From NCBI RefSeq assembly GCF_026810225.1, contig NZ_CP113865.1, forward strand, positions 411,001 through 475,000: a stretch of 64,000 bases of DNA, in the 5' to 3' direction. This document shows positions 1-64,000 of the stretch, piece by piece (within the stretch, counting starts at the first letter, position 1; each line of letters opens with the position of its first letter). Under the pieces are notes generated by a model. It worked only from the letters and a program-made list of their open reading frames with translations. It was not told the DNA's origin and did not search any database. This DNA is from Caldicellulosiruptor morganii. Lineage in GTDB: Bacteria > Bacillota > Thermoanaerobacteria > Caldicellulosiruptorales > Caldicellulosiruptoraceae. A program made the position numbers and the translations under genes.

Positions 1-1047
1 CTGTGCTGCTAAGGTTATTGCAAAGTCGTTTGCCATCACCTGAAAAGCTATTGTGTTTATAAGCTCTGGTATAACAGGATTCACCTTTCCTGGCATTATA
101 CTTGAGCCTGCTTGAACAGCTGGCAGATTTATTTCGTTTAGTCCTGTATTTGGTCCAGAAGAAAGAAGACGCAAATCGTTTGCAATCTTTGAAAGATTTA
201 CCGCTAAGGCTTTCAAAAGGCCAGAGCATTCAACGAAAACATCTGCATTTTGTGTTGCATCCATGAGATAATCTGATCGTGCAAGGCCGATTTTGGTAAG
301 GTTTCTTAGTATTTCTATCACTTTGAAAATGTATTTCAAAGGTGCGTTGACTCCTGTGCCAACAGCAGTTGCACCAAGATTGACAACTCTCAGGCGCTCT
401 TCAACCTTGTATAGTCTCCATCTGTCGCGCGATATTGCCTGGGCATATGCACCAAACTCCTGACCAAGTGTTACAGGCAGGGCATCTTGCAGCTGTGTTC
501 TTCCTGCCTTTATTACATCCTCAAATTCATGTTCTTTTCTCTGGAGGCTTTTTTGAAGTTCTGCACATTCTTCAGAAAGTTCTCTTACATTCCAAATTGT
601 GGCAATTCGCAGGGCTGTAGGGTATACATCGTTTGTTGACTGTGACATATTAACATGGTTGATTGGATGAATTATATCATACTCACCTGGTTTTCTTCCA
701 ATGTGAATTAAGGCTATATTTGCAATAACCTCATTTACATTCATATTTGTAGATGTTCCAGCACCGCCCTGGAATCTATCTACAATGAACTGGTCATCAT
801 ATTTTCCTGCTAAAATCTCATCACATGCAAAAACAATTGCATCTTTGATTTTTTCATCCAAAAGACCAACTTCATGATTTGCAATTGCACATGCTTTTTT
901 GACCATAACAAGTGCTTTTATCAAGTCTTTGTCAATGCTCTTTCCAGAGACATTGAAATTAGCAAAAGCGCGCTTTGTATGAATGCCATAAAGCTCAGAA
1001 TCAGAAAGCTCTATGCTACCCAAAAAATCTTTTTCTATTCTTGACAT
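1..1047 (-). CDS. aspA: aspartate ammonia-lyase (3' end outside window)
   Basis: The product would deaminate L-aspartate to fumarate and ammonia in the cytoplasm. The reading frame is open from the ATG at 1047 down to base 1, so about 349 residues are present and the C-terminus is missing. The N-terminus reads MSRIEKDFLGSIELSD followed by LYGIHTKRA, as in aspartases. Near the window edge the fumarase/aspartase superfamily signature GSSIMPGKVNPVIPE is readable on the minus strand (about 62-110). A class II fumarase is possible, but the N-terminal sequence favours aspartase. A diverged copy of this gene's 5' end lies at 10.7 kb. Confidence 0.9.
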   Translation of the reverse strand, partial: MSRIEKDFLGSIELSDSELYGIHTKRAFANFNVSGKSIDKDLIKALVMVKKACAIANHEVGLLDEKIKDAIVFACDEILAGKYDDQFIVDRFQGGAGTSTNMNVNEVIANIALIHIGRKPGEYDIIHPINHVNMSQSTNDVYPTALRIATIWNVRELSEECAELQKSLQRKEHEFEDVIKAGRTQLQDALPVTLGQEFGAYAQAISRDRWRLYKVEERLRVVNLGATAVGTGVNAPLKYIFKVIEILRNLTKIGLARSDYLMDATQNADVFVECSGLLKALAVNLSKIANDLRLLSSGPNTGLNEINLPAVQAGSSIMPGKVNPVIPELINTIAFQVMANDFAITLAAQ

Positions 1048-1350
1048 TGCTGTATATCTCTCCTGATTAAGTGTATTTTAAAATTGTCCTATATTAATCA
1101 ACATCAAATATTATATCATATCGGTGAGAATTCAGGTGAAAAAGACACAATTTTAAAAGTACTTTCTTTAATTGCGGAATTTTAAAGCTTTGTGAGAGGT
1201 TTTTATGTCCAGTAAAGCTAAATTTAAATCAGTTCACAACAGTCATTTCAGGTGATTTTTCCCTTTGGAATTATGTTTGTTTTGTTAGTGTGTAATTAGA
1301 GTGCAAAAAATATAGTAATTGGTTTAGTTTAAAAACAGAAAATAGTCCAG
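1006..1350. repeat. copy A of a duplicated aspA 5' region
   Basis: This stretch holds the first codons of aspA and its upstream DNA. It matches 10690-10975 over most of its length with clear divergence. Shared blocks include the codons for FLGSI, the string tctcctgattaa, aatattatatcata, and a later AATTAG...CAAAAAAT block. Both copies have the same orientation, so they are direct repeats about 9.7 kb apart. Confidence 0.75.
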
Positions 1351-1707
1351 GGTAAATTTTTATCTTTGACAAGACAAAATAATGCAAAACTAAGTGCAGA
1401 ATATTGCAAAAAAAAACAATATTGTGAATTGAAATTTAAAACAAAAGCTATATATTACAATTAAAGCCTCTTGCCTGAAAGTAGAGTTAAAAAAGGGGAG
1501 AGAATTTGATGTTGGGGATATTGATTTGAGAAGGATAATGGTTTGAATTAATTTATTAGTGTTTAGATTTCCTTCTAAGAGAGTATATACTTTATATAAC
1601 TATATTTTACATTACCTATAAAAAAATAAGGTCTTTCAAAATTTTATAAAATTTAGTAATATTAGTTTTGGGTGGGGTTGTTCATACTTTATTTTGGAGG
1701 TATTCTT
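1048..1707. other. 660-base gene-free stretch
   Basis: This AT-rich stretch contains the aspA upstream region (copy A of the repeat) and then about 350 bases in which I see no gene or RNA. The last bases carry the ribosome binding site ttttggagg (about 1692-1700) for the radical SAM pseudogene. No convincing precursor peptide gene for the radical SAM enzymes was found. Confidence 0.5.
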
Positions 1708-2682
1708 ATGAAAGTGATATGGAATTTGACGAGACTGTGCAACTGGAATTGTGTGATTTGTTGTGTCGATGCTGTTCATGTAAGTAACAAACAAATACCA
1801 GAGATTTAAAAAAGATTGATTTTAAATGGGAAGGAATTAACATTCGAAGAAAAAGTGAAAATAGTTAACGATTTATATAATAGTGGTATAAACTCAATTG
1901 ATTTTTCAGGTGGAAATCTGCTTTTAATAAATGATAATATTAAATTACTTCAATATGCTGCTTCTAAATTTTCAAAAGATTGTTTATCTATAAGTATACC
2001 AGGGAATAATTTAAATTCTTAATTAATCTGCAATTTAAAGGATTATGTATCTAAAGTTGAATTTACGTTAGATAATGTAGAAGGTGACAAGGATGGTTCA
2101 AGACCAAATGGATTTGTTGAGTTGGCAAAGAATGCAATAAAATTGTGTGTAAAAGAAAATATCACTGTATGTGTTAGTACAGTGCTTAAAAAAAGTAATG
2201 TTTCACCTAAGAACTTGAGTAAAATTTATTACTTTTTAATTGAAAATGGTGTAGAAGAATGGGAAATATTGCGCTTTTACCAGGTAGGAAGAGCAGCGAA
2301 TATTTATGCTCTAAATCCTGATGATAATGAACTTAAAGAGGCAATTAAGTACATAGATGAACTCAAAAAGGAAAATATTATACAAATTTCATATCAGCAT
2401 TCTTTAAAAAACAAAATTTACGGAAATGTTAAGTGTAATGCTTTAAGTCATTCAATAGGTATATTTGCTGATGGAACAGTTAGTGCATGTGCTTGGGCAC
2501 TTGGATATAATGGTAGGCCAATTGATGAAAATTTTGTATTGGGAAAGATGCCAGAAAAAAGCTTGAAAGATATTATTGAGAGTGATAAAGCATTAAAATG
2601 GAATAGTAATAAGCTAAAAAATTCTGCTTCAATATGTCAGCTTGATAAAATTATGCTGAATAATCTGTATTTCACTAAATAG
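1708..2682 (+). pseudogene. radical SAM/SPASM-like protein broken by two in-frame stops
   Basis: A gene of 324 codons runs in one frame from the ATG at 1708 to the TAG at 2680 but is interrupted by TAA at 1807 (codon 34) and TAA at 2020 (codon 105). A good ribosome binding site precedes the ATG. Residues 11-18 read CNWNCVIC, the CX3CX2C motif that binds the radical SAM cluster. The C-terminal part has GNVKCNALSH, GTVSACAWALGY and a later cysteine, a pattern like SPASM domains. Both stops could come from single C-to-T changes in CAA. It is probably a recent pseudogene; assembly error or readthrough cannot be excluded. It lies 6-21 bases upstream of a second radical SAM gene. The substrate is unknown. 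Confidence 0.8.
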
Positions 2683-2703
2683 GAAAAGGTGTACGAGGAT
2701 AAA

Positions 2704-3513
2704 ATGCAAGCTATAAGATGTAAAACAATTCTTACTAAAAGTAAGTTACCAAGTGTTGATTACTGCTATAATGTTTATATTGGATGTACCCATGCATGCC
2801 AATACTGTTACGCAGAATTTATGAAAAAATTTACAGGACATATTAATGATGAATGGGGTCAATTTGTTGACTACAAAGAAAATGCTTTAGAGATACTTGA
2901 GAAAGAAATTAAAAAGGTTAAAAAGAACGAAAAAGTATTATTGGGAAGTGTTACCGATTCCTACCAACCGATAGAAAAGAAACTTCTTTTGACAAGGAAA
3001 AGTCTCGAAATATTTTTAAAGAATAAAACACATATTTCTATTTTAACCAAATCAGCTTTAGTTTTAAGAGATATTGACATACTATCATGTTACGACAAGT
3101 GTGAAGTAGGTATAAGCTGTGGTTTTTTAGATAAGAATGTTTATCAAATTTTGGAACCACGTGCTAGCAATCCTTATGAAAGAATAATGGTCCTCAGAGA
3201 ATTGAAACGTGCAGGAATAAGAACATATTTATTCATAAGTCCAATAATTCCTTTTATCAGTGATATAGAATCTATTTTTTCTTTAGCAGGGGACAGTATT
3301 GATTTTGCAATGGCTGAAGTATTAAATACAAAGTGTAACAATATTAATAAATTAAGAAGTATATTAGAAAAATTAGTTGGATACGAAAAATCTTTGAAAA
3401 TACTGAAACTTTGTAAAGATAAAGAATATTTATCGACGATTCAAGATAAATTTGAAGCCTTATGTAGAACTTATAAAGTCGAAAATAAAGGATTTTTTGC
3501 TCATAAGAATTAA
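2704..3513 (+). CDS. SPL-type radical SAM protein
   Basis: This is a complete radical SAM protein of about 269 residues. I favour the ATG at 2704, with gagg five bases upstream; a GTG at 2689 would add five residues. The cluster motif CTHACQYC (CX3CX2C) is at residues 28-35, followed by YAEFMKKFTGH. The downstream pattern VTDSYQPIEKKLLLTRKSLE and ISILTKS resembles the spore-photoproduct-lyase-like radical SAM group. The exact reaction cannot be read from the sequence. With the broken radical SAM gene upstream and the membrane protein downstream it looks like a small three-gene operon. Confidence 0.8.
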   Translation: MQAIRCKTILTKSKLPSVDYCYNVYIGCTHACQYCYAEFMKKFTGHINDEWGQFVDYKENALEILEKEIKKVKKNEKVLLGSVTDSYQPIEKKLLLTRKSLEIFLKNKTHISILTKSALVLRDIDILSCYDKCEVGISCGFLDKNVYQILEPRASNPYERIMVLRELKRAGIRTYLFISPIIPFISDIESIFSLAGDSIDFAMAEVLNTKCNNINKLRSILEKLVGYEKSLKILKLCKDKEYLSTIQDKFEALCRTYKVENKGFFAHKN

Positions 3514-3551
3514 GCAATATGAAAACATTATAGTATATAAGAGGCAAAAAG

Positions 3552-4580
3552 ATGGTAAAAGATTGTTTATTCTTTCTGGTAAAGTTTAGTTCATATATGC
3601 CAATGGTATTATTACCGTTATTTATATATAAAGAATTTAATAACGTGTTTTTAATTGGTATTTCGTTAGCGTTGTGGAGGATGTTGTCATATTACAAATG
3701 TAACGTTATTCATAAAACATTACAGAAGTATATTGTTAGAGCAAGTTTGATATTAATTTTAATAGTAGACTTGTTATATCCTGTAAATCTAAAATATAAT
3801 GTATTACTTTTAATCTTTATTTCTTCTTTATTGTCTTCGTATCTGAGAGTAGAGCCTGCCTGTTTAAGAGAGAATGCGTTAACTAATTTTATATTCATAG
3901 TGAGTGGAATGATAGCTGCTGGTTTAATAATGTATAATTTACGCTTCCTAAGTTTTTACTTCAACATTCTTAATATTGCATTATTGTTAGTTGGTAGAAT
4001 TTCTCCATTTGAAAAAATAAAAAGATGTTCATTTAAAGTATTTAAGTATGATTTAATAACTGTATTTCTTCATAATTTCATTTACTATTTTTTTATTTTT
4101 TCTATTCCACTTATTATGTTTGAGTTAACTGGAAGTTATTATATAACTGGAGTAGCTGTTTCATTTAATTGGATGTTATTTATACCCAAATATTACATAA
4201 TTAATTTTTTAAAAAAATACATGGATATAAGATATATAATAGCAGTTGGTTTTCTGATTTCATCTTCTTTGTTTGTTATAATAGCAGCATATATAAAAAG
4301 TCAAATAATTATTCTATGTAGTTTGCTATTTCATGGGATAAGTGGAGGGATTTCGGAAGGTTTTTGGGACATAGAATATATTAGAAAAGAAACGACTTGC
4401 TATTGGGATACATGGAAGGTCGGTGGAATTTTAGGAGGAATTACAGGAAGTTTTATAGTTTATTATTTGGGTTTTGAAAAATTATTTTTTATTAGTGCCT
4501 TATTAGCTTTTATTTGTGCAACTATAAATTTTTATTTGGCTATTGAATCACAATTTAGCCGTTTGCAAAATGGTTGGTGA
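3552..4580 (+). CDS. multi-pass membrane protein, MFS-like
   Basis: The 342-residue product has about ten hydrophobic segments spread over its whole length and few charged residues, as in a major-facilitator-type transporter. No family signature is strong enough for a substrate. It starts 38 bases after the radical SAM gene with the site agaggcaaaaag before the ATG and is probably cotranscribed. A transport role for a product of the neighbouring radical SAM enzymes is a guess from context. Its last codons contain a 14-base sequence (4541-4554) that is repeated at 6391-6404, beyond the IS element. Confidence 0.6.
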   Translation: MVKDCLFFLVKFSSYMPMVLLPLFIYKEFNNVFLIGISLALWRMLSYYKCNVIHKTLQKYIVRASLILILIVDLLYPVNLKYNVLLLIFISSLLSSYLRVEPACLRENALTNFIFIVSGMIAAGLIMYNLRFLSFYFNILNIALLLVGRISPFEKIKRCSFKVFKYDLITVFLHNFIYYFFIFSIPLIMFELTGSYYITGVAVSFNWMLFIPKYYIINFLKKYMDIRYIIAVGFLISSSLFVIIAAYIKSQIIILCSLLFHGISGGISEGFWDIEYIRKETTCYWDTWKVGGILGGITGSFIVYYLGFEKLFFISALLAFICATINFYLAIESQFSRLQNGW

Positions 4581-4823
4581 TTGAAGGTAACAGATGCCAA
4601 TACTAACATGAAATACTATCAAGATACAAAAAGAAAAGCAAAATGACAACCAAATATTATCAATGCAAACAAAAATAATCAGCAACAAACATATGACAAA
4701 AATTAACAATATCAAAAAAGACAATAGTATCCTAAGCCTTCTAGCTTCTTGGCTTTAGAAGGTTAAGTAAAAAACAAAGTCACAAATTTTTGGTAGATTA
4801 ATGATTTAAGAAAAATTGTAGTT
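4581..4823. other. flank between membrane protein gene and transposase
   Basis: This is AT-rich DNA with no gene. An inverted repeat CCTTCTA/TAGAAGG (4737-4743 and 4756-4762) lies downstream of the minus-strand transposase and may mark its transcript end or the IS end. I could not fix the left terminus of the IS. Confidence 0.4.
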
Positions 4824-6254
4824 TTAAGCGATAAGTTTTTTGAGTTTGTTAAGCTTTTTGATAGTTAATTTAGAACAATAGAGTTTGATATTGTGAGCAA
4901 GGATAAACAAAAGTGAGTAAGTAATTGCAGAGAGTAAAAAATCAGAGAAGATAGAAATATGGTCATAAGTACAGATGACATCGGAGCCCATATAGGATTT
5001 TAGGTGATAAATAGTCTGCTCTACAGCGACACGTTTATTGTAGAGGTCTAAAAACTCTTGAGAATTTCTGTTGATACCTGGGGAAGAGCGAAAATCGTCA
5101 GGGTAAGTGTAGAACATTCTGCCAGATTTAGAGTTAGTACAAGGTTGAGGGCAAGAGCAAATGCGTTTGCCGTCTTTATAACAAGACATGGGGCAGACCC
5201 ATTTAAGACGCACAGAACGATTTTTACCCTGACATTTGCCTTCAGGTTTAAAAGGTTGATTGAACTTTTTGCAGATAGGGACACCATCTTCAGATATAAC
5301 GATATTAGGGTCTGAAGTAGGTGTAGTATTTTTAGAGGCTCTTGGATTTAGAGGGATAATGATTTTGGAGAAGTTGAAAGTGTTTTTTAAAGTTGAGTAG
5401 ATGTTATGTGCATCCAAGGCACTGTCAGCGATGAAAGTGGAGAAATTTTTGGGAATGTAAGAGAATAGAGTTTCGAGCGAAGGAAATAAAGCTTTAGAGT
5501 CAGAGATAGCCTTTGCTTCTTGAGGGTCAGAAGAAGGAGAGTCAGAGTTAAACAGAGGTACTAAAGCCAAAGGAATACCGAGAGCATTGGTAATGACAGC
5601 GAATTTTAAAGCCCAGCAGAAATGGCCATTTACGAACATAAGACGGATATTAGAATTAGCATTAGCAGTTTTAGGCAAGGAAGAATAAACAAGAGAGTAG
5701 ATTTTATCAGAGGACAGCTCAGGGTTAGCTTTTGAGGTATTTTTCAAGAGAGATTGAATGAATTTAGGGTTATTTTCACGGACCTTTGGGACAATACCGG
5801 TTGTATCGAAGATTAAGATTGAAGCAAGTTCAGGGGATTGCCTAAGAGAAATATTGTGTGCATGGATAGAGATATTTTGAAAAAGTTTATGGATTTCGTT
5901 GTTGAAGATTTTTCTGAAGCGAGAGAAGGTTGAAATAGAGGGAACATTACCATTTAAGTTACAGAATGAACGAAGTTCATAGGAGTTAAGAAGCACAGCG
6001 CGGAGCTGAGTAAGAGTATTGAGTTTGAGTAATTTTTGGACAAAAAAGCAAAGGAGCATAGATTCTAAGGAGAAGCATCTATGCTTACCAAAGTATTTGT
6101 AGTAGGCATTGTAGAAAGAAGAAGGTATGTAGTCTGATAAGTTGATGAATTTATTGAACAAGCCCAAGAGGCTTTCAGGCTTGTAGAGAGCCGAAGCCTT
6201 TAGGTGGGAGAATAGATCGAGGAAAGAAAGTTGTTTAGGTTTGTTGTTGAACAT
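4824..6254 (-). mobile_element. DDE transposase of an insertion sequence
   Basis: The gene encodes an apparently intact 476-residue transposase. The ATG at 6254 is chosen because the minus strand has GAGGAGGGGG just upstream; a start at 6272 would lie inside that site. Likely catalytic acidic residues are in IFDTTG, in IADSALDAHN and in RVAVEQTIYHLKSYMG, giving a D-D-E arrangement. A cysteine-rich stretch before the last (CPMSC, CSCPQPC) may bind zinc. It resembles IS4/IS1182-type enzymes; I do not assign a family. The reading frame is uninterrupted, so the copy may be active. Confidence 0.85.
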
Positions 6255-6262
6255 TTTGGACC

Positions 6263-6323
6263 CCCTCCTCATAGTAGAAAATTTGTTTTATATAATCATA
6301 TTTTACTACAACTATGAGGAGGG
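6263..6323 (-). promoter_or_regulatory. hairpin sequestering the transposase ribosome binding site
   Basis: A perfect 13-base inverted repeat, CCCTCCTCATAGT at 6263-6275 and ACTATGAGGAGGG at 6311-6323, surrounds an AT-rich loop. In a minus-strand transcript that enters from outside, the 5' arm would pair with the arm that carries the transposase Shine-Dalgarno sequence. The loop contains -10-like sequence (minus strand ttatataaaac). A transcript begun there would lack the 5' arm and be translatable. Confidence 0.6.
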
Positions 6324-6435
6324 TGACCAGACTTTTTCGAATCTTTATAAAGCTTGATAACGCTCATATTGAGCGTTTCTGCAAAAGGCTAATTGAATCA
6401 CAATTGGAAAGGAGGGATGCAAAATAATTATTATT

Positions 6436-7422
6436 ATGGAAAATGTTGTAAAAACATATAGGGTTCAACAAAGGGGAAAAAGCATCATTGGGGTTGTAAA
6501 GAGTTTTTTTACAAAAAATTACAAAGAAATAAATGCGGTTAACAATTTGAGCCTTACTATTAATAAGGGAGAACTTGTAGGATATATTGGAGTAAATGGT
6601 GCGGGGAAATCTACAACCATAAAGATGTTGGTGGGAATTTTAGCACCAACAAAAGGCAAAATAAGTGTTTTAGGGAAGGACCCACATAAACATAGAAGAG
6701 AAATTGCCAAAAGGATAGGAGTTGTTTTTGGACAACGTTCTCAATTGATTTGGGATCTTCCACCAATTGATACTTTCGATCTTTTTTCAAAGATTTATGA
6801 GATACCTAAGGAGGAATACCGAAGCAGATTGAAGTACTTAGTAGAACATATGGGAATAGAAGATATCGTTCATGTACCTGTTAGGAAATTGAGCCTTGGG
6901 CAAAGAATGTGTTGTGAAATTGTGGCCTCGCTATTACATAACCCTGAAATACTTTTCCTTGATGAACCGACGATTGGACTTGATATATTTAACAAAGAAA
7001 AGGTAAGAAATTTTATTAAAAAATTAAACGAAGAACTCGGGACTACAGTGATTTTAACATCACATGATTTATCTGATATTGAAAATTTATGCAGGAGAAT
7101 TATAATTATCGACAAAGGTTCAATTATTTTTGATGGGACACTTGAAGATTTAAAAACGAAATATGGAACTAAAAGTACTATTAAAATTGAACTAATTGAA
7201 AAAAGTAAACCTGTAAACTTTGACTGTAATGATATTAAAGTTGAGATAGATTATAACAATAATTTTCTTTATATCAGATACAGCAAGAGAATGTATAGGA
7301 CCACCGATTTGATAAATCTCGTTATACAAAATTTAGATGGTATCAAAGATATATCAATTATTGATAACAACCTTGAAGATATTGTCAAAGAAATTTATTT
7401 AAATAAGCATCGGAGGGATTAA
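6436..7422 (+). CDS. ABC-2 exporter ATPase subunit
   Basis: The 328-residue ATPase powers the two permeases encoded next to it. Walker A is GVNGAGKST (residues 52-60), the signature is LSLGQ (152-156), Walker B is ILFLDEP (172-178) and the switch histidine is in LTSHD. The C-terminal 90 residues are typical of the longer NatA-like ATPases. The start is uncertain: AAAGGAGGG ends about 20 bases before the ATG at 6436, too far for good initiation. An in-frame ATA or ATT around 6424-6433 sits at normal spacing. The transported substrate is unknown. Confidence 0.85.
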   Translation: MENVVKTYRVQQRGKSIIGVVKSFFTKNYKEINAVNNLSLTINKGELVGYIGVNGAGKSTTIKMLVGILAPTKGKISVLGKDPHKHRREIAKRIGVVFGQRSQLIWDLPPIDTFDLFSKIYEIPKEEYRSRLKYLVEHMGIEDIVHVPVRKLSLGQRMCCEIVASLLHNPEILFLDEPTIGLDIFNKEKVRNFIKKLNEELGTTVILTSHDLSDIENLCRRIIIIDKGSIIFDGTLEDLKTKYGTKSTIKIELIEKSKPVNFDCNDIKVEIDYNNNFLYIRYSKRMYRTTDLINLVIQNLDGIKDISIIDNNLEDIVKEIYLNKHRRD

Positions 7423-7423
7423 A

Positions 7424-8272
7424 TTGAATTTAAAGTATAAATTTGAAAAATGTTTTTATATTTCATATTATGCATTCAAGCAATCATCCACATATTGGAT
7501 GAATAATTTTTTAAGTATGTTAAGTTCTATTATATTTATTGCAATTGTATATTACATGTGGACAGCTGTATATTCATCTACTGATAATTTCAATTTTATT
7601 GCACTGAATAAAACCACAACATATGTATGTGTGATAACCATTATAAATCAAATAATAAGTAGAAATACTGAAATGGAAATTGGAGCAAAAGTAATTAGTG
7701 GAAATATATCGATAGATTTAATTAGACCAATAAATTTTTTTGGTTATTTATTTTTTAACAGAGTTGGTGTTGTTTTTTTTAATTTTGTTTTTTCAATCAT
7801 TCCATTAATCTTTACTGCAAAGGTTATTTTCAAAATTGACATTATAAAAGATATTTTCACATTAGTAATAACTATAACAAGTGTTTTATTATCATTTATA
7901 CTTGTGTATATGTTTGAATTTTTAGTTGGATTAGTAAGTTTTTGGACAACCCAGGTATTTGGGGTATCCATTTTAAAATCCTCGTTGATAAATTTACTTG
8001 CTGGTTTAACTGTGCCACTTACATTTTATCCTGAGTCGATTCAGAAAATATTAATTAATCTTCCATTTCAAGCAATGTATAATATACCTGCTTCTATATA
8101 CTCTGGTCTGACTTATAGAGTAAATGTATTCCAACATTTGCTAATAGTATTAGGTATAAATAGTGTTGCAAAATATTTACTAGAACAGATAATATGGATT
8201 TTTATCTTTTCTCTTATAACATTTTTATGTTGGAGGATAGTAAATAAAAAAATAGTAATTCAGGGAGGTTAA
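7424..8272 (+). CDS. ABC-2 family permease, first subunit
   Basis: This 282-residue protein has about six hydrophobic segments and starts with TTG, preceded by cggagg at 7411-7416. It begins one base after the ATPase stop, so the genes are tightly coupled. Sequence style and pairing with a second similar permease fit the ABC-2 permeases once called DUF990. Motifs such as RPINFFGYLFF recall that family. It probably forms a heterodimeric channel with the next gene product. Confidence 0.75.
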   Translation: MNLKYKFEKCFYISYYAFKQSSTYWMNNFLSMLSSIIFIAIVYYMWTAVYSSTDNFNFIALNKTTTYVCVITIINQIISRNTEMEIGAKVISGNISIDLIRPINFFGYLFFNRVGVVFFNFVFSIIPLIFTAKVIFKIDIIKDIFTLVITITSVLLSFILVYMFEFLVGLVSFWTTQVFGVSILKSSLINLLAGLTVPLTFYPESIQKILINLPFQAMYNIPASIYSGLTYRVNVFQHLLIVLGINSVAKYLLEQIIWIFIFSLITFLCWRIVNKKIVIQGG

Positions 8273-8279
8273 CTCAGAA

Positions 8280-9065
8280 ATGCCTAAATTGTTGTTATTG
8301 TATGGAAGTTACTTTAAAGTTAATATAAAAAAACTTGTCGAATATAAAGGTGATTTTATTTTCAACTTAATTTCAGTACTTGTATGGGTTAGTATAGGAC
8401 TTATTAATATAGGAATAATTTTTGATAAACTCCAATCGTTAAAAGGTTGGAGTTTGCCTGAAATTAGTTTGCTTTACGGCATGTGGTCTTTAACATTTGC
8501 AATGTACAACGCTTTTGGAAATGGGATTTTGGATATTGAAAACCATATAGTTACAGGAAGTATGGATGTATTATTAACAAAACCTATAAGTCCTCTTTTT
8601 CAAATAGTATGTTCAAGAATCAACACAATGGGTGTAGGATTTCTTGTGTTCGGAGTTGTTGTTATGATAATTTCAGCGTATAATATAAATTACACTTGGA
8701 ATGTTTTAAAAATTTTGTATTTAATAGTAACCTCAATAACTGGAGGACTACTTATATTTGCTACATATTTGATTTTGGGAAGTTTGGCTTTTTGGTTGTT
8801 ACATTCAACATCAGCTATACGCATAGGATATGACATTCACAAATTTGCACAATATCCTCTTAGTATTTATGGAGATGGAATTAAAATCATATTAGTAACC
8901 ATATTTCCGTATGCGTTTACAAATTATTATCCTATAGCATTTTTACTGGGTAAAGTACCAGTATTTTACGGTATTTTGTCTCCCATATTTTGTATTATAA
9001 TTTTTATTTTGTCTTTAAGAATATGGCGTTTGGGACTGAAAAGATATGAAGGAACTGGTTCGTAA
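8280..9065 (+). CDS. ABC-2 family permease, second subunit
   Basis: The 261-residue protein has about six hydrophobic segments. It contains ENHIVTGSMDVLLTKPISPLF, a region typical of the DUF990-type ABC-2 permeases, and ends with RIWRLGLKRYEGTGS. A site ggaggtt lies about eight bases before the ATG, seven bases after the preceding stop codon. It completes an ATPase-permease-permease operon. Export is more likely than import because there is no binding protein gene. Confidence 0.75.
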   Translation: MPKLLLLYGSYFKVNIKKLVEYKGDFIFNLISVLVWVSIGLINIGIIFDKLQSLKGWSLPEISLLYGMWSLTFAMYNAFGNGILDIENHIVTGSMDVLLTKPISPLFQIVCSRINTMGVGFLVFGVVVMIISAYNINYTWNVLKILYLIVTSITGGLLIFATYLILGSLAFWLLHSTSAIRIGYDIHKFAQYPLSIYGDGIKIILVTIFPYAFTNYYPIAFLLGKVPVFYGILSPIFCIIIFILSLRIWRLGLKRYEGTGS

Positions 9066-9224
9066 TTAAGACAAACAGCAAATTAGTTCAAAAATTTCTA
9101 AAAGACTTCTTTATATAATCAAATTCATCAGTAACAATTAAATCAAAAATTCGATAGGCACCAATATAGTTTAAGATTACATAAAGATAAATATTTAAAT
9201 TGAAATATGTGGAGGTGAAATATA

Positions 9225-10452
9225 TTGATAGATTATAATGATTTTTATAACTTGGTTTGCAATATTGTTAGAGAAAACCACTTTAACAATATAGTCAGCA
9301 TTTACTCTTATGGAAGTATATCACAAGGAAACTTTGAAAAAAAAATATAGTGATGCTGACTTATGGTTCATAATAGAATGTAAATCTATACAAGAAAGAA
9401 TAAGTTTAGTAAAAGAAATGTCAGCTATAATTGATTGTGAAATAAAAAAATATTTGGATAAAGTTCATAATGTAAAAAAAGAGAGAAAGTATCACTACCA
9501 TGGTAGTTTATTTTTTACAGAAATTGAATTTGAAAAATATTATAACTCTTATCCTACAAGAGTCATATACCCAATAAAAAAGAAAATTTGGAAATTAATT
9601 TACGGAAAAGACTTACTTGAAAAGGTTGAAATTCCTGATCGCAAAACATGCGTCAAACATTTACAATACGATTTTGAAGTTTTTGTTCATGAATTTAATA
9701 AATTGTCTTTTTCTAGTAATACAAGAAACATGATAAAATATTTTTTAAGAGCTATACAAACGGTTATTTGGATTTTAAAGGATATATATTTGCCTAGTAT
9801 AGATGAAGTTCTTGAAAAAGCTGATGTAATTCTCAGTGATGATAAACTATTACCTTATGTAATAAAAAAAATCAAATACGTAAAAAGCATTAGTTATAAG
9901 TTATCAGGAGTCGAATATCTAGAGTTGTTTTTGAATTGCAGCACACTTCTCGAAATATATGGAAAAAAAATAAATTGTTATGTTTGCAAGAGTGGTTATT
10001 CTCTGTTAGACATAAATAAATTTATAGAAACAACCATATGGGGCTGTTTAGCGTGGGATATGGCTTGTCTGATTAGCGGATGGTGTAACATGATAAATAA
10101 AAAATCTAAAATGACATTGTTAGAATTTCTTGAAGGAGATGGTTATAAAAGTAGGATGCAGTATTTTAACTATATAATAACAAGAAAACTAAGAGCAGAA
10201 GAAGTAAATTTATCAGTATGGGAAATGCCAGCAATGAGGAGTAGGATATTAAATCCTATTCAGATAAATAAAGACATATGCAAAGATATACTTGATATAC
10301 CAGCGTATATGTTTTTAATTGAGGAACATATGAACAACATTATAAACAAAAAGTTCTCAAAAATGAATATTAGTCAGTTAATTGAATATGCAGAGAAAAA
10401 ATATATACCAGCTGTTTATGAAGTATTTGAAAGGCTTCTTAGAACCGACTAA
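9225..10452 (+). pseudogene. nucleotidyltransferase gene split by a frameshift at an A9 run
   Basis: Two frames together encode one nucleotidyltransferase of about 408 residues. Translation should start at TTG 9225, eight bases after ggaggtg. Frame one encodes the N-terminus through IYSYGSISQGNFEKK and ends at a TAG right after nine A residues (9337-9345). Frame two continues with YSDADLWFIIE. Joined, they give the GS...SDxDLW active-site pattern of antibiotic-type nucleotidyltransferases. Removing one A restores the frame, so slippage could make some full-length product. The long C-terminal region is unassigned. Confidence 0.7.
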
Positions 10453-11019
10453 TACAAAATCAAATTATGTAATGAAGTACTAATAAGTTTCAAGAAATAA
10501 ACTTTTAAGCTTATTTTGTATTTTTTGTTTACAATGAGTCCTTAGAATATTTTATCAATATTAAAACGTTCTATTCTATTTAACAAAACTTTAACTATCG
10601 ATAAAGTAAGGAAATTCTAAAGTTAAACAAACTACTTGTTATGTTGTCTTCGGTATCAACTCAAGAAAGGTAAAAAAGATATCTTCCTTGGTATATACAC
10701 TTTCTTATGCTACCCAAAAAGTCTTTGTCAATTCTTGGCATAGCTTTATTCTCTCCTGATTAAATATGAATTATCTTTTTCATCAACATAAAATATTATA
10801 TCATACCAAAAATAGTCCCTGATAAAAAAGATACATTTTTAAATACATTATTTTTATAAAAATTATGTTATGTGCATTTTTTTGATGTTTTATGTAAATA
10901 AATTTTTGCAAATTAGGATTCAAAAAATTAAAAAAAACAATTTTACACATTAAAAATCAGAAACCATAAATATCAAATTATACGCAGAAGTTTAATTGAT
11001 AAGAAATGATAGAGTAAAA
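10453..11019. other. gene-free stretch with aspA remnant
   Basis: About 240 bases of AT-rich DNA without a gene are followed by copy B of the aspA 5' region (10690-10975). The remainder is the upstream region of the papain-like gene. Confidence 0.5.
10690..10975. repeat. copy B of the duplicated aspA 5' region
   Basis: On the minus strand the bases 10741-10706 still encode MPRIDKDFLGSI, matching the aspA start MSRIEKDFLGSI, and then the similarity stops. The upstream similarity to 1048-1350 continues to about 10975. It is a remnant of a second aspA-like gene or of a duplication. Differences are spread along its length, so it is not recent. Confidence 0.75.
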
Positions 11020-11650
11020 ATGGAATCAAAACTTTTTAAAACAAGAAAGAACCAAAAAATAGCAATTTCAACAGTGGTACTGCTGAGTGTGTTTTTTCTA
11101 AGTATTTTTAGTGTACGTGCAGAAAACACAATTACGTATGTTAGTCTTCCGGTTAAATTGGTACAGCAAGCATATTCAAACTGGTGCTGGGCAGCAGGAA
11201 GTGAGTCTATACTTTGCTATTGTAAAAACTATTTAGGTTTTGGGAAAGAGGCAACACAATGGGATATAGTTAGATATATCTATGGAAGTTATGTAAATAA
11301 AGGTGCTTTACTTTCTGATATACAAAGAGCGCTCAGCTATTATGGTGTTGGTTCTTCGCGCATGATACCAATCAGTGGCTGGATAATTTCATATGGGCAA
11401 ATTGCAGAGCAAATTGTAAATTATAAAAGTCCAATTAGGATCAGTAATTACAGCAACAGTAAGTCAAAATCATTTTGTTGTTTTAAATGGTATATGGCAA
11501 TATTTTGACTCAAATGGATATCTACAAAATTATATAATGATTATGGATCCAGCTATAGGTGGGGTAATTAGTATTCCTGATTCTGAGTTGAGGGATAATG
11601 ACAATTACCAGGATTACTTAGATGCGATAAGAGTATTTAAACCATATTGA
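11020..11650 (+). pseudogene. secreted papain-like cysteine peptidase, frameshifted
   Basis: The product has a signal peptide (IAISTVVLLSVFFLSIFSVRA) and then QQAYSNWCWAAGSES, the glutamine and cysteine active-site region of papain-like C39/C70-type peptidases. The frame beginning at ATG 11020 (or TTG 10996) runs into a stop at 11508. The expected histidine region, QNHFVVLNG, and MDPAIGG are in the next frame, which ends at the TGA 11648. The shift lies near 11437-11450. With the shift corrected the protein would be about 210 residues. As it stands the catalytic histidine is lost, so it is probably inactive. Confidence 0.65.
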
Positions 11651-11672
11651 TATAACAGGGGGGTGAAATAGA

Positions 11673-12662
11673 ATGAAAAAGAATAATGTATATATTGGTT
11701 TTGCAATGACCTTTTTATTGCTTTTCATTACGACATTTTCCTCTGCCAGAGCAGACTTTTCAGTCAAACACAATGATGAAACAAATGTACTTAGAAGGCA
11801 GGTTTCGGCAGAAGAGTGGCTCAAGTTATTTGTTAGTTGTTTTGTGAAAAATGGAGAAAAAGATTCACCTACACTGCAATCGTTAAATGAAGTAACAAAT
11901 ATCAATGGACCGTATGACATTGAAAAATTTAAGTTGAGCAAAGAGTATGAATATTGCAGGGTATTTCATATTCCAACTGAAGTTAAGATAGCTGAAAATG
12001 GGCGTCCATATCATGTTATAAGAGATGAGGTAAAAGAGAAAGTTAAAAATTTGAGATTTAACTCCTGGAAAGATGTTTTTAACACTGAATTTGTAGACAA
12101 TGGCTGGGCAAGAATTATATATTACGATAATATACCTGTTGGATACCTTCTTATCGAATGGAATGATGAAACGAATAATTATGTAGTGAATGATGGAGTG
12201 TTTGGTAATGATTCGCTGGGCAGGGCAGTAAATAATTTGGAAAAATATCTGGCACAGCGGGGCATGAAGAGTGATGTAAAAATTGTCAATATTGAAGAAA
12301 TGACATTGAACGCAGTATCAGGTGATGGAAATTGGTGGTGTGCCGGTGCAAAAGGTTACGAAAATCATATATGGGATTTTGGCATAATAAAAGATGCATT
12401 AAATAAAAAACCAGTTCAAATTTTAAACGCTATAGAAGAAAGAAGTAGATTGATGAGGGAAGCTCCTGAAAAGATGATGATTGGAGGTGGAGAAGATCCT
12501 TCAAACACATTGTACTTTGCTGCTGCCAGAAGGGAAAGAACTCAGAATACTATGATTGCAATATTTTTACTTCTGTTAACCGCTATTATTGTCATATGCT
12601 CAAAGTGGAAATTTTCCTATAAATATTTGTTTGGAAGACATCCCGGGAATAACAGAATATGA
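11673..12662 (+). CDS. secreted or membrane-anchored protein of unknown function
   Basis: The 329-residue protein has an N-terminal signal sequence (about residues 5-27) and a C-terminal hydrophobic segment (about 292-312) followed by a basic tail. Most of the chain should therefore lie outside the cell. I recognise no domain. It begins 22 bases after the papain-like gene with a strong site, gggggtg, so the two were probably one operon. A peptidase partner or substrate role would be speculation. Confidence 0.6.
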   Translation: MKKNNVYIGFAMTFLLLFITTFSSARADFSVKHNDETNVLRRQVSAEEWLKLFVSCFVKNGEKDSPTLQSLNEVTNINGPYDIEKFKLSKEYEYCRVFHIPTEVKIAENGRPYHVIRDEVKEKVKNLRFNSWKDVFNTEFVDNGWARIIYYDNIPVGYLLIEWNDETNNYVVNDGVFGNDSLGRAVNNLEKYLAQRGMKSDVKIVNIEEMTLNAVSGDGNWWCAGAKGYENHIWDFGIIKDALNKKPVQILNAIEERSRLMREAPEKMMIGGGEDPSNTLYFAAARRERTQNTMIAIFLLLLTAIIVICSKWKFSYKYLFGRHPGNNRI

Positions 12663-12690
12663 AATTATATTTGGAGTACGGTCAAAAACT

Positions 12691-12740
12691 CAGGGGAGCA
12701 GTCTTAAAAGTAGAATTTGTGACTGCTCCCCTGTTTAATT
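12691..12740. terminator. bidirectional terminator
   Basis: A perfect 13-base stem, CAGGGGAGCAGTC at 12691-12703 and its complement at 12721-12733, stands between convergent genes. Confidence 0.8.
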
Positions 12741-12753
12741 TAATATATTTTTT

Positions 12754-13248
12754 TCAAAACAAATCCAGCTCTTCCCATTCCTTTTTCATAAGGCTGTGAT
12801 ACCTGTCTTTGAAGAACTTTTCGTGCTCTTCCTCCCACTTTGCAAGGTGCAAAAGTAAACCTTTGACATTACTGTCATCAACCTTTTCAGAAGCTGCCCT
12901 GTAAAATGCTGCAAAGTCGCTTTCAATAAGGTATGCAAGCCGCAATATTGTGAGGTCTGAAAAATCAGTTTCCAGGATTTTTGAATTATCAACCAGTATG
13001 TGCGGGTCTACCATTTTGTTCTGATCATCCACAACCCATGAGATTGAAGCTGGCACTTCTTGCCCGCCCAGACTTTTTAGAATGCTCTCAAGATACTTAT
13101 AATGTTCCTGCTCAATTTTTACAAACTCTTCAAAAAGCTTTTTCAGGTTTTCATCTTGCAGATTGTTTGCATAGAATGAATAAAAGTCCTGTGCGTTCTT
13201 CTCCATCTTCATTCCAAATTTCAAGATATTTTCAACTTTTGTGCTCAT
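12754..13248 (-). CDS. ferritin-like diiron protein (rubrerythrin-type)
   Basis: The 164-residue protein is a four-helix ferritin-like domain. Iron-ligand motifs are visible: EKNAQDFYSFYA in the first helix, EQEHYKYLE in the second, a long third helix with ESDFAAFYRAA, and EEEHEKFF in the fourth. No rubredoxin domain follows, so it is the short form. Such proteins handle iron or peroxide in anaerobes; the precise role is not set by the sequence. It is transcribed alone on the minus strand. Confidence 0.8.
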   Translation of the reverse strand: MSTKVENILKFGMKMEKNAQDFYSFYANNLQDENLKKLFEEFVKIEQEHYKYLESILKSLGGQEVPASISWVVDDQNKMVDPHILVDNSKILETDFSDLTILRLAYLIESDFAAFYRAASEKVDDSNVKGLLLHLAKWEEEHEKFFKDRYHSLMKKEWEELDLF

Positions 13249-13352
13249 CCTCAGGTCTCTCCTTTTTAAAAATTTTTGACTTCAAAAATATTTATACCCA
13301 TTAAAACAGTTTTGAAAAACAAAAATTTAAAATGCCCAAAATAAACACAAAG

Positions 13353-13380
13353 GGCTATCCACTGAGCTTTTGGATAGCCT
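13353..13380 (-). terminator. terminator for the minus-strand hypothetical operon
   Basis: An eight-base stem GGCTATCC/GGATAGCC (13353-13360 and 13372-13379) is followed on the minus strand by a T-rich stretch. Confidence 0.6.
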
Positions 13381-13439
13381 ATGAGCAACTTGCTCTCTTT
13401 CTTTTTCTATTTTTATAAAAGTTTAAAATACAGGCTAAT

Positions 13440-14075
13440 TTAGGGCCAAAATGTTATATCATTTTTCATGTTTTTGTGGAATAATGATTCTGCTTTGTTT
13501 GCATCCCATTTTTCAAGAAATTTATCAAAGTATTTATCAATATTTCGTACAAATTCAAAAGGGTTATTTGGCGTGACAATTCCTGATATTACATTTTTTA
13601 AAAAATTATGGTATTTCGATAGTTCATTGTAGATGTCTTCGGTTGTTAAGGTTTTAAATTTATTAGCATCAACCCGAACAACAATAGGTTTACCTTCTGA
13701 AATATTAAAATATATATCATTTAAAAAAGCATTCAGAGAGTTGACTGTAAACCAGATAGAGGGAACCTTGGATTTATATTTTTTATATTCAGGATCCATA
13801 TTACGTAATATAATTAATGTGGATGCACAATTGTCGACACTGTCCTTTAAAGACCAAAAATTATTAGAAAAAATTAATTTATTATTTTTTTTAATATCTT
13901 CCATATACATTGATATATAAACATAAATTTGGTTTATGGCAAGATTATATTTAGCAGCTTTTCTTGCGTTATCAAATCTTCTTTTTATATTAAAGTAGTT
14001 CCAGCAAAAAGCTGATAGAATCAAAGATAAGATAATCAATAAGCAAATAAGTTTGTAATTGAGTTTTTTATTCAT
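13440..14075 (-). CDS. membrane-anchored hypothetical protein
   Basis: The 211-residue product has one N-terminal membrane segment (about residues 8-28) and a mostly charged, helical remainder outside or at the membrane surface. The minus strand has a ggaggg site before the ATG. I recognise no domain. It shares the minus strand and an N-anchored layout with the next gene (14267-14950) and probably belongs to the same transcript. Confidence 0.55.
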   Translation of the reverse strand: MNKKLNYKLICLLIILSLILSAFCWNYFNIKRRFDNARKAAKYNLAINQIYVYISMYMEDIKKNNKLIFSNNFWSLKDSVDNCASTLIILRNMDPEYKKYKSKVPSIWFTVNSLNAFLNDIYFNISEGKPIVVRVDANKFKTLTTEDIYNELSKYHNFLKNVISGIVTPNNPFEFVRNIDKYFDKFLEKWDANKAESLFHKNMKNDITFWP

Positions 14076-14101
14076 TAAATTTTCCCTCCCGAAAATAATT
14101 A

Positions 14102-14300
14102 AATCTGTAACAAAGGGACAGTTGCAATAATTTTTGAAACAGCTAAATGCGAACGTTTTAATAAACTTTTAGTGCAAGCTGAATATTACTTTGCTTATAG
14201 AAGATATACTGAAGTAATTAGAAAGCATATTTACGCTGTGAATAAGGTAATTTTTCTACGCCATTTTCATTTAATCCCACATTCTTCGTTATCTCTTTCA
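14102..14300 (+). pseudogene. plus-strand coding fragment without start
   Basis: Between two minus-strand genes the plus strand is open for about 67 codons without an initiation codon. It reads like real protein, for example FETAKCERFNKLLVQAEYYF and RRYTEVIRKHIYAVNK. It is probably a leftover of a lost gene; I cannot name the family. Confidence 0.3.
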
Positions 14301-14950
14301 ATATACTTAATTTGCTCCCAATAATTTATATCACTGAATACATACAAGTGATTTTTCGTTGGTATATAAAAAAAATAAAGAGAGAGTACAGGTTCTATGC
14401 CATCTTTTGTGTATCTTTCATATCTAAGAAATTTATATCCTTCTTTTATTTCAAGAAGCATATTTTTGGCTAATTTTTCATTCAAAATTGAACTATCATA
14501 TTCTTCTCCATTGTCACTGAAAAACAACGGTTTTAATTCTTCAGGGAGATTTTTCTTTCCCAAGGAAAACTCTTCCACAGCTCCTAAAGCTGCTTCAATT
14601 TCGTATCGTGTTTTTATATTTAAATCATTTAGCATTTTATTATCTTTTACATAAAGCCAATTTAAAGTCAGCTTTTCCAATTCAGGTTTGGCTTTTTTGT
14701 CAAAAATCAACAAATCAAGAAAGCAAATTTCACATTTTACTATTTTCTCTTCTTTTACTGGTTCCGGGAATTCTTTATCAAATATCTTATACAATCTAAT
14801 CCACTCAGCACGGCTTTTAACACGCTTTATTGGTTCGTGAGGAACAACATAAATAAAAAACAATGTTGAACCAACAATAAAAAACAAAACCACTATGGTC
14901 AATAAAACAGTTATTAAATATCCTCTCAAAATTTTTTTACCTGCCACCAT
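14267..14950 (-). CDS. membrane-anchored hypothetical protein
   Basis: The 227-residue protein has one N-terminal membrane segment (about residues 10-35) and a polar C-terminal domain. The domain contains a CEIC pair near residue 74. I recognise no family. The gene lies in a run of minus-strand hypotheticals between 13.4 and 16.0 kb, where at least one neighbour is broken. Confidence 0.5.
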   Translation of the reverse strand: MVAGKKILRGYLITVLLTIVVLFFIVGSTLFFIYVVPHEPIKRVKSRAEWIRLYKIFDKEFPEPVKEEKIVKCEICFLDLLIFDKKAKPELEKLTLNWLYVKDNKMLNDLNIKTRYEIEAALGAVEEFSLGKKNLPEELKPLFFSDNGEEYDSSILNEKLAKNMLLEIKEGYKFLRYERYTKDGIEPVLSLYFFYIPTKNHLYVFSDINYWEQIKYIERDNEECGIK

Positions 14951-14973
14951 GTGGTATTACTCCCTTCTTAAGT

Positions 14974-15426
14974 TTATAAAAGAACGTTGATTTTAACTGT
15001 TTCTATTTTGATGAGAATTTTATATGAATTAACAACTCCAAAATTCTGCAAATCTTCGCCAAATTCATTTAACCATTCCCCAAAGCTCATTTTTCCATTT
15101 ATTAAATCCAGTATTTGTTCTATTGAACTTTGTTTTTTAGTATTGTTATCAAAGTTATAAGTATCATAAAGCCATATGCTTATGCTATCTTCACTCTCTT
15201 TTTTAAAATAAAGGTTGGCATTGTTTATTGCTAAATAGAGGTCCAAATCATGATTTTTATTGAATGTTACAGAAAATTTCTCTTCATTTTTTCGCTTTTA
15301 ATTAGTCCTATTACCTCTCCAACTTTCATTGCAGGGAGTAAATTTTCAGCTTCAAAAATGATCTTTTCTCTTGCCTTTTTATAATCTATGTATGTTATTT
15401 TTTATTTTTTCAGACAATTCACTTTT
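14974..15426 (-). pseudogene. decayed hypothetical gene
   Basis: An open frame of 90 codons (15246-14974) begins at a TTG with no good ribosome site. Coding similarity extends upstream: the same frame continues back to SVTFNKNHD, then the frame changes at a short T run (about 15279-15282) into IDYKKAREKIIFEAENLLPA. A third change seems to link this to the end of the next upstream gene. The pieces suggest one gene of about 150 codons broken by small indels. The function is unknown. Confidence 0.45.
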
Positions 15427-15978
15427 TTAATTTTCAATTCTTATATCAGAAGGCTTATCCTGCAGAGCATGTTCAAAAAAATTTATTGCATATTTCAGAT
15501 TGTTGCCTGTTACATGCCTCAGAGCTTCTAACCCTTCCTTCAGTTTTGTTCTTATAGTATTGATTTCTGTTTTCTTTAGATGTTCTGAAATTTTCTTTCC
15601 AATACCATTTGTAAAATTTTCTAATTTTCTAAAAACAGATTCAAGAGTTGAAGTTCCGGTTATTTTTTTAGCTGTGCTGTTGTTAGCATGATTACTTAAA
15701 GCTTTTATTGAATCTTCTTGATGTTGAGATATATGGATTTTGTTTTGAGGTATTTTGTAAACTATTTTACCATAGAAATCATTATCAGAAGAGCCTTTTT
15801 CATAAACATATGCGGGTGAAATTTTGGGGTTGTTCTGTGCTTTGTTCTGGTTTGAAGATTGAGAATAGCTTCCTGATATTTCTTTAGCATAAGTTTTTTG
15901 GTTCGAAAGGTTTTTCGGGTAGGATTCGTTTTTAAAGGTAGAATTGAGATTTTTAGAAGTTAATACAGAACTTTTCAT
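15427..15978 (-). CDS. hypothetical polar protein
   Basis: The 183-residue protein lacks a signal peptide and membrane segments. Its first half is rich in serine, asparagine and lysine and looks disordered, while the second half (about residues 105-175) is helical. A ribosome site, gaggttatgagg on the minus strand, precedes the ATG at 15978. I do not recognise a family. It heads the minus-strand group of hypothetical genes. Confidence 0.5.
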   Translation of the reverse strand: MKSSVLTSKNLNSTFKNESYPKNLSNQKTYAKEISGSYSQSSNQNKAQNNPKISPAYVYEKGSSDNDFYGKIVYKIPQNKIHISQHQEDSIKALSNHANNSTAKKITGTSTLESVFRKLENFTNGIGKKISEHLKKTEINTIRTKLKEGLEALRHVTGNNLKYAINFFEHALQDKPSDIRIEN

Positions 15979-16248
15979 TTCCTCATAACCCCCTATTTAC
16001 ATTTGTTTTTTGTTTGTTATGGAATTATAATACAGAAGTATATTTAAAAATACAGATGCAAACAATAGTGATTTTAAATAAGATTTTGGACAAGTACAGG
16101 TAAAAATTTTGTGAATAATTGATAAGAAAACTATGGTAAAATACTGAAATTAGAGATAAGGTTTAGAAGATTTTTGCGAGGCTATACTGGGATGAAAAAA
16201 TGCTTTGAGCAATCAGATGAAAATTAAAGAAAAAAGGAGGCTGCAAAG

Positions 16249-17058
16249 TTGATTATAGACTTTCACACACACTGTTTTCCGGATAGCTTGGCACCAAGGG
16301 CGATGGAAAAACTTTCACGAAATTCTGGTATGTCATACTATCATGATGGGACATTGTCAGGTTTGAAAGAGTCTGCTAAAAAAGCTGGAATTGACATGTG
16401 CGTGGTTCTGCCAATTGCCACAAAACCTCAGCAGACAGAGAGTATAAACAGATGGGCGCTTTCTGTAATGGAAGAGAACAATGATATAATCTGTTTTGGT
16501 ACAATTCATCCTGAGTTTGATGATTGGCAGCAAGAAATTGAATGGCTAAAATCACAGGGGTTTAAAGGTATAAAGTTTCACCCGGATTATCAGAACTTTT
16601 TTGTGGATGATAAAAAGATGTATCCAATCTATGATGCAATCTTCCAGAATGATATGATTATACTTTTTCACAGCGGAGTTGACCCGGCGTATGACCCGCC
16701 CTATCATTGCACACCTGAAAGGCTTAAGAAGGTTTTGAAAGACTTTCCACACGCAAAAATAGTTGCGGCTCACATGGGAGGGTATAGATTTTTTGATGAG
16801 ACTCTTGAGTATTTGATAGGGGAAAATGTGTATCTTGACACATCCTTTTTCTTTGGAGAAGTTGAAGTACAAAGACCAGAAGAGATTTTCAGAAAGCATG
16901 GTATAGAGAAGATTTTGTTTGCAACAGACTCGCCATGGAAAAACCAGAGCAAAGAGGTTGAGCATGTGAAAAAATTGAAACTAACATCTAATGAGATTGA
17001 AATGATTTTTGGGAAGAATGCCCGGGTGCTTTTGAAATTGGAAGTTAAACATATATGA
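16249..17058 (+). CDS. metal-dependent amidohydrolase
   Basis: The 269-residue TIM-barrel hydrolase starts with TTG, chosen because aaaggaggc stands nine bases upstream and because the first residues then read MIIDFHTHCFPD. That HTH is the metal-binding motif of the amidohydrolase-2 family. Further family features are KFHPDYQ, FHSGVDP, AAHMGG and ATDSPW. The family includes decarboxylases and hydrolases, and the substrate cannot be told. It is followed at short distance by an MBL-fold hydrolase and an SDR, perhaps one transcript. Confidence 0.85.
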   Translation: MIIDFHTHCFPDSLAPRAMEKLSRNSGMSYYHDGTLSGLKESAKKAGIDMCVVLPIATKPQQTESINRWALSVMEENNDIICFGTIHPEFDDWQQEIEWLKSQGFKGIKFHPDYQNFFVDDKKMYPIYDAIFQNDMIILFHSGVDPAYDPPYHCTPERLKKVLKDFPHAKIVAAHMGGYRFFDETLEYLIGENVYLDTSFFFGEVEVQRPEEIFRKHGIEKILFATDSPWKNQSKEVEHVKKLKLTSNEIEMIFGKNARVLLKLEVKHI

Positions 17059-17110
17059 ATAAAGCCAGAGCTTTTTCAAAAAACAGCAAAGGTGGTGTTC
17101 TTTTAGGTTT

Positions 17111-17899
17111 ATGAAGATAAAAGTTTTCATCAACAACTGGACATTCAAATCAGGGTATTTAGCAGAACACGGGCTTTCACTTTATATAGAAAAAGATGGT
17201 AAAAAGATTTTGTTTGACTGCGGACAAACCGATGCAATGCTGAAGAACCTTGAAAAGGCAAAAATTGATTTGAACTTTGATGCTGTCGTTTTGAGCCATT
17301 CTCACTATGACCATACAGGAGGACTTAAAAGTTTTATAGACAGGCTATCCTGCCCTGTGTTTGTCCATGAAGGCTTTTTTGAACAGAAGTATGCTTTGAG
17401 GGATGGCAAGTTTAATTTTATAGGGCATAATTTTGAAGAAGGCGCTTTGAGATTTAAAATAGTAAAAGATGAGGTTTATGAGCTGTTTGAAGATATATAT
17501 CTTTTGAATGTCAAAAGCCATGCTGAAGGCTCTGAAGAATTCTACATCGGCAAAGATGGCAGGTTTGAAAAGGACCTGTTTTTGGAAGAGCAGTCTCTTG
17601 TTATTAAAGAAAAAGGAAAGCTGATTTTGATTTCTGGCTGCAGTCACAATGGAATAGAAAATATTATAAAAAGAGCCGAAGAAATATTTGAAAGTAGCAT
17701 TTTTGCCACAATTGGCGGATTTCATTCAAAGGATTTTCCTGAAGAAAAAATGGATGAGCTGTGCAAGTTTTTTGAAAAGCACAGAGTGTACAAAATCATT
17801 CCGCTTCACTGCTCGGGTATAAGAACCCTTACTTTTATGGGCAAAAGTCTGCCAAATAAGCTAAAAATAGCAGGCTGTGGAGATGAGATTGAGCTCTGA
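17111..17899 (+). CDS. MBL-fold metallohydrolase
   Basis: The 262-residue protein has the metallo-beta-lactamase motif SHSHYDHTGGL (about residues 61-71) and a late GCSHNGIENI and LHCSG. Its layout fits the subgroup annotated as 7,8-dihydropterin-6-methyl-4-(beta-D-ribofuranosyl)aminobenzene 5'-phosphate synthase-like. The family name is not evidence for that reaction here, since bacteria with this gene generally lack the archaeal cofactor pathway. It is likely cytoplasmic and zinc-dependent. Confidence 0.8.
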   Translation: MKIKVFINNWTFKSGYLAEHGLSLYIEKDGKKILFDCGQTDAMLKNLEKAKIDLNFDAVVLSHSHYDHTGGLKSFIDRLSCPVFVHEGFFEQKYALRDGKFNFIGHNFEEGALRFKIVKDEVYELFEDIYLLNVKSHAEGSEEFYIGKDGRFEKDLFLEEQSLVIKEKGKLILISGCSHNGIENIIKRAEEIFESSIFATIGGFHSKDFPEEKMDELCKFFEKHRVYKIIPLHCSGIRTLTFMGKSLPNKLKIAGCGDEIEL

Positions 17900-17962
17900 A
17901 AAAGTAAGTGCTTTGGCTACTTAAAAGACAAAAAAATAAATACTTTTTTGAGGGTGGGATTT

Positions 17963-18760
17963 ATGCAGAAAGATTTCTGGGAAGGGAAAGCTGTAATAAT
18001 CACCGGTGGGGGGTCTGGCATAGGAAGGTGCATGACAGAGATTTTGCTCAAAAAAGGTGCAAGGGTTACTGCTGTGTCAAGAGGGCAAAAGTCTCTTGAT
18101 AGTTTGAAAGAAGAACTTTCGGAATATTCAGAGAGCCTGTTTACAGTAGTTGCAGATGTTAGCCGAAAAGATGAGTGCAAAAATGCAATGGAGATTATAA
18201 AATCTGAGTTTGAAAGAGTGGATGTTCTGATAAACAACGCAGGTGTGGGCTTGAGATGTGAGGTTGAAAGGATTCTGGATGAGGATTTAAAAAAGGTATT
18301 TGATGTAAACTTCTTCGGTGCATTTTACATGATGCAGGAGACAATAAAAATTTTCAAAGATCAGGGGAAGGGCTTGATTGTGAACATATGCTCGCTTGGT
18401 GTCAAAAGACCTGTTTTTTACACAGGAGGGTACACAGCTTCAAAAGCTGCCCTGGCAGTTTTATCGGATGTTGCAGGGCTTGAGCTAAAAAAGTATGGAA
18501 TTTCGGTTCTTTGTGCCTATCCCGGCTCAGTTTCGACAGAATTTAGAAAAAATGCTCTGGGCGAGCCTTATCCGGAAGATGAAGTGAGGCTTTCAAGACT
18601 TTCACCGAAGGTAGCTGCTGAGAGGATAATAGAAGGAATAGAAAAAGGTAAAAAAGAGATATACACATCCAGAAAAGATTATATCTTTGCTTTGTTTACA
18701 CGGCTTTTTCCCCGGCTTTCTGACCTGGTGGTTGAAAAGGCGTTTGAAAAGAGAAGATAG
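17963..18760 (+). CDS. short-chain dehydrogenase/reductase
   Basis: The 265-residue oxidoreductase begins at ATG 17963 with gagggtggg upstream. It has the cofactor motif TGGGSGIG (about residues 13-20), INNAGVG and the catalytic YTASKAALA with a preceding serine in NICSLG. The C-terminus, including VAAERIIEGIEKGKKEIY, resembles the DltE/YqjQ-like SDRs that act on hydrophobic substrates. The exact substrate is unknown. Confidence 0.85.
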   Translation: MQKDFWEGKAVIITGGGSGIGRCMTEILLKKGARVTAVSRGQKSLDSLKEELSEYSESLFTVVADVSRKDECKNAMEIIKSEFERVDVLINNAGVGLRCEVERILDEDLKKVFDVNFFGAFYMMQETIKIFKDQGKGLIVNICSLGVKRPVFYTGGYTASKAALAVLSDVAGLELKKYGISVLCAYPGSVSTEFRKNALGEPYPEDEVRLSRLSPKVAAERIIEGIEKGKKEIYTSRKDYIFALFTRLFPRLSDLVVEKAFEKRR

Positions 18761-18781
18761 GGTGAAAATTCTGCAATTTTC

Positions 18782-18810
18782 TTGACACGAATAAAAATAC
18801 GTGCTAAAAT
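18782..18810 (+). promoter_or_regulatory. sigma-A promoter of the ilv operon
   Basis: TTGACA (18782-18787), a 17-base spacer and TAAAAT (18805-18810) form a near-consensus promoter 113 bases before ilvB. Confidence 0.75.
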
Positions 18811-18861
18811 AATTCAAAATTTCTGATGAGTATATGTTTAAAAAAATTTCAGTATTAAAAT

Positions 18862-18900
18862 GTCCGACAGAAATACAGGGGTAGAATGGTCGGACTTTTC
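18862..18900 (+). terminator. candidate attenuator in the ilv leader
   Basis: GTCCGAC (18862-18868) pairs with GTCGGAC (18889-18895) and is followed by TTTTC. It lies downstream of the promoter and upstream of ilvB, so conditional termination is possible. No leader peptide rich in branched-chain codons and no T-box sequence are visible. Confidence 0.45.
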
Positions 18901-18922
18901 ATATATAAAGGGTGGGTTTTGG

Positions 18923-20533
18923 ATGAAGCAAAAGATGACGGTAGCACGGGCAATGGTAGAGGTATTGAAAAGTGAAGGTGTTGAGATTATCTTTGGCATT
19001 CCAGGTGCGGCAATTTATCCGTTTTACGATGCACTCTATAGCTCTGATATAAAACATGTCCTTGTGCGCACAGAGCAGGCAGCAGCACACGAGGCAAGCG
19101 GGTATGCGCGCACAACCGGAAAGGTTGGTGTGTGCGTTGCAACCTCTGGTCCGGGTGCAACAAATCTTATAACCGGCATTGCCACTGCATATATGGATTC
19201 TGTTCCCATTGTTGCTATTACAGGTCAGGTTAATTCAAGTTTAATCGGAAGAGATGTGTTCCAGGAAGTTGATATAACAGGTGCAACAGCTCCTTTTACA
19301 AAGCACAATTATCTTGTAAAAGACCCGAAAAAAATTGTCAGAATTTTAAAAGAGGCTTTTTATATTGCCTCAACAGGACGGCGCGGACCTGTTCTGATAG
19401 ATGTCCCCATAGATGTCCAGATGCAGGAGATTGAGTTTGAAATTCCAAAAGAAATTGACATTCCTGGTTACAAGCCGAAAGAAAGAGGGCATCCTCTTCA
19501 GATAAAAAGAGCTGTTGAAGCCATTGAAAATTCACAAAGACCGGTTATATGCAGTGGTGGGGGTGTGATTGCCTCAAAGGCATCTGAGGAGTTAAAAACT
19601 CTTGTCGAAAGGCAGAAAATTCCTGTTATTTCAACTTTGATGGGAATTGGAAGCATCCCCACAGATCATCCTTTTTATCTTGGTATGATAGGCTCACATG
19701 GTCAAAAAGAAGCAAACATAGCACTAAGACAGGCAGATCTTTTGATTGTGGTTGCTGCAAGACTTGCTGACAGGGCACTTGGCGATACTAAAATTACTGA
19801 GAATATGAAGATAATTCATATAGACATTGACCCTGCCGAGATTGGTAAAAATGTGGACACAAATATTCCAATTGTTGGTGATGCCAAAAGGGTGCTTGCC
19901 GAGATCAATAAAAGAATTTCAGAGAGAAAAGATTTCTGGGCACAGGAAATTAAGGCACAGAAGAGAGAGATTAAAGAAGATGGGAATCTGCATCCGTATG
20001 ATGTTTTAAAGGAGATTTCGAGAGTTTACAATGGCGATTATATAATCACAACAGATGTCGGGCAGCATCAGATCTGGGCAGCTCACAATGTGTATATAAA
20101 AGAGCCGGGGACTTTTATAACATCCGGCGGACTTGGCACCATGGGATATGGCGTACCTGCTGCAATTGGGGCTAAGTTTGGAAGACCGGATAAAGAGGTA
20201 ATCAGCATAACAGGTGATGGAAGTTTTCAGATGCTTTTGCAGGAGCTTGCAACAATAAAAAGGGAGCAGGTGCCGGTTAAAATTGTGCTTTTCAACAACA
20301 CAAGGCTTGGGATGGTTTATGAGCTTCAGAAGAAAAGATGCACCGGAAGGTTTATTGCAACGTGTCTGGATGGTAATCCGGATTTTATGATACTGGCAAA
20401 AGCCTACGGCATTGAAGGTATAAGGCTTGAGAGCAAGGAAAAGTTGAAAGAGGCTATTGAGATTATGAAAAACCACAGCGGTCCGTTTTTGCTTGAGGTT
20501 GTGACAAGCCCTGATGAGCCAACCATACCCTGA
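18923..20533 (+). CDS. ilvB: acetolactate synthase, large subunit
   Basis: The thiamine-diphosphate enzyme joins two pyruvates to acetolactate, or pyruvate and 2-oxobutyrate to acetohydroxybutyrate, the first shared step to valine, leucine and isoleucine. The 536-residue length is slightly short of the usual 550. Visible motifs are FGIPGAAIYPFYDAL near the N-terminus, the catalytic glutamate in RTEQAAAHEASGYAR, and the cofactor motif GDGSFQMLLQEL. The ATG at 18923 is chosen because ggtggg stands upstream and it matches the family N-terminus. It is followed by ilvN, ilvC and leuA. Confidence 0.95.
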   Translation: MKQKMTVARAMVEVLKSEGVEIIFGIPGAAIYPFYDALYSSDIKHVLVRTEQAAAHEASGYARTTGKVGVCVATSGPGATNLITGIATAYMDSVPIVAITGQVNSSLIGRDVFQEVDITGATAPFTKHNYLVKDPKKIVRILKEAFYIASTGRRGPVLIDVPIDVQMQEIEFEIPKEIDIPGYKPKERGHPLQIKRAVEAIENSQRPVICSGGGVIASKASEELKTLVERQKIPVISTLMGIGSIPTDHPFYLGMIGSHGQKEANIALRQADLLIVVAARLADRALGDTKITENMKIIHIDIDPAEIGKNVDTNIPIVGDAKRVLAEINKRISERKDFWAQEIKAQKREIKEDGNLHPYDVLKEISRVYNGDYIITTDVGQHQIWAAHNVYIKEPGTFITSGGLGTMGYGVPAAIGAKFGRPDKEVISITGDGSFQMLLQELATIKREQVPVKIVLFNNTRLGMVYELQKKRCTGRFIATCLDGNPDFMILAKAYGIEGIRLESKEKLKEAIEIMKNHSGPFLLEVVTSPDEPTIP

Positions 20534-20580
20534 AGTTTAACTGATATTTTCAAAACTTTTGATGATAGGGGGATGTCAAG

Positions 20581-21093
20581 GTGAAGTACACACTTTCTGT
20601 TCTGGTTGAAAACCACCCGGGTGTTTTGTCAAGGGTTGCCGGGCTTTTTTCAAGGAGGGGTTTTAACATCGACAGCCTTGCAGTTGGTGTTACAGAGGAC
20701 CCTGCAATATCACGCATGACAATTGTTGTGAACGGTGATGACTACATTGTTGAGCAGGTGACAAAGCAGCTAAACAAGCTGATTGATGTGATAAAGGTCA
20801 AAAAGCTTGACCCGAAAGAGGCTGTTGAAAGGGAGCTTGCACTCATCAAGGTAAATGCCAGCTCTCAAACGCGATCAGACATTATCCAGATTACAGAAAT
20901 ATTCAGAGCAAATATTGTTGATGTTTCAAAAGAGACACTTACAATTGAAATCTCCGGCGATGAGGACAAGATTGATGCGCTGATAGAGCTTTTAAAACAG
21001 TATGGAATTCGTGAGGTAGTCCGCACAGGACTTATTGCAATAGAGCGCGGAAATAAAGTGATATCAAAAAATAAATCTGAGGAGGATGAGTAA
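20581..21093 (+). CDS. ilvN: acetolactate synthase, small regulatory subunit
   Basis: The 170-residue subunit has an N-terminal ACT domain ([31 protein letters not shown]) that binds valine for feedback inhibition and a C-terminal domain that contacts the large subunit. The start is GTG with aggggg upstream. It lies 47 bases after ilvB and three bases before ilvC. Confidence 0.95.
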
Positions 21094-22098
<1,005 letters not shown>

Positions 22099-22114
22099 AG
22101 AGTGAGGGGTTTTG

Positions 22115-23638
22115 ATGAGCAGGAGAATTATAAGGATATTTGATACAACGCTCAGAGATGGTGAGCAAACACCGGGTGTTTCGCTCAATGTGAACGAAAA
22201 GCTTGAGATAGCAAAGCAGCTTGAAAGACTCAAGGTTGATGTTATAGAGGCAGGGTTTGCTATAGCCTCTCCGGGTGATTTTGAGGCTATAAAGACAATT
22301 TCTGAGAATATTAAGGATGCAGTTGTTGTGTCTCTGGCAAGGGCGGTTGAAAAGGACATCGACAGGGCGTATGAGGCGCTCAAAAACGCTCAAGCACCCA
22401 GAATTCACACATTCATTGCAACAAGCGATATTCACATGAAATATAAGCTCAAAATGACAGAGGATGAGGTTTTAGAGAGAGCAGTTGCAATGGTAAAGTA
22501 TGCAAAAAAGTATGTGTCCGATGTTGAGTTTTCATGCGAGGATGCAACACGTTCAAGGATAGAGTTTTTGATAAAGGTGTTTGACGCTGTTATAAAAGCT
22601 GGTGCAACGGTCATAAACATTCCCGACACGGTGGGCTACACAACACCCGAGGAGATGAAGAGGATTATAAGAGCACTGAAGGAAAACATTCCTGACATTG
22701 ACAGGGTTCAGATTTCTGTGCACTGCCACAACGACCTTGGACTTGCTGTTGCAAACTCACTTGCAGCGGTGGAGGAAGGCGTTCATCAGGTTGAGTGCAC
22801 AATAAATGGGCTTGGAGAGAGGGCAGGAAATGCTGCACTTGAGGAAATTGTAATGGCGCTAAAGACCAGAAAAGATTTTTACGATGTTGATGTTTTAATT
22901 GACACAACGCAGATTTACAGAACAAGCAAGCTTGTGTCGTCTTTGACAGGTGTGTTTGTTCAGCCAAACAAGGCGATTGTCGGTGCAAATGCGTTTGCGC
23001 ATGAGTCTGGAATTCACCAGCATGGCGTTCTGTCAGAGCGTTCTACTTATGAGATTATTGACCCTGTATCAATAGGGCTTCCCAAAAACAGGATGGTGCT
23101 TGGCAAGCACTCCGGGCGACATGCATTTGAAGAAAGACTCAAAGAGCTTGGATATACAGACCTTACGCGAGAAGAGATTGATGCTGCGTTTGAAAAATTC
23201 AAAGTGCTTGCTGATAAAAAGAAAATTGTGCTTGACAGGGACATAGAAGCACTGCTTGAGCAAAAATCTCTCAACATACCGGAGACATACGAGCTTGTTA
23301 AATTCCAGATCATAAGCGGAAATGATTTGATTTCAACAGCATCTGTCAGGGTAAAATCGGGTGAAGAAGAGTATGAAGAGGCAGCAACCGGTGATGGTCC
23401 TGTTGATGCAATCTTCAAGGCAATTGACAGAATCACCGGGCTTCAGGTTGAGCTTGATGATTACAGTATAAAGGCTGTCACCCAGGGCAGGGATGCTCTT
23501 GGTGAGGTAACAGTCAGGATCAAAAAAGACGGCAAGGCTTTTCTGGGGAGAGGCTTGTCCACAGATATTTTAGAGGCAAGTGCAAAGGCGTATATAAATG
23601 CTATAAACAAGATGCTGTATAAGATTTCGGAGGAGTGA
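22115..23638 (+). CDS. leuA: 2-isopropylmalate synthase
   Basis: The enzyme condenses acetyl-CoA and 2-oxoisovalerate, the first committed step to leucine. The 507-residue protein has the DRE-TIM signature [14 protein letters not shown] near the N-terminus, [13 protein letters not shown], and the catalytic [10 protein letters not shown]. The C-terminal 120 residues form the allosteric domain that senses leucine. The ATG at 22115 is preferred over the TTG just before it. It follows ilvC by 16 bases. leuC, leuD and leuB are not in this window. Confidence 0.93.
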
Positions 23639-23707
23639 AAATTGACTCTTTACAATTTTTCAAATTGGGGTTAAAATAATTACCAAATAAAAATCAATGG
23701 GTCAAAG

Positions 23708-23820
23708 GGGTGCAGGAAAGTGATAATACGAATATGCGGCATAATTACAGGTTTTATATCAATAATTAGAAAGGGAATAATTAAACTTATTTATAAAATT
23801 TCATATGCCGCATTGCACCC
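23708..23820 (+). ncRNA. structured leader RNA candidate
   Basis: Two stems nest: GGGTGCA (23708-23714) with TGCACCC (23814-23820), and ATGCGGCAT (23734-23742) with ATGCCGCAT (23805-23813). The 3' halves abut, while the 5' halves are separated by a 19-base one-sided bulge. An inner TTTTATA/TATAAAA pairing extends the helix. I know no riboswitch class that it fits. Confidence 0.45.
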
Positions 23821-23913
23821 ATTTTGGCCTGTGTATGTTAAGGTGGGGTTTTTCAAAAGACCCCTGGGGCATCTTTAAACTATAGGAGATTGAAGCTTAA
23901 ATTGAATTTTACA

Positions 23914-23948
23914 AGCCCAGCCAGATCTGCACAGGCTGGGCTTTTTTG
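23914..23948 (+). terminator. terminator just before citramalate synthase
   Basis: AGCCCAGCC (23914-23922) pairs with GGCTGGGCT (23934-23942), followed by TTTTTT. It ends 25 bases before the next start codon, so it either ends the ilv-leu transcript or acts as an attenuator. Confidence 0.75.
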
Positions 23949-23972
23949 ATTTTAAAAAAGGAGGGGTTTTCA

Positions 23973-25553
23973 TTGGCAGATAACAGGGAGATTATCATCT
24001 ATGACTCAACGCTCAGAGATGGTGCCCAGGCCGGCGGAATTTCATTTACCTTAGAGGACAAGCTGAAAATTGTGGACAGGCTTGACAAATTCGGGGTCAA
24101 ATTCATTGAAGCAGGGAATCCGGGCTCCAATGTCAAAGACCAGGAGTTTTTTGCAAGAGTAAAGAAGATGAATCTTAAAAATGCAAAGCTTATTGCATTT
24201 GGGTCAACAAGGCGTGTTGGTATTGATGTAAAAGATGATCCCAATATAAAATCGCTCATCGCGGCAGATACCGAAGCGGTTGCAATTTTTGGGAAGTCCT
24301 GGGATTTTCATGTTAAAGAGGTTTTGAAAACTACAGAAGAGGAAAATCTGCAGATGATTTATGACACCATAAAATATCTAAAGTCTCTGGGCAAATACGT
24401 GGTGTTTGACGCTGAACATTTCTTTGATGGGTACAAAAACAATAGAAGTTATGCTCTTGAGACTTTGAAGGTTGCAAAAGAGGCAGGAGCAGATTCTCTG
24501 GACCTTTGCGATACAAACGGCGGAACATTTCCCATGGACATCTACAACATCACAAAAGAGGTTGTTCAGATGTTTCCGGACACCTTAATAGGAATTCACT
24601 GTCACAATGACACAGGCATGGCTGTTGCAAATTCCATCATGGCAGTGCTTGCCGGTGCACGTCAGGTTCAGGGGACAATCAATGGCTATGGTGAGCGATG
24701 TGGAAATGCGGATTTGATCACGCTTATTCCAAATCTTCAGCTAAAGCTTGGGTTTAAATGTGTGCCCGATGAGAGTATCAAGCACCTTACATCTCTTTCA
24801 AGGTATGTTGCAGAGATTGCCAATATGATACCAAACGAAAGAGCACCATATGTTGGGGCGTATGCATTTACTCACAAGGCCGGTATGCATATTGATGCTG
24901 TCAAGAAAAACCCGGCGTCGTTTGAGCATATCAACCCCGAGATTGTTGGAAATACAAGAAGAATAGTGCTGTCTGAGGTTGCGGGAAGATCTACAGTTCT
25001 TGATAAAATCCGCGAGATTGACCCGACAGTTACAAAAGACTCACCTGTGACAAAAGATATTATAGATGAGCTAAAGCGTTTGGAGAATGAAGGGTATCAG
25101 TTTGAGTCTGCAGAGGCTTCGTTTGAGATGCTAATCAGAAAAAAACTCGGGCTTTACCAGCCGTTCTTTACACTGAAAGAATTCAAGGTGCTGATAAACG
25201 AGCCGGCAGTGGACTACAGCTCATCCGCAATTGTCAAGATTGCGGTGGATGGTGTCACAGCAATTACAGCAGCTGAAGGCGATGGACCTGTTCATGCCTT
25301 GGATAGCGCTTTGAGGAAGGCTTTAGAAAAGTTCTACCCGGAGCTAAAAGAGGTTCACCTTGTTGACTACAAGGTAAGAGTTTTAAATGCCGAGACAGCA
25401 ACCGCTGCAAAGGTTCGTGTATTGATTGAGTCAACAGACGGCAAGGATACATGGACAACCGTAGGTGTTTCAACAGACATTGTCAATGCAAGCTGGATTG
25501 CCCTTGTTGACTCTTTGGAGTATAAACTTTGCAAGGAGAAGGCTTTGAAATAA
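23973..25553 (+). CDS. cimA: (R)-citramalate synthase
   Basis: The protein belongs to the LeuA family but is of the CimA type, which condenses acetyl-CoA with pyruvate and opens the threonine-independent route to 2-oxobutyrate and isoleucine. The 526-residue length and the opening REIIIYDSTLRDGAQAGGIS, with DGAQ in place of DGEQ, fit that subfamily. HCHNDTGMAVANS and THKAGMHIDAV are the other active-site segments, and a regulatory domain follows. The TTG start is chosen for the aaggagggg site upstream. Homocitrate activity is less likely. Confidence 0.88.
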   Translation: MADNREIIIYDSTLRDGAQAGGISFTLEDKLKIVDRLDKFGVKFIEAGNPGSNVKDQEFFARVKKMNLKNAKLIAFGSTRRVGIDVKDDPNIKSLIAADTEAVAIFGKSWDFHVKEVLKTTEEENLQMIYDTIKYLKSLGKYVVFDAEHFFDGYKNNRSYALETLKVAKEAGADSLDLCDTNGGTFPMDIYNITKEVVQMFPDTLIGIHCHNDTGMAVANSIMAVLAGARQVQGTINGYGERCGNADLITLIPNLQLKLGFKCVPDESIKHLTSLSRYVAEIANMIPNERAPYVGAYAFTHKAGMHIDAVKKNPASFEHINPEIVGNTRRIVLSEVAGRSTVLDKIREIDPTVTKDSPVTKDIIDELKRLENEGYQFESAEASFEMLIRKKLGLYQPFFTLKEFKVLINEPAVDYSSSAIVKIAVDGVTAITAAEGDGPVHALDSALRKALEKFYPELKEVHLVDYKVRVLNAETATAAKVRVLIESTDGKDTWTTVGVSTDIVNASWIALVDSLEYKLCKEKALK

Positions 25554-25710
25554 GAGAAAATTAAGAATAGTTTGCTTATATTAGAATCAGAATAATTTCC
25601 AATAAAAATTACAGAGATGGCATTTATTCAAAAAATCTATTTTAAAAACTCTAAAATCGTGGTATTATTATAAAAGTAAGTTTAATTTCAAAAAAGGAGG
25701 CAAAGACAAA

Positions 25711-25884
25711 ATGGCATATTACATCACAGATGATTGTATTTCCTGCGGCGCATGCGAAAGCGAATGCCCGGTTCAGTGCATTTCACCTGGCGAGGGCAAG
25801 TATGTAATCAATGAAGAAGAGTGCATTTCATGTGGTGCATGCGCAAATGTATGCCCAGTTGATGCTCCAAAGCCAAGAGATTAA
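25711..25884 (+). CDS. 2[4Fe-4S] ferredoxin
   Basis: This 57-residue protein is a clostridial-type electron carrier. Two cluster motifs are seen: CISCGACESECPVQC and CISCGACANVCPVDA. An aaggaggc site lies nine bases before the ATG, and a terminator follows 17 bases after the stop, so it is a single-gene unit. Such ferredoxins supply low-potential electrons, for example from pyruvate oxidation to hydrogenase or nitrogenase, though no partner is fixed by the context. Confidence 0.95.
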   Translation: MAYYITDDCISCGACESECPVQCISPGEGKYVINEEECISCGACANVCPVDAPKPRD

Positions 25885-25900
25885 TCTTTTTTATCACAGA

Positions 25901-25940
25901 AAAGACCGGGTAATTCTTTTTCTTGCCCGGTCTTTAACTT
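25901..25940 (+). terminator. ferredoxin terminator
   Basis: AAAGACCGGG (25901-25910) pairs with CCCGGTCTTT (25926-25935). Confidence 0.85.
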
Positions 25941-25977
25941 ATTTTACATAAATACAAAATGAGAGGTTGAGGAGGAT

Positions 25978-26535
25978 TTGAAGAGGCTCTACATTCCGGT
26001 ATCAAATGATGAGGAGATAAAGAGTTTAAAAGCAGGGCAAGAGGTTCTTGTCAGCGGCAGGCTCTTTGTTGCACGGGATGCCGCGCATAAAAGGCTTTTT
26101 GAGATGATACAAAGGGGGCAGGATATTTCTATTAACTTTAAAAATGGTGCTATTTACTATATGGGACCGTGCCCTGAAAAGCCCGGCGAGGTGATAGGAC
26201 CCTGCGGTCCTACAACAGCCGGAAGAATGGATATATATACCCCTTTGATGCTTGAACTTGGTGTAAAAGTTTTGATAGGGAAGGGCAAAAGAAGTCAACA
26301 GGTAAAAGAAGCTATAAAGAAGCACAGCAGTGTTTACCTTGCCACGTTTGGCGGTGCTGCAGTTTTGATTCAAAGCTGTGTGAAGTCACAGAGGGTTGTC
26401 ATGTTTGAAGAACTCGGGGCTGAGGCAATAAGAGAGATTGAGGTTGAAGATCTGCCTTGCATTGTTGCAGTAGATTCACAGGGAGAAGATATATATGAGA
26501 TTGGACCGGGAAAGTATGCAGGAAATTTTAAATAA
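25978..26535 (+). CDS. fumarase/tartrate dehydratase beta subunit
   Basis: The 185-residue protein is the beta subunit of the class I two-subunit fumarate hydratases. Family segments are VLVSGRLFVARDAAHKRL, YYMGPCP, GPCGPTTAGRMD and ATFGGAAVL. The start is TTG with gaggagg seven bases upstream. The alpha subunit, which binds most of the iron-sulfur cluster, is usually adjacent but is not in this window. It overlaps the start of the decarboxylase gene by 20 bases. Confidence 0.85.
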   Translation: MKRLYIPVSNDEEIKSLKAGQEVLVSGRLFVARDAAHKRLFEMIQRGQDISINFKNGAIYYMGPCPEKPGEVIGPCGPTTAGRMDIYTPLMLELGVKVLIGKGKRSQQVKEAIKKHSSVYLATFGGAAVLIQSCVKSQRVVMFEELGAEAIREIEVEDLPCIVAVDSQGEDIYEIGPGKYAGNFK

Positions 26536-27880
26536 CTTGAAGATTTTAAATAGCCTCAAAAATTACAACTATCAGCGACTTCATATGCCGGGGCACAAAG
26601 GAATAGAAGAAATTTTCCCGGATAGCATCAAAAATGCGTATCCGTATTTTGATGTCACAGAGACAATTTACACAGATGACCTTCTGAATCCGTCGGGGTT
26701 TATAAAAGAATTTCTGGAAGATATAAATGACTTTTTTGGCTCAGGATATTCATTTTTGTCTCTTCAGGGCTCAACACACCTTCTTCAATCCTGTATAGCT
26801 GCGTTATCAAAGCCTTTTGGCAGCATACTTATAAACAGGGATGCGCACAGGAGCATTTACAGCATTGCAAAGATTTTAAAGCTTGACATAGATTACATCT
26901 TCCCACAGTATGACTCAAGACTCGGGATTTACACATATATAAATGCCGAGGAGTTTGAAAAGAGTTTAAGAGAAACAAAGTCAGAGATTGTTATAATCAC
27001 CTCTCCATCATACTATGGGGTAAATCAGGATATAAAGACTTTTGCCAAACTTTCCAAAAGATATAATAAGAAACTAATAGTGGACCAGGCTCACGGGGGA
27101 TATTACAAATTTGCGGGCAAACAGACAGCTTTAGATGAGGGGGCGGACATATGTATTGTAAGTCTTCACAAGACACTGCCCTGTCCGAACCAGTCGGCTC
27201 TGCTTTTGTCGAATTTAAATGACAATAGAAGGCTGAGTGAGATTCTTGTAAGCCTTCACACATCAAGTCCGTCGTTTGTGCTTTTGATGTGGAGTGAGTA
27301 TGGGATAGAGTTTTCAAAAAGGTTTGGCAAAAGGCTGTATCACGATGTTTTAAGGATGTTAGATGAGATCTCTCTGCCGGTTTTGATATATACAAACCAC
27401 CGGTTGAGAAATGTAGATAAGTTGAAGCTTCTTTTAAATTTTAGGGACTTGGGCTTTGGGCTTGAAGATATAAAAGCGCTTCTTTCCAAGTACTCCATTG
27501 TACCCGAGTCAATTGATGCGGGGAGGATTCTATTTTATTTTTCCTTTATGGATAGCCTTTCTAACTTTGAAAATTTGAAAAGCTTTTTTTATGATATAAT
27601 AAGTAAAAAAGATAAATTGAAAGAAGAAACATTTTCTCTGCCACCAAGGCCGAAAAAGGTTTTGAAGATTTATGAAGTGGATGAATACAAAAAGACAAAG
27701 CTGAAGCTAAAAGATGCAGCCGGGCGAGTATGTGCAAAGGCAATAGTTCCTTACACGCCTGGCTGTCCTGTGGTGGTTGAGGGTGAGGTCATAGATAAAG
27801 ATGCTATAGAGTACTTAGCAGCTATCTTTGGGAATCACTTTATAGAAGAGAATGAGGTTGATGTAATTGATGAGAGGTAA
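26516..27880 (+). CDS. Orn/Lys/Arg-type PLP decarboxylase
   Basis: The 454-residue protein matches the short aminotransferase-like decarboxylases found before tmk in Firmicutes (yaaO position). QRLHMPGHKG is the family N-terminal motif and VSLHKTLPCPNQS contains the lysine that should bind pyridoxal phosphate. The usual product is a polyamine precursor such as agmatine or cadaverine; substrate choice cannot be read. The ATG at 26516 lies inside the preceding gene, and its end overlaps tmk by 11 bases, so translation is coupled. Confidence 0.85.
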   Translation: MQEILNNLKILNSLKNYNYQRLHMPGHKGIEEIFPDSIKNAYPYFDVTETIYTDDLLNPSGFIKEFLEDINDFFGSGYSFLSLQGSTHLLQSCIAALSKPFGSILINRDAHRSIYSIAKILKLDIDYIFPQYDSRLGIYTYINAEEFEKSLRETKSEIVIITSPSYYGVNQDIKTFAKLSKRYNKKLIVDQAHGGYYKFAGKQTALDEGADICIVSLHKTLPCPNQSALLLSNLNDNRRLSEILVSLHTSSPSFVLLMWSEYGIEFSKRFGKRLYHDVLRMLDEISLPVLIYTNHRLRNVDKLKLLLNFRDLGFGLEDIKALLSKYSIVPESIDAGRILFYFSFMDSLSNFENLKSFFYDIISKKDKLKEETFSLPPRPKKVLKIYEVDEYKKTKLKLKDAAGRVCAKAIVPYTPGCPVVVEGEVIDKDAIEYLAAIFGNHFIEENEVDVIDER

Positions 27881-28493
27881 GTTTATTGTATTTGAAGGCA
27901 ATGACGGCTCTGGCAAGACCACTCAGCTTTTGAAGGTGGAAAAGTATTTAAAACAAAAGGGCTACAGGGTTATTACAACCAGAGAACCCGGTGGGACAGA
28001 GATAGGATACAGAATAAGAAAGCTTCTTTTGGACCCTGTGTGCAAAATGGATGGGCTTACTGAAGCTTTGCTTCTTGCAGCCGACAGGAATGAGCATGTA
28101 AAAAATGTTCTGATTCCTGCTCTTGAAGAAGGATATGTTGTAATTTGTGACAGATATATTTTGAGCAGTGTGGTGTATCAGGGCATTGCACGGGGAGTTG
28201 GCATTGAGAATATCTTAAGGCTCAATTCTATCTTTGAAGAAAAGCTAAAACCTGATTTGTATATTGTCCTGACCGCAAGACCTGAGATTGCAATAAAGAG
28301 GCTTAAAATGGCCGGCAAAACTGACAGAATTGATATTGAAGATATAGACTTTCATACAAAAGTTTACAATGGTTTCAAAGAGGTTGTTCAGAGGTTTGAA
28401 AGGTGTGTGAACATTGAGGCAGAAGGCACAGTTGATGAGGTGTTTGAAGGGGTGTGCAGTGTGGTAGATGAGCTTTTAAAAGCAGAACAATAA
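27870..28493 (+). CDS. tmk: thymidylate kinase
   Basis: The kinase phosphorylates dTMP to dTDP. The 207-residue protein has the P-loop EGNDGSGKTTQ (about residues 8-18), the dTMP-binding TREPGGTEIG, and the DRYILSSVVYQG segment. The next five genes keep the order known from Bacillus (tmk, yaaQ, yaaR, holB, yaaT). Confidence 0.95.
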   Translation: MRGKFIVFEGNDGSGKTTQLLKVEKYLKQKGYRVITTREPGGTEIGYRIRKLLLDPVCKMDGLTEALLLAADRNEHVKNVLIPALEEGYVVICDRYILSSVVYQGIARGVGIENILRLNSIFEEKLKPDLYIVLTARPEIAIKRLKMAGKTDRIDIEDIDFHTKVYNGFKEVVQRFERCVNIEAEGTVDEVFEGVCSVVDELLKAEQ

Positions 28494-28526
28494 AAATGGT
28501 ATTATGGAAGGAGAGCAGGAAAGAGT

Positions 28527-28856
28527 ATGAAGCTGATTGTTGCTATAATTCAGAACGAGGATGTGGGAAGACTTTTGGACAGTCTTCAGAAGGAAGGTAT
28601 AATGGCGACAAAACTTTCAACTTCGGGTGGTTTTTTGCGCTCCGGGAATACAACTCTTTTGATTGGTGTTGAGGATGACAGGGTGGGAGAGGTGATTGAT
28701 TTAATATCTCAAAAATGCAAAACGAGAAAGCAGCTTGTATCCTCGCCTGTTACAAATAATCCTTCGGTGGGTGCATACATCCCGTATCCGATAGAGATTA
28801 CAATTGGCGGTGCAACCGTTTTTGTCATCAATATTGAGAGATTTGAGAAGGTTTAG
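28527..28856 (+). CDS. darA: PII-like cyclic-di-AMP receptor
   Basis: The 109-residue protein is a trimeric PII-like receptor that binds cyclic-di-AMP. The start MKLIVAIIQNEDVGRLLDSL and the glycine-rich loop STSGGFLRSGNTTLLIG match the DarA/PstA (YaaQ) family. It is unrelated in function to the GlnK and NifI PII proteins further on. It stands between tmk and yaaR as in Bacillus. Confidence 0.9.
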   Translation: MKLIVAIIQNEDVGRLLDSLQKEGIMATKLSTSGGFLRSGNTTLLIGVEDDRVGEVIDLISQKCKTRKQLVSSPVTNNPSVGAYIPYPIEITIGGATVFVINIERFEKV

Positions 28857-28895
28857 TAAATATAGAAAATATATTTAAAGAAGTGAGAAGAGAAG

Positions 28896-29342
28896 ATGAG
28901 GATAGAAGATGTAAAAAGAAATAGTATTACCAATGTAACATTTTTTCAGGACCCGAAAAAGGTTGAAAAAAAGCAGGAGAATTTTTCGGTGTATATCAAG
29001 CAGCTTGAGAGGCAGCAGATAGTCGAGAGGATAAAAGAGCTCATAGAAAAGATAGACTCTTTAGGCAAATCTCTTGCCCAGAAGATGGATTTGCTTACTT
29101 TGAAAGAGTATAAGAAGTATATTCGAGAGCTTTTGTCGTATACCGTTTTCTCTTCACATGAATATTTTAAAGAAAGTCTTTTTGGCAAAAAAGGCAGGCA
29201 TAAGGTGTTTGGGATTGTAAAGAAAATAGATGAAAAAATGGACCTGCTGACTCAGGAGATTATTAAAAAAGAAGCTGATAATATAAAAGTTCTGTCATAC
29301 GTAGATGAAATAAAGGGGCTTTTGATAGACTTATTCACATAG
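28896..29342 (+). CDS. yaaR: YaaR/DUF327 family protein
   Basis: This 148-residue, helical, charged protein has the position and size of yaaR. Typical sequence such as EYKKYIRELLSYTVFSSHEYFKE and KVFGIVKKIDEKMDLLT supports the DUF327 family, whose role is unknown. It has a short spacer to holB. Confidence 0.85.
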   Translation: MRIEDVKRNSITNVTFFQDPKKVEKKQENFSVYIKQLERQQIVERIKELIEKIDSLGKSLAQKMDLLTLKEYKKYIRELLSYTVFSSHEYFKESLFGKKGRHKVFGIVKKIDEKMDLLTQEIIKKEADNIKVLSYVDEIKGLLIDLFT

Positions 29343-29358
29343 AAGGTGAAGGTAGAAG

Positions 29359-30321
29359 ATGAACTTAGATACGTTCATTGGTCAAAAAGAGATTGTATTT
29401 ACACTAAAAAAGGCACTGAAAAATCCTTTTCATGCTTATATATTTGAAGGAGAAAAAGGGCTCGGGAAAAAGCTTTTGGCAAGGATATTCTCAAAACACA
29501 TTCTATGTGAAAACAAATCTTCATGTGGAGTTTGTAAATCCTGTCATCTTTTTGATGCATCTTCACATCCGGACTTTAAAATTATAAAAAGGCAGGAAGA
29601 TAAAAAAGAGATTTCGGTTGAGAGCGTTCGAGAGATTATAAAAGACCTGTCAAGAGGTCCGATTTTTTCTGACAGGAAAGTATTTGTAATCGAAGAGGGC
29701 GAGGAGCTTTCAACAAGTGCTCAAAATGCTCTTTTAAAAACACTGGAAGAACCTCCACCTTATGCAATTTTTATAATCACATGCAACAATATTGAAAGAC
29801 TTTTGCCAACCGTAATCTCACGATCTGTTGTGCTTTCGTTTAAGAGATATTCTGCCTCTGAAATAGCAAGAATTTTGAGTCAGAATAATCTTGAGCCAAA
29901 AGACTACATAATAAAACTTTGCAAAGGTAATCCTAAAATTACTCTTGATTTTTACAACAAAGAAGTTCAAAATAAAAGAGATTATATTTTTGATAAAATT
30001 CTTCAATATGATGGCGCAGGCTTTGGTTTGATAAAAGAGTTTGAGAGTGAATTTGAAAAGTTTAAGAATGATTTTGAATTCTTATTTGAAAACATTATAT
30101 ACTTTCTGAGAGATGCTCTTTTGTACAAAAAGACAAAGAGTATTGAACTTATCACCAATACAGACAAATTAGAAAAGATTATACAATTTTCTAACAAACA
30201 CACAATTACCCATATATACAGGCTTTTGCAGGATTTTATGGTTCTGGATAGATATCCTGATGCGAATGTTGTTTCAGAAAATGTTCTTGATATGATTTTT
30301 TTAAAACTATCAGGGGGCTAA
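29359..30321 (+). CDS. holB: DNA polymerase III delta' subunit
   Basis: The clamp-loader subunit is 320 residues long. The N-terminus FIGQKEIVFTLKKAL and GEKGLGKKLLA (a degenerate Walker A), the zinc motif CENKSSCGVCKSC, and NALLKTLEEPP with VISRS are those of the gamma/delta' AAA+ family. Its short C-terminal part fits delta' rather than the gamma/tau subunit. Confidence 0.92.
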   Translation: MNLDTFIGQKEIVFTLKKALKNPFHAYIFEGEKGLGKKLLARIFSKHILCENKSSCGVCKSCHLFDASSHPDFKIIKRQEDKKEISVESVREIIKDLSRGPIFSDRKVFVIEEGEELSTSAQNALLKTLEEPPPYAIFIITCNNIERLLPTVISRSVVLSFKRYSASEIARILSQNNLEPKDYIIKLCKGNPKITLDFYNKEVQNKRDYIFDKILQYDGAGFGLIKEFESEFEKFKNDFEFLFENIIYFLRDALLYKKTKSIELITNTDKLEKIIQFSNKHTITHIYRLLQDFMVLDRYPDANVVSENVLDMIFLKLSGG

Positions 30322-30327
30322 AAGTAA

Positions 30328-31215
30328 ATGGCAGAAGTTGTTGGTGTGAGATTTAAAAAAGCAGGCAAAATATACTGGTTTGATCCAAACGGCATAGATT
30401 TAAAAGCAGGTGATGATGTTATTGTTGAGACTGTCCGTGGGATTGAAATGGGTAAGGTCATGATAGAGAAAAGAGAAGTGCCTGATGAGGAAATAGTACA
30501 GCCTCTGAAAAAGGTTGTGCGAAAGGCAACCGAAGAAGACTATCAAAAAGCTCAGGAGAACATCGAAAGAGCTGCAAAGGCACTTGAGATTTGCAAGCAG
30601 AAGGTTCAGAAGCATGGTCTTCCTATGAAACTGCTTCATGCAGAGTACACATTTGATAACAACAAGCTGCTTTTTTATTTCACAGCAGAAGGCAGGGTTG
30701 ATTTCAGAGAACTTGTAAAGGACCTTGCAGCCGTTTTCAGAACAAGAATTGAGCTAAGACAGATAGGTGTGAGAGACGACACCAAGTTCAGAGGTGGTCT
30801 GGGTCCGTGCGGAAGAGAGGTTTGCTGTTCGGTGCACCTGTGTGAATTTCAGCCAATTTCAATCAGGATGGCAAAACAGCAGGGGCTTGTTTTAAATCCG
30901 GCTAAGATTTCCGGGCTCTGTGGAAGGCTTATGTGCTGTCTTACGTATGAGCAGGAATTCTATGAAGAGGCAATGTCAAGGCTTCCTGGGCTTGGGGCAA
31001 TTGTCAGGACTGCCGATGGCGAGGGCGAGGTTGTAGAAGTAAATGTCTTAAGAGAAAGGATTAAGGTCAGGTTTGAGGATGAACAGCAGAATGTTGAGAT
31101 AAAAGAGTACTGTGTGGGCGAGTTTGAGATTATAAAAGACTCCAGAAAAATTCAACAAACGCAAATTGCACTTGACGATGATGAACTCAAAGAGCTTCTG
31201 GATTTGGAGGAGTAA
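30328..31215 (+). CDS. ricT: PSP1/RicT (YaaT) family protein
   Basis: The 295-residue protein carries a PSP1 domain and the cysteine clusters GPCGREVCCSVHLCEF and SGLCGRLMCCLTYE. In Bacillus RicT forms an iron-sulfur complex with RicA and RicF that aids RNase Y in mRNA maturation. RicA and RicF are not encoded nearby. The gene follows holB by six bases. Confidence 0.9.
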   Translation: MAEVVGVRFKKAGKIYWFDPNGIDLKAGDDVIVETVRGIEMGKVMIEKREVPDEEIVQPLKKVVRKATEEDYQKAQENIERAAKALEICKQKVQKHGLPMKLLHAEYTFDNNKLLFYFTAEGRVDFRELVKDLAAVFRTRIELRQIGVRDDTKFRGGLGPCGREVCCSVHLCEFQPISIRMAKQQGLVLNPAKISGLCGRLMCCLTYEQEFYEEAMSRLPGLGAIVRTADGEGEVVEVNVLRERIKVRFEDEQQNVEIKEYCVGEFEIIKDSRKIQQTQIALDDDELKELLDLEE

Positions 31216-31231
31216 ACCTGTTAAAAAAGGT

Positions 31232-31262
31232 GGGCTGCTTGTAAAAAAAGCAGCCCGCTTTT
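31232..31262 (+). terminator. terminator after ricT
   Basis: GGGCTGCTT (31232-31240) pairs with AAGCAGCCC (31248-31256) and leads into GCTTTTT. It separates the tmk operon from rmuC. Confidence 0.75.
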
Positions 31263-31291
31263 TAAATTTTAATTTCAAGGAGGTTTTTGTT

Positions 31292-32584
31292 GTGGAAGCT
31301 GCGCTTCTTGCACTTGTGATAATTTTACTTATTGTCAATATATTAACTGTTATAATTTTGAGAAAGCAACCTTTTCAAACAGAGCTTGAAAGAAGGTTTG
31401 AAAATATAGAAAAGATGCTGAATAAGCTGCAAAGTCTTACCTTGGATCAGATTTCCCAGAACAGAGTTGATGTGCAAAACACCATAAGCTCATTTGGGAA
31501 TCTTTTGATGAGCAGGTTTTCAGACTTTTCAGCATTTCAAAAATCCCAGTTTGATTCCTTCTCAGCTCAAATTTTAAACCTGACAGCCACAAGCTATGAG
31601 AAGCTTGAAGCGATAAGAAAAGAAGTGGACTTTAAACTTTCGCAAATCCAGGAACAAAACGAGAGGAAACTTGAACAGATTCGCCAGACAGTGGACAACC
31701 AGCTTCAGACAACTCTGGAAACAAAGCTTGGTGAGTCGTTCAGGCTTGTGTCAGAGCGGCTTGAGCTTGTGCACAGAGGACTTGGCGAGATGCAGACACT
31801 GGCAAATGGAGTTGGTGACCTTAAAAAGATTTTGAGCAATGTGAAGGTGCGCGGTGTGCTGGGCGAACTTCAGCTTGGGAACATCATAGACCAGATTCTG
31901 GATGCTTCTCAGTATGAAAGAAATGTGAGAATAAAACCTCATACCCAGGAACAGGTGGAGTTTGCCATAAAGATTCCTTCTAAAAATGCAAATGAAGATG
32001 AATTTATATACCTTCCTGTAGATTCCAAGTTTCCTATTGAAAGCTATGAACGTTTGCTTGAGGCACAGGAAAAAAATGATACTGAAGCAATCTCAAGGTT
32101 TTCCAAAGAGCTTGAAAACTCAATAAAGCAAAATGCAAAGACAATCAAGGAAAAATACATAGACCCGCCAAAAACAACCGATTTTGCAATCATGTTTTTG
32201 CCAGCAGAAGGACTTTATGCAGAAGTTCTGCGAATTCCCGGGCTTTTTGAATATGTTCAGAGGGAATACAAAGTGATAATTGCAGGTCCCACAACCATCT
32301 CAGCCATTTTGAATAGTTTGGCGCTTGGGTTTAAAACCCTTGCAATTGAAAAGAGAACAAGTGAGGTGTGGGAGCTTCTTTCTGCTGTAAAGACCGAGTT
32401 TTCAAGGTTTGGAGATATTCTGGAAAAGGTCAGAAAGAAACTCATTGAAGCGCAGGACACCATAGACACTGCTGCAAAGAAGACAAGGACCATCGAAAGA
32501 AAGCTCAAAAGTGTTCAGAGCCTTTCTTCTGATGAAGCTGTCAAAAATATTTTATATAATGATCAGATTGAGGAAGAAGTGTAA
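31292..32584 (+). CDS. rmuC: DNA recombination protein RmuC
   Basis: The 430-residue protein has an N-terminal membrane segment (about residues 4-24), a long coiled coil (about 30-170) and the RmuC nuclease-like domain, with GVLGELQLGNIIDQIL, LPVDSKFPIESYERLLEA and DFAIMFLPAEGLYAEVL. The start is GTG at 31292, eight bases after aaggagg. RmuC is thought to limit recombination at inverted repeats; its biochemistry is unsettled. Confidence 0.9.
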   Translation: MEAALLALVIILLIVNILTVIILRKQPFQTELERRFENIEKMLNKLQSLTLDQISQNRVDVQNTISSFGNLLMSRFSDFSAFQKSQFDSFSAQILNLTATSYEKLEAIRKEVDFKLSQIQEQNERKLEQIRQTVDNQLQTTLETKLGESFRLVSERLELVHRGLGEMQTLANGVGDLKKILSNVKVRGVLGELQLGNIIDQILDASQYERNVRIKPHTQEQVEFAIKIPSKNANEDEFIYLPVDSKFPIESYERLLEAQEKNDTEAISRFSKELENSIKQNAKTIKEKYIDPPKTTDFAIMFLPAEGLYAEVLRIPGLFEYVQREYKVIIAGPTTISAILNSLALGFKTLAIEKRTSEVWELLSAVKTEFSRFGDILEKVRKKLIEAQDTIDTAAKKTRTIERKLKSVQSLSSDEAVKNILYNDQIEEEV

Positions 32585-32687
32585 GAAAATAATTTCATTT
32601 ATGAAGACTCAAAATTGGTATCTTGCAAAATTTAGGTTCATATCTTAAAATATACTCCTGTGTGCAGCAAATTTTTGCAATAAAGTA

Positions 32688-32716
32688 TTGTCAAAAATGC
32701 AAAAGTAGAATATAAT
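32688..32716 (+). promoter_or_regulatory. sigma-A promoter of the Re-citrate synthase gene
   Basis: TTGTCA (32688-32693), a 17-base spacer and TATAAT (32711-32716). Confidence 0.75.
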
Positions 32717-32732
32717 ATATCTCATAATATGA

Positions 32733-32752
32733 ATTGTATACATATATACAAT
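32733..32752 (+). promoter_or_regulatory. palindromic operator before Re-citrate synthase
   Basis: ATTGTATA (32733-32740) and TATACAAT (32745-32752) form a perfect inverted repeat around CATA. It lies just after the expected transcription start and before the ribosome site, a position for repression. The core TTGTATACAnnTATAC recurs before the aconitase gene at 49955. A GntR regulator is encoded in that operon. Confidence 0.7.
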
Positions 32753-32768
32753 GTGGAGGGTAAGCAGC

Positions 32769-34166
32769 ATGGCGAGAGTAGAATTTAACCCTAAGACAAA
32801 TCTGATTGAGCAGGCAGCGTATAAATATTCACTCCAGGATGTTCCTGAACCAAACCTTTACAGAGAAATATTCCCGTATACAGAAATTCCAAAAATAGCA
32901 TTCAACCACAGGCATGTTCCTATGTTTGTGCCTGATGAGATATGGATAACAGATACAACATTCAGAGATGGTCAGCAGGCAAGGTCTCCGTATACAGTTG
33001 AACAGATTGTAAGGCTTTATGATTATTTGCACGAGCTTGACAATGACTCCGGTGTTATAAGACAGACAGAGTTTTTCCTGTATTCAAAAAAAGATAGAGA
33101 AGCGGTTATAAAGTGCATGGAAAGAGGTTACCGCTATCCAGAGGTTACATCATGGATAAGGGCACGAAAAGAGGATTTTCAGCTTGTAAAAGAAATGGGC
33201 ATTAAAGAGACTGGAATTCTGGTATCATGCTCGGACTACCACATTTTCAAAAAGCTCAACATGACAAGAAAACAGGCAATGGAGATGTATCTTTCAATTG
33301 TCGAGGCAGCACTTGAAAATGGCATAATTCCACGCTGTCACTTTGAAGACATCACAAGAGCAGACTTTTATGGGTTTGTTGTGCCATTTGCAAATGAGCT
33401 TATGAAGCTTGCGCGCCAGGCAAACATGCCAGTAAAAATAAGAGCCTGTGACACTCTTGGGCTTGGTGTGTCTTACCCGGGAGTTGCACTGCCAAGAAGT
33501 GTGCAGGGTATAATCTATGGACTCAGGCACTATGCAGAAGTGCCATCCGAGTGGCTTGAGTGGCACGGTCACAACGACTTTTACAAGGCTGTTGTCAACT
33601 CGGGCACTGCATGGCTTTATGGTGCATCTGCTGTTAACTGTTCACTTTTGGGAATCGGTGAGCGAACAGGTAACACGCCTTTGGAGGCAATGGTTATTGA
33701 ATACGCTCAGCTTCGCGGGACAACAAAGAACATGAGGCTTGAGGTAATTACCGAGATTGCAGATTATTTTGAAAAAGAGCTTGACTATGAGATTCCGCCA
33801 AGAACACCGTTTGTCGGGCGTGCATTTAACGCAACAAGGGCGGGAATTCATGCAGATGGTATTCTGAAGGATGAGGAGATTTACAACATATTTGACACGA
33901 AGAAAATTCTAAACAGACCAATTGTCATTGCGGTTGATGCACACTCAGGGCTTGCCGGTATTGCTGCGTGGATTAACACCTACTTCAGGCTTGAGGGTGA
34001 CCAGAAGATTGACAAGCGCGACCCAAGGGTTGCTAAAATCAAAGAGTGGGTTGATAAAGAGTATGAAAACGGCAGAACAACTGTTATTGGTGATGATGAG
34101 CTTGAGATGGTTGTTAGGGAAGTCATGCCAGAGCTTTTCAGGATGCATGAAAGCAGGGTAAAATAG
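32769..34166 (+). CDS. Re-citrate-synthase-type condensing enzyme
   Basis: This 465-residue member of the LeuA/homocitrate synthase superfamily resembles the Re-citrate synthase group of clostridia and other anaerobes. It would join oxaloacetate and acetyl-CoA to citrate. Visible motifs are DTTFRDGQQARSPYT, WLEWHGHNDFYKAV, GERTGNTPLEAM and, in the C-terminal subdomain, NATRAGIHADGIL. No Si-citrate synthase is seen here, while aconitase and isocitrate dehydrogenase are at 50-53 kb. The ATG at 32769 follows a gtggagggt site. Homocitrate synthase is the main alternative. A shortened paralog ends the nif cluster. Confidence 0.8.
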   Translation: MARVEFNPKTNLIEQAAYKYSLQDVPEPNLYREIFPYTEIPKIAFNHRHVPMFVPDEIWITDTTFRDGQQARSPYTVEQIVRLYDYLHELDNDSGVIRQTEFFLYSKKDREAVIKCMERGYRYPEVTSWIRARKEDFQLVKEMGIKETGILVSCSDYHIFKKLNMTRKQAMEMYLSIVEAALENGIIPRCHFEDITRADFYGFVVPFANELMKLARQANMPVKIRACDTLGLGVSYPGVALPRSVQGIIYGLRHYAEVPSEWLEWHGHNDFYKAVVNSGTAWLYGASAVNCSLLGIGERTGNTPLEAMVIEYAQLRGTTKNMRLEVITEIADYFEKELDYEIPPRTPFVGRAFNATRAGIHADGILKDEEIYNIFDTKKILNRPIVIAVDAHSGLAGIAAWINTYFRLEGDQKIDKRDPRVAKIKEWVDKEYENGRTTVIGDDELEMVVREVMPELFRMHESRVK

Positions 34167-34185
34167 TTTTTATTAGGCTAAAAAG

Positions 34186-34218
34186 AGCCAGTCCTAAAAA
34201 GTTGGGCTGGCTTTTTAC
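34186..34218. terminator. bidirectional terminator
   Basis: AGCCAGTCC (34186-34194) pairs with GGGCTGGCT (34204-34212) with one wobble, between convergent genes. Confidence 0.75.
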
Positions 34219-34544
34219 TTGTGTACTTTTCTTGTCGGTTTCCACTTTTCTACAAGCTTCATCTTTCTTCTCATATTTCTATATTTCCAGTACTCTTTTT
34301 CATCAAGGAATATACTTCCCCAGAGATAAATTGTAGGTAAAGGGAGTTCTTGGACTGAATAGAAGTCTTTTAAAAATACTTCTTTTATTTCGTTGAAACT
34401 GTAAATGTCAAAAAGCTTTTCGATGTGTTCCCAATAACCTTTTGCCAATACTGTCTTTATTATTAATTCTTTGTGTTTTTCTGTATCCAACATTTCAAAG
34501 TTATAATTTTTGAATAGAATTTTAAAATCCTCTGGAAGTTTCAC
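34215..34544 (-). CDS. DUF6922-like protein, partner of AbiEii-type toxins
   Basis: The 109-residue protein reads DFKILFKNYNFEMLDTEKHKELIIKTVLAKG, which matches my recollection of the DUF6922 domain found next to AbiEii nucleotidyltransferases. It lies 19 bases downstream of a gene fragment of exactly that toxin family. The order here (toxin first) is the reverse of what I expect. It may be a leftover without its full partner. Confidence 0.5.
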   Translation of the reverse strand: MKLPEDFKILFKNYNFEMLDTEKHKELIIKTVLAKGYWEHIEKLFDIYSFNEIKEVFLKDFYSVQELPLPTIYLWGSIFLDEKEYWKYRNMRRKMKLVEKWKPTRKVHK

Positions 34545-34563
34545 AGAAAAATCCCTCTTTTCT

Positions 34564-34785
34564 TTATATACTTTTCAATTTTTTGCTTACTTCTTTTTGA
34601 AAAAAATCCAGATCATATAACTTTCTATGGCAAAGCTGTAATGCCAGTGCAGTACCACCTGCAAGGTAGAATTTTTTTGCCAAATTGCTTTTAGCGATAT
34701 TTCTACATATTTCATATCCTTCTGGGTCCAATACTTCCATATCCATCAAAACTGGCTCCTTTTTTGTTTTTTCTTCTGTAATCAT
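34564..34785 (-). pseudogene. AbiEii-type nucleotidyltransferase, N-terminal fragment
   Basis: Only 73 residues remain. They contain KFYLAGGTALALQL, HRKLYDLDFF, the start of the AbiEii/AbiGii nucleotidyltransferase fold, after which the frame ends. Family members are normally over 200 residues. A deletion seems to have removed the rest of the toxin and joined the stub to the DUF6922 gene. Confidence 0.6.
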
Positions 34786-35023
34786 TATAACATAACCGTA
34801 AAAATTTATTAGCTTAGATTTAACATTGATTTTGAATCGATAAGAGTTTACGCTTGTGTTATGTTTTGCAAATGATTATCATGCAATGATTGGCTAATTA
34901 GGTATTATAAAATTATATTTGAGTGATAAATTATACAAATACATCTAATTTTTTGTATACCATATCTAAAACAACTACAAGTTACTTTAAAAAATTTATA
35001 GAAATTAAAATGCAATTTTGGTA

Positions 35024-35052
35024 TTGACAAATTGCAAAATGAAGAATATAAT
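35024..35052 (+). promoter_or_regulatory. sigma-A promoter upstream of amt
   Basis: TTGACA (35024-35029), a 17-base spacer and TATAAT (35047-35052): both hexamers are consensus. Confidence 0.85.
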
Positions 35053-35079
35053 GAGAGTTAACAAAGAGAATAAAGAAAG

Positions 35080-35121
35080 AAAGGCAAAGGCGCCTTTCAA
35101 AAGGTTGCCTTTGCCTTTTTT
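35080..35121 (+). terminator. leader terminator upstream of amt
   Basis: AAAGGCAAAGGC (35080-35091) pairs perfectly with GCCTTTGCCTTT (35107-35118), with an inner CCTT/AAGG stem, then a T run. It would stop the transcript about 60 bases from its start unless prevented. Confidence 0.8.
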
Positions 35122-35290
35122 ATTTACCAATGCAACTTACTCAATACTTCTTTTACCCCATATGGGATAATACTCCACCCACAACCCCATTTGTAATGTT
35201 TTTTCCTTATATTTTTTCTTTAAAGCAGCTTTTTTATTATACCACATAAGTTTATTTCTAAAAAGAGGGGCGCAAGGAGGTGTCAAACAA

Positions 35291-35323
35291 ATGCTTTTAA
35301 AAGACATGTCAAGTTTTAATTAA
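35291..35323 (+). CDS. candidate 10-residue leader peptide of amt
   Basis: ATG at 35291 opens MLLKDMSSFN and a stop. AAGGAGGTG stands eight bases upstream, better than the site of amt itself. The stop codon is three bases before the amt ribosome site, so translation of the peptide could affect amt translation. Confidence 0.4.
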   Translation: MLLKDMSSFN

Positions 35324-35339
35324 ATGAGGAGGGTTAAAA

Positions 35340-36677
35340 ATGAATAGAGGTTTTAAAGTGCTACTTGGTATTGTACTTTTAATCCTGGCTGTGATATTAG
35401 GATTTAGCACAGCAAAAGCTGACCAGATTACACCTGAAAAGGTTGCAACAGCTATTGATAATGTATGGGTGCTTGTCACAGCGTTTTTGGTCTTTTTCAT
35501 GCAAGCAGGGTTTGCAATGGTTGAAGCAGGTTTTACAAGAGCTAAGAACGCAAGCAACATTGTTATGAAAAACTTAATGGACTTTGCAATTGGTTCTGTA
35601 ATTTTCTGGCTGTTTGGGTTTGCATTCATGTTTGGCAACGACGCTGGTGGTTTCATAGGAACGTCAGGATTTTTCCTGAGCGATTCATTCAAACATTTAG
35701 GGCTTTCAATTCCGCTTACATCATTTTTGATGTTCCAGACAGTTTTTGCAGCAACAGCTGCAACAATTGTATCTGGTGCTATGGCTGAGCGAACAAAGTT
35801 TATTGCATACTGTATCTACAGCGCAGTTATTTCATTCATAATATATCCTGTTGTTGGTCACTGGGCATGGGGCGGCGGCTGGCTGAGCAAGCTTGGTTTT
35901 ATTGACTTTGCAGGCTCCACTGTTGTTCACTCAGTTGGTGGCTGGTGTGCTCTAATTGGCGCCGCAATGCTTGGACCAAGGATTGGTAAGTACACAAAAG
36001 ATGGCAAGGTCAATGCTATCCCAGGCCATAGTATAACCTTAGCAGCACTTGGTACATTTATCTTGTGGTTTGGCTGGTTTGGATTCAACCCAGGTTCTAC
36101 CCTTTCAGGTATGAACGATAAAATCGGCGATATTGCAGTCAATACAAACTTGGCAGCTGCAATGGGTGCAGGCTTGGCGATGATATATACATGGATAAAG
36201 TACAAAAAGCCTGATGTCAGTATGACACTAAACGGTGCTTTGGCAGGGCTTGTTGCAATCACAGCAGGATGTGCATCAGTCAACACATGGGGTGCAGCAA
36301 TTATTGGTGGGCTTGCAGGAGTGCTTGTAGTTATCGCTGTTGAGTTTATTGACAAAAAGCTAAAAATTGACGACCCGGTTGGTGCAATCTCAGTTCATGG
36401 CGTTTGTGGTGCGTTTGGAACACTGATGGTTGGGCTTTTTGCAACAGATGGTGGACTTTTCTATGGCGGTGGAATAAAGCAATTTTTAGTTCAGCTTGCA
36501 GGTGTAGCTTCAACATTTGTATGGACCACAATAACAGCCTTTATCCTCTTTGCAATTATCAAGCTCACAGTTGGCTTGAGAGTCTCTGAAGAGGAAGAGA
36601 TAGAAGGTCTGGATGTTGCAGAACATGGTGCATCAGCGTATGGCGACTTTGTAATGAAGTCTCAAGCAGTGAAGTAA
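35340..36677 (+). CDS. amt: ammonium transporter
   Basis: The 445-residue membrane channel imports ammonium. It has an N-terminal signal-like segment and eleven further hydrophobic segments. The twin pore histidines are in STVVHSVGGW and ISVHGVCGAFG, and the family segments FMQAGFAMVEAGF and GWFGFNPGS are clear. The C-terminal tail is the part that GlnK normally blocks. glnK lies 44 bases downstream, the usual pairing. The start follows gaggaggg. Confidence 0.95.
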   Translation: MNRGFKVLLGIVLLILAVILGFSTAKADQITPEKVATAIDNVWVLVTAFLVFFMQAGFAMVEAGFTRAKNASNIVMKNLMDFAIGSVIFWLFGFAFMFGNDAGGFIGTSGFFLSDSFKHLGLSIPLTSFLMFQTVFAATAATIVSGAMAERTKFIAYCIYSAVISFIIYPVVGHWAWGGGWLSKLGFIDFAGSTVVHSVGGWCALIGAAMLGPRIGKYTKDGKVNAIPGHSITLAALGTFILWFGWFGFNPGSTLSGMNDKIGDIAVNTNLAAAMGAGLAMIYTWIKYKKPDVSMTLNGALAGLVAITAGCASVNTWGAAIIGGLAGVLVVIAVEFIDKKLKIDDPVGAISVHGVCGAFGTLMVGLFATDGGLFYGGGIKQFLVQLAGVASTFVWTTITAFILFAIIKLTVGLRVSEEEEIEGLDVAEHGASAYGDFVMKSQAVK

Positions 36678-36703
36678 AAATGCGCATATAAACCAAATTT
36701 TAA

Positions 36704-37060
<357 letters not shown>

Positions 37061-37111
37061 AATTTGAAGGCTTGCCTCTATCTTTGCTCAATAGTTTCCC
37101 GCTTACAATTT

Positions 37112-37280
37112 GGCAACAGCAGGCATCCAAAACACCCCAAAATTGAGAGGATAAATCCGCCTTGCCTCTTGCGCCCCTCTCTTTTGAAAAAGTGAATAAT
37201 GTGTTTTGTGCCTGCCATTGCCAGATGTTTATTTGCTTTGGCAAAGCCTAAAATGTTTGGTTGTCTGCTGTTGCCCTTTT
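37112..37280 (+). ncRNA. candidate switch-like leader RNA before nifH
   Basis: The left arm 37112-37134 begins GGCAACAGCAGGCA. It can pair with the right arm 37254-37275, which ends TCTGCTGTTGCC and runs into CCTTTTT. The same left arm can instead pair with the middle arm 37209-37222 (TGCCTGCCATTGCC). Further small stems (GAGAGG/CCTCTC and GCTTT/AAAGC) lie between. The two pairings exclude each other. Confidence 0.55.
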
Positions 37281-37314
37281 TATAGATTTTACCTTATATT
37301 TCGATTAAAGATAA

Positions 37315-38319
<1,005 letters not shown>

Positions 38320-38365
38320 CCGATATTAAAGAAAAGCAGACAAGTTTAAGGAGGTATTTTGAGTT

Positions 38366-38683
38366 ATGAAGATGATAAGGGCAATAATAAGACCGGAGAT
38401 GCAAGAAAAAGTTGTTCGTGCACTTGACTCAAATGGCTTTGTTTCTATGACAAAGATTGATGTGTTTGGCCGAGGCAAACAAAAGGGAATCAGAACAGGA
38501 AGTATCCTCTATGATGAGCTTCCCAAGACAATGCTGATGATGGTTGTTGAAGATGAGGATTGCCAAAAAGTTGTGGATATCATCCTACAAAATGCATACA
38601 CAGGAAACTTCGGAGATGGTAAGATTTTCATAAGCCCTGTTGAAGAGGCGTATACAATCAGAACAGGTGAGAAGAAGCTTTAA
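38366..38683 (+). CDS. nifI1: nitrogenase PII regulator NifI1
   Basis: The 105-residue PII-like protein is one half of the NifI1-NifI2 complex. In methanogens that complex binds the nitrogenase and switches it off when ammonium appears, relieved by 2-oxoglutarate. The sequence starts MKMIRAIIRPEMQEKVVRAL and has TGNFGDGKIFISPVEEAY. Position between nifH and nifD is diagnostic. The T-loop is short and lacks the uridylylation tyrosine. Confidence 0.92.
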   Translation: MKMIRAIIRPEMQEKVVRALDSNGFVSMTKIDVFGRGKQKGIRTGSILYDELPKTMLMMVVEDEDCQKVVDIILQNAYTGNFGDGKIFISPVEEAYTIRTGEKKL

Positions 38684-38720
38684 ATTCATTTACAAAACAT
38701 AAGGTGGTGAATTTTTCAAA

Positions 38721-39095
38721 ATGAAAGAGATAATTGCAATTATCAGAATGAACAAGGTTGGCGTGACAAAGGATGTGCTTGCGGCAGCAGGATACCCTGC
38801 TGCCACATTCCAAAAAGTGTTGGGGCGTGGCAAACAGCGTGGGCTTGTTGGCGAGGTAAAAGCTATTGAGGTTGACAAGGCAACCGAGATGGTGCTTTCA
38901 TCAACTGCCATGGAATTTGTTCCAAAACGCATGATTACAATCATTGTTGATGACAAGGATGTAGAAAGAGTTGTCAACATCATTATGGCGGTAAACCGCA
39001 CAGGTCAGGTAGGAGATGGAAAGATATTTGTCCTACCTGTTGAAGATACCATCAGAATCAGGACAAGGGAAAAAGGCTTTGAGGCTTTGGTATGA
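38721..39095 (+). CDS. nifI2: nitrogenase PII regulator NifI2
   Basis: The 124-residue partner of NifI1 starts MKEIIAIIRMNKVGVTKDVL and has the longer T-loop region KVLGRGKQRGLVGEVKAIE typical of NifI2. TGQVGDGKIFVLPVEDTIRIRT is the conserved end. It lies 37 bases after nifI1 and 32 before nifD, with a ggtgg site before the ATG. Confidence 0.92.
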   Translation: MKEIIAIIRMNKVGVTKDVLAAAGYPAATFQKVLGRGKQRGLVGEVKAIEVDKATEMVLSSTAMEFVPKRMITIIVDDKDVERVVNIIMAVNRTGQVGDGKIFVLPVEDTIRIRTREKGFEALV

Positions 39096-39127
39096 AAAAT
39101 TGTCAAAAAAAAGGGGGCTGAATAAAA

Positions 39128-40522
39128 ATGCCATTTGTGACTCTTGATTGTGATAAGTGCATTGAAGAAAGGGGAAAACACACATATATCACTGATAAGA
39201 AAAATCCTGTGATACCTGTATGCAACGTCAGGACAGTGCCAGGTGATATGACAGAGCGCGGGTGTGCATTTGCAGGGGCAAGAGGTGTTGTTGGAGGACC
39301 TGTTAAAGATGTAATTCAGATAGTCCATGGTCCAGTTGGCTGTGCTTACTATACATGGTCATCTCGAAGACATCTTTCTGACAGTGAGTTTCACAGAAAA
39401 TACTGCTTTTCAACAGATATGCAGGAAAAGGACATTGTCTTTGGAGGGGAAAAGAAGCTTTACAACGCCATAATCGAAGCAAACCAGGAATTTCCTGAGG
39501 CAAAAGCAGTGTTCATCTACGCAACATGCCCTACTGCCCTGATTGGCGATGACTTGGAAGCAGTTGCTAAAAAAGCTTCAAAAGCAATTGGAAAGCCGGT
39601 TATTGCCTTCAACTCACCAGGATTTTGTGGTGTTAGCCAATCCAAAGGACATCACATAGCAAACCACACAATATTTGAAAAGATTATTGGGACAAAAGAA
39701 CTTGAAGACCCAACACCTTATGATGTGAACATTATTGGTGAGTACAATATAGATGGAGATTACTGGGTGCTTGAGAAGCTATTTACTAAAATAGGACTTA
39801 GAATTATCACAGCATTTACCGGCAATGCTTCATATGACAATCTTTGCAAGATGCACCATGCAAAACTCAACATTGTACATTGTCAAAGGTCAGCAACATA
39901 TATAGCAAGGCTGATGAAGGAAAAGTATGGAACACCGTTTATTCGTGTCACACTTTTCGGGATAACAGAGACAATCAACTCACTTCGTGAAATTGGCGAA
40001 TTTTTCGGGATACAAAAGAGGGTTGAAGAGGTCATTGAAGAAGAGCTCGAGTCAATCATGCCAAGGCTTGAGTTTTTCAGAGAAAAGCTACGAGGAAAAC
40101 GCGCAATGATCTATGTTGGAGCACCACGAGTCTGGCACTGGATACCGCTTATGCGCGATTTGGGAATTGAAGTTGTGGCTTGTGCTACCACATTTGGGCA
40201 TGAGGATGACTATGAAAAGATAAACGCAAGGGCAGACGATGGTGTGCTTGTCATAGACAATCCCAACGAGCTTGAGCTTGAAGAGGTAATCCAAAAATAC
40301 AAACCTGATATATTCCTCACTGGTCTTAAAGAGAAATACCTTGCGCACAAGCTGGGTGTGCCGTCCCTCAATTCACATTCGTACGAGAATGGGCCATATG
40401 TAGCTTTTGAAGGACTTGTAAACTTTGCAAGAGACCTTTACAAATCATTATACGCACCTGTTTGGAATTTTGTAGGAGAGAGGTGGAGTGCAAAATGGCA
40501 ACCAAACTGGCTAACCCTTTAA
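39128..40522 (+). CDS. nifD: nitrogenase alpha subunit
   Basis: The 464-residue subunit carries the cofactor. The P-cluster cysteines are in TERGCAFAGARG, HGPVGCAYYTW and YATCPTALIGDD. The cofactor cysteine is in NIVHCQRSATYI and the histidine in LNSHSYENGPY. SQSKGHHIAN keeps the glutamine and histidine near the active site. APRVWHWIP replaces the GGLRPRH segment of classical MoFe proteins. No delta-subunit gene is present, which argues against a classical V or Fe-only enzyme. It overlaps nifK by 28 bases. Confidence 0.95.
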   Translation: MPFVTLDCDKCIEERGKHTYITDKKNPVIPVCNVRTVPGDMTERGCAFAGARGVVGGPVKDVIQIVHGPVGCAYYTWSSRRHLSDSEFHRKYCFSTDMQEKDIVFGGEKKLYNAIIEANQEFPEAKAVFIYATCPTALIGDDLEAVAKKASKAIGKPVIAFNSPGFCGVSQSKGHHIANHTIFEKIIGTKELEDPTPYDVNIIGEYNIDGDYWVLEKLFTKIGLRIITAFTGNASYDNLCKMHHAKLNIVHCQRSATYIARLMKEKYGTPFIRVTLFGITETINSLREIGEFFGIQKRVEEVIEEELESIMPRLEFFREKLRGKRAMIYVGAPRVWHWIPLMRDLGIEVVACATTFGHEDDYEKINARADDGVLVIDNPNELELEEVIQKYKPDIFLTGLKEKYLAHKLGVPSLNSHSYENGPYVAFEGLVNFARDLYKSLYAPVWNFVGERWSAKWQPNWLTL

Positions 40523-41874
40523 TCTCAAAGGCAAACAGGCATGTGACAATTAACCCGCCAAAGATGTGCCAGCCAATTGGTGCAATGTACGCAACCCTTG
40601 GTATAGACAAAGCAGTTCCGCTTGTCCAGGGTTCACAAGGCTGCTGCACTTATGTGCGATACCAGTTCAACAGACATTTTAAAGAGCCGGTTAACATTGC
40701 AGTGACATCATTCCATGAGGATGCGGCGGTCTTTGGCGGGCGCTGCAACCTCATAGAAGGTATCAGAAACCTTGTTTTGAGATACTCACCAACAGTAATT
40801 GGTGTAATTACCACATGTTCGAGCGAGACAATAGGCGATGACATTGAAGCGTTTATCAAAGAGGCGTACAAAAAGCTTTCTGAGGAGCTAAATAGCGAGG
40901 CGGCAAAGGGTGTATATATTGTGCCCATTCACACACCAAGCTATGCAGGAACACATGTAAAAGGGTATGACACAGCAACCATCTCATATGTAAGGTACTT
41001 TGCAAAGAAAAAAGAGGAAAATGGCAAAGCATATATAATCCCTGGCATGATAAACCCCGGCGACATTGAGGAGATAAAACACATATTGAACCTGATGAAG
41101 ATTGAGTATTCAGTTCTATTTGATATCTCAAAGACTCTAAACTCGCCTCTTATGCCGCCCAAGCCTCTCTACCCTGAAGGTGGTACACCTTATTCAGAGC
41201 TTGAAGACAGTGCAAACGGCAAGGTAGTAATCTCCCTTTGTCCACATGCCGGAGGCTCCGCTGCCAAGTATTTAGAAAGCGAATTTGGTGTAAAGAGCAT
41301 CTTAGGCCCGTTCCCTGTTGGTGTTGCTAATACTGACAGGTTCATTGAAAATCTCTCACAAGTATATGGGGTTGAAATACCCTATGAACTAAAAGTTGAA
41401 AGAGGACTTTTATTAGATGCCATGGCAGATACATGCCAGTACACAATGATGAAGAAGGCAGCTGTGTTTGGCGACCCTGACATTGTGATTGGTGTCACAA
41501 GATTTTTGTGTGAGCTTGGAATGGATGTCAAGGTGGTTGAGACTGCAACCCCAAGCCCAACATTCACAGATGAGATAAAAACTATATTTGATGAGTACAA
41601 CATAGAAGGTGAGATTCTTGTTGACAGCGACCTTTACGAGTTTGAGTACTTGGCGAAAGAGGCAGGGGTTGATGTTGTGCTTGGAAATTCAAAAGGTGTT
41701 GAAGTTACCAAATCAATAAAATGTCCACTTGTCAGAATAGGTTTTCCTGTATACGACAGAGTAGGGTATTTTAGGTACGGAATTACAGGGTACAGAGGCA
41801 GTATATGGCTTTTGGATTTGATTGTCAATACCATCTTAGATTATTCGTATCCGCATGATAAGCTACATCAGTAA
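40495..41874 (+). CDS. nifK: nitrogenase beta subunit
   Basis: The 459-residue subunit is of the short kind without the N-terminal extension of Azotobacter NifK. P-cluster cysteines are in PPKMCQPIGAMYATLG, QGSQGCCTYVRYQFNRHF and ITTCSSETIGDD. The ATG at 40495 lies inside the end of nifD with a ggagagaggtgg site before it, so translation is coupled. Confidence 0.95.
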   Translation: MATKLANPLISKANRHVTINPPKMCQPIGAMYATLGIDKAVPLVQGSQGCCTYVRYQFNRHFKEPVNIAVTSFHEDAAVFGGRCNLIEGIRNLVLRYSPTVIGVITTCSSETIGDDIEAFIKEAYKKLSEELNSEAAKGVYIVPIHTPSYAGTHVKGYDTATISYVRYFAKKKEENGKAYIIPGMINPGDIEEIKHILNLMKIEYSVLFDISKTLNSPLMPPKPLYPEGGTPYSELEDSANGKVVISLCPHAGGSAAKYLESEFGVKSILGPFPVGVANTDRFIENLSQVYGVEIPYELKVERGLLLDAMADTCQYTMMKKAAVFGDPDIVIGVTRFLCELGMDVKVVETATPSPTFTDEIKTIFDEYNIEGEILVDSDLYEFEYLAKEAGVDVVLGNSKGVEVTKSIKCPLVRIGFPVYDRVGYFRYGITGYRGSIWLLDLIVNTILDYSYPHDKLHQ

Positions 41875-41910
41875 AGTTTTTGATTTTTGTATATGAAAGC
41901 GGTGAGATTT

Positions 41911-43200
41911 ATGAATGTTCAAAATCTTTTGCAGCAAAGAGCACAGCATATAACCAAAGATGGAATTCCTGAGTGTCAAAGACCTACAATCCCAGGGATT
42001 ATGTCCCAGCGCGCATGTACCTATTACGGTGCGCGCTGGGTACTTGCCCCAATTAAAAATTCTCTTCATCTTGTTCATGCACCGGCTGACTGTGCATTTT
42101 ACGGTCAGAATGTCAGGAGGAAAAACTACATGATCCTCTCAACAGACCTTATAGAAAAGGACATCATATTTGGTGCATCAAGGAAATTAGAAGAGAGCAT
42201 AGTTGAGGCAGACAAAATCTTTGATAGCTACGACCTTATATTTGTTTACGCAACATGCACAGCTTCGCAAATTGGCGAGGACATTGAATGGTCAATTAAA
42301 AGGGTGAAAGACAGGGTTAACAAAATTCTAATCCCAGTTGTTGTTCCTGGGTTTTCGGGGTATTCACAAGCAGATGGGCATCACATCGCACAAAGATCAA
42401 TTGCAAACTATATACTCAAAAATTTCAAAAAGACAGGTGAAATTGAAAATTCTGTTAATATCATTGGCGAGTACAATGTAGCAGGAGAGAGCCAAGTTAT
42501 AAAAAGGCTTTTAGAAAAAATGGGGATAAATGTAATTTGCACCTACACAGGCGATTGTAGTCTTTCTCTGATGGAAAAAAGCGTAAATGCAAAGCTAAAT
42601 CTTTTGCTTTGTAAAAGCTCTGGACTTTTGCTTGCACAGTTTATGAAAGAGAGATTTTCAATACCGTATATGGAGGTCTCTTTCTATGGTATTGAAAACA
42701 CCATAGCCTCAATTAAAAAGATAGCAAAATTTTTCGGAAAAGAAAAGGCTACTGAAATTATTGCAGAAGAAGAGTTTTCAAAGATAAAACACAAGATACA
42801 GTTTTTCAAAAGCAAATTGCAAAGCAAAAAAGCACTTGTGCTTTTAGGAGGGTCGCGCATAGGTTTTATGACAAATGCTTTCAAAGAAGCAGGGCTTTCT
42901 ATCTTGGTGTGCGGAAGCCAGTTTGGATGTTCAAACGACTACCAAACTGCACGCTGCGTGCTTCCTGACAGCATCTTGGTGGACGATTTTAACTGTGCAG
43001 AGGTTGAAGAGATAATATTAAGGTTTTCGCCCGACCTTTTCATTGGTGGAACAAGAGAGTGGTACCTTTCACATAAGTTTGGCGTGCCGTTTTTGGTTCT
43101 GCCTCAAGAGACAAAGCCGTATGCCTGTTTTGAAGGTTTTTTGCATTTGCTTGTTGACATATACAAAGAAGTCTTTGCACCTGTTTGGAGGCTGATTTGA
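41911..43200 (+). CDS. nifE: cofactor scaffold subunit NifE
   Basis: This nitrogenase-like protein of about 429 residues resembles nifD products but lacks the cofactor histidine context, as expected for the NifE scaffold on which the cofactor matures. Cysteine segments are SQRACTYYGARW, HAPADCAFYGQNVRRK and YATCTASQIGED. The ATG at 41911 (MNVQNLLQQRAQ) is likely; an ATG at 41893 is possible. A nifN gene, whose product is the normal partner, does not follow; nifB begins one base after the stop. Confidence 0.88.
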   Translation: MNVQNLLQQRAQHITKDGIPECQRPTIPGIMSQRACTYYGARWVLAPIKNSLHLVHAPADCAFYGQNVRRKNYMILSTDLIEKDIIFGASRKLEESIVEADKIFDSYDLIFVYATCTASQIGEDIEWSIKRVKDRVNKILIPVVVPGFSGYSQADGHHIAQRSIANYILKNFKKTGEIENSVNIIGEYNVAGESQVIKRLLEKMGINVICTYTGDCSLSLMEKSVNAKLNLLLCKSSGLLLAQFMKERFSIPYMEVSFYGIENTIASIKKIAKFFGKEKATEIIAEEEFSKIKHKIQFFKSKLQSKKALVLLGGSRIGFMTNAFKEAGLSILVCGSQFGCSNDYQTARCVLPDSILVDDFNCAEVEEIILRFSPDLFIGGTREWYLSHKFGVPFLVLPQETKPYACFEGFLHLLVDIYKEVFAPVWRLI

Positions 43201-43201
43201 G

Positions 43202-44005
43202 ATGGAAAATAGAAACTATGGTCATCCATGCTTTGGAAAAGATGCAGCAAGCAAGATTGGGAGAATACATCTTCCTGTTGCAAAAGCGTGTAATATAAAA
43301 TGTAACTATTGTGATAGAAACATCTCATGCATGAACGAAAACCACCCCGGTGCCTGCCTTGAGGTTTTGACACCCGAGCAGGCGTTAGAAAGATACAAAA
43401 TGTATGCATCATTTGACAGCAGGCTAAAGATTGTTGGAATCTCAGGGCCTGGCGACCCACTTTTTAACCACCAGACTTTTAAAACCTTTGAGCTCATAAA
43501 AAGCTATGATAAAGACGCTATATTTTGTATCAGCACAAACGGGCTTTTGCTCGAAGACAGAATTGAAGATCTTTTGAAAAGCAATGTGAGGTTTGTAACC
43601 GTGACTGTCAACGCAGTAAACTTTGAGGTGGCAAAAGAGATTTATGAGTTTGCCCTGTACGATGGGGTTTTGTACTTTGGCGAGGATGCAGCAAAACTTT
43701 TGGTTGAAAAACAGCAAAAGGGCATAGAAAAGGCGTGCAAAGCAGGACTTGTTGTAAAGGTAAACACTGTCTTGATTCCTGACATCAACCAGGACCATAT
43801 AGAAGAGATTGCAAAGACAGTAAAAGCACTTGGTGCTAAGATTATGAACATCATGCCATTGCGGCCGTATGCCAAGTTTTCGCATCTAAAAAGGCCGTCT
43901 TGCGATACCGTAAATAGAATCAGAAAAAGGTGTGAGAGTATCATCAGCCAGATTAGCCATTGTAACCAGTGTAGGTCTGATGCGATTGGTATGCTTATGA
44001 TATGA
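43202..44005 (+). CDS. nifB: nitrogenase cofactor radical SAM enzyme NifB
   Basis: The enzyme makes NifB-co, the 8Fe-9S-C precursor, using S-adenosylmethionine. The 267-residue protein has CNIKCNYCD (C30, C34, C37) and the early GHPCFGKDAA, then GISGPGDPLFN and NIMPLRPYAKF. The late CNQCRSDAIGML supplies further cysteines. It lacks the C-terminal NifX-like domain that many NifB proteins carry; a separate NifX-like gene follows. Confidence 0.95.
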   Translation: MENRNYGHPCFGKDAASKIGRIHLPVAKACNIKCNYCDRNISCMNENHPGACLEVLTPEQALERYKMYASFDSRLKIVGISGPGDPLFNHQTFKTFELIKSYDKDAIFCISTNGLLLEDRIEDLLKSNVRFVTVTVNAVNFEVAKEIYEFALYDGVLYFGEDAAKLLVEKQQKGIEKACKAGLVVKVNTVLIPDINQDHIEEIAKTVKALGAKIMNIMPLRPYAKFSHLKRPSCDTVNRIRKRCESIISQISHCNQCRSDAIGMLMI

Positions 44006-44030
44006 AAAAATTTTGGTGGTGGGATAAAAG

Positions 44031-44363
44031 ATGAAAAGAAAAAGGGTTGCAATTGCCACCAGTGATGGAAAGCTTGTGAACAGACACTTTGGTAATAGTG
44101 ATAACTTTTTGATTGTTGATTTGTTTGACGATGGCAGCTGCGATCTAATCTGTGTTAGAGAGTTTGAAGACGATACGAATGAAACTTGTAGCAATGAACA
44201 GAGGATGGAAAAGAGAGTTGAGATGCTAAAAGACTGTGATGTGATAATAGCAAACAAAATTGGACTTTGTGCCCTGGAAAAGCTTTCTGACAAGATTGTT
44301 TTAGAAAGGCATGGGCTTGTGAAAGATGCTATCAAAGAGGTTTTGGATCTTTTTATGACTTAA
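44031..44363 (+). CDS. NifX/NafY-type cofactor-binding protein
   Basis: The 110-residue protein is a lone dinitrogenase iron-molybdenum cofactor biosynthesis domain. It opens KRKRVAIATSDGKLVNRHFGNSDNFLIVDL and has CDVIIANKIGLCALEKL, both typical. It may carry NifB-co or a later intermediate between NifB and the NifE scaffold, which would matter more if NifN is absent. It follows nifB by 25 bases. Confidence 0.85.
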   Translation: MKRKRVAIATSDGKLVNRHFGNSDNFLIVDLFDDGSCDLICVREFEDDTNETCSNEQRMEKRVEMLKDCDVIIANKIGLCALEKLSDKIVLERHGLVKDAIKEVLDLFMT

Positions 44364-44405
44364 AAAAGTGGGGATTTATTTAAGAAAGAAAAAGGAGAGA
44401 AAAGA

Positions 44406-45212
44406 ATGACAAATAGGTCAAAGTGGGTAAAATCAGTTTTAATTTCAATTTTTGTAGTAGCTGTACTTGTGGCAGTTTTATTTTGTACCTATTCTCAATT
44501 TGCCTTCTCAAAGACTACCAAAGCACAAAACTCCAAAAATAATAAGCTTGTTCTTTTTGTTCCAAATACTTTAGAAACGGTTGTAGAAAAAATAGCTGAC
44601 CAGTTTGAAAAAGAGAAAAATTGCAAGATTGAAATGAATGTTGCAGGCACTCATGTACTTGTGACGCAGCTCAAAAGCGGTGCTTCTTGTGATATATTCT
44701 TTTCTGCAGACAAAAGATACATTGATGAAATAAAAGAAAAGAGGTATATAAATAGTTACTTGACATTTGCTAAAACTACTCTTGCTATTGTCAGCTCATC
44801 AAAAAAGGTGAAAAGCTTTGAGGATATATCTAAAAAAGGTATAAAACTTTGCATAGCAGATCCTGTTTCACCAATTGGTATGTGGACGCAGAAATTTCTA
44901 AGCAAAGTAAAAAACGAAAGTCCTACTCTGTACAAAAAGATTTCACAAAATGTCATCTCACAAGAGTTTCAGATTACGGATGTTATACAAAAAGTCAAGG
45001 CTATGCAGGCTGACGCAGGTGTTGTTTATCTCACAGATGCCAAAAATTCAAAACTGGGTATTGTTCCTATTCCTGATAAGTACAATGTTCAGGTTTATCA
45101 TTATGTTGGAGTGCTCAAAACATCTGAGAAAAATAAGCTTGCAAAGGAGTTTATAGAGTTTTTAAGTTCAAAGAAAGTCAAAGCTATTTTAAAGTCAGCA
45201 GGGTATGAATAG
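44406..45212 (+). CDS. modA: molybdate-binding protein ModA
   Basis: The 268-residue periplasmic-type binding protein has an N-terminal membrane anchor or signal (about residues 9-30) and no lipobox cysteine. Family features are LVLFVPNTLETVVEKIADQFE, LKSGASCDIFFSADKRYID, IADPVSPIGMW and DAGVVYLTDA. The nif context supports molybdate rather than tungstate, though the sequence cannot decide. Start follows aaaggagaga. Confidence 0.85.
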   Translation: MTNRSKWVKSVLISIFVVAVLVAVLFCTYSQFAFSKTTKAQNSKNNKLVLFVPNTLETVVEKIADQFEKEKNCKIEMNVAGTHVLVTQLKSGASCDIFFSADKRYIDEIKEKRYINSYLTFAKTTLAIVSSSKKVKSFEDISKKGIKLCIADPVSPIGMWTQKFLSKVKNESPTLYKKISQNVISQEFQITDVIQKVKAMQADAGVVYLTDAKNSKLGIVPIPDKYNVQVYHYVGVLKTSEKNKLAKEFIEFLSSKKVKAILKSAGYE

Positions 45213-45259
45213 CAAAGAGGAGCAGGTAAGTTTTTCTAAAGAAAGCGTGTGAGCTTATT

Positions 45260-46024
45260 ATGAAAAAGGTATTTATTCTTTCGATTCCGTTTTTAATTTT
45301 TTTGTTTTTGCCTTTTTTAAATTTACTTTTTGTTGTACCATACTCAAAACTTTTTAATATGATAACAAAAAAGGAGACCGTCACAGCATTTGGACTTTCT
45401 TTTTTTACCGCGAGTATCTGCTGTATTTTGGCATTTTTAATAGGCACACCTTTTGCATACCTTCTTGCCAGCATCAAAAGAAGAATCCACCTTCTTGAGC
45501 TGATAATAGACCTTCCAAACGTCCTGCCACCAATCTTGATGGGAGTACTTTTGCTTCTTTTGTACGGCAAAGTTGGGTTTATAGGGAGAATACTTGACAG
45601 AGCTTCTCTTCAGATACCTTTTACCACCTTTGCAGTCATACTTGCTCAGCTTTTTGTCAGTATTGGATACTATTTGAAGGTTGCATACTCTTCGTTTTTG
45701 GCCATAGACAAACAGCTAAAAGAAGAAGGCTTTATCTTAGGGCTTGACGAGCTTGGAATTATGTGGCATGTGTACTTGCCAGTTGCCAGAAAAGGGCTTG
45801 TGATTGGCATACTTGGTACATTTTCAAGGGCGCTTGGTGAGTTTGGTGCAACAGTTGTCTTTGCAGGGAATGTCTTTGGAAAAACTCAAACAATCTCACT
45901 TTACTTGTATAAATTATATGTGCAAAATCAGGAGGAAACTTATTCTGTGAGTTTTGTGATGATAATAATTTCATATTTAATTCTTTACCTAACTAAGAAA
46001 CTTTTGAACAATGTGGACTATTGA
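45260..46024 (+). CDS. modB: molybdate ABC permease ModB
   Basis: The 254-residue permease has about six membrane segments and the EAA-like loop EEGFILGLDELGIMWHVYLPVARKG, then GTFSRALGEFGATVVFAGN, a ModB/CysT hallmark. No modC ATPase gene is found here; the next gene is nifV-like and overlaps its end only if the earlier start is used. The ATPase must come from elsewhere. Confidence 0.88.
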   Translation: MKKVFILSIPFLIFLFLPFLNLLFVVPYSKLFNMITKKETVTAFGLSFFTASICCILAFLIGTPFAYLLASIKRRIHLLELIIDLPNVLPPILMGVLLLLLYGKVGFIGRILDRASLQIPFTTFAVILAQLFVSIGYYLKVAYSSFLAIDKQLKEEGFILGLDELGIMWHVYLPVARKGLVIGILGTFSRALGEFGATVVFAGNVFGKTQTISLYLYKLYVQNQEETYSVSFVMIIISYLILYLTKKLLNNVDY

Positions 46025-46061
46025 AAATCTTGACTATAAAACTATTCAAGGTGTGAGAAAA

Positions 46062-47057
46062 ATGGTAGGTGCAGTAAAAAAGATTTTTCAAGATTTTGAA
46101 AAAGGCGCTCCAAACTACTTTAAAGAAATATTTCCTTATGAGAGTATTCCAAAGGTGATTTTTGATGGAGTTTCAGTTCCCGTAAATATTCCGTCAAAAC
46201 TATATGTAACAGATAGCACATTTAGAGAGGGTCAACAGGCTATTTCATATATAGGAAAGGAAAATGTAGCAAAGATTTTCGAATATCTTCACTACATTGA
46301 CAATGGTACTGGAACTATAAAGTACTCAGAATTTTTCCTTTATACAAACTATCACAAACAGTGTGTTCAAGAGTGTTTGAAAAAAAGCTTCGAATTTCCA
46401 AAGGTAGTTGGATGGGTAAGAAGTAAAAAAGAGGAACTAAAACTTGCAAAAGAGTTTGGGCTTGATGAAATTGGGATTTTAATGTCGTGCTCAGACTATC
46501 ACATCTACAAAAAGTTTCAAAAAACACGGTCAGAAATTGCAGCCCAGTACATCAATATGATACAAGAAGCCTTTTCACTTGGCATCACTCCACGGGTTCA
46601 TCTTGAAGACATCACAAGATCAGATATTGAAAATTTTGTCATTCCACTCATTTTGGCAATTGAAGAGATAGCAAAAAAGTGTGACAAAAAGGTGTACTTT
46701 AAACTGTGTGACACTTTGGGCTTTGGTGTGCCATATGAATATGCAAGCTTACCACGAAGCGTTCCTAAACTGATTCATACAATTTCAAAAAGCACCAATA
46801 TACCACCAGAGAGGCTTGAGTGGCATGGTCACAACGATTTTTACAAAGCTCAGAGCAATGCAGTCTGTGCGTGGTTATACGGTGCTTCAATGGTAAACTG
46901 CACTATCAGAGGAGTGGGTGAGAGAACTGGCATTGCAGCTTTGGAGATTGCAATCTTGGACCTTGTCCAGATAAAAGATGAAAATCCACCAAACCTAAAT
47001 TTTGGGGTTTTAAATGAACTTTTGGAGTTTACTTCGAGGTTTGAGGTTATGAAGTAA
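46062..47057 (+). CDS. homocitrate-synthase-like protein, short Re-citrate synthase paralog
   Basis: The 331-residue protein is clearly related to the 32.8 kb enzyme: EIFPYESIPKV, DSTFREGQQAISY, ILMSCSDYHIYKKF, LPRSVPKLIHTI, LEWHGHNDFYKAQ and GERTGIAALE all have counterparts there. It stops where the barrel ends and lacks the last 120 residues, including the NATRAGIHADG segment. Its position at the end of the nif cluster suggests it supplies homocitrate for the cofactor, a nifV role. I prefer the ATG at 46062, preceded by aaggtgtgag; 46011 lacks a good site. Loss of function is the alternative. Confidence 0.75.
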   Translation: MVGAVKKIFQDFEKGAPNYFKEIFPYESIPKVIFDGVSVPVNIPSKLYVTDSTFREGQQAISYIGKENVAKIFEYLHYIDNGTGTIKYSEFFLYTNYHKQCVQECLKKSFEFPKVVGWVRSKKEELKLAKEFGLDEIGILMSCSDYHIYKKFQKTRSEIAAQYINMIQEAFSLGITPRVHLEDITRSDIENFVIPLILAIEEIAKKCDKKVYFKLCDTLGFGVPYEYASLPRSVPKLIHTISKSTNIPPERLEWHGHNDFYKAQSNAVCAWLYGASMVNCTIRGVGERTGIAALEIAILDLVQIKDENPPNLNFGVLNELLEFTSRFEVMK

Positions 47058-47085
47058 GCTTCATTTTTCTTGTCTAAAATGGAAT

Positions 47086-47107
47086 ATTGCCATCAAATAG
47101 TGGCAAT
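47086..47107 (+). promoter_or_regulatory. inverted repeat before the mqsRA-like pair
   Basis: ATTGCCA (47086-47092) and TGGCAAT (47101-47107) flank eight bases, 21 bases before the toxin start and overlapping its promoter region (tataat 47121-47126 region). It is a likely binding site for the antitoxin. Confidence 0.5.
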
Positions 47108-47127
47108 AATAAAATTTATGTGATATA

Positions 47128-47529
47128 ATGAAAATGCAAAGTGTTTTTAGAGTTGCCCGAAAGAAGGCGATTGAGATTGAAAAGCTAAAAGAAGAGATTA
47201 TCAAAAGTTATCTACTCGAAATTAAAAAACTAATAGTAGCAGGAAAATGGGGTTTTGTTAAAAGAGAGAAAAACATAAAATTCTTAAAAGAATGGGGTTT
47301 GCTAATAGACGATGTCAAGGACATACTGTTAGACCTTCAGCCAGGAGATTACGTCCAAGGACCAGAACAAGACCATCTTGATAATAAAGAAGGTGACATT
47401 TGGATTTTCAAAAACAGCAGATACTTGGATGTTTGTATATACATAAAACTAAGGTACAATCCACCAGAAGAAGTGGTGTGCATTTCTTTTCATGAGGATG
47501 AACCTCAAGAAGGGGGTGAAAAAGAATGA
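47128..47529 (+). CDS. MqsR-family toxin
   Basis: The 133-residue protein has the MqsR pattern: VKDILLDLQPGDYVQGPEQD, GDIWIFKNSRYLDVCIYIKL and VVCISFHEDEP. MqsR toxins are mRNA interferases. The gene overlaps the next start by four bases (ATGA), the usual toxin-antitoxin arrangement. An ATG two codons later is also possible. Confidence 0.75.
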   Translation: MKMQSVFRVARKKAIEIEKLKEEIIKSYLLEIKKLIVAGKWGFVKREKNIKFLKEWGLLIDDVKDILLDLQPGDYVQGPEQDHLDNKEGDIWIFKNSRYLDVCIYIKLRYNPPEEVVCISFHEDEPQEGGEKE

Positions 47530-48551
47530 TGAATAGGGCATATTGTCCACAGTGCAAAAAGCATGTTGAAATTAAAGTTGTAAAAAATCTAATTAAAGAA
47601 TATAAAGGTGTACAAGTCAATGTTGAAGAATATGTTCCACATTGCAGTGAGTGCAATACTGAGTTGTTTGTGCCAGACATCGAAAACGAAAATCTAAAAA
47701 GGCTCTATCAACGTTATAGAGAGTTGGCAGGTTTGATTACCCCTGAAGAAATCCAGAAGGTAAGAGAAAAATATGGACTTTCTCAAAGGGAGCTGGGGCA
47801 GATACTTGGTTGGGGCAAGATGACAATAAACAGGTATGAAAGAGGAGCTTTGCCTTCTAAATCACACAGTGATGTTCTGAAGCTGATTTTAACATCTGAA
47901 GAGTTTTTCAAAGAAAAGGTGGAAGAAGCGTTTAAATCAAGGAGAATAACTGAAAGAACATATCAAAAAACAAGGGAGAAAATCAAAGACTCTGTTGCTG
48001 AATTGAAGAAAAGAATCATCTCTGCAGCACTTGAACACCCAGAAGATATCTACAATGGCTTCAGAAGGTTTGACTTTGAAAAGCTGGAGAACTTGATAAG
48101 TTACATTGCTGAAAAAGTTGAAAATCTATATTTGAGCAGTCTTAATAAGTTTTTGTGGTATATTGATTTTATGCACTTTAAACGTTGTTTACGTTCAATA
48201 ACTGGCTTAAGATACATCAAATATGCTTATGGGCCAGTGATTGAAAATTTTGCATACAAAGAAATAGCAGCATACCCAAGTGATAAATACACTGTTGAAG
48301 AATATGAGACTCCTGATGGGGCAATCCAAACAAAGATTAAGAGCAAAGGCAACTACGACCTATCAGTATTTACCCCAGAAGAATTGCAGACAATTAATAT
48401 GGTCATTGATACATTGAAAGACAAAACATGCAGTGCTATTTCAGAGCTGTCTCACCAGGAAGTTGGATGGAAGCAAACCCCGTTGCGTGAACTAATCTCA
48501 TATGAGTACGCAAAGTCAGTGAATTTAGACAGCCAGGTAGTGCAGAAATAG
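47526..48551 (+). CDS. MqsA-type antitoxin with Panacea domain
   Basis: The 341-residue protein has an N-terminal zinc finger (cysteines 7, 10, 40 and 43), an XRE helix-turn-helix (about 78-115, GLSQRELGQILGWGKMTINRYERG region) and a C-terminal DUF4065/Panacea-type domain (about 195-320, with FLWYIDFMHFKR and YGPVIENF). The first two parts match MqsA; the Panacea part is a known neutralising module of varied antitoxins. It should bind the inverted repeat upstream. The whole pair is flanked by a 10-base direct repeat. Confidence 0.8.
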   Translation: MMNRAYCPQCKKHVEIKVVKNLIKEYKGVQVNVEEYVPHCSECNTELFVPDIENENLKRLYQRYRELAGLITPEEIQKVREKYGLSQRELGQILGWGKMTINRYERGALPSKSHSDVLKLILTSEEFFKEKVEEAFKSRRITERTYQKTREKIKDSVAELKKRIISAALEHPEDIYNGFRRFDFEKLENLISYIAEKVENLYLSSLNKFLWYIDFMHFKRCLRSITGLRYIKYAYGPVIENFAYKEIAAYPSDKYTVEEYETPDGAIQTKIKSKGNYDLSVFTPEELQTINMVIDTLKDKTCSAISELSHQEVGWKQTPLRELISYEYAKSVNLDSQVVQK

Positions 48552-48575
48552 CATAATCCCTGTCTAAAATATATA

Positions 48576-48680
48576 TTGACAGAGCTTGTCTTGTTAAATT
48601 AAAATATTTTCAAACGCGCAGTTTGAATATGCGCAAAAGGGCAAAGGTGGCCTTTTGGAGGGGTTTTCCTTTGCCCTTCT
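48576..48680 (+). promoter_or_regulatory. promoter and leader hairpin of the LivJ-like gene
   Basis: TTGACA (48576-48581), 18 bases, then TAAAAT (48600-48605). Downstream AAGGGCAAAGG (48637-48647) pairs perfectly with CCTTTGCCCTT (48668-48678). The stem shares GGCAAAGG/CCTTTGCC with the amt leader terminator, but the T run after it is weak. A small TTCAAAC/GTTTGAA stem precedes it. Confidence 0.6.
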
Positions 48681-48725
48681 TTAGTAGTGTGTGAATAAAT
48701 TTTTAGGATGGGAGGATGGTTTTCT

Positions 48726-49898
48726 ATGAAAAAGCTTATTTTCAAAAATGCCCTGGCTATTCTGGTTATTTTTTGCTTTGTCCTGAGCCTTTTTTCTCTT
48801 GCTTTTGCTTCGGGCTCAAAGACCATAAGGCTTGGGGTTGACATTGAACTTTCTGGTGTTGTTGCGCAGTACGGACAGAGGACTTTGGAAGGGCTAAAGA
48901 TGGCAGTTGAAGAGATCAATCAAAAAGGTGGAGTTCTGGGAAAGAAAATAGAGCTTGTTATATTTGATAACAAATCTGACAAAACAGAGGCACTGAATAT
49001 TGCAACAAGGCTTGCAACAAAAGAAAATGTGCTGGCAATATTGGGCTCTGTGACATCGGGCGCAACAAAATCAGCTTCGGTTGCTGCAACAAGATACAAA
49101 ATTCCTATTATATCTCCAACTGCTACAGATGATCTGGTAACGGTTGATGAGAGGACGGGCAGGACAAAACCGTATGTGTTCAGAATCTGCTTCAATGACT
49201 CATTCCAAGGAAGTGTAATGGCTAACTTTGCACTGAAAACGTTAAAGATAAAAACAGCAGCAATTATCTATGATGCATCATCAGATTACAGCAAGGGACT
49301 ATACAAGAATTTCAAAGAGACATTTACAAAAAATGGCGGCAAAGTAGTTGCACAGGAAGCTTTTACATCAGGTGAAAAGGATTTTAATGGAATCCTGACA
49401 AAGATTCGTGATAAAAATCCACAGGCTTTGTTTGTTCCGGTCTATTATGATGATGCAGGGCTTATAATAAAACAGGCAAGGGAGCTTGGAATGTGGATGC
49501 CAATTCTGGGGGCAGACGGGTTTGACGACCCAAAGGTTGTGGAGAAAGCAGGGAGCAAATATGCAACAAATATCTTTTTCTCAACACATTATTCTTCCCA
49601 GGACACAGATAAGAAAGTTCAGGATTTTAGAAAAAGATATCAGCAAAAGTATAAGATTGAACCAAATGCACTTTCAGCACTGGGTTATGATTTGGGTTAC
49701 TTTATAGCAGATGCAATAAAAAGAGCAAACTCTACAACCGACAGAGAAAAACTTCGCAAAGCTCTTGAAAGCACCAGGAATTTTGTGGGAATTACTGGAA
49801 TTATCTCAATAGATGCAAAGCATAATGCAAAAAAGTCTGCGGTAATAATCGAGATTAAAAATGGTGTTCAGAGATTCAAACAGAAGCTAAATCCTTAA
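48726..49898 (+). CDS. LivJ-type ABC substrate-binding protein
   Basis: The 390-residue protein has a signal peptide (about residues 1-28, ending FSLAFA) without a lipobox and the periplasmic-binding fold of branched-chain amino acid or amide binding proteins: IRLGVDIELSGVVAQYGQ, ILGSVTSGATKSA, PVYYDDAGLIIKQARELG. No permease or ATPase genes adjoin it. It is a single-gene unit with its own promoter and terminator. Confidence 0.85.
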   Translation: MKKLIFKNALAILVIFCFVLSLFSLAFASGSKTIRLGVDIELSGVVAQYGQRTLEGLKMAVEEINQKGGVLGKKIELVIFDNKSDKTEALNIATRLATKENVLAILGSVTSGATKSASVAATRYKIPIISPTATDDLVTVDERTGRTKPYVFRICFNDSFQGSVMANFALKTLKIKTAAIIYDASSDYSKGLYKNFKETFTKNGGKVVAQEAFTSGEKDFNGILTKIRDKNPQALFVPVYYDDAGLIIKQARELGMWMPILGADGFDDPKVVEKAGSKYATNIFFSTHYSSQDTDKKVQDFRKRYQQKYKIEPNALSALGYDLGYFIADAIKRANSTTDREKLRKALESTRNFVGITGIISIDAKHNAKKSAVIIEIKNGVQRFKQKLNP

Positions 49899-49906
49899 AG
49901 ATTATG

Positions 49907-49943
49907 TCCCCTTTCTGGCATAGAGCCGGGAAGGGGATTTTTG
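49907..49943 (+). terminator. terminator after the LivJ-like gene
   Basis: TCCCCTTT pairs with AAGGGGA around 49907-49937, followed by TTTTT. Confidence 0.65.
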
Positions 49944-49954
49944 GATTCACGCTC

Positions 49955-49984
49955 TTGTATACAGGTATACTTTAATGATATAAT
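49955..49984 (+). promoter_or_regulatory. aconitase promoter with overlapping operator
   Basis: TTGTAT (49955-49960), 18 bases and TATAAT (49979-49984) form the promoter. The -35 hexamer is part of TTGTATACAGGTATAC (49955-49970), which repeats the core of the Re-citrate synthase operator. Confidence 0.7.
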
Positions 49985-50033
49985 ATAGAGGGTATCGAAA
50001 ACAAAATAAAGCTGGCAGGAGGTTTTGAAGTAG

Positions 50034-51965
50034 ATGGGTTTGAGCGTTGCGCAAAAGATTATAAAGCAGCACCTTGTCAAAGGTGATTTGATACCGGGCA
50101 AAGAAATAGCAATCAGGATTGACCAAACCCTGACTCAGGATTCAACAGGTACAATGGCTTATCTTCAGTTTGAAGCAATGGGGATTGACAGAGTAAAGAC
50201 AAAACTTTCTGTTGCCTATATTGATCACAACACACTTCAAACAGGACCGGAAAATGCGGATGACCATTTATACATACAGACAGTTGCAAAAAAACACGGC
50301 ATTTACTTCTCAAAACCCGGAAATGGAATCTGCCATCAGGTTCATTTAGAAAGGTTTGCAGTGCCGGGTCAAACACTTCTTGGCTCAGACAGCCACACAC
50401 CAACAGCAGGTGGAATAGGAATGCTTGCAATTGGTGCAGGCGGCTTGGATGTTGCGGTTGCAATGGGTGGTGGCGAGTATTATTTGACTATGCCAAAGAT
50501 TGTAAAAGTGAACCTGAAAGGAAGACTTCAGCCCTGGGTTTCTGCAAAAGATGTTATCCTGGAACTTTTGAGAAGACTCACTGTAAAAGGTGGCGTTGGT
50601 AAGATTTTCGAATACACAGGTGAAGGTGTAAAGACGCTATCTGTTCCGGAGAGGGCAACAATTACAAATATGGGTGCAGAGCTTGGTGCAACAACTTCGA
50701 TATTTCCATCTGACCAGGTGACATATGAATTTTTGAAAGCACAGGGCAGAGAAGCTGACTTTGTTGAGATTTTACCTGACCCTGATGCTGTATATGATGA
50801 GGAGATTGAAATAGACCTGTCAAGCCTGGTGCCGCTTGCGGCATGCCCGCACAGCCCCGACAATGTTGTGCCTGTGGCCGAGCTCAAAAACATCAGGGTT
50901 GACCAGGTAGCAATTGGAAGCTGCACAAATTCATCCTTCAAAGACCTTATGAAGGTTGCAAAGATTTTAGAAGGAAAGACAGTGGCTGAGCATGTATCAC
51001 TTGTTATATCGCCGGGTTCAAAACAGGTTTTGAACATGCTTGCACAAAATGGGGCTCTTGCATCTTTAGTTTCAGCCGGCGCAAGAATTTTAGAATGTGC
51101 ATGTGGTCCATGTATAGGTATGGGTCAGGCACCAAGAACAAACGGTATTTCACTCAGGACATTCAACAGAAACTTTGAAGGTCGAAGCGGGACACCTTCT
51201 GCAAAGGTTTATCTTGTATCCCCTGAGACTGCTGCAGCATCAGCAATAACAGGCTATATAACAGACCCAAGAACCTTAGGCGATGAGCCACAGGTTGAGA
51301 TGCCAAAGAGCTTTTTGATAAATGATAACCTGATAGTGCCACCTGCTGAAAAACCGGATGAGGTTGAGGTAATAAGAGGACCAAATATAAAGCCATTCCC
51401 GCAGGGAAAACCACTGCCGGAGGTAGTGGTTGGGAAGGTGCTGGTAAAGCTTGGCGACAATATCACAACCGACCATATAATGCCGTCGAATGCAAAGCTT
51501 TTGCCTTACAGGTCAAACATACCGTATCTATCTGATTATTGCCTGACACCATGTGACCCGGATTTTCCCAAAAAAGCACGCGAGAATGGTGGCGGCTTTA
51601 TTGTGGGTGGTATAAACTACGGTCAGGGTTCGTCAAGAGAGCATGCAGCGCTTGTTCCGCTTTATCTTGGAGTAAAAGGGGTTCTGGCAAAGAGCTTTGC
51701 GCGAATTCATATGGCAAATTTAATTAACAATGGAATTATACCAATGGTGTTTGAAAATCCAGACGATTATGATACAATTGAAGAGATGGATGAGCTGAAG
51801 ATTGAAAATGCAAGGGAACAGATTGAGAAGAATGATGTTTTAATAATAGAAAATGTAACAAAAGGCTTAAAATACAGGATGGTTTTAAATCTCACAGAAA
51901 GACAGAGAAAGATGATTTTGCACGGCGGGCTTTTGAACCTGACAAAGGCACAGGGAAAAAACTAA
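50034..51965 (+). CDS. aconitate hydratase
   Basis: The 643-residue iron-sulfur enzyme isomerises citrate to isocitrate. The cluster cysteines are in AIGSCTNSSFKDL and ECACGPCIGMGQAP; other motifs are LLGSDSHTPTAGGIG and NYGQGSSREHAAL. The length fits the shorter aconitase type related to LeuC/HacA rather than the 890-residue AcnA. A homoaconitase is possible by family, but the following isocitrate dehydrogenase supports citrate. The ATG follows a caggaggttttg site. Confidence 0.9.
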   Translation: MGLSVAQKIIKQHLVKGDLIPGKEIAIRIDQTLTQDSTGTMAYLQFEAMGIDRVKTKLSVAYIDHNTLQTGPENADDHLYIQTVAKKHGIYFSKPGNGICHQVHLERFAVPGQTLLGSDSHTPTAGGIGMLAIGAGGLDVAVAMGGGEYYLTMPKIVKVNLKGRLQPWVSAKDVILELLRRLTVKGGVGKIFEYTGEGVKTLSVPERATITNMGAELGATTSIFPSDQVTYEFLKAQGREADFVEILPDPDAVYDEEIEIDLSSLVPLAACPHSPDNVVPVAELKNIRVDQVAIGSCTNSSFKDLMKVAKILEGKTVAEHVSLVISPGSKQVLNMLAQNGALASLVSAGARILECACGPCIGMGQAPRTNGISLRTFNRNFEGRSGTPSAKVYLVSPETAAASAITGYITDPRTLGDEPQVEMPKSFLINDNLIVPPAEKPDEVEVIRGPNIKPFPQGKPLPEVVVGKVLVKLGDNITTDHIMPSNAKLLPYRSNIPYLSDYCLTPCDPDFPKKARENGGGFIVGGINYGQGSSREHAALVPLYLGVKGVLAKSFARIHMANLINNGIIPMVFENPDDYDTIEEMDELKIENAREQIEKNDVLIIENVTKGLKYRMVLNLTERQRKMILHGGLLNLTKAQGKN

Positions 51966-52038
51966 AAACATAGCACAGAGGGGAGAAGAAATCCCCTCTG
52001 TATTCTGTTAAAAATAATTTTATTGAGGGGGATTTCAA

Positions 52039-53046
52039 ATGAGCTATACAATCACTCTTATACCCGGTGATGGGATAGGTCCAGAGGTTACAGAAGCTGC
52101 AAGAAGGGTTCTGGATGCATCGGGTGTGAAGATTGAGTGGGAAGTTGTTGAAGCAGGCGAAAAGGTTATGGAGCAGTATGGCACTCCGCTTCCAGACCAT
52201 GTTCTTGAGAGTGTAAAAAAGAACAGAGTTGCGTTAAAAGGACCAATCACAACACCTGTTGGGACTGGTTTTAGAAGTGTAAATGTTGCACTAAGACAGG
52301 CACTCAATTTATATGCTAACGTAAGACCGGTGAAATCCTACGAAGGTGTTCCTTCAAGGTATACAAATGTGGATTTGATAATTGTCAGAGAGAACACAGA
52401 AGACCTTTATGCAGGCATTGAGTACATGGCAGGCGATGATGCAGCAGTTGGTGTTAAAATTATAACAAGAAAAGCAAGCGAGCGCATTGTAAGGTATGCA
52501 TTTGAGCTTGCAAGAAGAGAAAAGAGAAGAAAGGTTACAGCTGTACACAAGGCAAATATTCAAAAACTAACAGATGGATTATTTTTGGAGTGTGCAAGAA
52601 AGGTGGCTCAGGACTATCCTGACATAGAATTTGAAGATATGATTGTTGATGCAATGAGCATGAAGCTTGTTCAAAGCCCTGAGAATTATGATGTTCTGGT
52701 TATGCCAAACATGTATGGTGATATTCTTTCAGACTTGGCGGCAGGTCTTGTGGGGGGTCTTGGAATAGCACCGGGTGCTAACATTGGTGAGGATGGTGCT
52801 GTGTTTGAGCCAATCCACGGTTCAGCACCAAAAAGAGCAGGGCAAAACATGGCAAACCCAACCGCAACAATTCTCTCAGGTGTTATGATGCTGAGGTATC
52901 TTGGTGAGCTTGAGGCGGCGGACAGGGTAGAAAAGGCGGTTGCAAAGGTTATAAAAGAAGGCAAAGAGGTTACATATGACCTCGGTGGTTCAACTGGTAC
53001 AAAAGAGTTTGCTGATGCTGTTATTCGTGCAATGGAAAGCCTGTAA
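52039..53046 (+). CDS. icd: isocitrate dehydrogenase (NAD-type fold)
   Basis: The 335-residue enzyme oxidises isocitrate to 2-oxoglutarate. It begins [21 protein letters not shown] and has [23 protein letters not shown], the segment that distinguishes isocitrate from isopropylmalate dehydrogenases, then [13 protein letters not shown] and the late [14 protein letters not shown]. It is cotranscribed with aconitase (73-base gap). Its 2-oxoglutarate feeds glutamate synthesis and is also the signal read by GlnK and NifI. Confidence 0.9.
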
Positions 53047-53077
53047 AGACTAAAATGGTTTATGAAGGTGATTTTGA

Positions 53078-53773
53078 ATGGTTTACAATCATTCGGATGA
53101 AAAGGAAAGAAATTATTCTCCGCTCTATGAAAAGATATTTGAAGTCATCAAAGAAAGGATTTTGATGGGTATTTTAAAGCCGGGTGATCCCCTTGTTGAG
53201 GTAAAGCTGGCAGAGGAGCTTGGTGTTTCACGAACACCTATAAGAGAGGCTTTGAGACAGCTTGAGCTGGAAGGGCTTGTGTATTCTATCCCTCACAAGG
53301 GTGCATTTGTTGCAGGTGTTACTGCTCAGGATATAGAAGATATATACACAATAAGGATGCTATTGGATGGGCTGGCTGCACGCTGGGCAGCCCAGAAAAT
53401 TACAAAGGACGAAGAGGATGAGCTGACGGAAATAATAACCCTTATGGAGCTTTATACAAGAAGAAAGGATATTCCAAAAGTTATGAAGACAGACTCGATG
53501 TTTCATCAGCTAATTTACAAAGCATCAAAGAGCAAACCCTTGGAGCATGTTTTATCAACATTTCACAGCTATATTATTAAAGCAAGGGCAACATCGTTTG
53601 AAACACCCGGCAGGCTTGAAGAGGCAATGCAGGAGCACAGGCTTATATATGAAGCAATTGTGAACAGGGATCCTGATAAAGCTGAAGAATATATGAAACT
53701 TCACGTAAAAAACGCTGCAAAGAACCTGATTGAACAAAAAAAACAGCAAGAGAGGTATTTGGCAGGGAAATAA
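53078..53773 (+). CDS. GntR/FadR-family regulator
   Basis: The 231-residue regulator has an N-terminal winged helix (about residues 12-80, with [30 protein letters not shown] region) and a C-terminal FCD effector domain (about 90-215; metal histidines likely in FHQLIY and EHRLIYEAI). It is the third gene of the acn-icd operon. The palindromes at 32733 and 49955 are of the size such dimers bind, so it is the best candidate for control of citrate synthase and aconitase. Citrate or another organic acid may be the ligand. Confidence 0.88.
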
Positions 53774-53793
53774 GCTCAATTTCCCTGCTTTTT
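53762..53793 (+). terminator. terminator of acn-icd-gntR
   Basis: GCAGGGAAAT (53762-53771) pairs with ATTTCCCTGC (53779-53788), then TTTTT. The stem includes the stop codon of the regulator gene. Confidence 0.85.
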
Positions 53794-53837
53794 GTTTATC
53801 GTGATATGGTTATTTATGTAAAAAACCTTTTTTAAGC

Positions 53838-53956
53838 AGATATAAACAGAGCAAAAAATGATAGAATTTTTGTAATTCTTCCAGAGCTGCTGAACAGGGA
53901 TGTAACATATGAAATACGTGAGAGTCTGGCAAGGTGGAAGAAGAATTTTGTTTAAG
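53838..53956 (+). pseudogene. short coding remnant
   Basis: A stop-to-stop stretch without an initiation codon reads KNDRIFVILPELLNRDVTY and RESLARWKKNFV. It looks like protein but is too short to name. Confidence 0.25.
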
Positions 53957-54039
53957 TGCTTGAAATGAACCTTGAAGTTTAGTATCATATCCACTATGGG
54001 AGTTTTGAGAAAAAACTTGATTTAGGAGATGATATTGCT

Positions 54040-54327
54040 GTGTATCTACCTGAGGTTTTTAAATATAGAGGCAGAGAAGTATACAAGATAAGAAATAACC
54101 TGATTCATTATGGTCGGCCAAATGATAAATTTATTGCAGTGCTTGTGGTTTTGGGCGCAGAAGAGTATAAAGGCCACAAGATATCATCACCGCTTTCTGT
54201 TGAGCTTCAAATAAACAATCCGAAGCTTACTGTAAAAGAGAGAGTTGTAAAAAAAGGTGAGGCAGAGAACCTGTACAAGGCGCTTGAGCTTGCACATGTC
54301 TGGCTGACCCAGGCAAATGGTCAGTAA
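54040..54327 (+). CDS. small hypothetical protein
   Basis: The 95-residue protein starts at GTG with an aggag site 11 bases before it. It has no membrane segment and reads like a compact beta-rich domain (KFIAVLVVLG, PLSVELQINNPKL). I do not recognise the family. It lies just upstream of the SRP RNA gene and is probably a separate unit. Confidence 0.5.
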   Translation: MYLPEVFKYRGREVYKIRNNLIHYGRPNDKFIAVLVVLGAEEYKGHKISSPLSVELQINNPKLTVKERVVKKGEAENLYKALELAHVWLTQANGQ

Positions 54328-54338
54328 ATTTTTTACGG

Positions 54339-54367
54339 TTGATTTTGATATTGTTTGGGAGTATAAT
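54339..54367 (+). promoter_or_regulatory. promoter of the SRP RNA gene
   Basis: TTGATT (54339-54344), a 17-base spacer and TATAAT (54362-54367). The mature RNA ends are 40 bases further on, so the 5' end is likely processed. Confidence 0.6.
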
Positions 54368-54410
54368 TTTACTGTGTAAATGCTTTTCTAAAGAAACCAA
54401 AATAGAGATT

Positions 54411-54690
54411 TGGCTGTGCTATGACGGGGAGGTAGCGGTGCCCTGTAACCCGCAATCCGCTACAGCGGGGTCGAATAGCCAGCATGAGGTATAACCCTGT
54501 TGGCATTGAGGGTGAGCCGGGGCGAGGATGGTTGTGTCCTGCGCAACGCGAGGGCTGTGAACCCCGCCAGGTCCGGAAGGAAGCAACGGTAAGCAGCTTT
54601 TTCGCGTGTGCCGCAGGGGTGCATGACAGGAGCCTGCCGGGCTTACTATTTCACCAGGAGGGTTATATCGAAGCTGGTCGCACAGCCATT
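54411..54690 (+). ncRNA. ffs: signal recognition particle RNA, large Firmicute type
   Basis: The conserved domain IV apex gtccggaaggaagca is at 54571-54585. The ends pair: tggctgtgc at 54411-54419 with gcacagcca at 54680-54688. The 280-base length includes an Alu domain, as in Bacillus and Clostridium. With Ffh it forms the particle for membrane protein targeting. Confidence 0.95.
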
Positions 54691-54813
54691 TATTATTTTC
54701 TGCTTTTCAGGAAGATTAGTCTGAAAAATAATAATTTTATTAATACATACATTTTTATTGAATATAATACAGAAAAGTGTAACAAAAGTTTACATAGGGA
54801 GGATAAGTTACAA

Positions 54814-54954
54814 ATGATAATTTTAGAAGGCCAGCAGCTTTTGACCTCCCAGATTACAACAGTTCTTAAACCTTATATTGGCGAAGCTCATCTTCTTTCA
54901 AGTATTTTGATGCTGACACATCTGATGGAACTTAAAGAATTTTCCTTTGAATGA
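54814..54954 (+). CDS. 46-residue protein of unknown function
   Basis: The ATG at 54814 follows agggaggataagttacaa, a good site. The product reads MIILEGQQLLTSQITTVLKP and later ILMLTHLMELKEFSFE. I know no family. The region upstream in the same frame is SRP RNA and not coding. Confidence 0.5.
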   Translation: MIILEGQQLLTSQITTVLKPYIGEAHLLSSILMLTHLMELKEFSFE

Positions 54955-55110
54955 CAGAAAAGAATACAAAGAGAGAAAAAGATAAAACTTTTTTCCAGAG
55001 CTAAGTACTTGATATTTCTTGTTTGACAACCCCTTTTAAAATTTTATCAAAAAAAGTATAATAAAATCACTACTTTTTATTCTCCGGGTTTTTAATTGAG
55101 GATGTTAGAA

Positions 55111-56865
55111 ATGAAGAAAGGTATAATTTGGGTTTTATCGCTTTTAATTTTTTCATATCCAAACCTGGCTTTTGCACAGAGCTTTGCAAATGATTCTGGG
55201 ATTTTTGAGTTTTATATTTACAAATCTGTTGAGATTGTTGGGTTTGTTGCCCTGTGTGGAATATTTATTTTATCAATAATACTGCAAAAAGAACTTGGTG
55301 AAGTGCTGCTGCACAACTTCAGTAAAATATTTGCTGCTCTTACAATTTTGAAATTTGTTTATGTTTTAAACGTAGAAGAGCAAATGATATATGATTTGCA
55401 CTATATCCAATCAATGGTATTTTTAGGATTTTACTTAAAGATTTTGATTGTTTACTCCATTCTTTTTTCTGCAATACTGGAAAGCAGAGTAAAAGAATTT
55501 TTTTCAAAATATTCAATACTTTCAAATGTTGCTGCAGCCGCAGCAGGAATTGCAGGATTTGTGCTGACAAGAGCGTATGGCAAAAAGCTTTTTTTGCTAT
55601 CTCAATCGACACCAACTTATTTATACTTGGTGTTTGAATTTCTGATTGTCTTTGGACTTGGGATTTGCAGTTTTCTGTTTATTAAAAAGTACAGACAAAA
55701 AAGTGCATGGCAGCTGAAAGCTTTTGTTCTGAGCTTTTTAGCCGGAGAGATGTTCATTGTCCTTCTTAAAAGAAAAGGAGTTTTAATAGCTGATACAATT
55801 CAGAATCTTGCTCTGCTTTATTTGTTCATAGCAGTTTTTTTGAATGTAATTCTAAAAAGGTACAACTTTTTACAAAAGCTATCAATGTTTAGCAATGAGG
55901 TTTTGAAAGAGAAACTTGATGTACAGAAAAGTTTTGATTTGCTTGTTGATTTTGTTTATGATATATACTCGGGTCAATTTGAAAGAATATGCTTTTACTA
56001 TCACAGAGAAGATGATTACTTTGAATTAATCTCTACTAAAGGAGAGAATTTTGAAAGGAACTTTGATAATTTTAAAGACCAGATTGAATTAAAAATAGAT
56101 GAAGAATATTTTAAAAGCAAGCCAGATATTCAGGTTTTGGATATTCAGGGATTGAAAAAGGTGATTCAATTTAGCAATGAATTTTATATAAATAAACTTG
56201 ACAATAACAAAAAAGCAGTGCTTGTACCTGTTTTTTCGCAAAAGAAGATTGCCGGTTTTTTGATATGTTATACAAGGAAAGAAAACTTCAACTTAAATTC
56301 AGAGCTTGCGGATGGACTTTTGATTTTCAGAAACTTTTCTCAGGCGCTTTTGCATCAGATACAGAGGATTGAAAAGATTAAAAATCTTTCTTTGGAGGAT
56401 GAACTTACTGGGCTTTACAACAGGCGGTATTTTATTAAAGAGCTGATTCTGGAGTCAATTTCGTGTGACAGGTATAAGGGTAAATTTTGTTTAGCCTTTT
56501 TTGACATGGATAATTTGAAGTTTCTCAATGATTTTTACGGTCATGCTATTGGTGACAGGGCTATAAGACTTATTGCCAGGATTATACGGGATAATATAAG
56601 AAAGATCGATATCCCTGCAAGGCTTGGCGGGGATGAATTTGCTGTGATATTCAAAAACTGCACTCAGGAAGCCATAGAGGATAGAATTAAAAGTATAAAA
56701 AAGCTGATTGAAGAAGAATCAGAAAAACAGCTGCCAAAGCCAATAAGGGTTAGCTGTGGTATTGCAGTGTATCCTGATGATACAAACAGTCTTGATGAGC
56801 TTTTGAAGATTGCGGATATGCGAATGTATGAGGAAAAATTGAAGAACAGGGGAGAGATCAAATGA
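55111..56865 (+). CDS. membrane-bound diguanylate cyclase
   Basis: The 584-residue protein has a signal-like start and about seven membrane segments in the first 250 residues, a linker with a weak GAF-like region (about 270-420), and a GGDEF domain at the end. The active site is RLGGDEFAV and the inhibitory site RKID stands five residues before GGDEF, so the enzyme should be active and product-inhibited. It makes cyclic-di-GMP. I chose ATG 55111 with gagg nine bases upstream. It overlaps the next gene by four bases or so. Confidence 0.88.
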   Translation: MKKGIIWVLSLLIFSYPNLAFAQSFANDSGIFEFYIYKSVEIVGFVALCGIFILSIILQKELGEVLLHNFSKIFAALTILKFVYVLNVEEQMIYDLHYIQSMVFLGFYLKILIVYSILFSAILESRVKEFFSKYSILSNVAAAAAGIAGFVLTRAYGKKLFLLSQSTPTYLYLVFEFLIVFGLGICSFLFIKKYRQKSAWQLKAFVLSFLAGEMFIVLLKRKGVLIADTIQNLALLYLFIAVFLNVILKRYNFLQKLSMFSNEVLKEKLDVQKSFDLLVDFVYDIYSGQFERICFYYHREDDYFELISTKGENFERNFDNFKDQIELKIDEEYFKSKPDIQVLDIQGLKKVIQFSNEFYINKLDNNKKAVLVPVFSQKKIAGFLICYTRKENFNLNSELADGLLIFRNFSQALLHQIQRIEKIKNLSLEDELTGLYNRRYFIKELILESISCDRYKGKFCLAFFDMDNLKFLNDFYGHAIGDRAIRLIARIIRDNIRKIDIPARLGGDEFAVIFKNCTQEAIEDRIKSIKKLIEEESEKQLPKPIRVSCGIAVYPDDTNSLDELLKIADMRMYEEKLKNRGEIK

Positions 56866-58529
56866 TGCAGGAAGCAAAAGGAACTGCCAGGGTATTTTTT
56901 GCTGATACAAATGAGTACCGGGATGTCCCGGCTGGTACTGCGCTTATTGATTATGCCAGAGAATTTCAGAAGAATTTCAGAACACCCATTGTTGCTGCAA
57001 AGGTTGACAATGAGATAAAGGAGCTGAAATATGTTATTTCAAGAGACTGCAAAGTACAGTTTATTGATATGACACAGGAAGACGGAATGAGAATTTACAG
57101 AAGAAGTCTCATTTTTGTGCTGATTGTGGCAACAAGAACCCTTTTTAAAGAGGCTGTAAATGTCCAGCATTCACTTTCAAAAGGTTTGTACTGTGAGGTG
57201 GAAAACAGGAAATTGAGTGATGAGGATATACTTTTGATAAAGCAAAAAATGCACCAGATAATTGAAGCTGACATTCCTTTCAGAAGAGAAAAGGTTACAA
57301 AAGAGGAAGCAGTAAGACTTTTTGAAAGCATAGGGTATTTGGACAAGGCAAGGACAATAAAATTTTCTGAGAACAGCCATGTTTACATTTACTACTGTGG
57401 TGATTTTGTTGATTACTTTTACGGACACATGGTTCCATCAACAGGATATTTGAAAATCTTTGATTTGATTCGGTACCAGGATGGTATGGTTTTGCTTTAT
57501 CCTGACAAATCCAATCCTTATGAGCTTCAGAAGTTTGTGGAGAATAAAAAATTGTTTGCTGTATATCACGAATACAAAAACTGGGGCAGAATACTTAAAG
57601 TTACAGATGTTGGTGAACTAAATGAGGTAATTTCAAGCGGGCAGATTAGAGAATTCATAAGGGTTTCAGAAGCTCTTCATGAAAAGAAGATTGCATACAT
57701 TGCCGATGAAATTTCAAAAAATCCTGATATAAAAGTTGTTCTTATTTCCGGTCCATCATCTTCGGGCAAGACAACCTTTGCACACAGGCTTGCAATACAG
57801 CTCAAGGTAAATGGCAAAAATCCGGTTTACATTGGACTTGATGATTATTTTTATGAAGACAAGGTTCCGCTTGACGAAAATGGCAAGCCTGACTATGAAT
57901 CAATTGAAGCAATTGATATAGAACTTTTCAATGCGCAGCTGAAAGACCTGATTTCTGGCAAAGAGGTTGTTCTGCCAAAATTTGATTTTATAAACCGCAG
58001 GCGAACTTTTCAGAGAAAAGTAAGACTTGAGGAAAATGATATAATTATAATTGAAGGAATTCACGGGTTAAACAGCAGGCTTACGCCTATGATTGATGAC
58101 AAAAACAAATTCAGGATATATGTAAGTGCACTTACACACCTCAACCTTGACAAACACAACCGAATCCAGACAACTGACTACAGAATACTTCGAAGAATTG
58201 TAAGGGATGCGCGAACAAGAGGTGCTACAGCAAAAAGGACAATTTCTATGTGGCCATCTGTGCGAAACGGAGAGGAGAAAAATATATTTCCATACCAGGA
58301 GATGGCCGATGCCATGTTTAACTCTGCACTCATTTACGAGCTTGCAGTTTTGAAAAAGTATGCTGTGCCGCTTTTAAAAACAATTACAAAAGACGAAGAA
58401 GAGTATTCCGAAGCGCAAAGGCTTTTGCATTTTCTGAGCTTTATACTCTCTGTGGAAGATGAGAGAGAGATTCCACCACAGTCAATAATAAGAGAGTTTA
58501 TTGGCGGTTCATGTTTTTATGACTTTTGA
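56865..58529 (+). CDS. nucleoside kinase with TGS-like N-terminus
   Basis: The 554-residue protein joins an N-terminal region like the TGS/editing part of threonyl-tRNA synthetase to a C-terminal uridine-kinase domain. The kinase P-loop is ISGPSSSGKTTFA (about residues 290-302), followed by IGLDDYFYED and IIIEGIHGLN. This fusion is widespread in Firmicutes; its true substrate is not certain. It follows the diguanylate cyclase with overlap. Confidence 0.88.
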   Translation: MQEAKGTARVFFADTNEYRDVPAGTALIDYAREFQKNFRTPIVAAKVDNEIKELKYVISRDCKVQFIDMTQEDGMRIYRRSLIFVLIVATRTLFKEAVNVQHSLSKGLYCEVENRKLSDEDILLIKQKMHQIIEADIPFRREKVTKEEAVRLFESIGYLDKARTIKFSENSHVYIYYCGDFVDYFYGHMVPSTGYLKIFDLIRYQDGMVLLYPDKSNPYELQKFVENKKLFAVYHEYKNWGRILKVTDVGELNEVISSGQIREFIRVSEALHEKKIAYIADEISKNPDIKVVLISGPSSSGKTTFAHRLAIQLKVNGKNPVYIGLDDYFYEDKVPLDENGKPDYESIEAIDIELFNAQLKDLISGKEVVLPKFDFINRRRTFQRKVRLEENDIIIIEGIHGLNSRLTPMIDDKNKFRIYVSALTHLNLDKHNRIQTTDYRILRRIVRDARTRGATAKRTISMWPSVRNGEEKNIFPYQEMADAMFNSALIYELAVLKKYAVPLLKTITKDEEEYSEAQRLLHFLSFILSVEDEREIPPQSIIREFIGGSCFYDF

Positions 58530-58538
58530 TAAAAAAAT

Positions 58539-58576
58539 GGTCCGGGGAAAATTAACCTGTTTCCCCGGACCGTTTT
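58539..58576. terminator. terminator between convergent genes
   Basis: GGTCCGGGGAAA (58539-58550) pairs perfectly with TTTCCCCGGACC (58560-58571), then GTTTTTG. Confidence 0.9.
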
Positions 58577-58587
58577 TGTTTAGTATT

Positions 58588-59484
58588 TTAAAAAGTTAGG
58601 TTCTGTGGAAGGATATTTGTATTGGTGTTGGTATTCTGGTTTAAGTTTTGCTTGTTTCCAAATCCTCTGAACATCTTTCCAAATCCATGCATTCTGCCAG
58701 GTCCCATTTTACCAGAACCTTTAAAGCCTCTTTTGCCAAATCCTTTTGACAGATCCCAGTTTGTAATTTTGTTTTTAATGGCTTCTTTCATCAAAGTAGC
58801 CTGGTCTTTTGTTATTTTGCCATCTGTCACAAGTTTGTCTATTTGCGAGTTTTCAAGTGCAATTAACCTGTTTTTGAAATCCTGCTCTGATATATTCTTT
58901 GCCTTTAGAATATCCTGCAAAGTCTTTCCACTTTGAAGTTCGCTCAAAAGCTGGTCCTTTGTCATACCAAGCACATTTGCAATGTCATTCATCATGTCAA
59001 GCCCGAAAAATCCCTTTCCAAAGCCTCTGCCAGAAGCTTTAAATCCGAAAAATGGAGTTTTTCCATCCCAGCTGTCAAGTTTTTGTTTGAGATTTTGCTT
59101 TAGAATATTTGCAGTATCACCTGTAATCCTGCCATCTTTAACAGCCTGGTCAATCTTGCTGTAGAGTGCATCCAGAAGCTTTGATTTGAACTGATCCAGC
59201 GTCAGGCCTTTGTCTTTTAGAATGTCTAAAAATGTCTTTCCGCTCTGGATTTGTTTTTGAATGTCCTCTTTCTTCATTCCCAGGATGCTTTCAATGACGC
59301 TGCCAATATTTAAGTCAACACCAAAGCCTTTGCCCTGCCCGCCAAAACAGAGCTTTGTCAGGGAAGCTTTTAAAGTGGCTGGTTTTACTGCTTTGCTTCC
59401 ACCTGCAAATGCAAGGCTCATACTCAAGATCAGAGCTATAATTAACACAGCTCCGACGATGACTTTAAATTTTTTCACGCCCAT
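58588..59484 (-). CDS. secreted protein with two DUF2680-like repeats
   Basis: The 298-residue protein has a signal peptide ending SLAFA. Two similar units follow: LGMKKEDIQKQIQSGKTFLDIL... and LGMTKDQLLSELQSGKTLQDIL..., each ending in a DGRITGDTANILK / DGKITKDQATLMK helix. A glycine-, lysine- and phenylalanine-rich tail (KGFGKRGFKGSGK) and an asparagine/threonine tail follow. Related short proteins (YckD type) are secreted with unknown function. The ATG at 59484 or a GTG at 59478 could be the start. Confidence 0.7.
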   Translation of the reverse strand: MGVKKFKVIVGAVLIIALILSMSLAFAGGSKAVKPATLKASLTKLCFGGQGKGFGVDLNIGSVIESILGMKKEDIQKQIQSGKTFLDILKDKGLTLDQFKSKLLDALYSKIDQAVKDGRITGDTANILKQNLKQKLDSWDGKTPFFGFKASGRGFGKGFFGLDMMNDIANVLGMTKDQLLSELQSGKTLQDILKAKNISEQDFKNRLIALENSQIDKLVTDGKITKDQATLMKEAIKNKITNWDLSKGFGKRGFKGSGKMGPGRMHGFGKMFRGFGNKQNLNQNTNTNTNILPQNLTF

Positions 59485-59676
59485 CACCTCTTTGCATTTT
59501 GTTTAGATTTGGCTTCTTTCAATTAATATTATCCCACACAAATTGGTGTTTTCTGTTGCAAAATTGTAAAAATATTTTTAAGGTAAAATTTTACAATCAA
59601 ATGGATTTTACACTTCGATTTAAAAGGGTATATTAAATTTGAATATTAAAATTTTCTAAAAGGAGTGGCTCAAAAA

Positions 59677-61347
59677 ATGAGATATATTGTAATTGGGGCT
59701 GTTGCAGGCGGGATGACAGCTGCAATGAAGATAAGGCGAAACGATGATAAAGCCGAGATTGTTGTATACGACAGGGACACAGACATATCATATTCTGGCT
59801 GTTCACTGGCTTATTATATTTCAGGTGTTATAAAGGACAGAAAAAGCATTGTTCCAAGGGATGCTGAGTATTTTAAAAAGTTCAATGTGGATGTGAAAAC
59901 AAACCATGAAGTATTGAAAGTGGACACCAAAACAAAGTCGGTTGTAGTAAAAGACCTGTTAACAGGTGTCAGCTTTGAAGACAGGTTTGACAGGCTCATA
60001 ATCGCAACAGGGGCAAGAGCTGTTTTACCACCTGTTAAAGGTGTGAATTTAGATGGGGTGTTTGTTCTCAGAAATGTAAAGGATGCTGATAGAATAAAAG
60101 AGTATATTGAAGTAAAAAAACCTGAAAAAGCCCTGATTGTAGGTGGTGGGTATATAGGACTTGAGATGGCAGAGGCATTTTCTGCCTTGGGTCTTAAGGT
60201 TTTGATTGTTGAAAAACAGGATAATATACTGCCAAATCTTGACAGTGATATGGCAAGGCTTGTTGAGGAATATCTTTTGCAAAAAGGAATAGAAATCAAA
60301 AAAGGCACATCTGTAGTTGAGATAAGAGAAAGCGCAGGCTTCAACAAAGAAGCAGTTTTAAGTGACGGCACAAAGGTTTTGTGTGACATTGTTTTGATTT
60401 CTGTTGGTGTTAAGCCAAATACAGAGTTTTTGAAAGACTCTGGCATCCAGCTTTTACAAAATGGTGCCATAAAGGTTGATGAGTATATGCGAACAAACAT
60501 AGAAGGTATCTTTGCAGCAGGCGACTGTGCCGCTGTGTATTTCAAGCTAAATGGCAGAACCATGTATGTACCCCTTGGCTCAACAGCCAATAAGATGGGC
60601 AGAATTGCAGGAGAAAACGCAACAGGTGGGAGTCTTAAGTTCAACGGGATTCTGGCTACATCTATTTTCAGGGTGTTTGATCTGACAGTTGCGCAAACGG
60701 GATATACAGAAAAGATGGCAGAGCAGGATGGTATTGAATATGAGGTCGGGCATATAACAAAGCCACATATAACCCAGGCTTTTCCCGGTGCTGAGAAGAT
60801 GACCATAAAGGCACTTTGTGAACTGAGCTCGCGCAAAATCATAGGTGCGCAGATTGTCGGGACAAAAGGTGTTGACAAGAGAATTGATGTTCTTGCAACT
60901 GCCATATATTCGGGGCTTACGGCAGATGACCTATTTCAGCTTGATTTGGCATATGCACCACCATTTTCATCTGCAAAGGATCCAATTCACTATGTTGGCA
61001 TGGTTATGTCAAACTTCCTTGATAGGAAAAAGTTTAACTGCACACAGGAAAAGCTTCTTCAGAAGATGAAAAACGGTGAAGATTTTATTGTGCTTGATGT
61101 GAGAACACCTGAGCAGTATCAGAAGAAACATATAAAGGGCGCAATCAACATTCCGCTTGAAATGATATATCAAAATATGAACCAGCTTCCAAAAGATAAG
61201 CCAATAATTGTATACTGTAACAGCGGTGTTAGTTCAAACATAGCACAGAATATTTTGCAGCAAAACGGGTTTAGAAAGGTATACAATCTTTCTGGTGGAA
61301 TATCAAATGTAACCCTTCCAGAACTTCTTGAAGTGGATGAAGAGTAG
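59677..61347 (+). CDS. CoA-disulfide reductase-like FAD oxidoreductase with rhodanese domain
   Basis: The 556-residue protein is a fusion. The first 450 residues are the FAD/NAD-linked disulfide reductase fold with VIGAVAGGMTAAMK, the redox cysteine in SYSGCSLAYYISG, the NAD motif IVGGGYIGLEMAEAF and AAGDCAAVY. The last 100 residues are a rhodanese domain with the active cysteine in VYCNSGVSSN. Such fusions reduce CoA disulfides, persulfides or polysulfide. The ATG at 59677 follows aaaggagtgg. Confidence 0.9.
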   Translation: MRYIVIGAVAGGMTAAMKIRRNDDKAEIVVYDRDTDISYSGCSLAYYISGVIKDRKSIVPRDAEYFKKFNVDVKTNHEVLKVDTKTKSVVVKDLLTGVSFEDRFDRLIIATGARAVLPPVKGVNLDGVFVLRNVKDADRIKEYIEVKKPEKALIVGGGYIGLEMAEAFSALGLKVLIVEKQDNILPNLDSDMARLVEEYLLQKGIEIKKGTSVVEIRESAGFNKEAVLSDGTKVLCDIVLISVGVKPNTEFLKDSGIQLLQNGAIKVDEYMRTNIEGIFAAGDCAAVYFKLNGRTMYVPLGSTANKMGRIAGENATGGSLKFNGILATSIFRVFDLTVAQTGYTEKMAEQDGIEYEVGHITKPHITQAFPGAEKMTIKALCELSSRKIIGAQIVGTKGVDKRIDVLATAIYSGLTADDLFQLDLAYAPPFSSAKDPIHYVGMVMSNFLDRKKFNCTQEKLLQKMKNGEDFIVLDVRTPEQYQKKHIKGAINIPLEMIYQNMNQLPKDKPIIVYCNSGVSSNIAQNILQQNGFRKVYNLSGGISNVTLPELLEVDEE

Positions 61348-61366
61348 GGTGTGAGGCAAATAGACC

Positions 61367-61972
61367 TTACACCTTTTTCTTTTTTGCCAATAATTTAAAA
61401 AAGATTGCCCATACAAGTGCTACCAGAGCAGCCACAGCACAAATTGCAGCCCAGAAGAGTCTCATATCTTTTTTGTACAAAAAGCTAAAGAAGTTAAATC
61501 CGTACCAGTAGAAATATACATAAAAGGTAGCCCAGATTGTATCACCGATAAACGATGAGATTGCATATTCGTAAAAGTTCATCTTGCTAATTCCTGCCAG
61601 GAAAATAATAGGTGTGCGCGGTATGCCAATTATTCTTGCAACCGGGACAGCAAATATTCCATACTTTACAAAAAAATTGTTGACAGAGCTCAGAGTTTCT
61701 TTCTTTATTTTCAGCAATTTTTCAAAGAAATTTACAATTGAATTTCTGCCGGTTCTCAAAAGCAGATTGATAATAAGATTTCCACACAGGTTTCCAAGAG
61801 AAATTAGCATAATAAGTGCAAAGGGACTGTATTTTTTGAGATTTAAAAGTGCAACCGCACCAAGATAAGCTATCTGGGTTGGGAAAGGTATTCCAAGCCC
61901 TTCAATCAACAGAATCAGAAATATTCCTGCAGCAGTGTATTCATAAACAAGATATTTCAAAAAACCAATCAT
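61367..61972 (-). CDS. DedA family membrane protein
   Basis: The 201-residue protein has about five membrane segments and the DedA pattern EGLGIPFPTQIAYLGAVAL, GNLCGNLIINLLLRTGR and VARIIGIPRTPIIFLAGIS. DedA proteins affect membrane lipid transport and proton balance. The gene converges on the oxidoreductase gene. Confidence 0.85.
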   Translation of the reverse strand: MIGFLKYLVYEYTAAGIFLILLIEGLGIPFPTQIAYLGAVALLNLKKYSPFALIMLISLGNLCGNLIINLLLRTGRNSIVNFFEKLLKIKKETLSSVNNFFVKYGIFAVPVARIIGIPRTPIIFLAGISKMNFYEYAISSFIGDTIWATFYVYFYWYGFNFFSFLYKKDMRLFWAAICAVAALVALVWAIFFKLLAKKKKV

Positions 61973-62155
61973 TATTTACATCATCTCTCTTTTAAAAGAG
62001 TCTTTTCATATATCTATTTTAGTCCTGTTTTGATAGAATAAACAGAGAAAATTAAAAGTTCAAAGTGTGAATGGAGAAGTTATTGAGTAAAACTTAATAA
62101 AATTTATGTATAATATGTGGGCAAAAGGTACAAAATTCTAATAAGAAAGATGTGA

Positions 62156-62217
62156 AAGTCAAGAAAATTTCTTGACTTTTCATGTTATTTGACAAAAAAA
62201 TTTTTTTAAATTAAAAT
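62156..62217 (+). promoter_or_regulatory. hairpin and promoter before the 3D-domain gene
   Basis: AAAGTCAAG pairs with CTTGACTTT across a seven-base loop (about 62153-62180). Just after it TTGACA (62189-62194), 17 bases and TAAAAT (62212-62217) make a promoter. Confidence 0.6.
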
Positions 62218-62265
62218 AACAGAGAAGTTTTGAAGAAAAAAATTCCATTTTATGGGAGGTTGATT

Positions 62266-63294
62266 ATGAATATTCTCAGGTGCCTTGTGGCAAAGCCAGG
62301 GGACATAAAGAAGCTTATCCTTGCCTTTGTCATTGTATTTGTCCTGTCCATCCTGCTTGGCGCAATGACAGCACAGGCACTGATAAAAGAGGTAAGTGTG
62401 ACAATCGACGGGAAGACCTTTTATTATAAAACAATCAAGTCAACAGTAAGGGAAGTTTTAGAAGAAAATGGAATTAATGTGACCGGGGATGATTATGTTA
62501 GCCCTGCTCTGGACTCAAAAATTGACGAGGATACTAAAATTGTTATAAAAAGAGCTTTTGAAGTAAAGATTCTGGCGGATGGCAGTGAAAAGGTGATATA
62601 TATCCCGGCTGGTACAGTTGAAGATGCTATCAAAAAAGCGGGCATAACGCTTGGAAAAGCAGACAAAGTAAATTTACCACTGTCCCAGATTCTGGACAAA
62701 CCCACTGTGATAAAAATTACACGCGTAAGTGAGAAGGTAATAGTTGAAAAACAAAGCATACCATTTTCTACAATAACAAAGACAAATTACAGTATGGATT
62801 ATGGTAAACAAAAGGTTGTTCAGCAGGGTCAGAATGGAGTGCTTGAGAAAACATACAGGGTTGTTGTGGAAGATGGGAAAGAGATTGAAAGAAAGCTGAT
62901 AGCTCAGAAGATAGTAAAAAGTCCAAAGCCAAGAATTGTTGAAGTTGGAGCAGTAAAGTGGTTCAAGACCTCAAGAGGTGAAATTGTAAGATACAAAAAG
63001 GTCTACACTATGATTGCAACAGCATATACTCTTTCACCAAGCGACACAGGGAAAAAGCCTGGTCATCCTGACTATGGCAGAACCGCAACAGGGCACAGGG
63101 TTAGACGTGGTGTTGTTGCGGTTGACCCGCGTGTGATTCCACTTGGCACAAGGCTTTATGTTGAGGGGTATGGATTTGCAACCGCTCTTGACACAGGTTC
63201 GGCAATAAAAGGCAACAGGATTGACGTATTTGTTGAAAAGGATGCGTACAAATTTGGTGTGCGACGTGTAAAAGTTTATGTGCTTGCAAACTGA
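62266..63294 (+). CDS. cell-wall G5/3D-domain protein, YabE-like
   Basis: The 342-residue protein has a membrane anchor (about residues 18-40), DUF348 repeats (VSVTIDGKTFYYKTIKSTVREVL, KVIYIPAGTVEDAIKKAGI), a G5-type region (VIVEKQSIPFSTITKTN, GKEIERKLI) and a C-terminal 3D domain (MIATAYTLSPSDTG, GVVAVDPRVIPLGTRLYV, ALDTGSAIKGNRIDVF) with the three aspartates. 3D domains are lytic transglycosylase-like, so it should cut peptidoglycan. The ATG at 62266 follows gggaggttgatt. Confidence 0.88.
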   Translation: MNILRCLVAKPGDIKKLILAFVIVFVLSILLGAMTAQALIKEVSVTIDGKTFYYKTIKSTVREVLEENGINVTGDDYVSPALDSKIDEDTKIVIKRAFEVKILADGSEKVIYIPAGTVEDAIKKAGITLGKADKVNLPLSQILDKPTVIKITRVSEKVIVEKQSIPFSTITKTNYSMDYGKQKVVQQGQNGVLEKTYRVVVEDGKEIERKLIAQKIVKSPKPRIVEVGAVKWFKTSRGEIVRYKKVYTMIATAYTLSPSDTGKKPGHPDYGRTATGHRVRRGVVAVDPRVIPLGTRLYVEGYGFATALDTGSAIKGNRIDVFVEKDAYKFGVRRVKVYVLAN

Positions 63295-63318
63295 AAACTA
63301 CTTTATAAAATATTCTAT

Positions 63319-63350
63319 GCCTCCTTGACAAAAAAGGGGGCTTTTTATTG
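63319..63350 (+). terminator. terminator after the 3D-domain gene
   Basis: GCCTCC pairs with GGGGGC around 63319-63343, followed by TTTTTATT. Confidence 0.6.
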
Positions 63351-63503
63351 TTCTTTATGCTACAGAGCAATTTTCAAAAAAGCTGGTCTTATGGACAGGA
63401 TTTTTTTCAATTGCAATTTTCAAAAGTTCAATTAAAATTATGTGATGAAAAATCCAGAAGAGAATTTTTTATTGAAAGACAAAAGGGGGCGCAAGATACT
63501 TTT

Positions 63504-64000
63504 ATGTTTAAGCTTCAGAGAGTGACAGACAAGCCTGTGCTAAGACCTAAAAAAGAGAATGAATGGGAAAGAGCAGCGGTTTTCAACGCAGCTGCTATAT
63601 ATCACAGAGGGCTATTTCATCTGATGTACAGAGCCACCAATATTCCGCCTCACCGGGATTATGGAGAGTATGTCTCAACAATTGGATATGCAGTTTCAAC
63701 AGACGGTATTAACTTTTACAGATTTGACAGGCCTGTTATGGTGGCTGAAAATGACCAGGAGAGAAGGGGAATAGAGGATCCGAGGATTGTTGAGATTGAC
63801 GGGACATTTTACATGACTTATACCGGCTTTGGTGGAAGATATGATGGCGATTTCAGGATAATGATTGCAAAGTCCAGCAACTTAATAAAATGGGAAAGAA
63901 TAGGAGTTGCGCTTGATGAACCCAACAAGGACGCAGCTCTTTTCCCCGAGAAAATAAATGGCAGGTTTGTGATGTTCCACAGGAGATATCCCAACATGTG
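63504..64000 (+). CDS. GH130 glycoside phosphorylase (3' end outside window)
   Basis: The first 165 residues are present. They start MFKLQRVTDKPVLRPK and have FNAAAIYHRGLFHLMYRA, IGYAVSTDGINF, and GIEDPRIVEIDGTFYMTYT, in which the aspartate is the family's general acid. FPEKINGRFVMFHRR follows. GH130 enzymes phosphorolyse beta-mannosides; the substrate cannot be fixed from the fragment. The upstream region 63351-63503 has no other gene. Confidence 0.88.
   Translation, partial: MFKLQRVTDKPVLRPKKENEWERAAVFNAAAIYHRGLFHLMYRATNIPPHRDYGEYVSTIGYAVSTDGINFYRFDRPVMVAENDQERRGIEDPRIVEIDGTFYMTYTGFGGRYDGDFRIMIAKSSNLIKWERIGVALDEPNKDAALFPEKINGRFVMFHRRYPNM

Follow-up and report, generated by a model that had tools for sequence, protein, structure and literature searches.

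How nitrogen fixation is controlled in anaerobic diazotrophs without nifA, including Caldicellulosiruptor and Clostridium, is an open question (PMC8209448). The nif set published for Caldicellulosiruptor, a genus that lacks nifA, comprises nifHDKEB together with nifI1/nifI2 (PMC8209448), and the gene order of the locus studied here agrees with it. In a 64,000-nt stretch (hereafter the window, to which all coordinates refer) of the 2.48 Mb genome of Caldicellulosiruptor morganii, the ammonium transporter gene amtB (35340-36677; Pfam PF00909) and the PII gene glnK (36722-37060; Pfam PF00543) are followed by a gap of 438 nt, nifH (37498-38319; Pfam PF00142), two PII genes, nifD, nifK, a third nitrogenase-type gene and a radical-SAM gene. 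The genes, promoter, arms, pairing sites and hairpins located below all lie on the + strand. The question raised by this locus is what the glnK-nifH gap contributes to nif control. The amtB-glnK-nif transcript presumably starts at a TTGACA-17-TATAAT promoter upstream of amtB (35024-35052; 12/12 matches), the sole 12/12 promoter in the region, kept in eight of the nine Caldicellulosiruptor leaders compared. A promoter belonging to nifH itself was rejected, as the best match upstream of nifH reached 9/12 and did not exceed shuffles; a sigma-54-like reading of TGGCAACAGCAGGCAT, made by eye, was rejected because its spacing is one base too short.

Within the gap we delimited a candidate cis-RNA, element 1 (37103-37291; model R1, alignment A2). 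Its arm A (GGCAACAGCAGGCATCCAAAACACC, 37112-37136), divided into A1 (37112-37127) and A2 (CAAAACAC, 37128-37136), is complementary to both arm B (GTGTTTTGTGCCTGCCATTGCCA, 37201-37223) and arm C (37254-37275, ending in TTTGGTTGTCTGCTGTTGCC), and the three arms have a common core, GGCAAYRGCAGRCA. A first-pass annotation of this DNA had proposed a terminator/anti-terminator switch on these grounds, and the coordinates of its two complementary arms are confirmed. The eleven perfect A-C pairs that it described are likewise present (GGCAACAGCAG/CTGCTGTTGCC), followed by a G.U and then shorter blocks, so that C forms a 16-bp pairing with A1 including one wobble. The TTTTT said to follow arm C directly does follow it, one base later, behind an intervening C. 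This terminator-like U tract (TTTTTATAGATTTTA, 37277-37291) is kept past the T run in 9/9 genomes, with one extra C in clade 2. We saw no reading frame conserved in element 1.

Among gapless inverted repeats in the 438-nt gap, the best one pairs 37112-37131 with 37256-37275 and scores 42.5, against a mean of 24.3 and a maximum of 38 in shuffles, none of which (0/400) reached that score. The gapless A-B score was matched by 8/400 shuffles of a shorter stretch; with the bulge counted, A and B form 21 bp. Furthermore, the predicted RNA fold of 37090-37290 has a z of -3.9, and not one of 200 shuffles was as good.

The arms allow two alternative folds, A1-B2 with A2-B1 (the 21-bp hairpin) or A1-C with A2-B1. 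B1 (GTGTTTTG) and A2 are partners in both, B2 pairs with A1 solely in the A-B fold, and A1 switches between B2 and C. As the annotation had claimed, the two pairings are mutually exclusive and the second adjoins a T run, and this holds in all nine nif-bearing Caldicellulosiruptor genomes. Judged from its sequence, an anchored A2-B1, an A1 predicted to exchange strands and a T run after C make up an attenuator-like layout. The minimum-energy fold is A-C in 9/9 genomes at both 37 C and 70 C, with a gain over an unpaired arm C of about 8-13 kcal/mol at 37 C and 2-6 kcal/mol at 70 C. Since A-C is the more stable fold in every genome, A-B would need kinetics or a factor to hold.

We found element 1 at the glnK-nifH site in 9/9 Caldicellulosiruptor genomes with nifH that we examined, and it was absent from 3/3 genomes of the genus without nifH. 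A genome of a sister genus (G012) has nifH in another gene order and carries no element. The simple repeat initially considered as an alternative is refuted, as the full element is single-copy in each genome and always at the same site. A search of the glnK-nifH gap against Rfam, under strict and permissive settings, returned no family at gathering score or a meaningful E-value, in agreement with the earlier remark that no nif riboswitch of this form is known to have been described. Elsewhere in the window, the bacterial large SRP RNA (RF01854; 54414-54685) is ordinary. A core-motif scan of 84,980 species, a collection that may omit close relatives of the window's genome, gave among 16 rescored hit loci only two Thermoanaerobacter records in context; hits of the pattern AGRGGGYGCARG were left out of these results. 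Likewise, a model of the 5' half of the element, run with stricter filters over 398 genomes of the phylum, found nothing convincing outside Caldicellulosiruptor.

Element 1 shows no variation among the nine genomes at 144 of its 177 ungapped columns, and its unbroken invariant stretches measure 32, 15, 12, 23 and 14 nt; in glnK of the same genomes, 60 of 113 third positions vary and the longest invariant coding run is 20. Arms A and B never vary, none of the 21 A-B pairs being variable, and C is nearly invariant; the A-C helix is paired in 99.5% of cells, its single variable position having changed on one side. The annotation had asked for compensatory changes as its test. We saw none in the A-B or A-C helices of the nine-genome alignment, yet the arms are essentially invariant, and covariation therefore neither proves nor disproves the switching structure.

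Considering these results, element 1 is a real, conserved, nif-linked cis-element that most likely acts as RNA. We read it best as an attenuator or a processing element that works in cis at the border of amtB-glnK with nif, a reading that we propose tentatively, giving it somewhat less than an even chance. We favor it because the A/C repeat exceeds all shuffles and the fold stands well apart from them, because the element follows the presence of nifH, because its invariant runs are long compared with the variable third positions of glnK, because a second element in the same leader covaries (see below), and because the genus has no nifA. The sole 12/12 promoter upstream of amtB also counts in its favor, as do the wobble in A-C and the variation at U24, both of which fit RNA pairing on the + strand. 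Against it counts the A-C stem itself: its 16 bp enclose a loop of 124 nt and are followed by C-UUUUU(C)AU, with 5 U only, which makes C a weak textbook terminator. Our terminator scan accepts loops of up to 8 nt and hence could not list this stem. Moreover, the conserved sequence continues past the U tract (ATAGATTTTA) and also takes in unpaired loops, and a simple terminator has no need of either. It also counts against this reading that neither A-B nor A-C shows a compensatory change, and that the element is known from one genus, plus a half module in another. In sum, the exclusive folds, the T run and the nif-linked conservation of the proposed switch stand, and compensatory changes in its switching helices are absent; with no covariation there, the label of riboswitch is, on present alignments, not earned.

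What we observe are the sequences with their complementarity and conservation, and the order in which the folds rank by stability; from there we infer readthrough, switching, termination and a signal in the following manner. RNA initiated at the amtB promoter, presumably an amtB-glnK-nifHI1I2DKE transcript, would read through glnK, and arm A would pair first with B into the 21-bp hairpin. Newly made C would then take A1 off B2 while A2-B1 remained paired, and the resulting longer stem would stop one base short of UUUUU. Such an A-C stem could make transcription terminate or pause, or give rise to a processed 3' end, and nif would thereby be uncoupled from amtB-glnK; if A-B were held, nif would be made. 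A candidate signal for the balance between A-B and A-C is the state of the amtB mRNA, sensed through pairing of the 5' half of the element with the amtB leader, a pairing that seems to form in Thermoanaerobacter even without nif.

This arrangement resembles terminator/anti-terminator leaders such as riboswitch platforms and amino-acid attenuators, in which two exclusive helices ahead of a metabolic operon have a 5' arm in common and a U tract comes after the later of them. Element 1 differs from them by its 124-nt loop, its short U tract and its intercistronic place behind glnK, and it has no known aptamer, leader peptide or covariation in the switching helices.

Attenuation may not be limited to the gap. 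ANTAR antitermination has been predicted to operate ahead of genes for nitrogenase and ammonium transporters (PMC3369931), and in the amtB leader we found a promoter-proximal terminator that overlaps an ANTAR-like hexaloop hairpin (AAAGGC-AAAGGC-GCCTTT; 35080-35122), the overlap expected of a P2 hairpin, within about 30 nt downstream of the perfect sigma-A amtB promoter. The AAAGGC loop (35086-35091) is present in 11 genomes, the Thermoanaerobacter-type ones included, and in an outgroup genome (G014) the loop is retained on a stem that has changed. G014 matches the published 13-nt ANTAR consensus at 12/13 positions and the window at 10/13. A P1 hexaloop hairpin further upstream was not found in the window, and a candidate exists only in G014. 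Every genome of the family carries an ANTAR gene. In G012, an ANTAR-domain regulator gene lies directly upstream of glnK-amtB-nifH (L075 719-1327); the other family genomes have one ANTAR gene, located elsewhere. The ANTAR-like leader and the ANTAR genes suggest that the whole amtB-glnK-nif operon is probably attenuated at its start, and element 1 would then be a second, intercistronic attenuation point. The locus thus shares with ANTAR control (EutV, NasR, AmiR) a nitrogen operon, an attenuation logic, ANTAR proteins in the family and the amtB-leader hexaloop. Element 1 itself was rejected as an ANTAR target of the form described so far, in which two hairpins carry AxxGxx hexaloops and the second overlaps a terminator, as the glnK-nifH gap has no AxxGxx hexaloop hairpin with a 4-bp stem.

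Two segments outside the interval of the first-pass annotation also matter, 37319-37392 and 35264-35276. The first, element 2, is a three-tier hairpin just before nifH that is paired in 98.8% of cells, with three compensatory base pairs between two clades and a covariation score reached by 0/500 shuffles; as the three changes fall on one inter-clade branch, they amount to few independent events. Element 2 possibly serves mRNA stability or as a binding site.

The second segment, AGAGGGGCGCAAG in the amtB 5' leader (35264-35276), is the exact complement of CTTGCGCCCCTCT in element 1 (37168-37180), the 3' arm of a proposed long-range pairing, and the window's genome has no further site of this 13-mer. 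A short upstream reading frame, MLLKDMSSFN, possibly occupies 35288-35322, downstream of the G-rich motif and ahead of amtB; the short frames of relatives differ from it. The 3' site belongs to an unpaired block of element 1 that is itself conserved (37157-37180), and pairing with the amtB leader may explain this conservation at least as well as an aptamer would. The 3' site is also the last part of the A-half (37103-37180), the 5' half of element 1, which was also found by itself. In three Thermoanaerobacter-type genomes, which belong to another family and give weaker model R1 matches, the A-half stands alone after amtB-glnK, and the stretches compared there contain neither B nor C nor nifH; two of the three match records of Thermoanaerobacter thermocopriae and Thermoanaerobacter sp. 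A7A. The A-half is an older module than the whole of element 1. Its occurrence alone in Thermoanaerobacter, together with its complementarity to the amtB leader, points to an RNA function wider than that of a nif-only terminator switch. GlnK of the Thermoanaerobacter-type genomes is 95-98% identical to that of the window. The near identity of their amtB-glnK proteins with those of Caldicellulosiruptor points to horizontal transfer, and a sequence that by eye resembles an IS256-type transposase remnant follows their A-half.

These observations bear on an alternative that we regard as possible, if doubtful: the element may be mainly the 3' UTR of amtB-glnK, whose A-half would pair with the amtB 5' leader, perhaps with its Shine-Dalgarno region, to limit amtB translation or create an RNase III site, with B and C added in nif-bearing genomes to gate or mask the A-half. 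The A-half and a close glnK (at least 94% identity) co-occur in exactly the same 12 of 37 genomes of the class, as this reading would have it. Of 77 cells over six distinct variants, 76 (98.7%) hold standard pairs between the two sites, thin counts as these are, and in the Thermoanaerobacter-type genomes both arms changed together from G-C to A-U (CTTGCACCCCTCT / AGAGGGGTGCAAG); the remaining variants give G.U pairs, except for one indel class. The shuffle control is weak, however: the covariation was matched by 43/500 shuffles, which is only suggestive, and the 13-nt match was reached by 10/1000 shuffled leaders. Folding of whole mRNAs (2.1-2.2 kb) is divided as well, with a pairing probability of about 0.9-1.0 in the three Thermoanaerobacter-type genomes and of 0.00-0.10 in four Caldicellulosiruptor genomes, the latter speaking against a 3' UTR role. 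In the outgroup G014, amtB-glnK has neither pairing site and ends in an ordinary terminator after glnK, in keeping with such a role.

A precedent for such control is icaR of Staphylococcus aureus, whose mRNA carries a C-rich 3' motif complementary to its own G-rich 5' UTR (PMC3868564). In our case the complement is longer (13 nt), is conserved in two genera and has an operon downstream; it sits some 50 nt ahead of the amtB Shine-Dalgarno, which counts against the 3' UTR reading. Going by the complementarity, 35264-35276 and 37168-37180 likely form an icaR-type 5'-3' contact within the amtB-glnK mRNA, with opposed operators as the alternative.

That alternative extends to the whole element: the three repeats could be double-stranded operators for a nitrogen regulator, with the inverted copies looping and RNA folding a by-product. 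The core of A, B and C is strictly conserved without covariation, arm A is conserved alone in Thermoanaerobacter-type genomes, where no RNA partner B or C exists, and an oppositely oriented element is found in the amtB leader, all of which would suit operators. We nevertheless consider this unlikely, since a search of the genomes allowing up to 3 mismatches gave no more copies of arm A, the core falls short of a clean palindrome, the common region contains a 2-nt length difference, the G.U-compatible variants suit + strand RNA, and conservation extends to the long unpaired block that separates A from B.

In two genomes (G008 and G011), a urea-transport-like and urease gene block separates glnK from nifH; there the A-half precedes the urtA-like gene, and the complete element stands upstream of nifH. 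The direct A-half copies are identical within each genome, which suggests recombination or gene conversion. A multicopy dispersed repeat or MITE was rejected, given one copy per genome and, in G008 and G011, a half and a full copy at the same locus. That the element is an inverted repeat arisen by chance or left as a relic, or else a miniature mobile element, is highly improbable despite the terminal inverted repeat, the overall size of about 165 bp and the half copies flanking the urea-gene insertion, because there is one copy per genome at the same site in 9/9, invariant although glnK third positions of these species differ at about 40%.

Returning to the attenuator or processing element that we prefer, RNA-level control of nitrogenase has precedents in NfiS and NfiR of Pseudomonas stutzeri and in sRNA154 (PMC6606865, PMC9170634). 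Those RNAs act in trans from their own genes; element 1 would act in cis, in the leader. A bolder proposal, that pairing between the amtB and glnK-nifH leaders shifts the A-B/A-C balance and gates entry into nif without NifA, would make the element a new class of RNA switch, and we judge it decidedly unlikely. In broader terms, nitrogen fixation in nifA-less Caldicellulosiruptor may be set partly by an RNA switch. Named arms placed exactly between amtB-glnK and nifH make nif control without nifA directly testable and, if the reading is true, it would mean cis-RNA control of nitrogenase in thermophiles and provide a usable part for regulating nif clusters.
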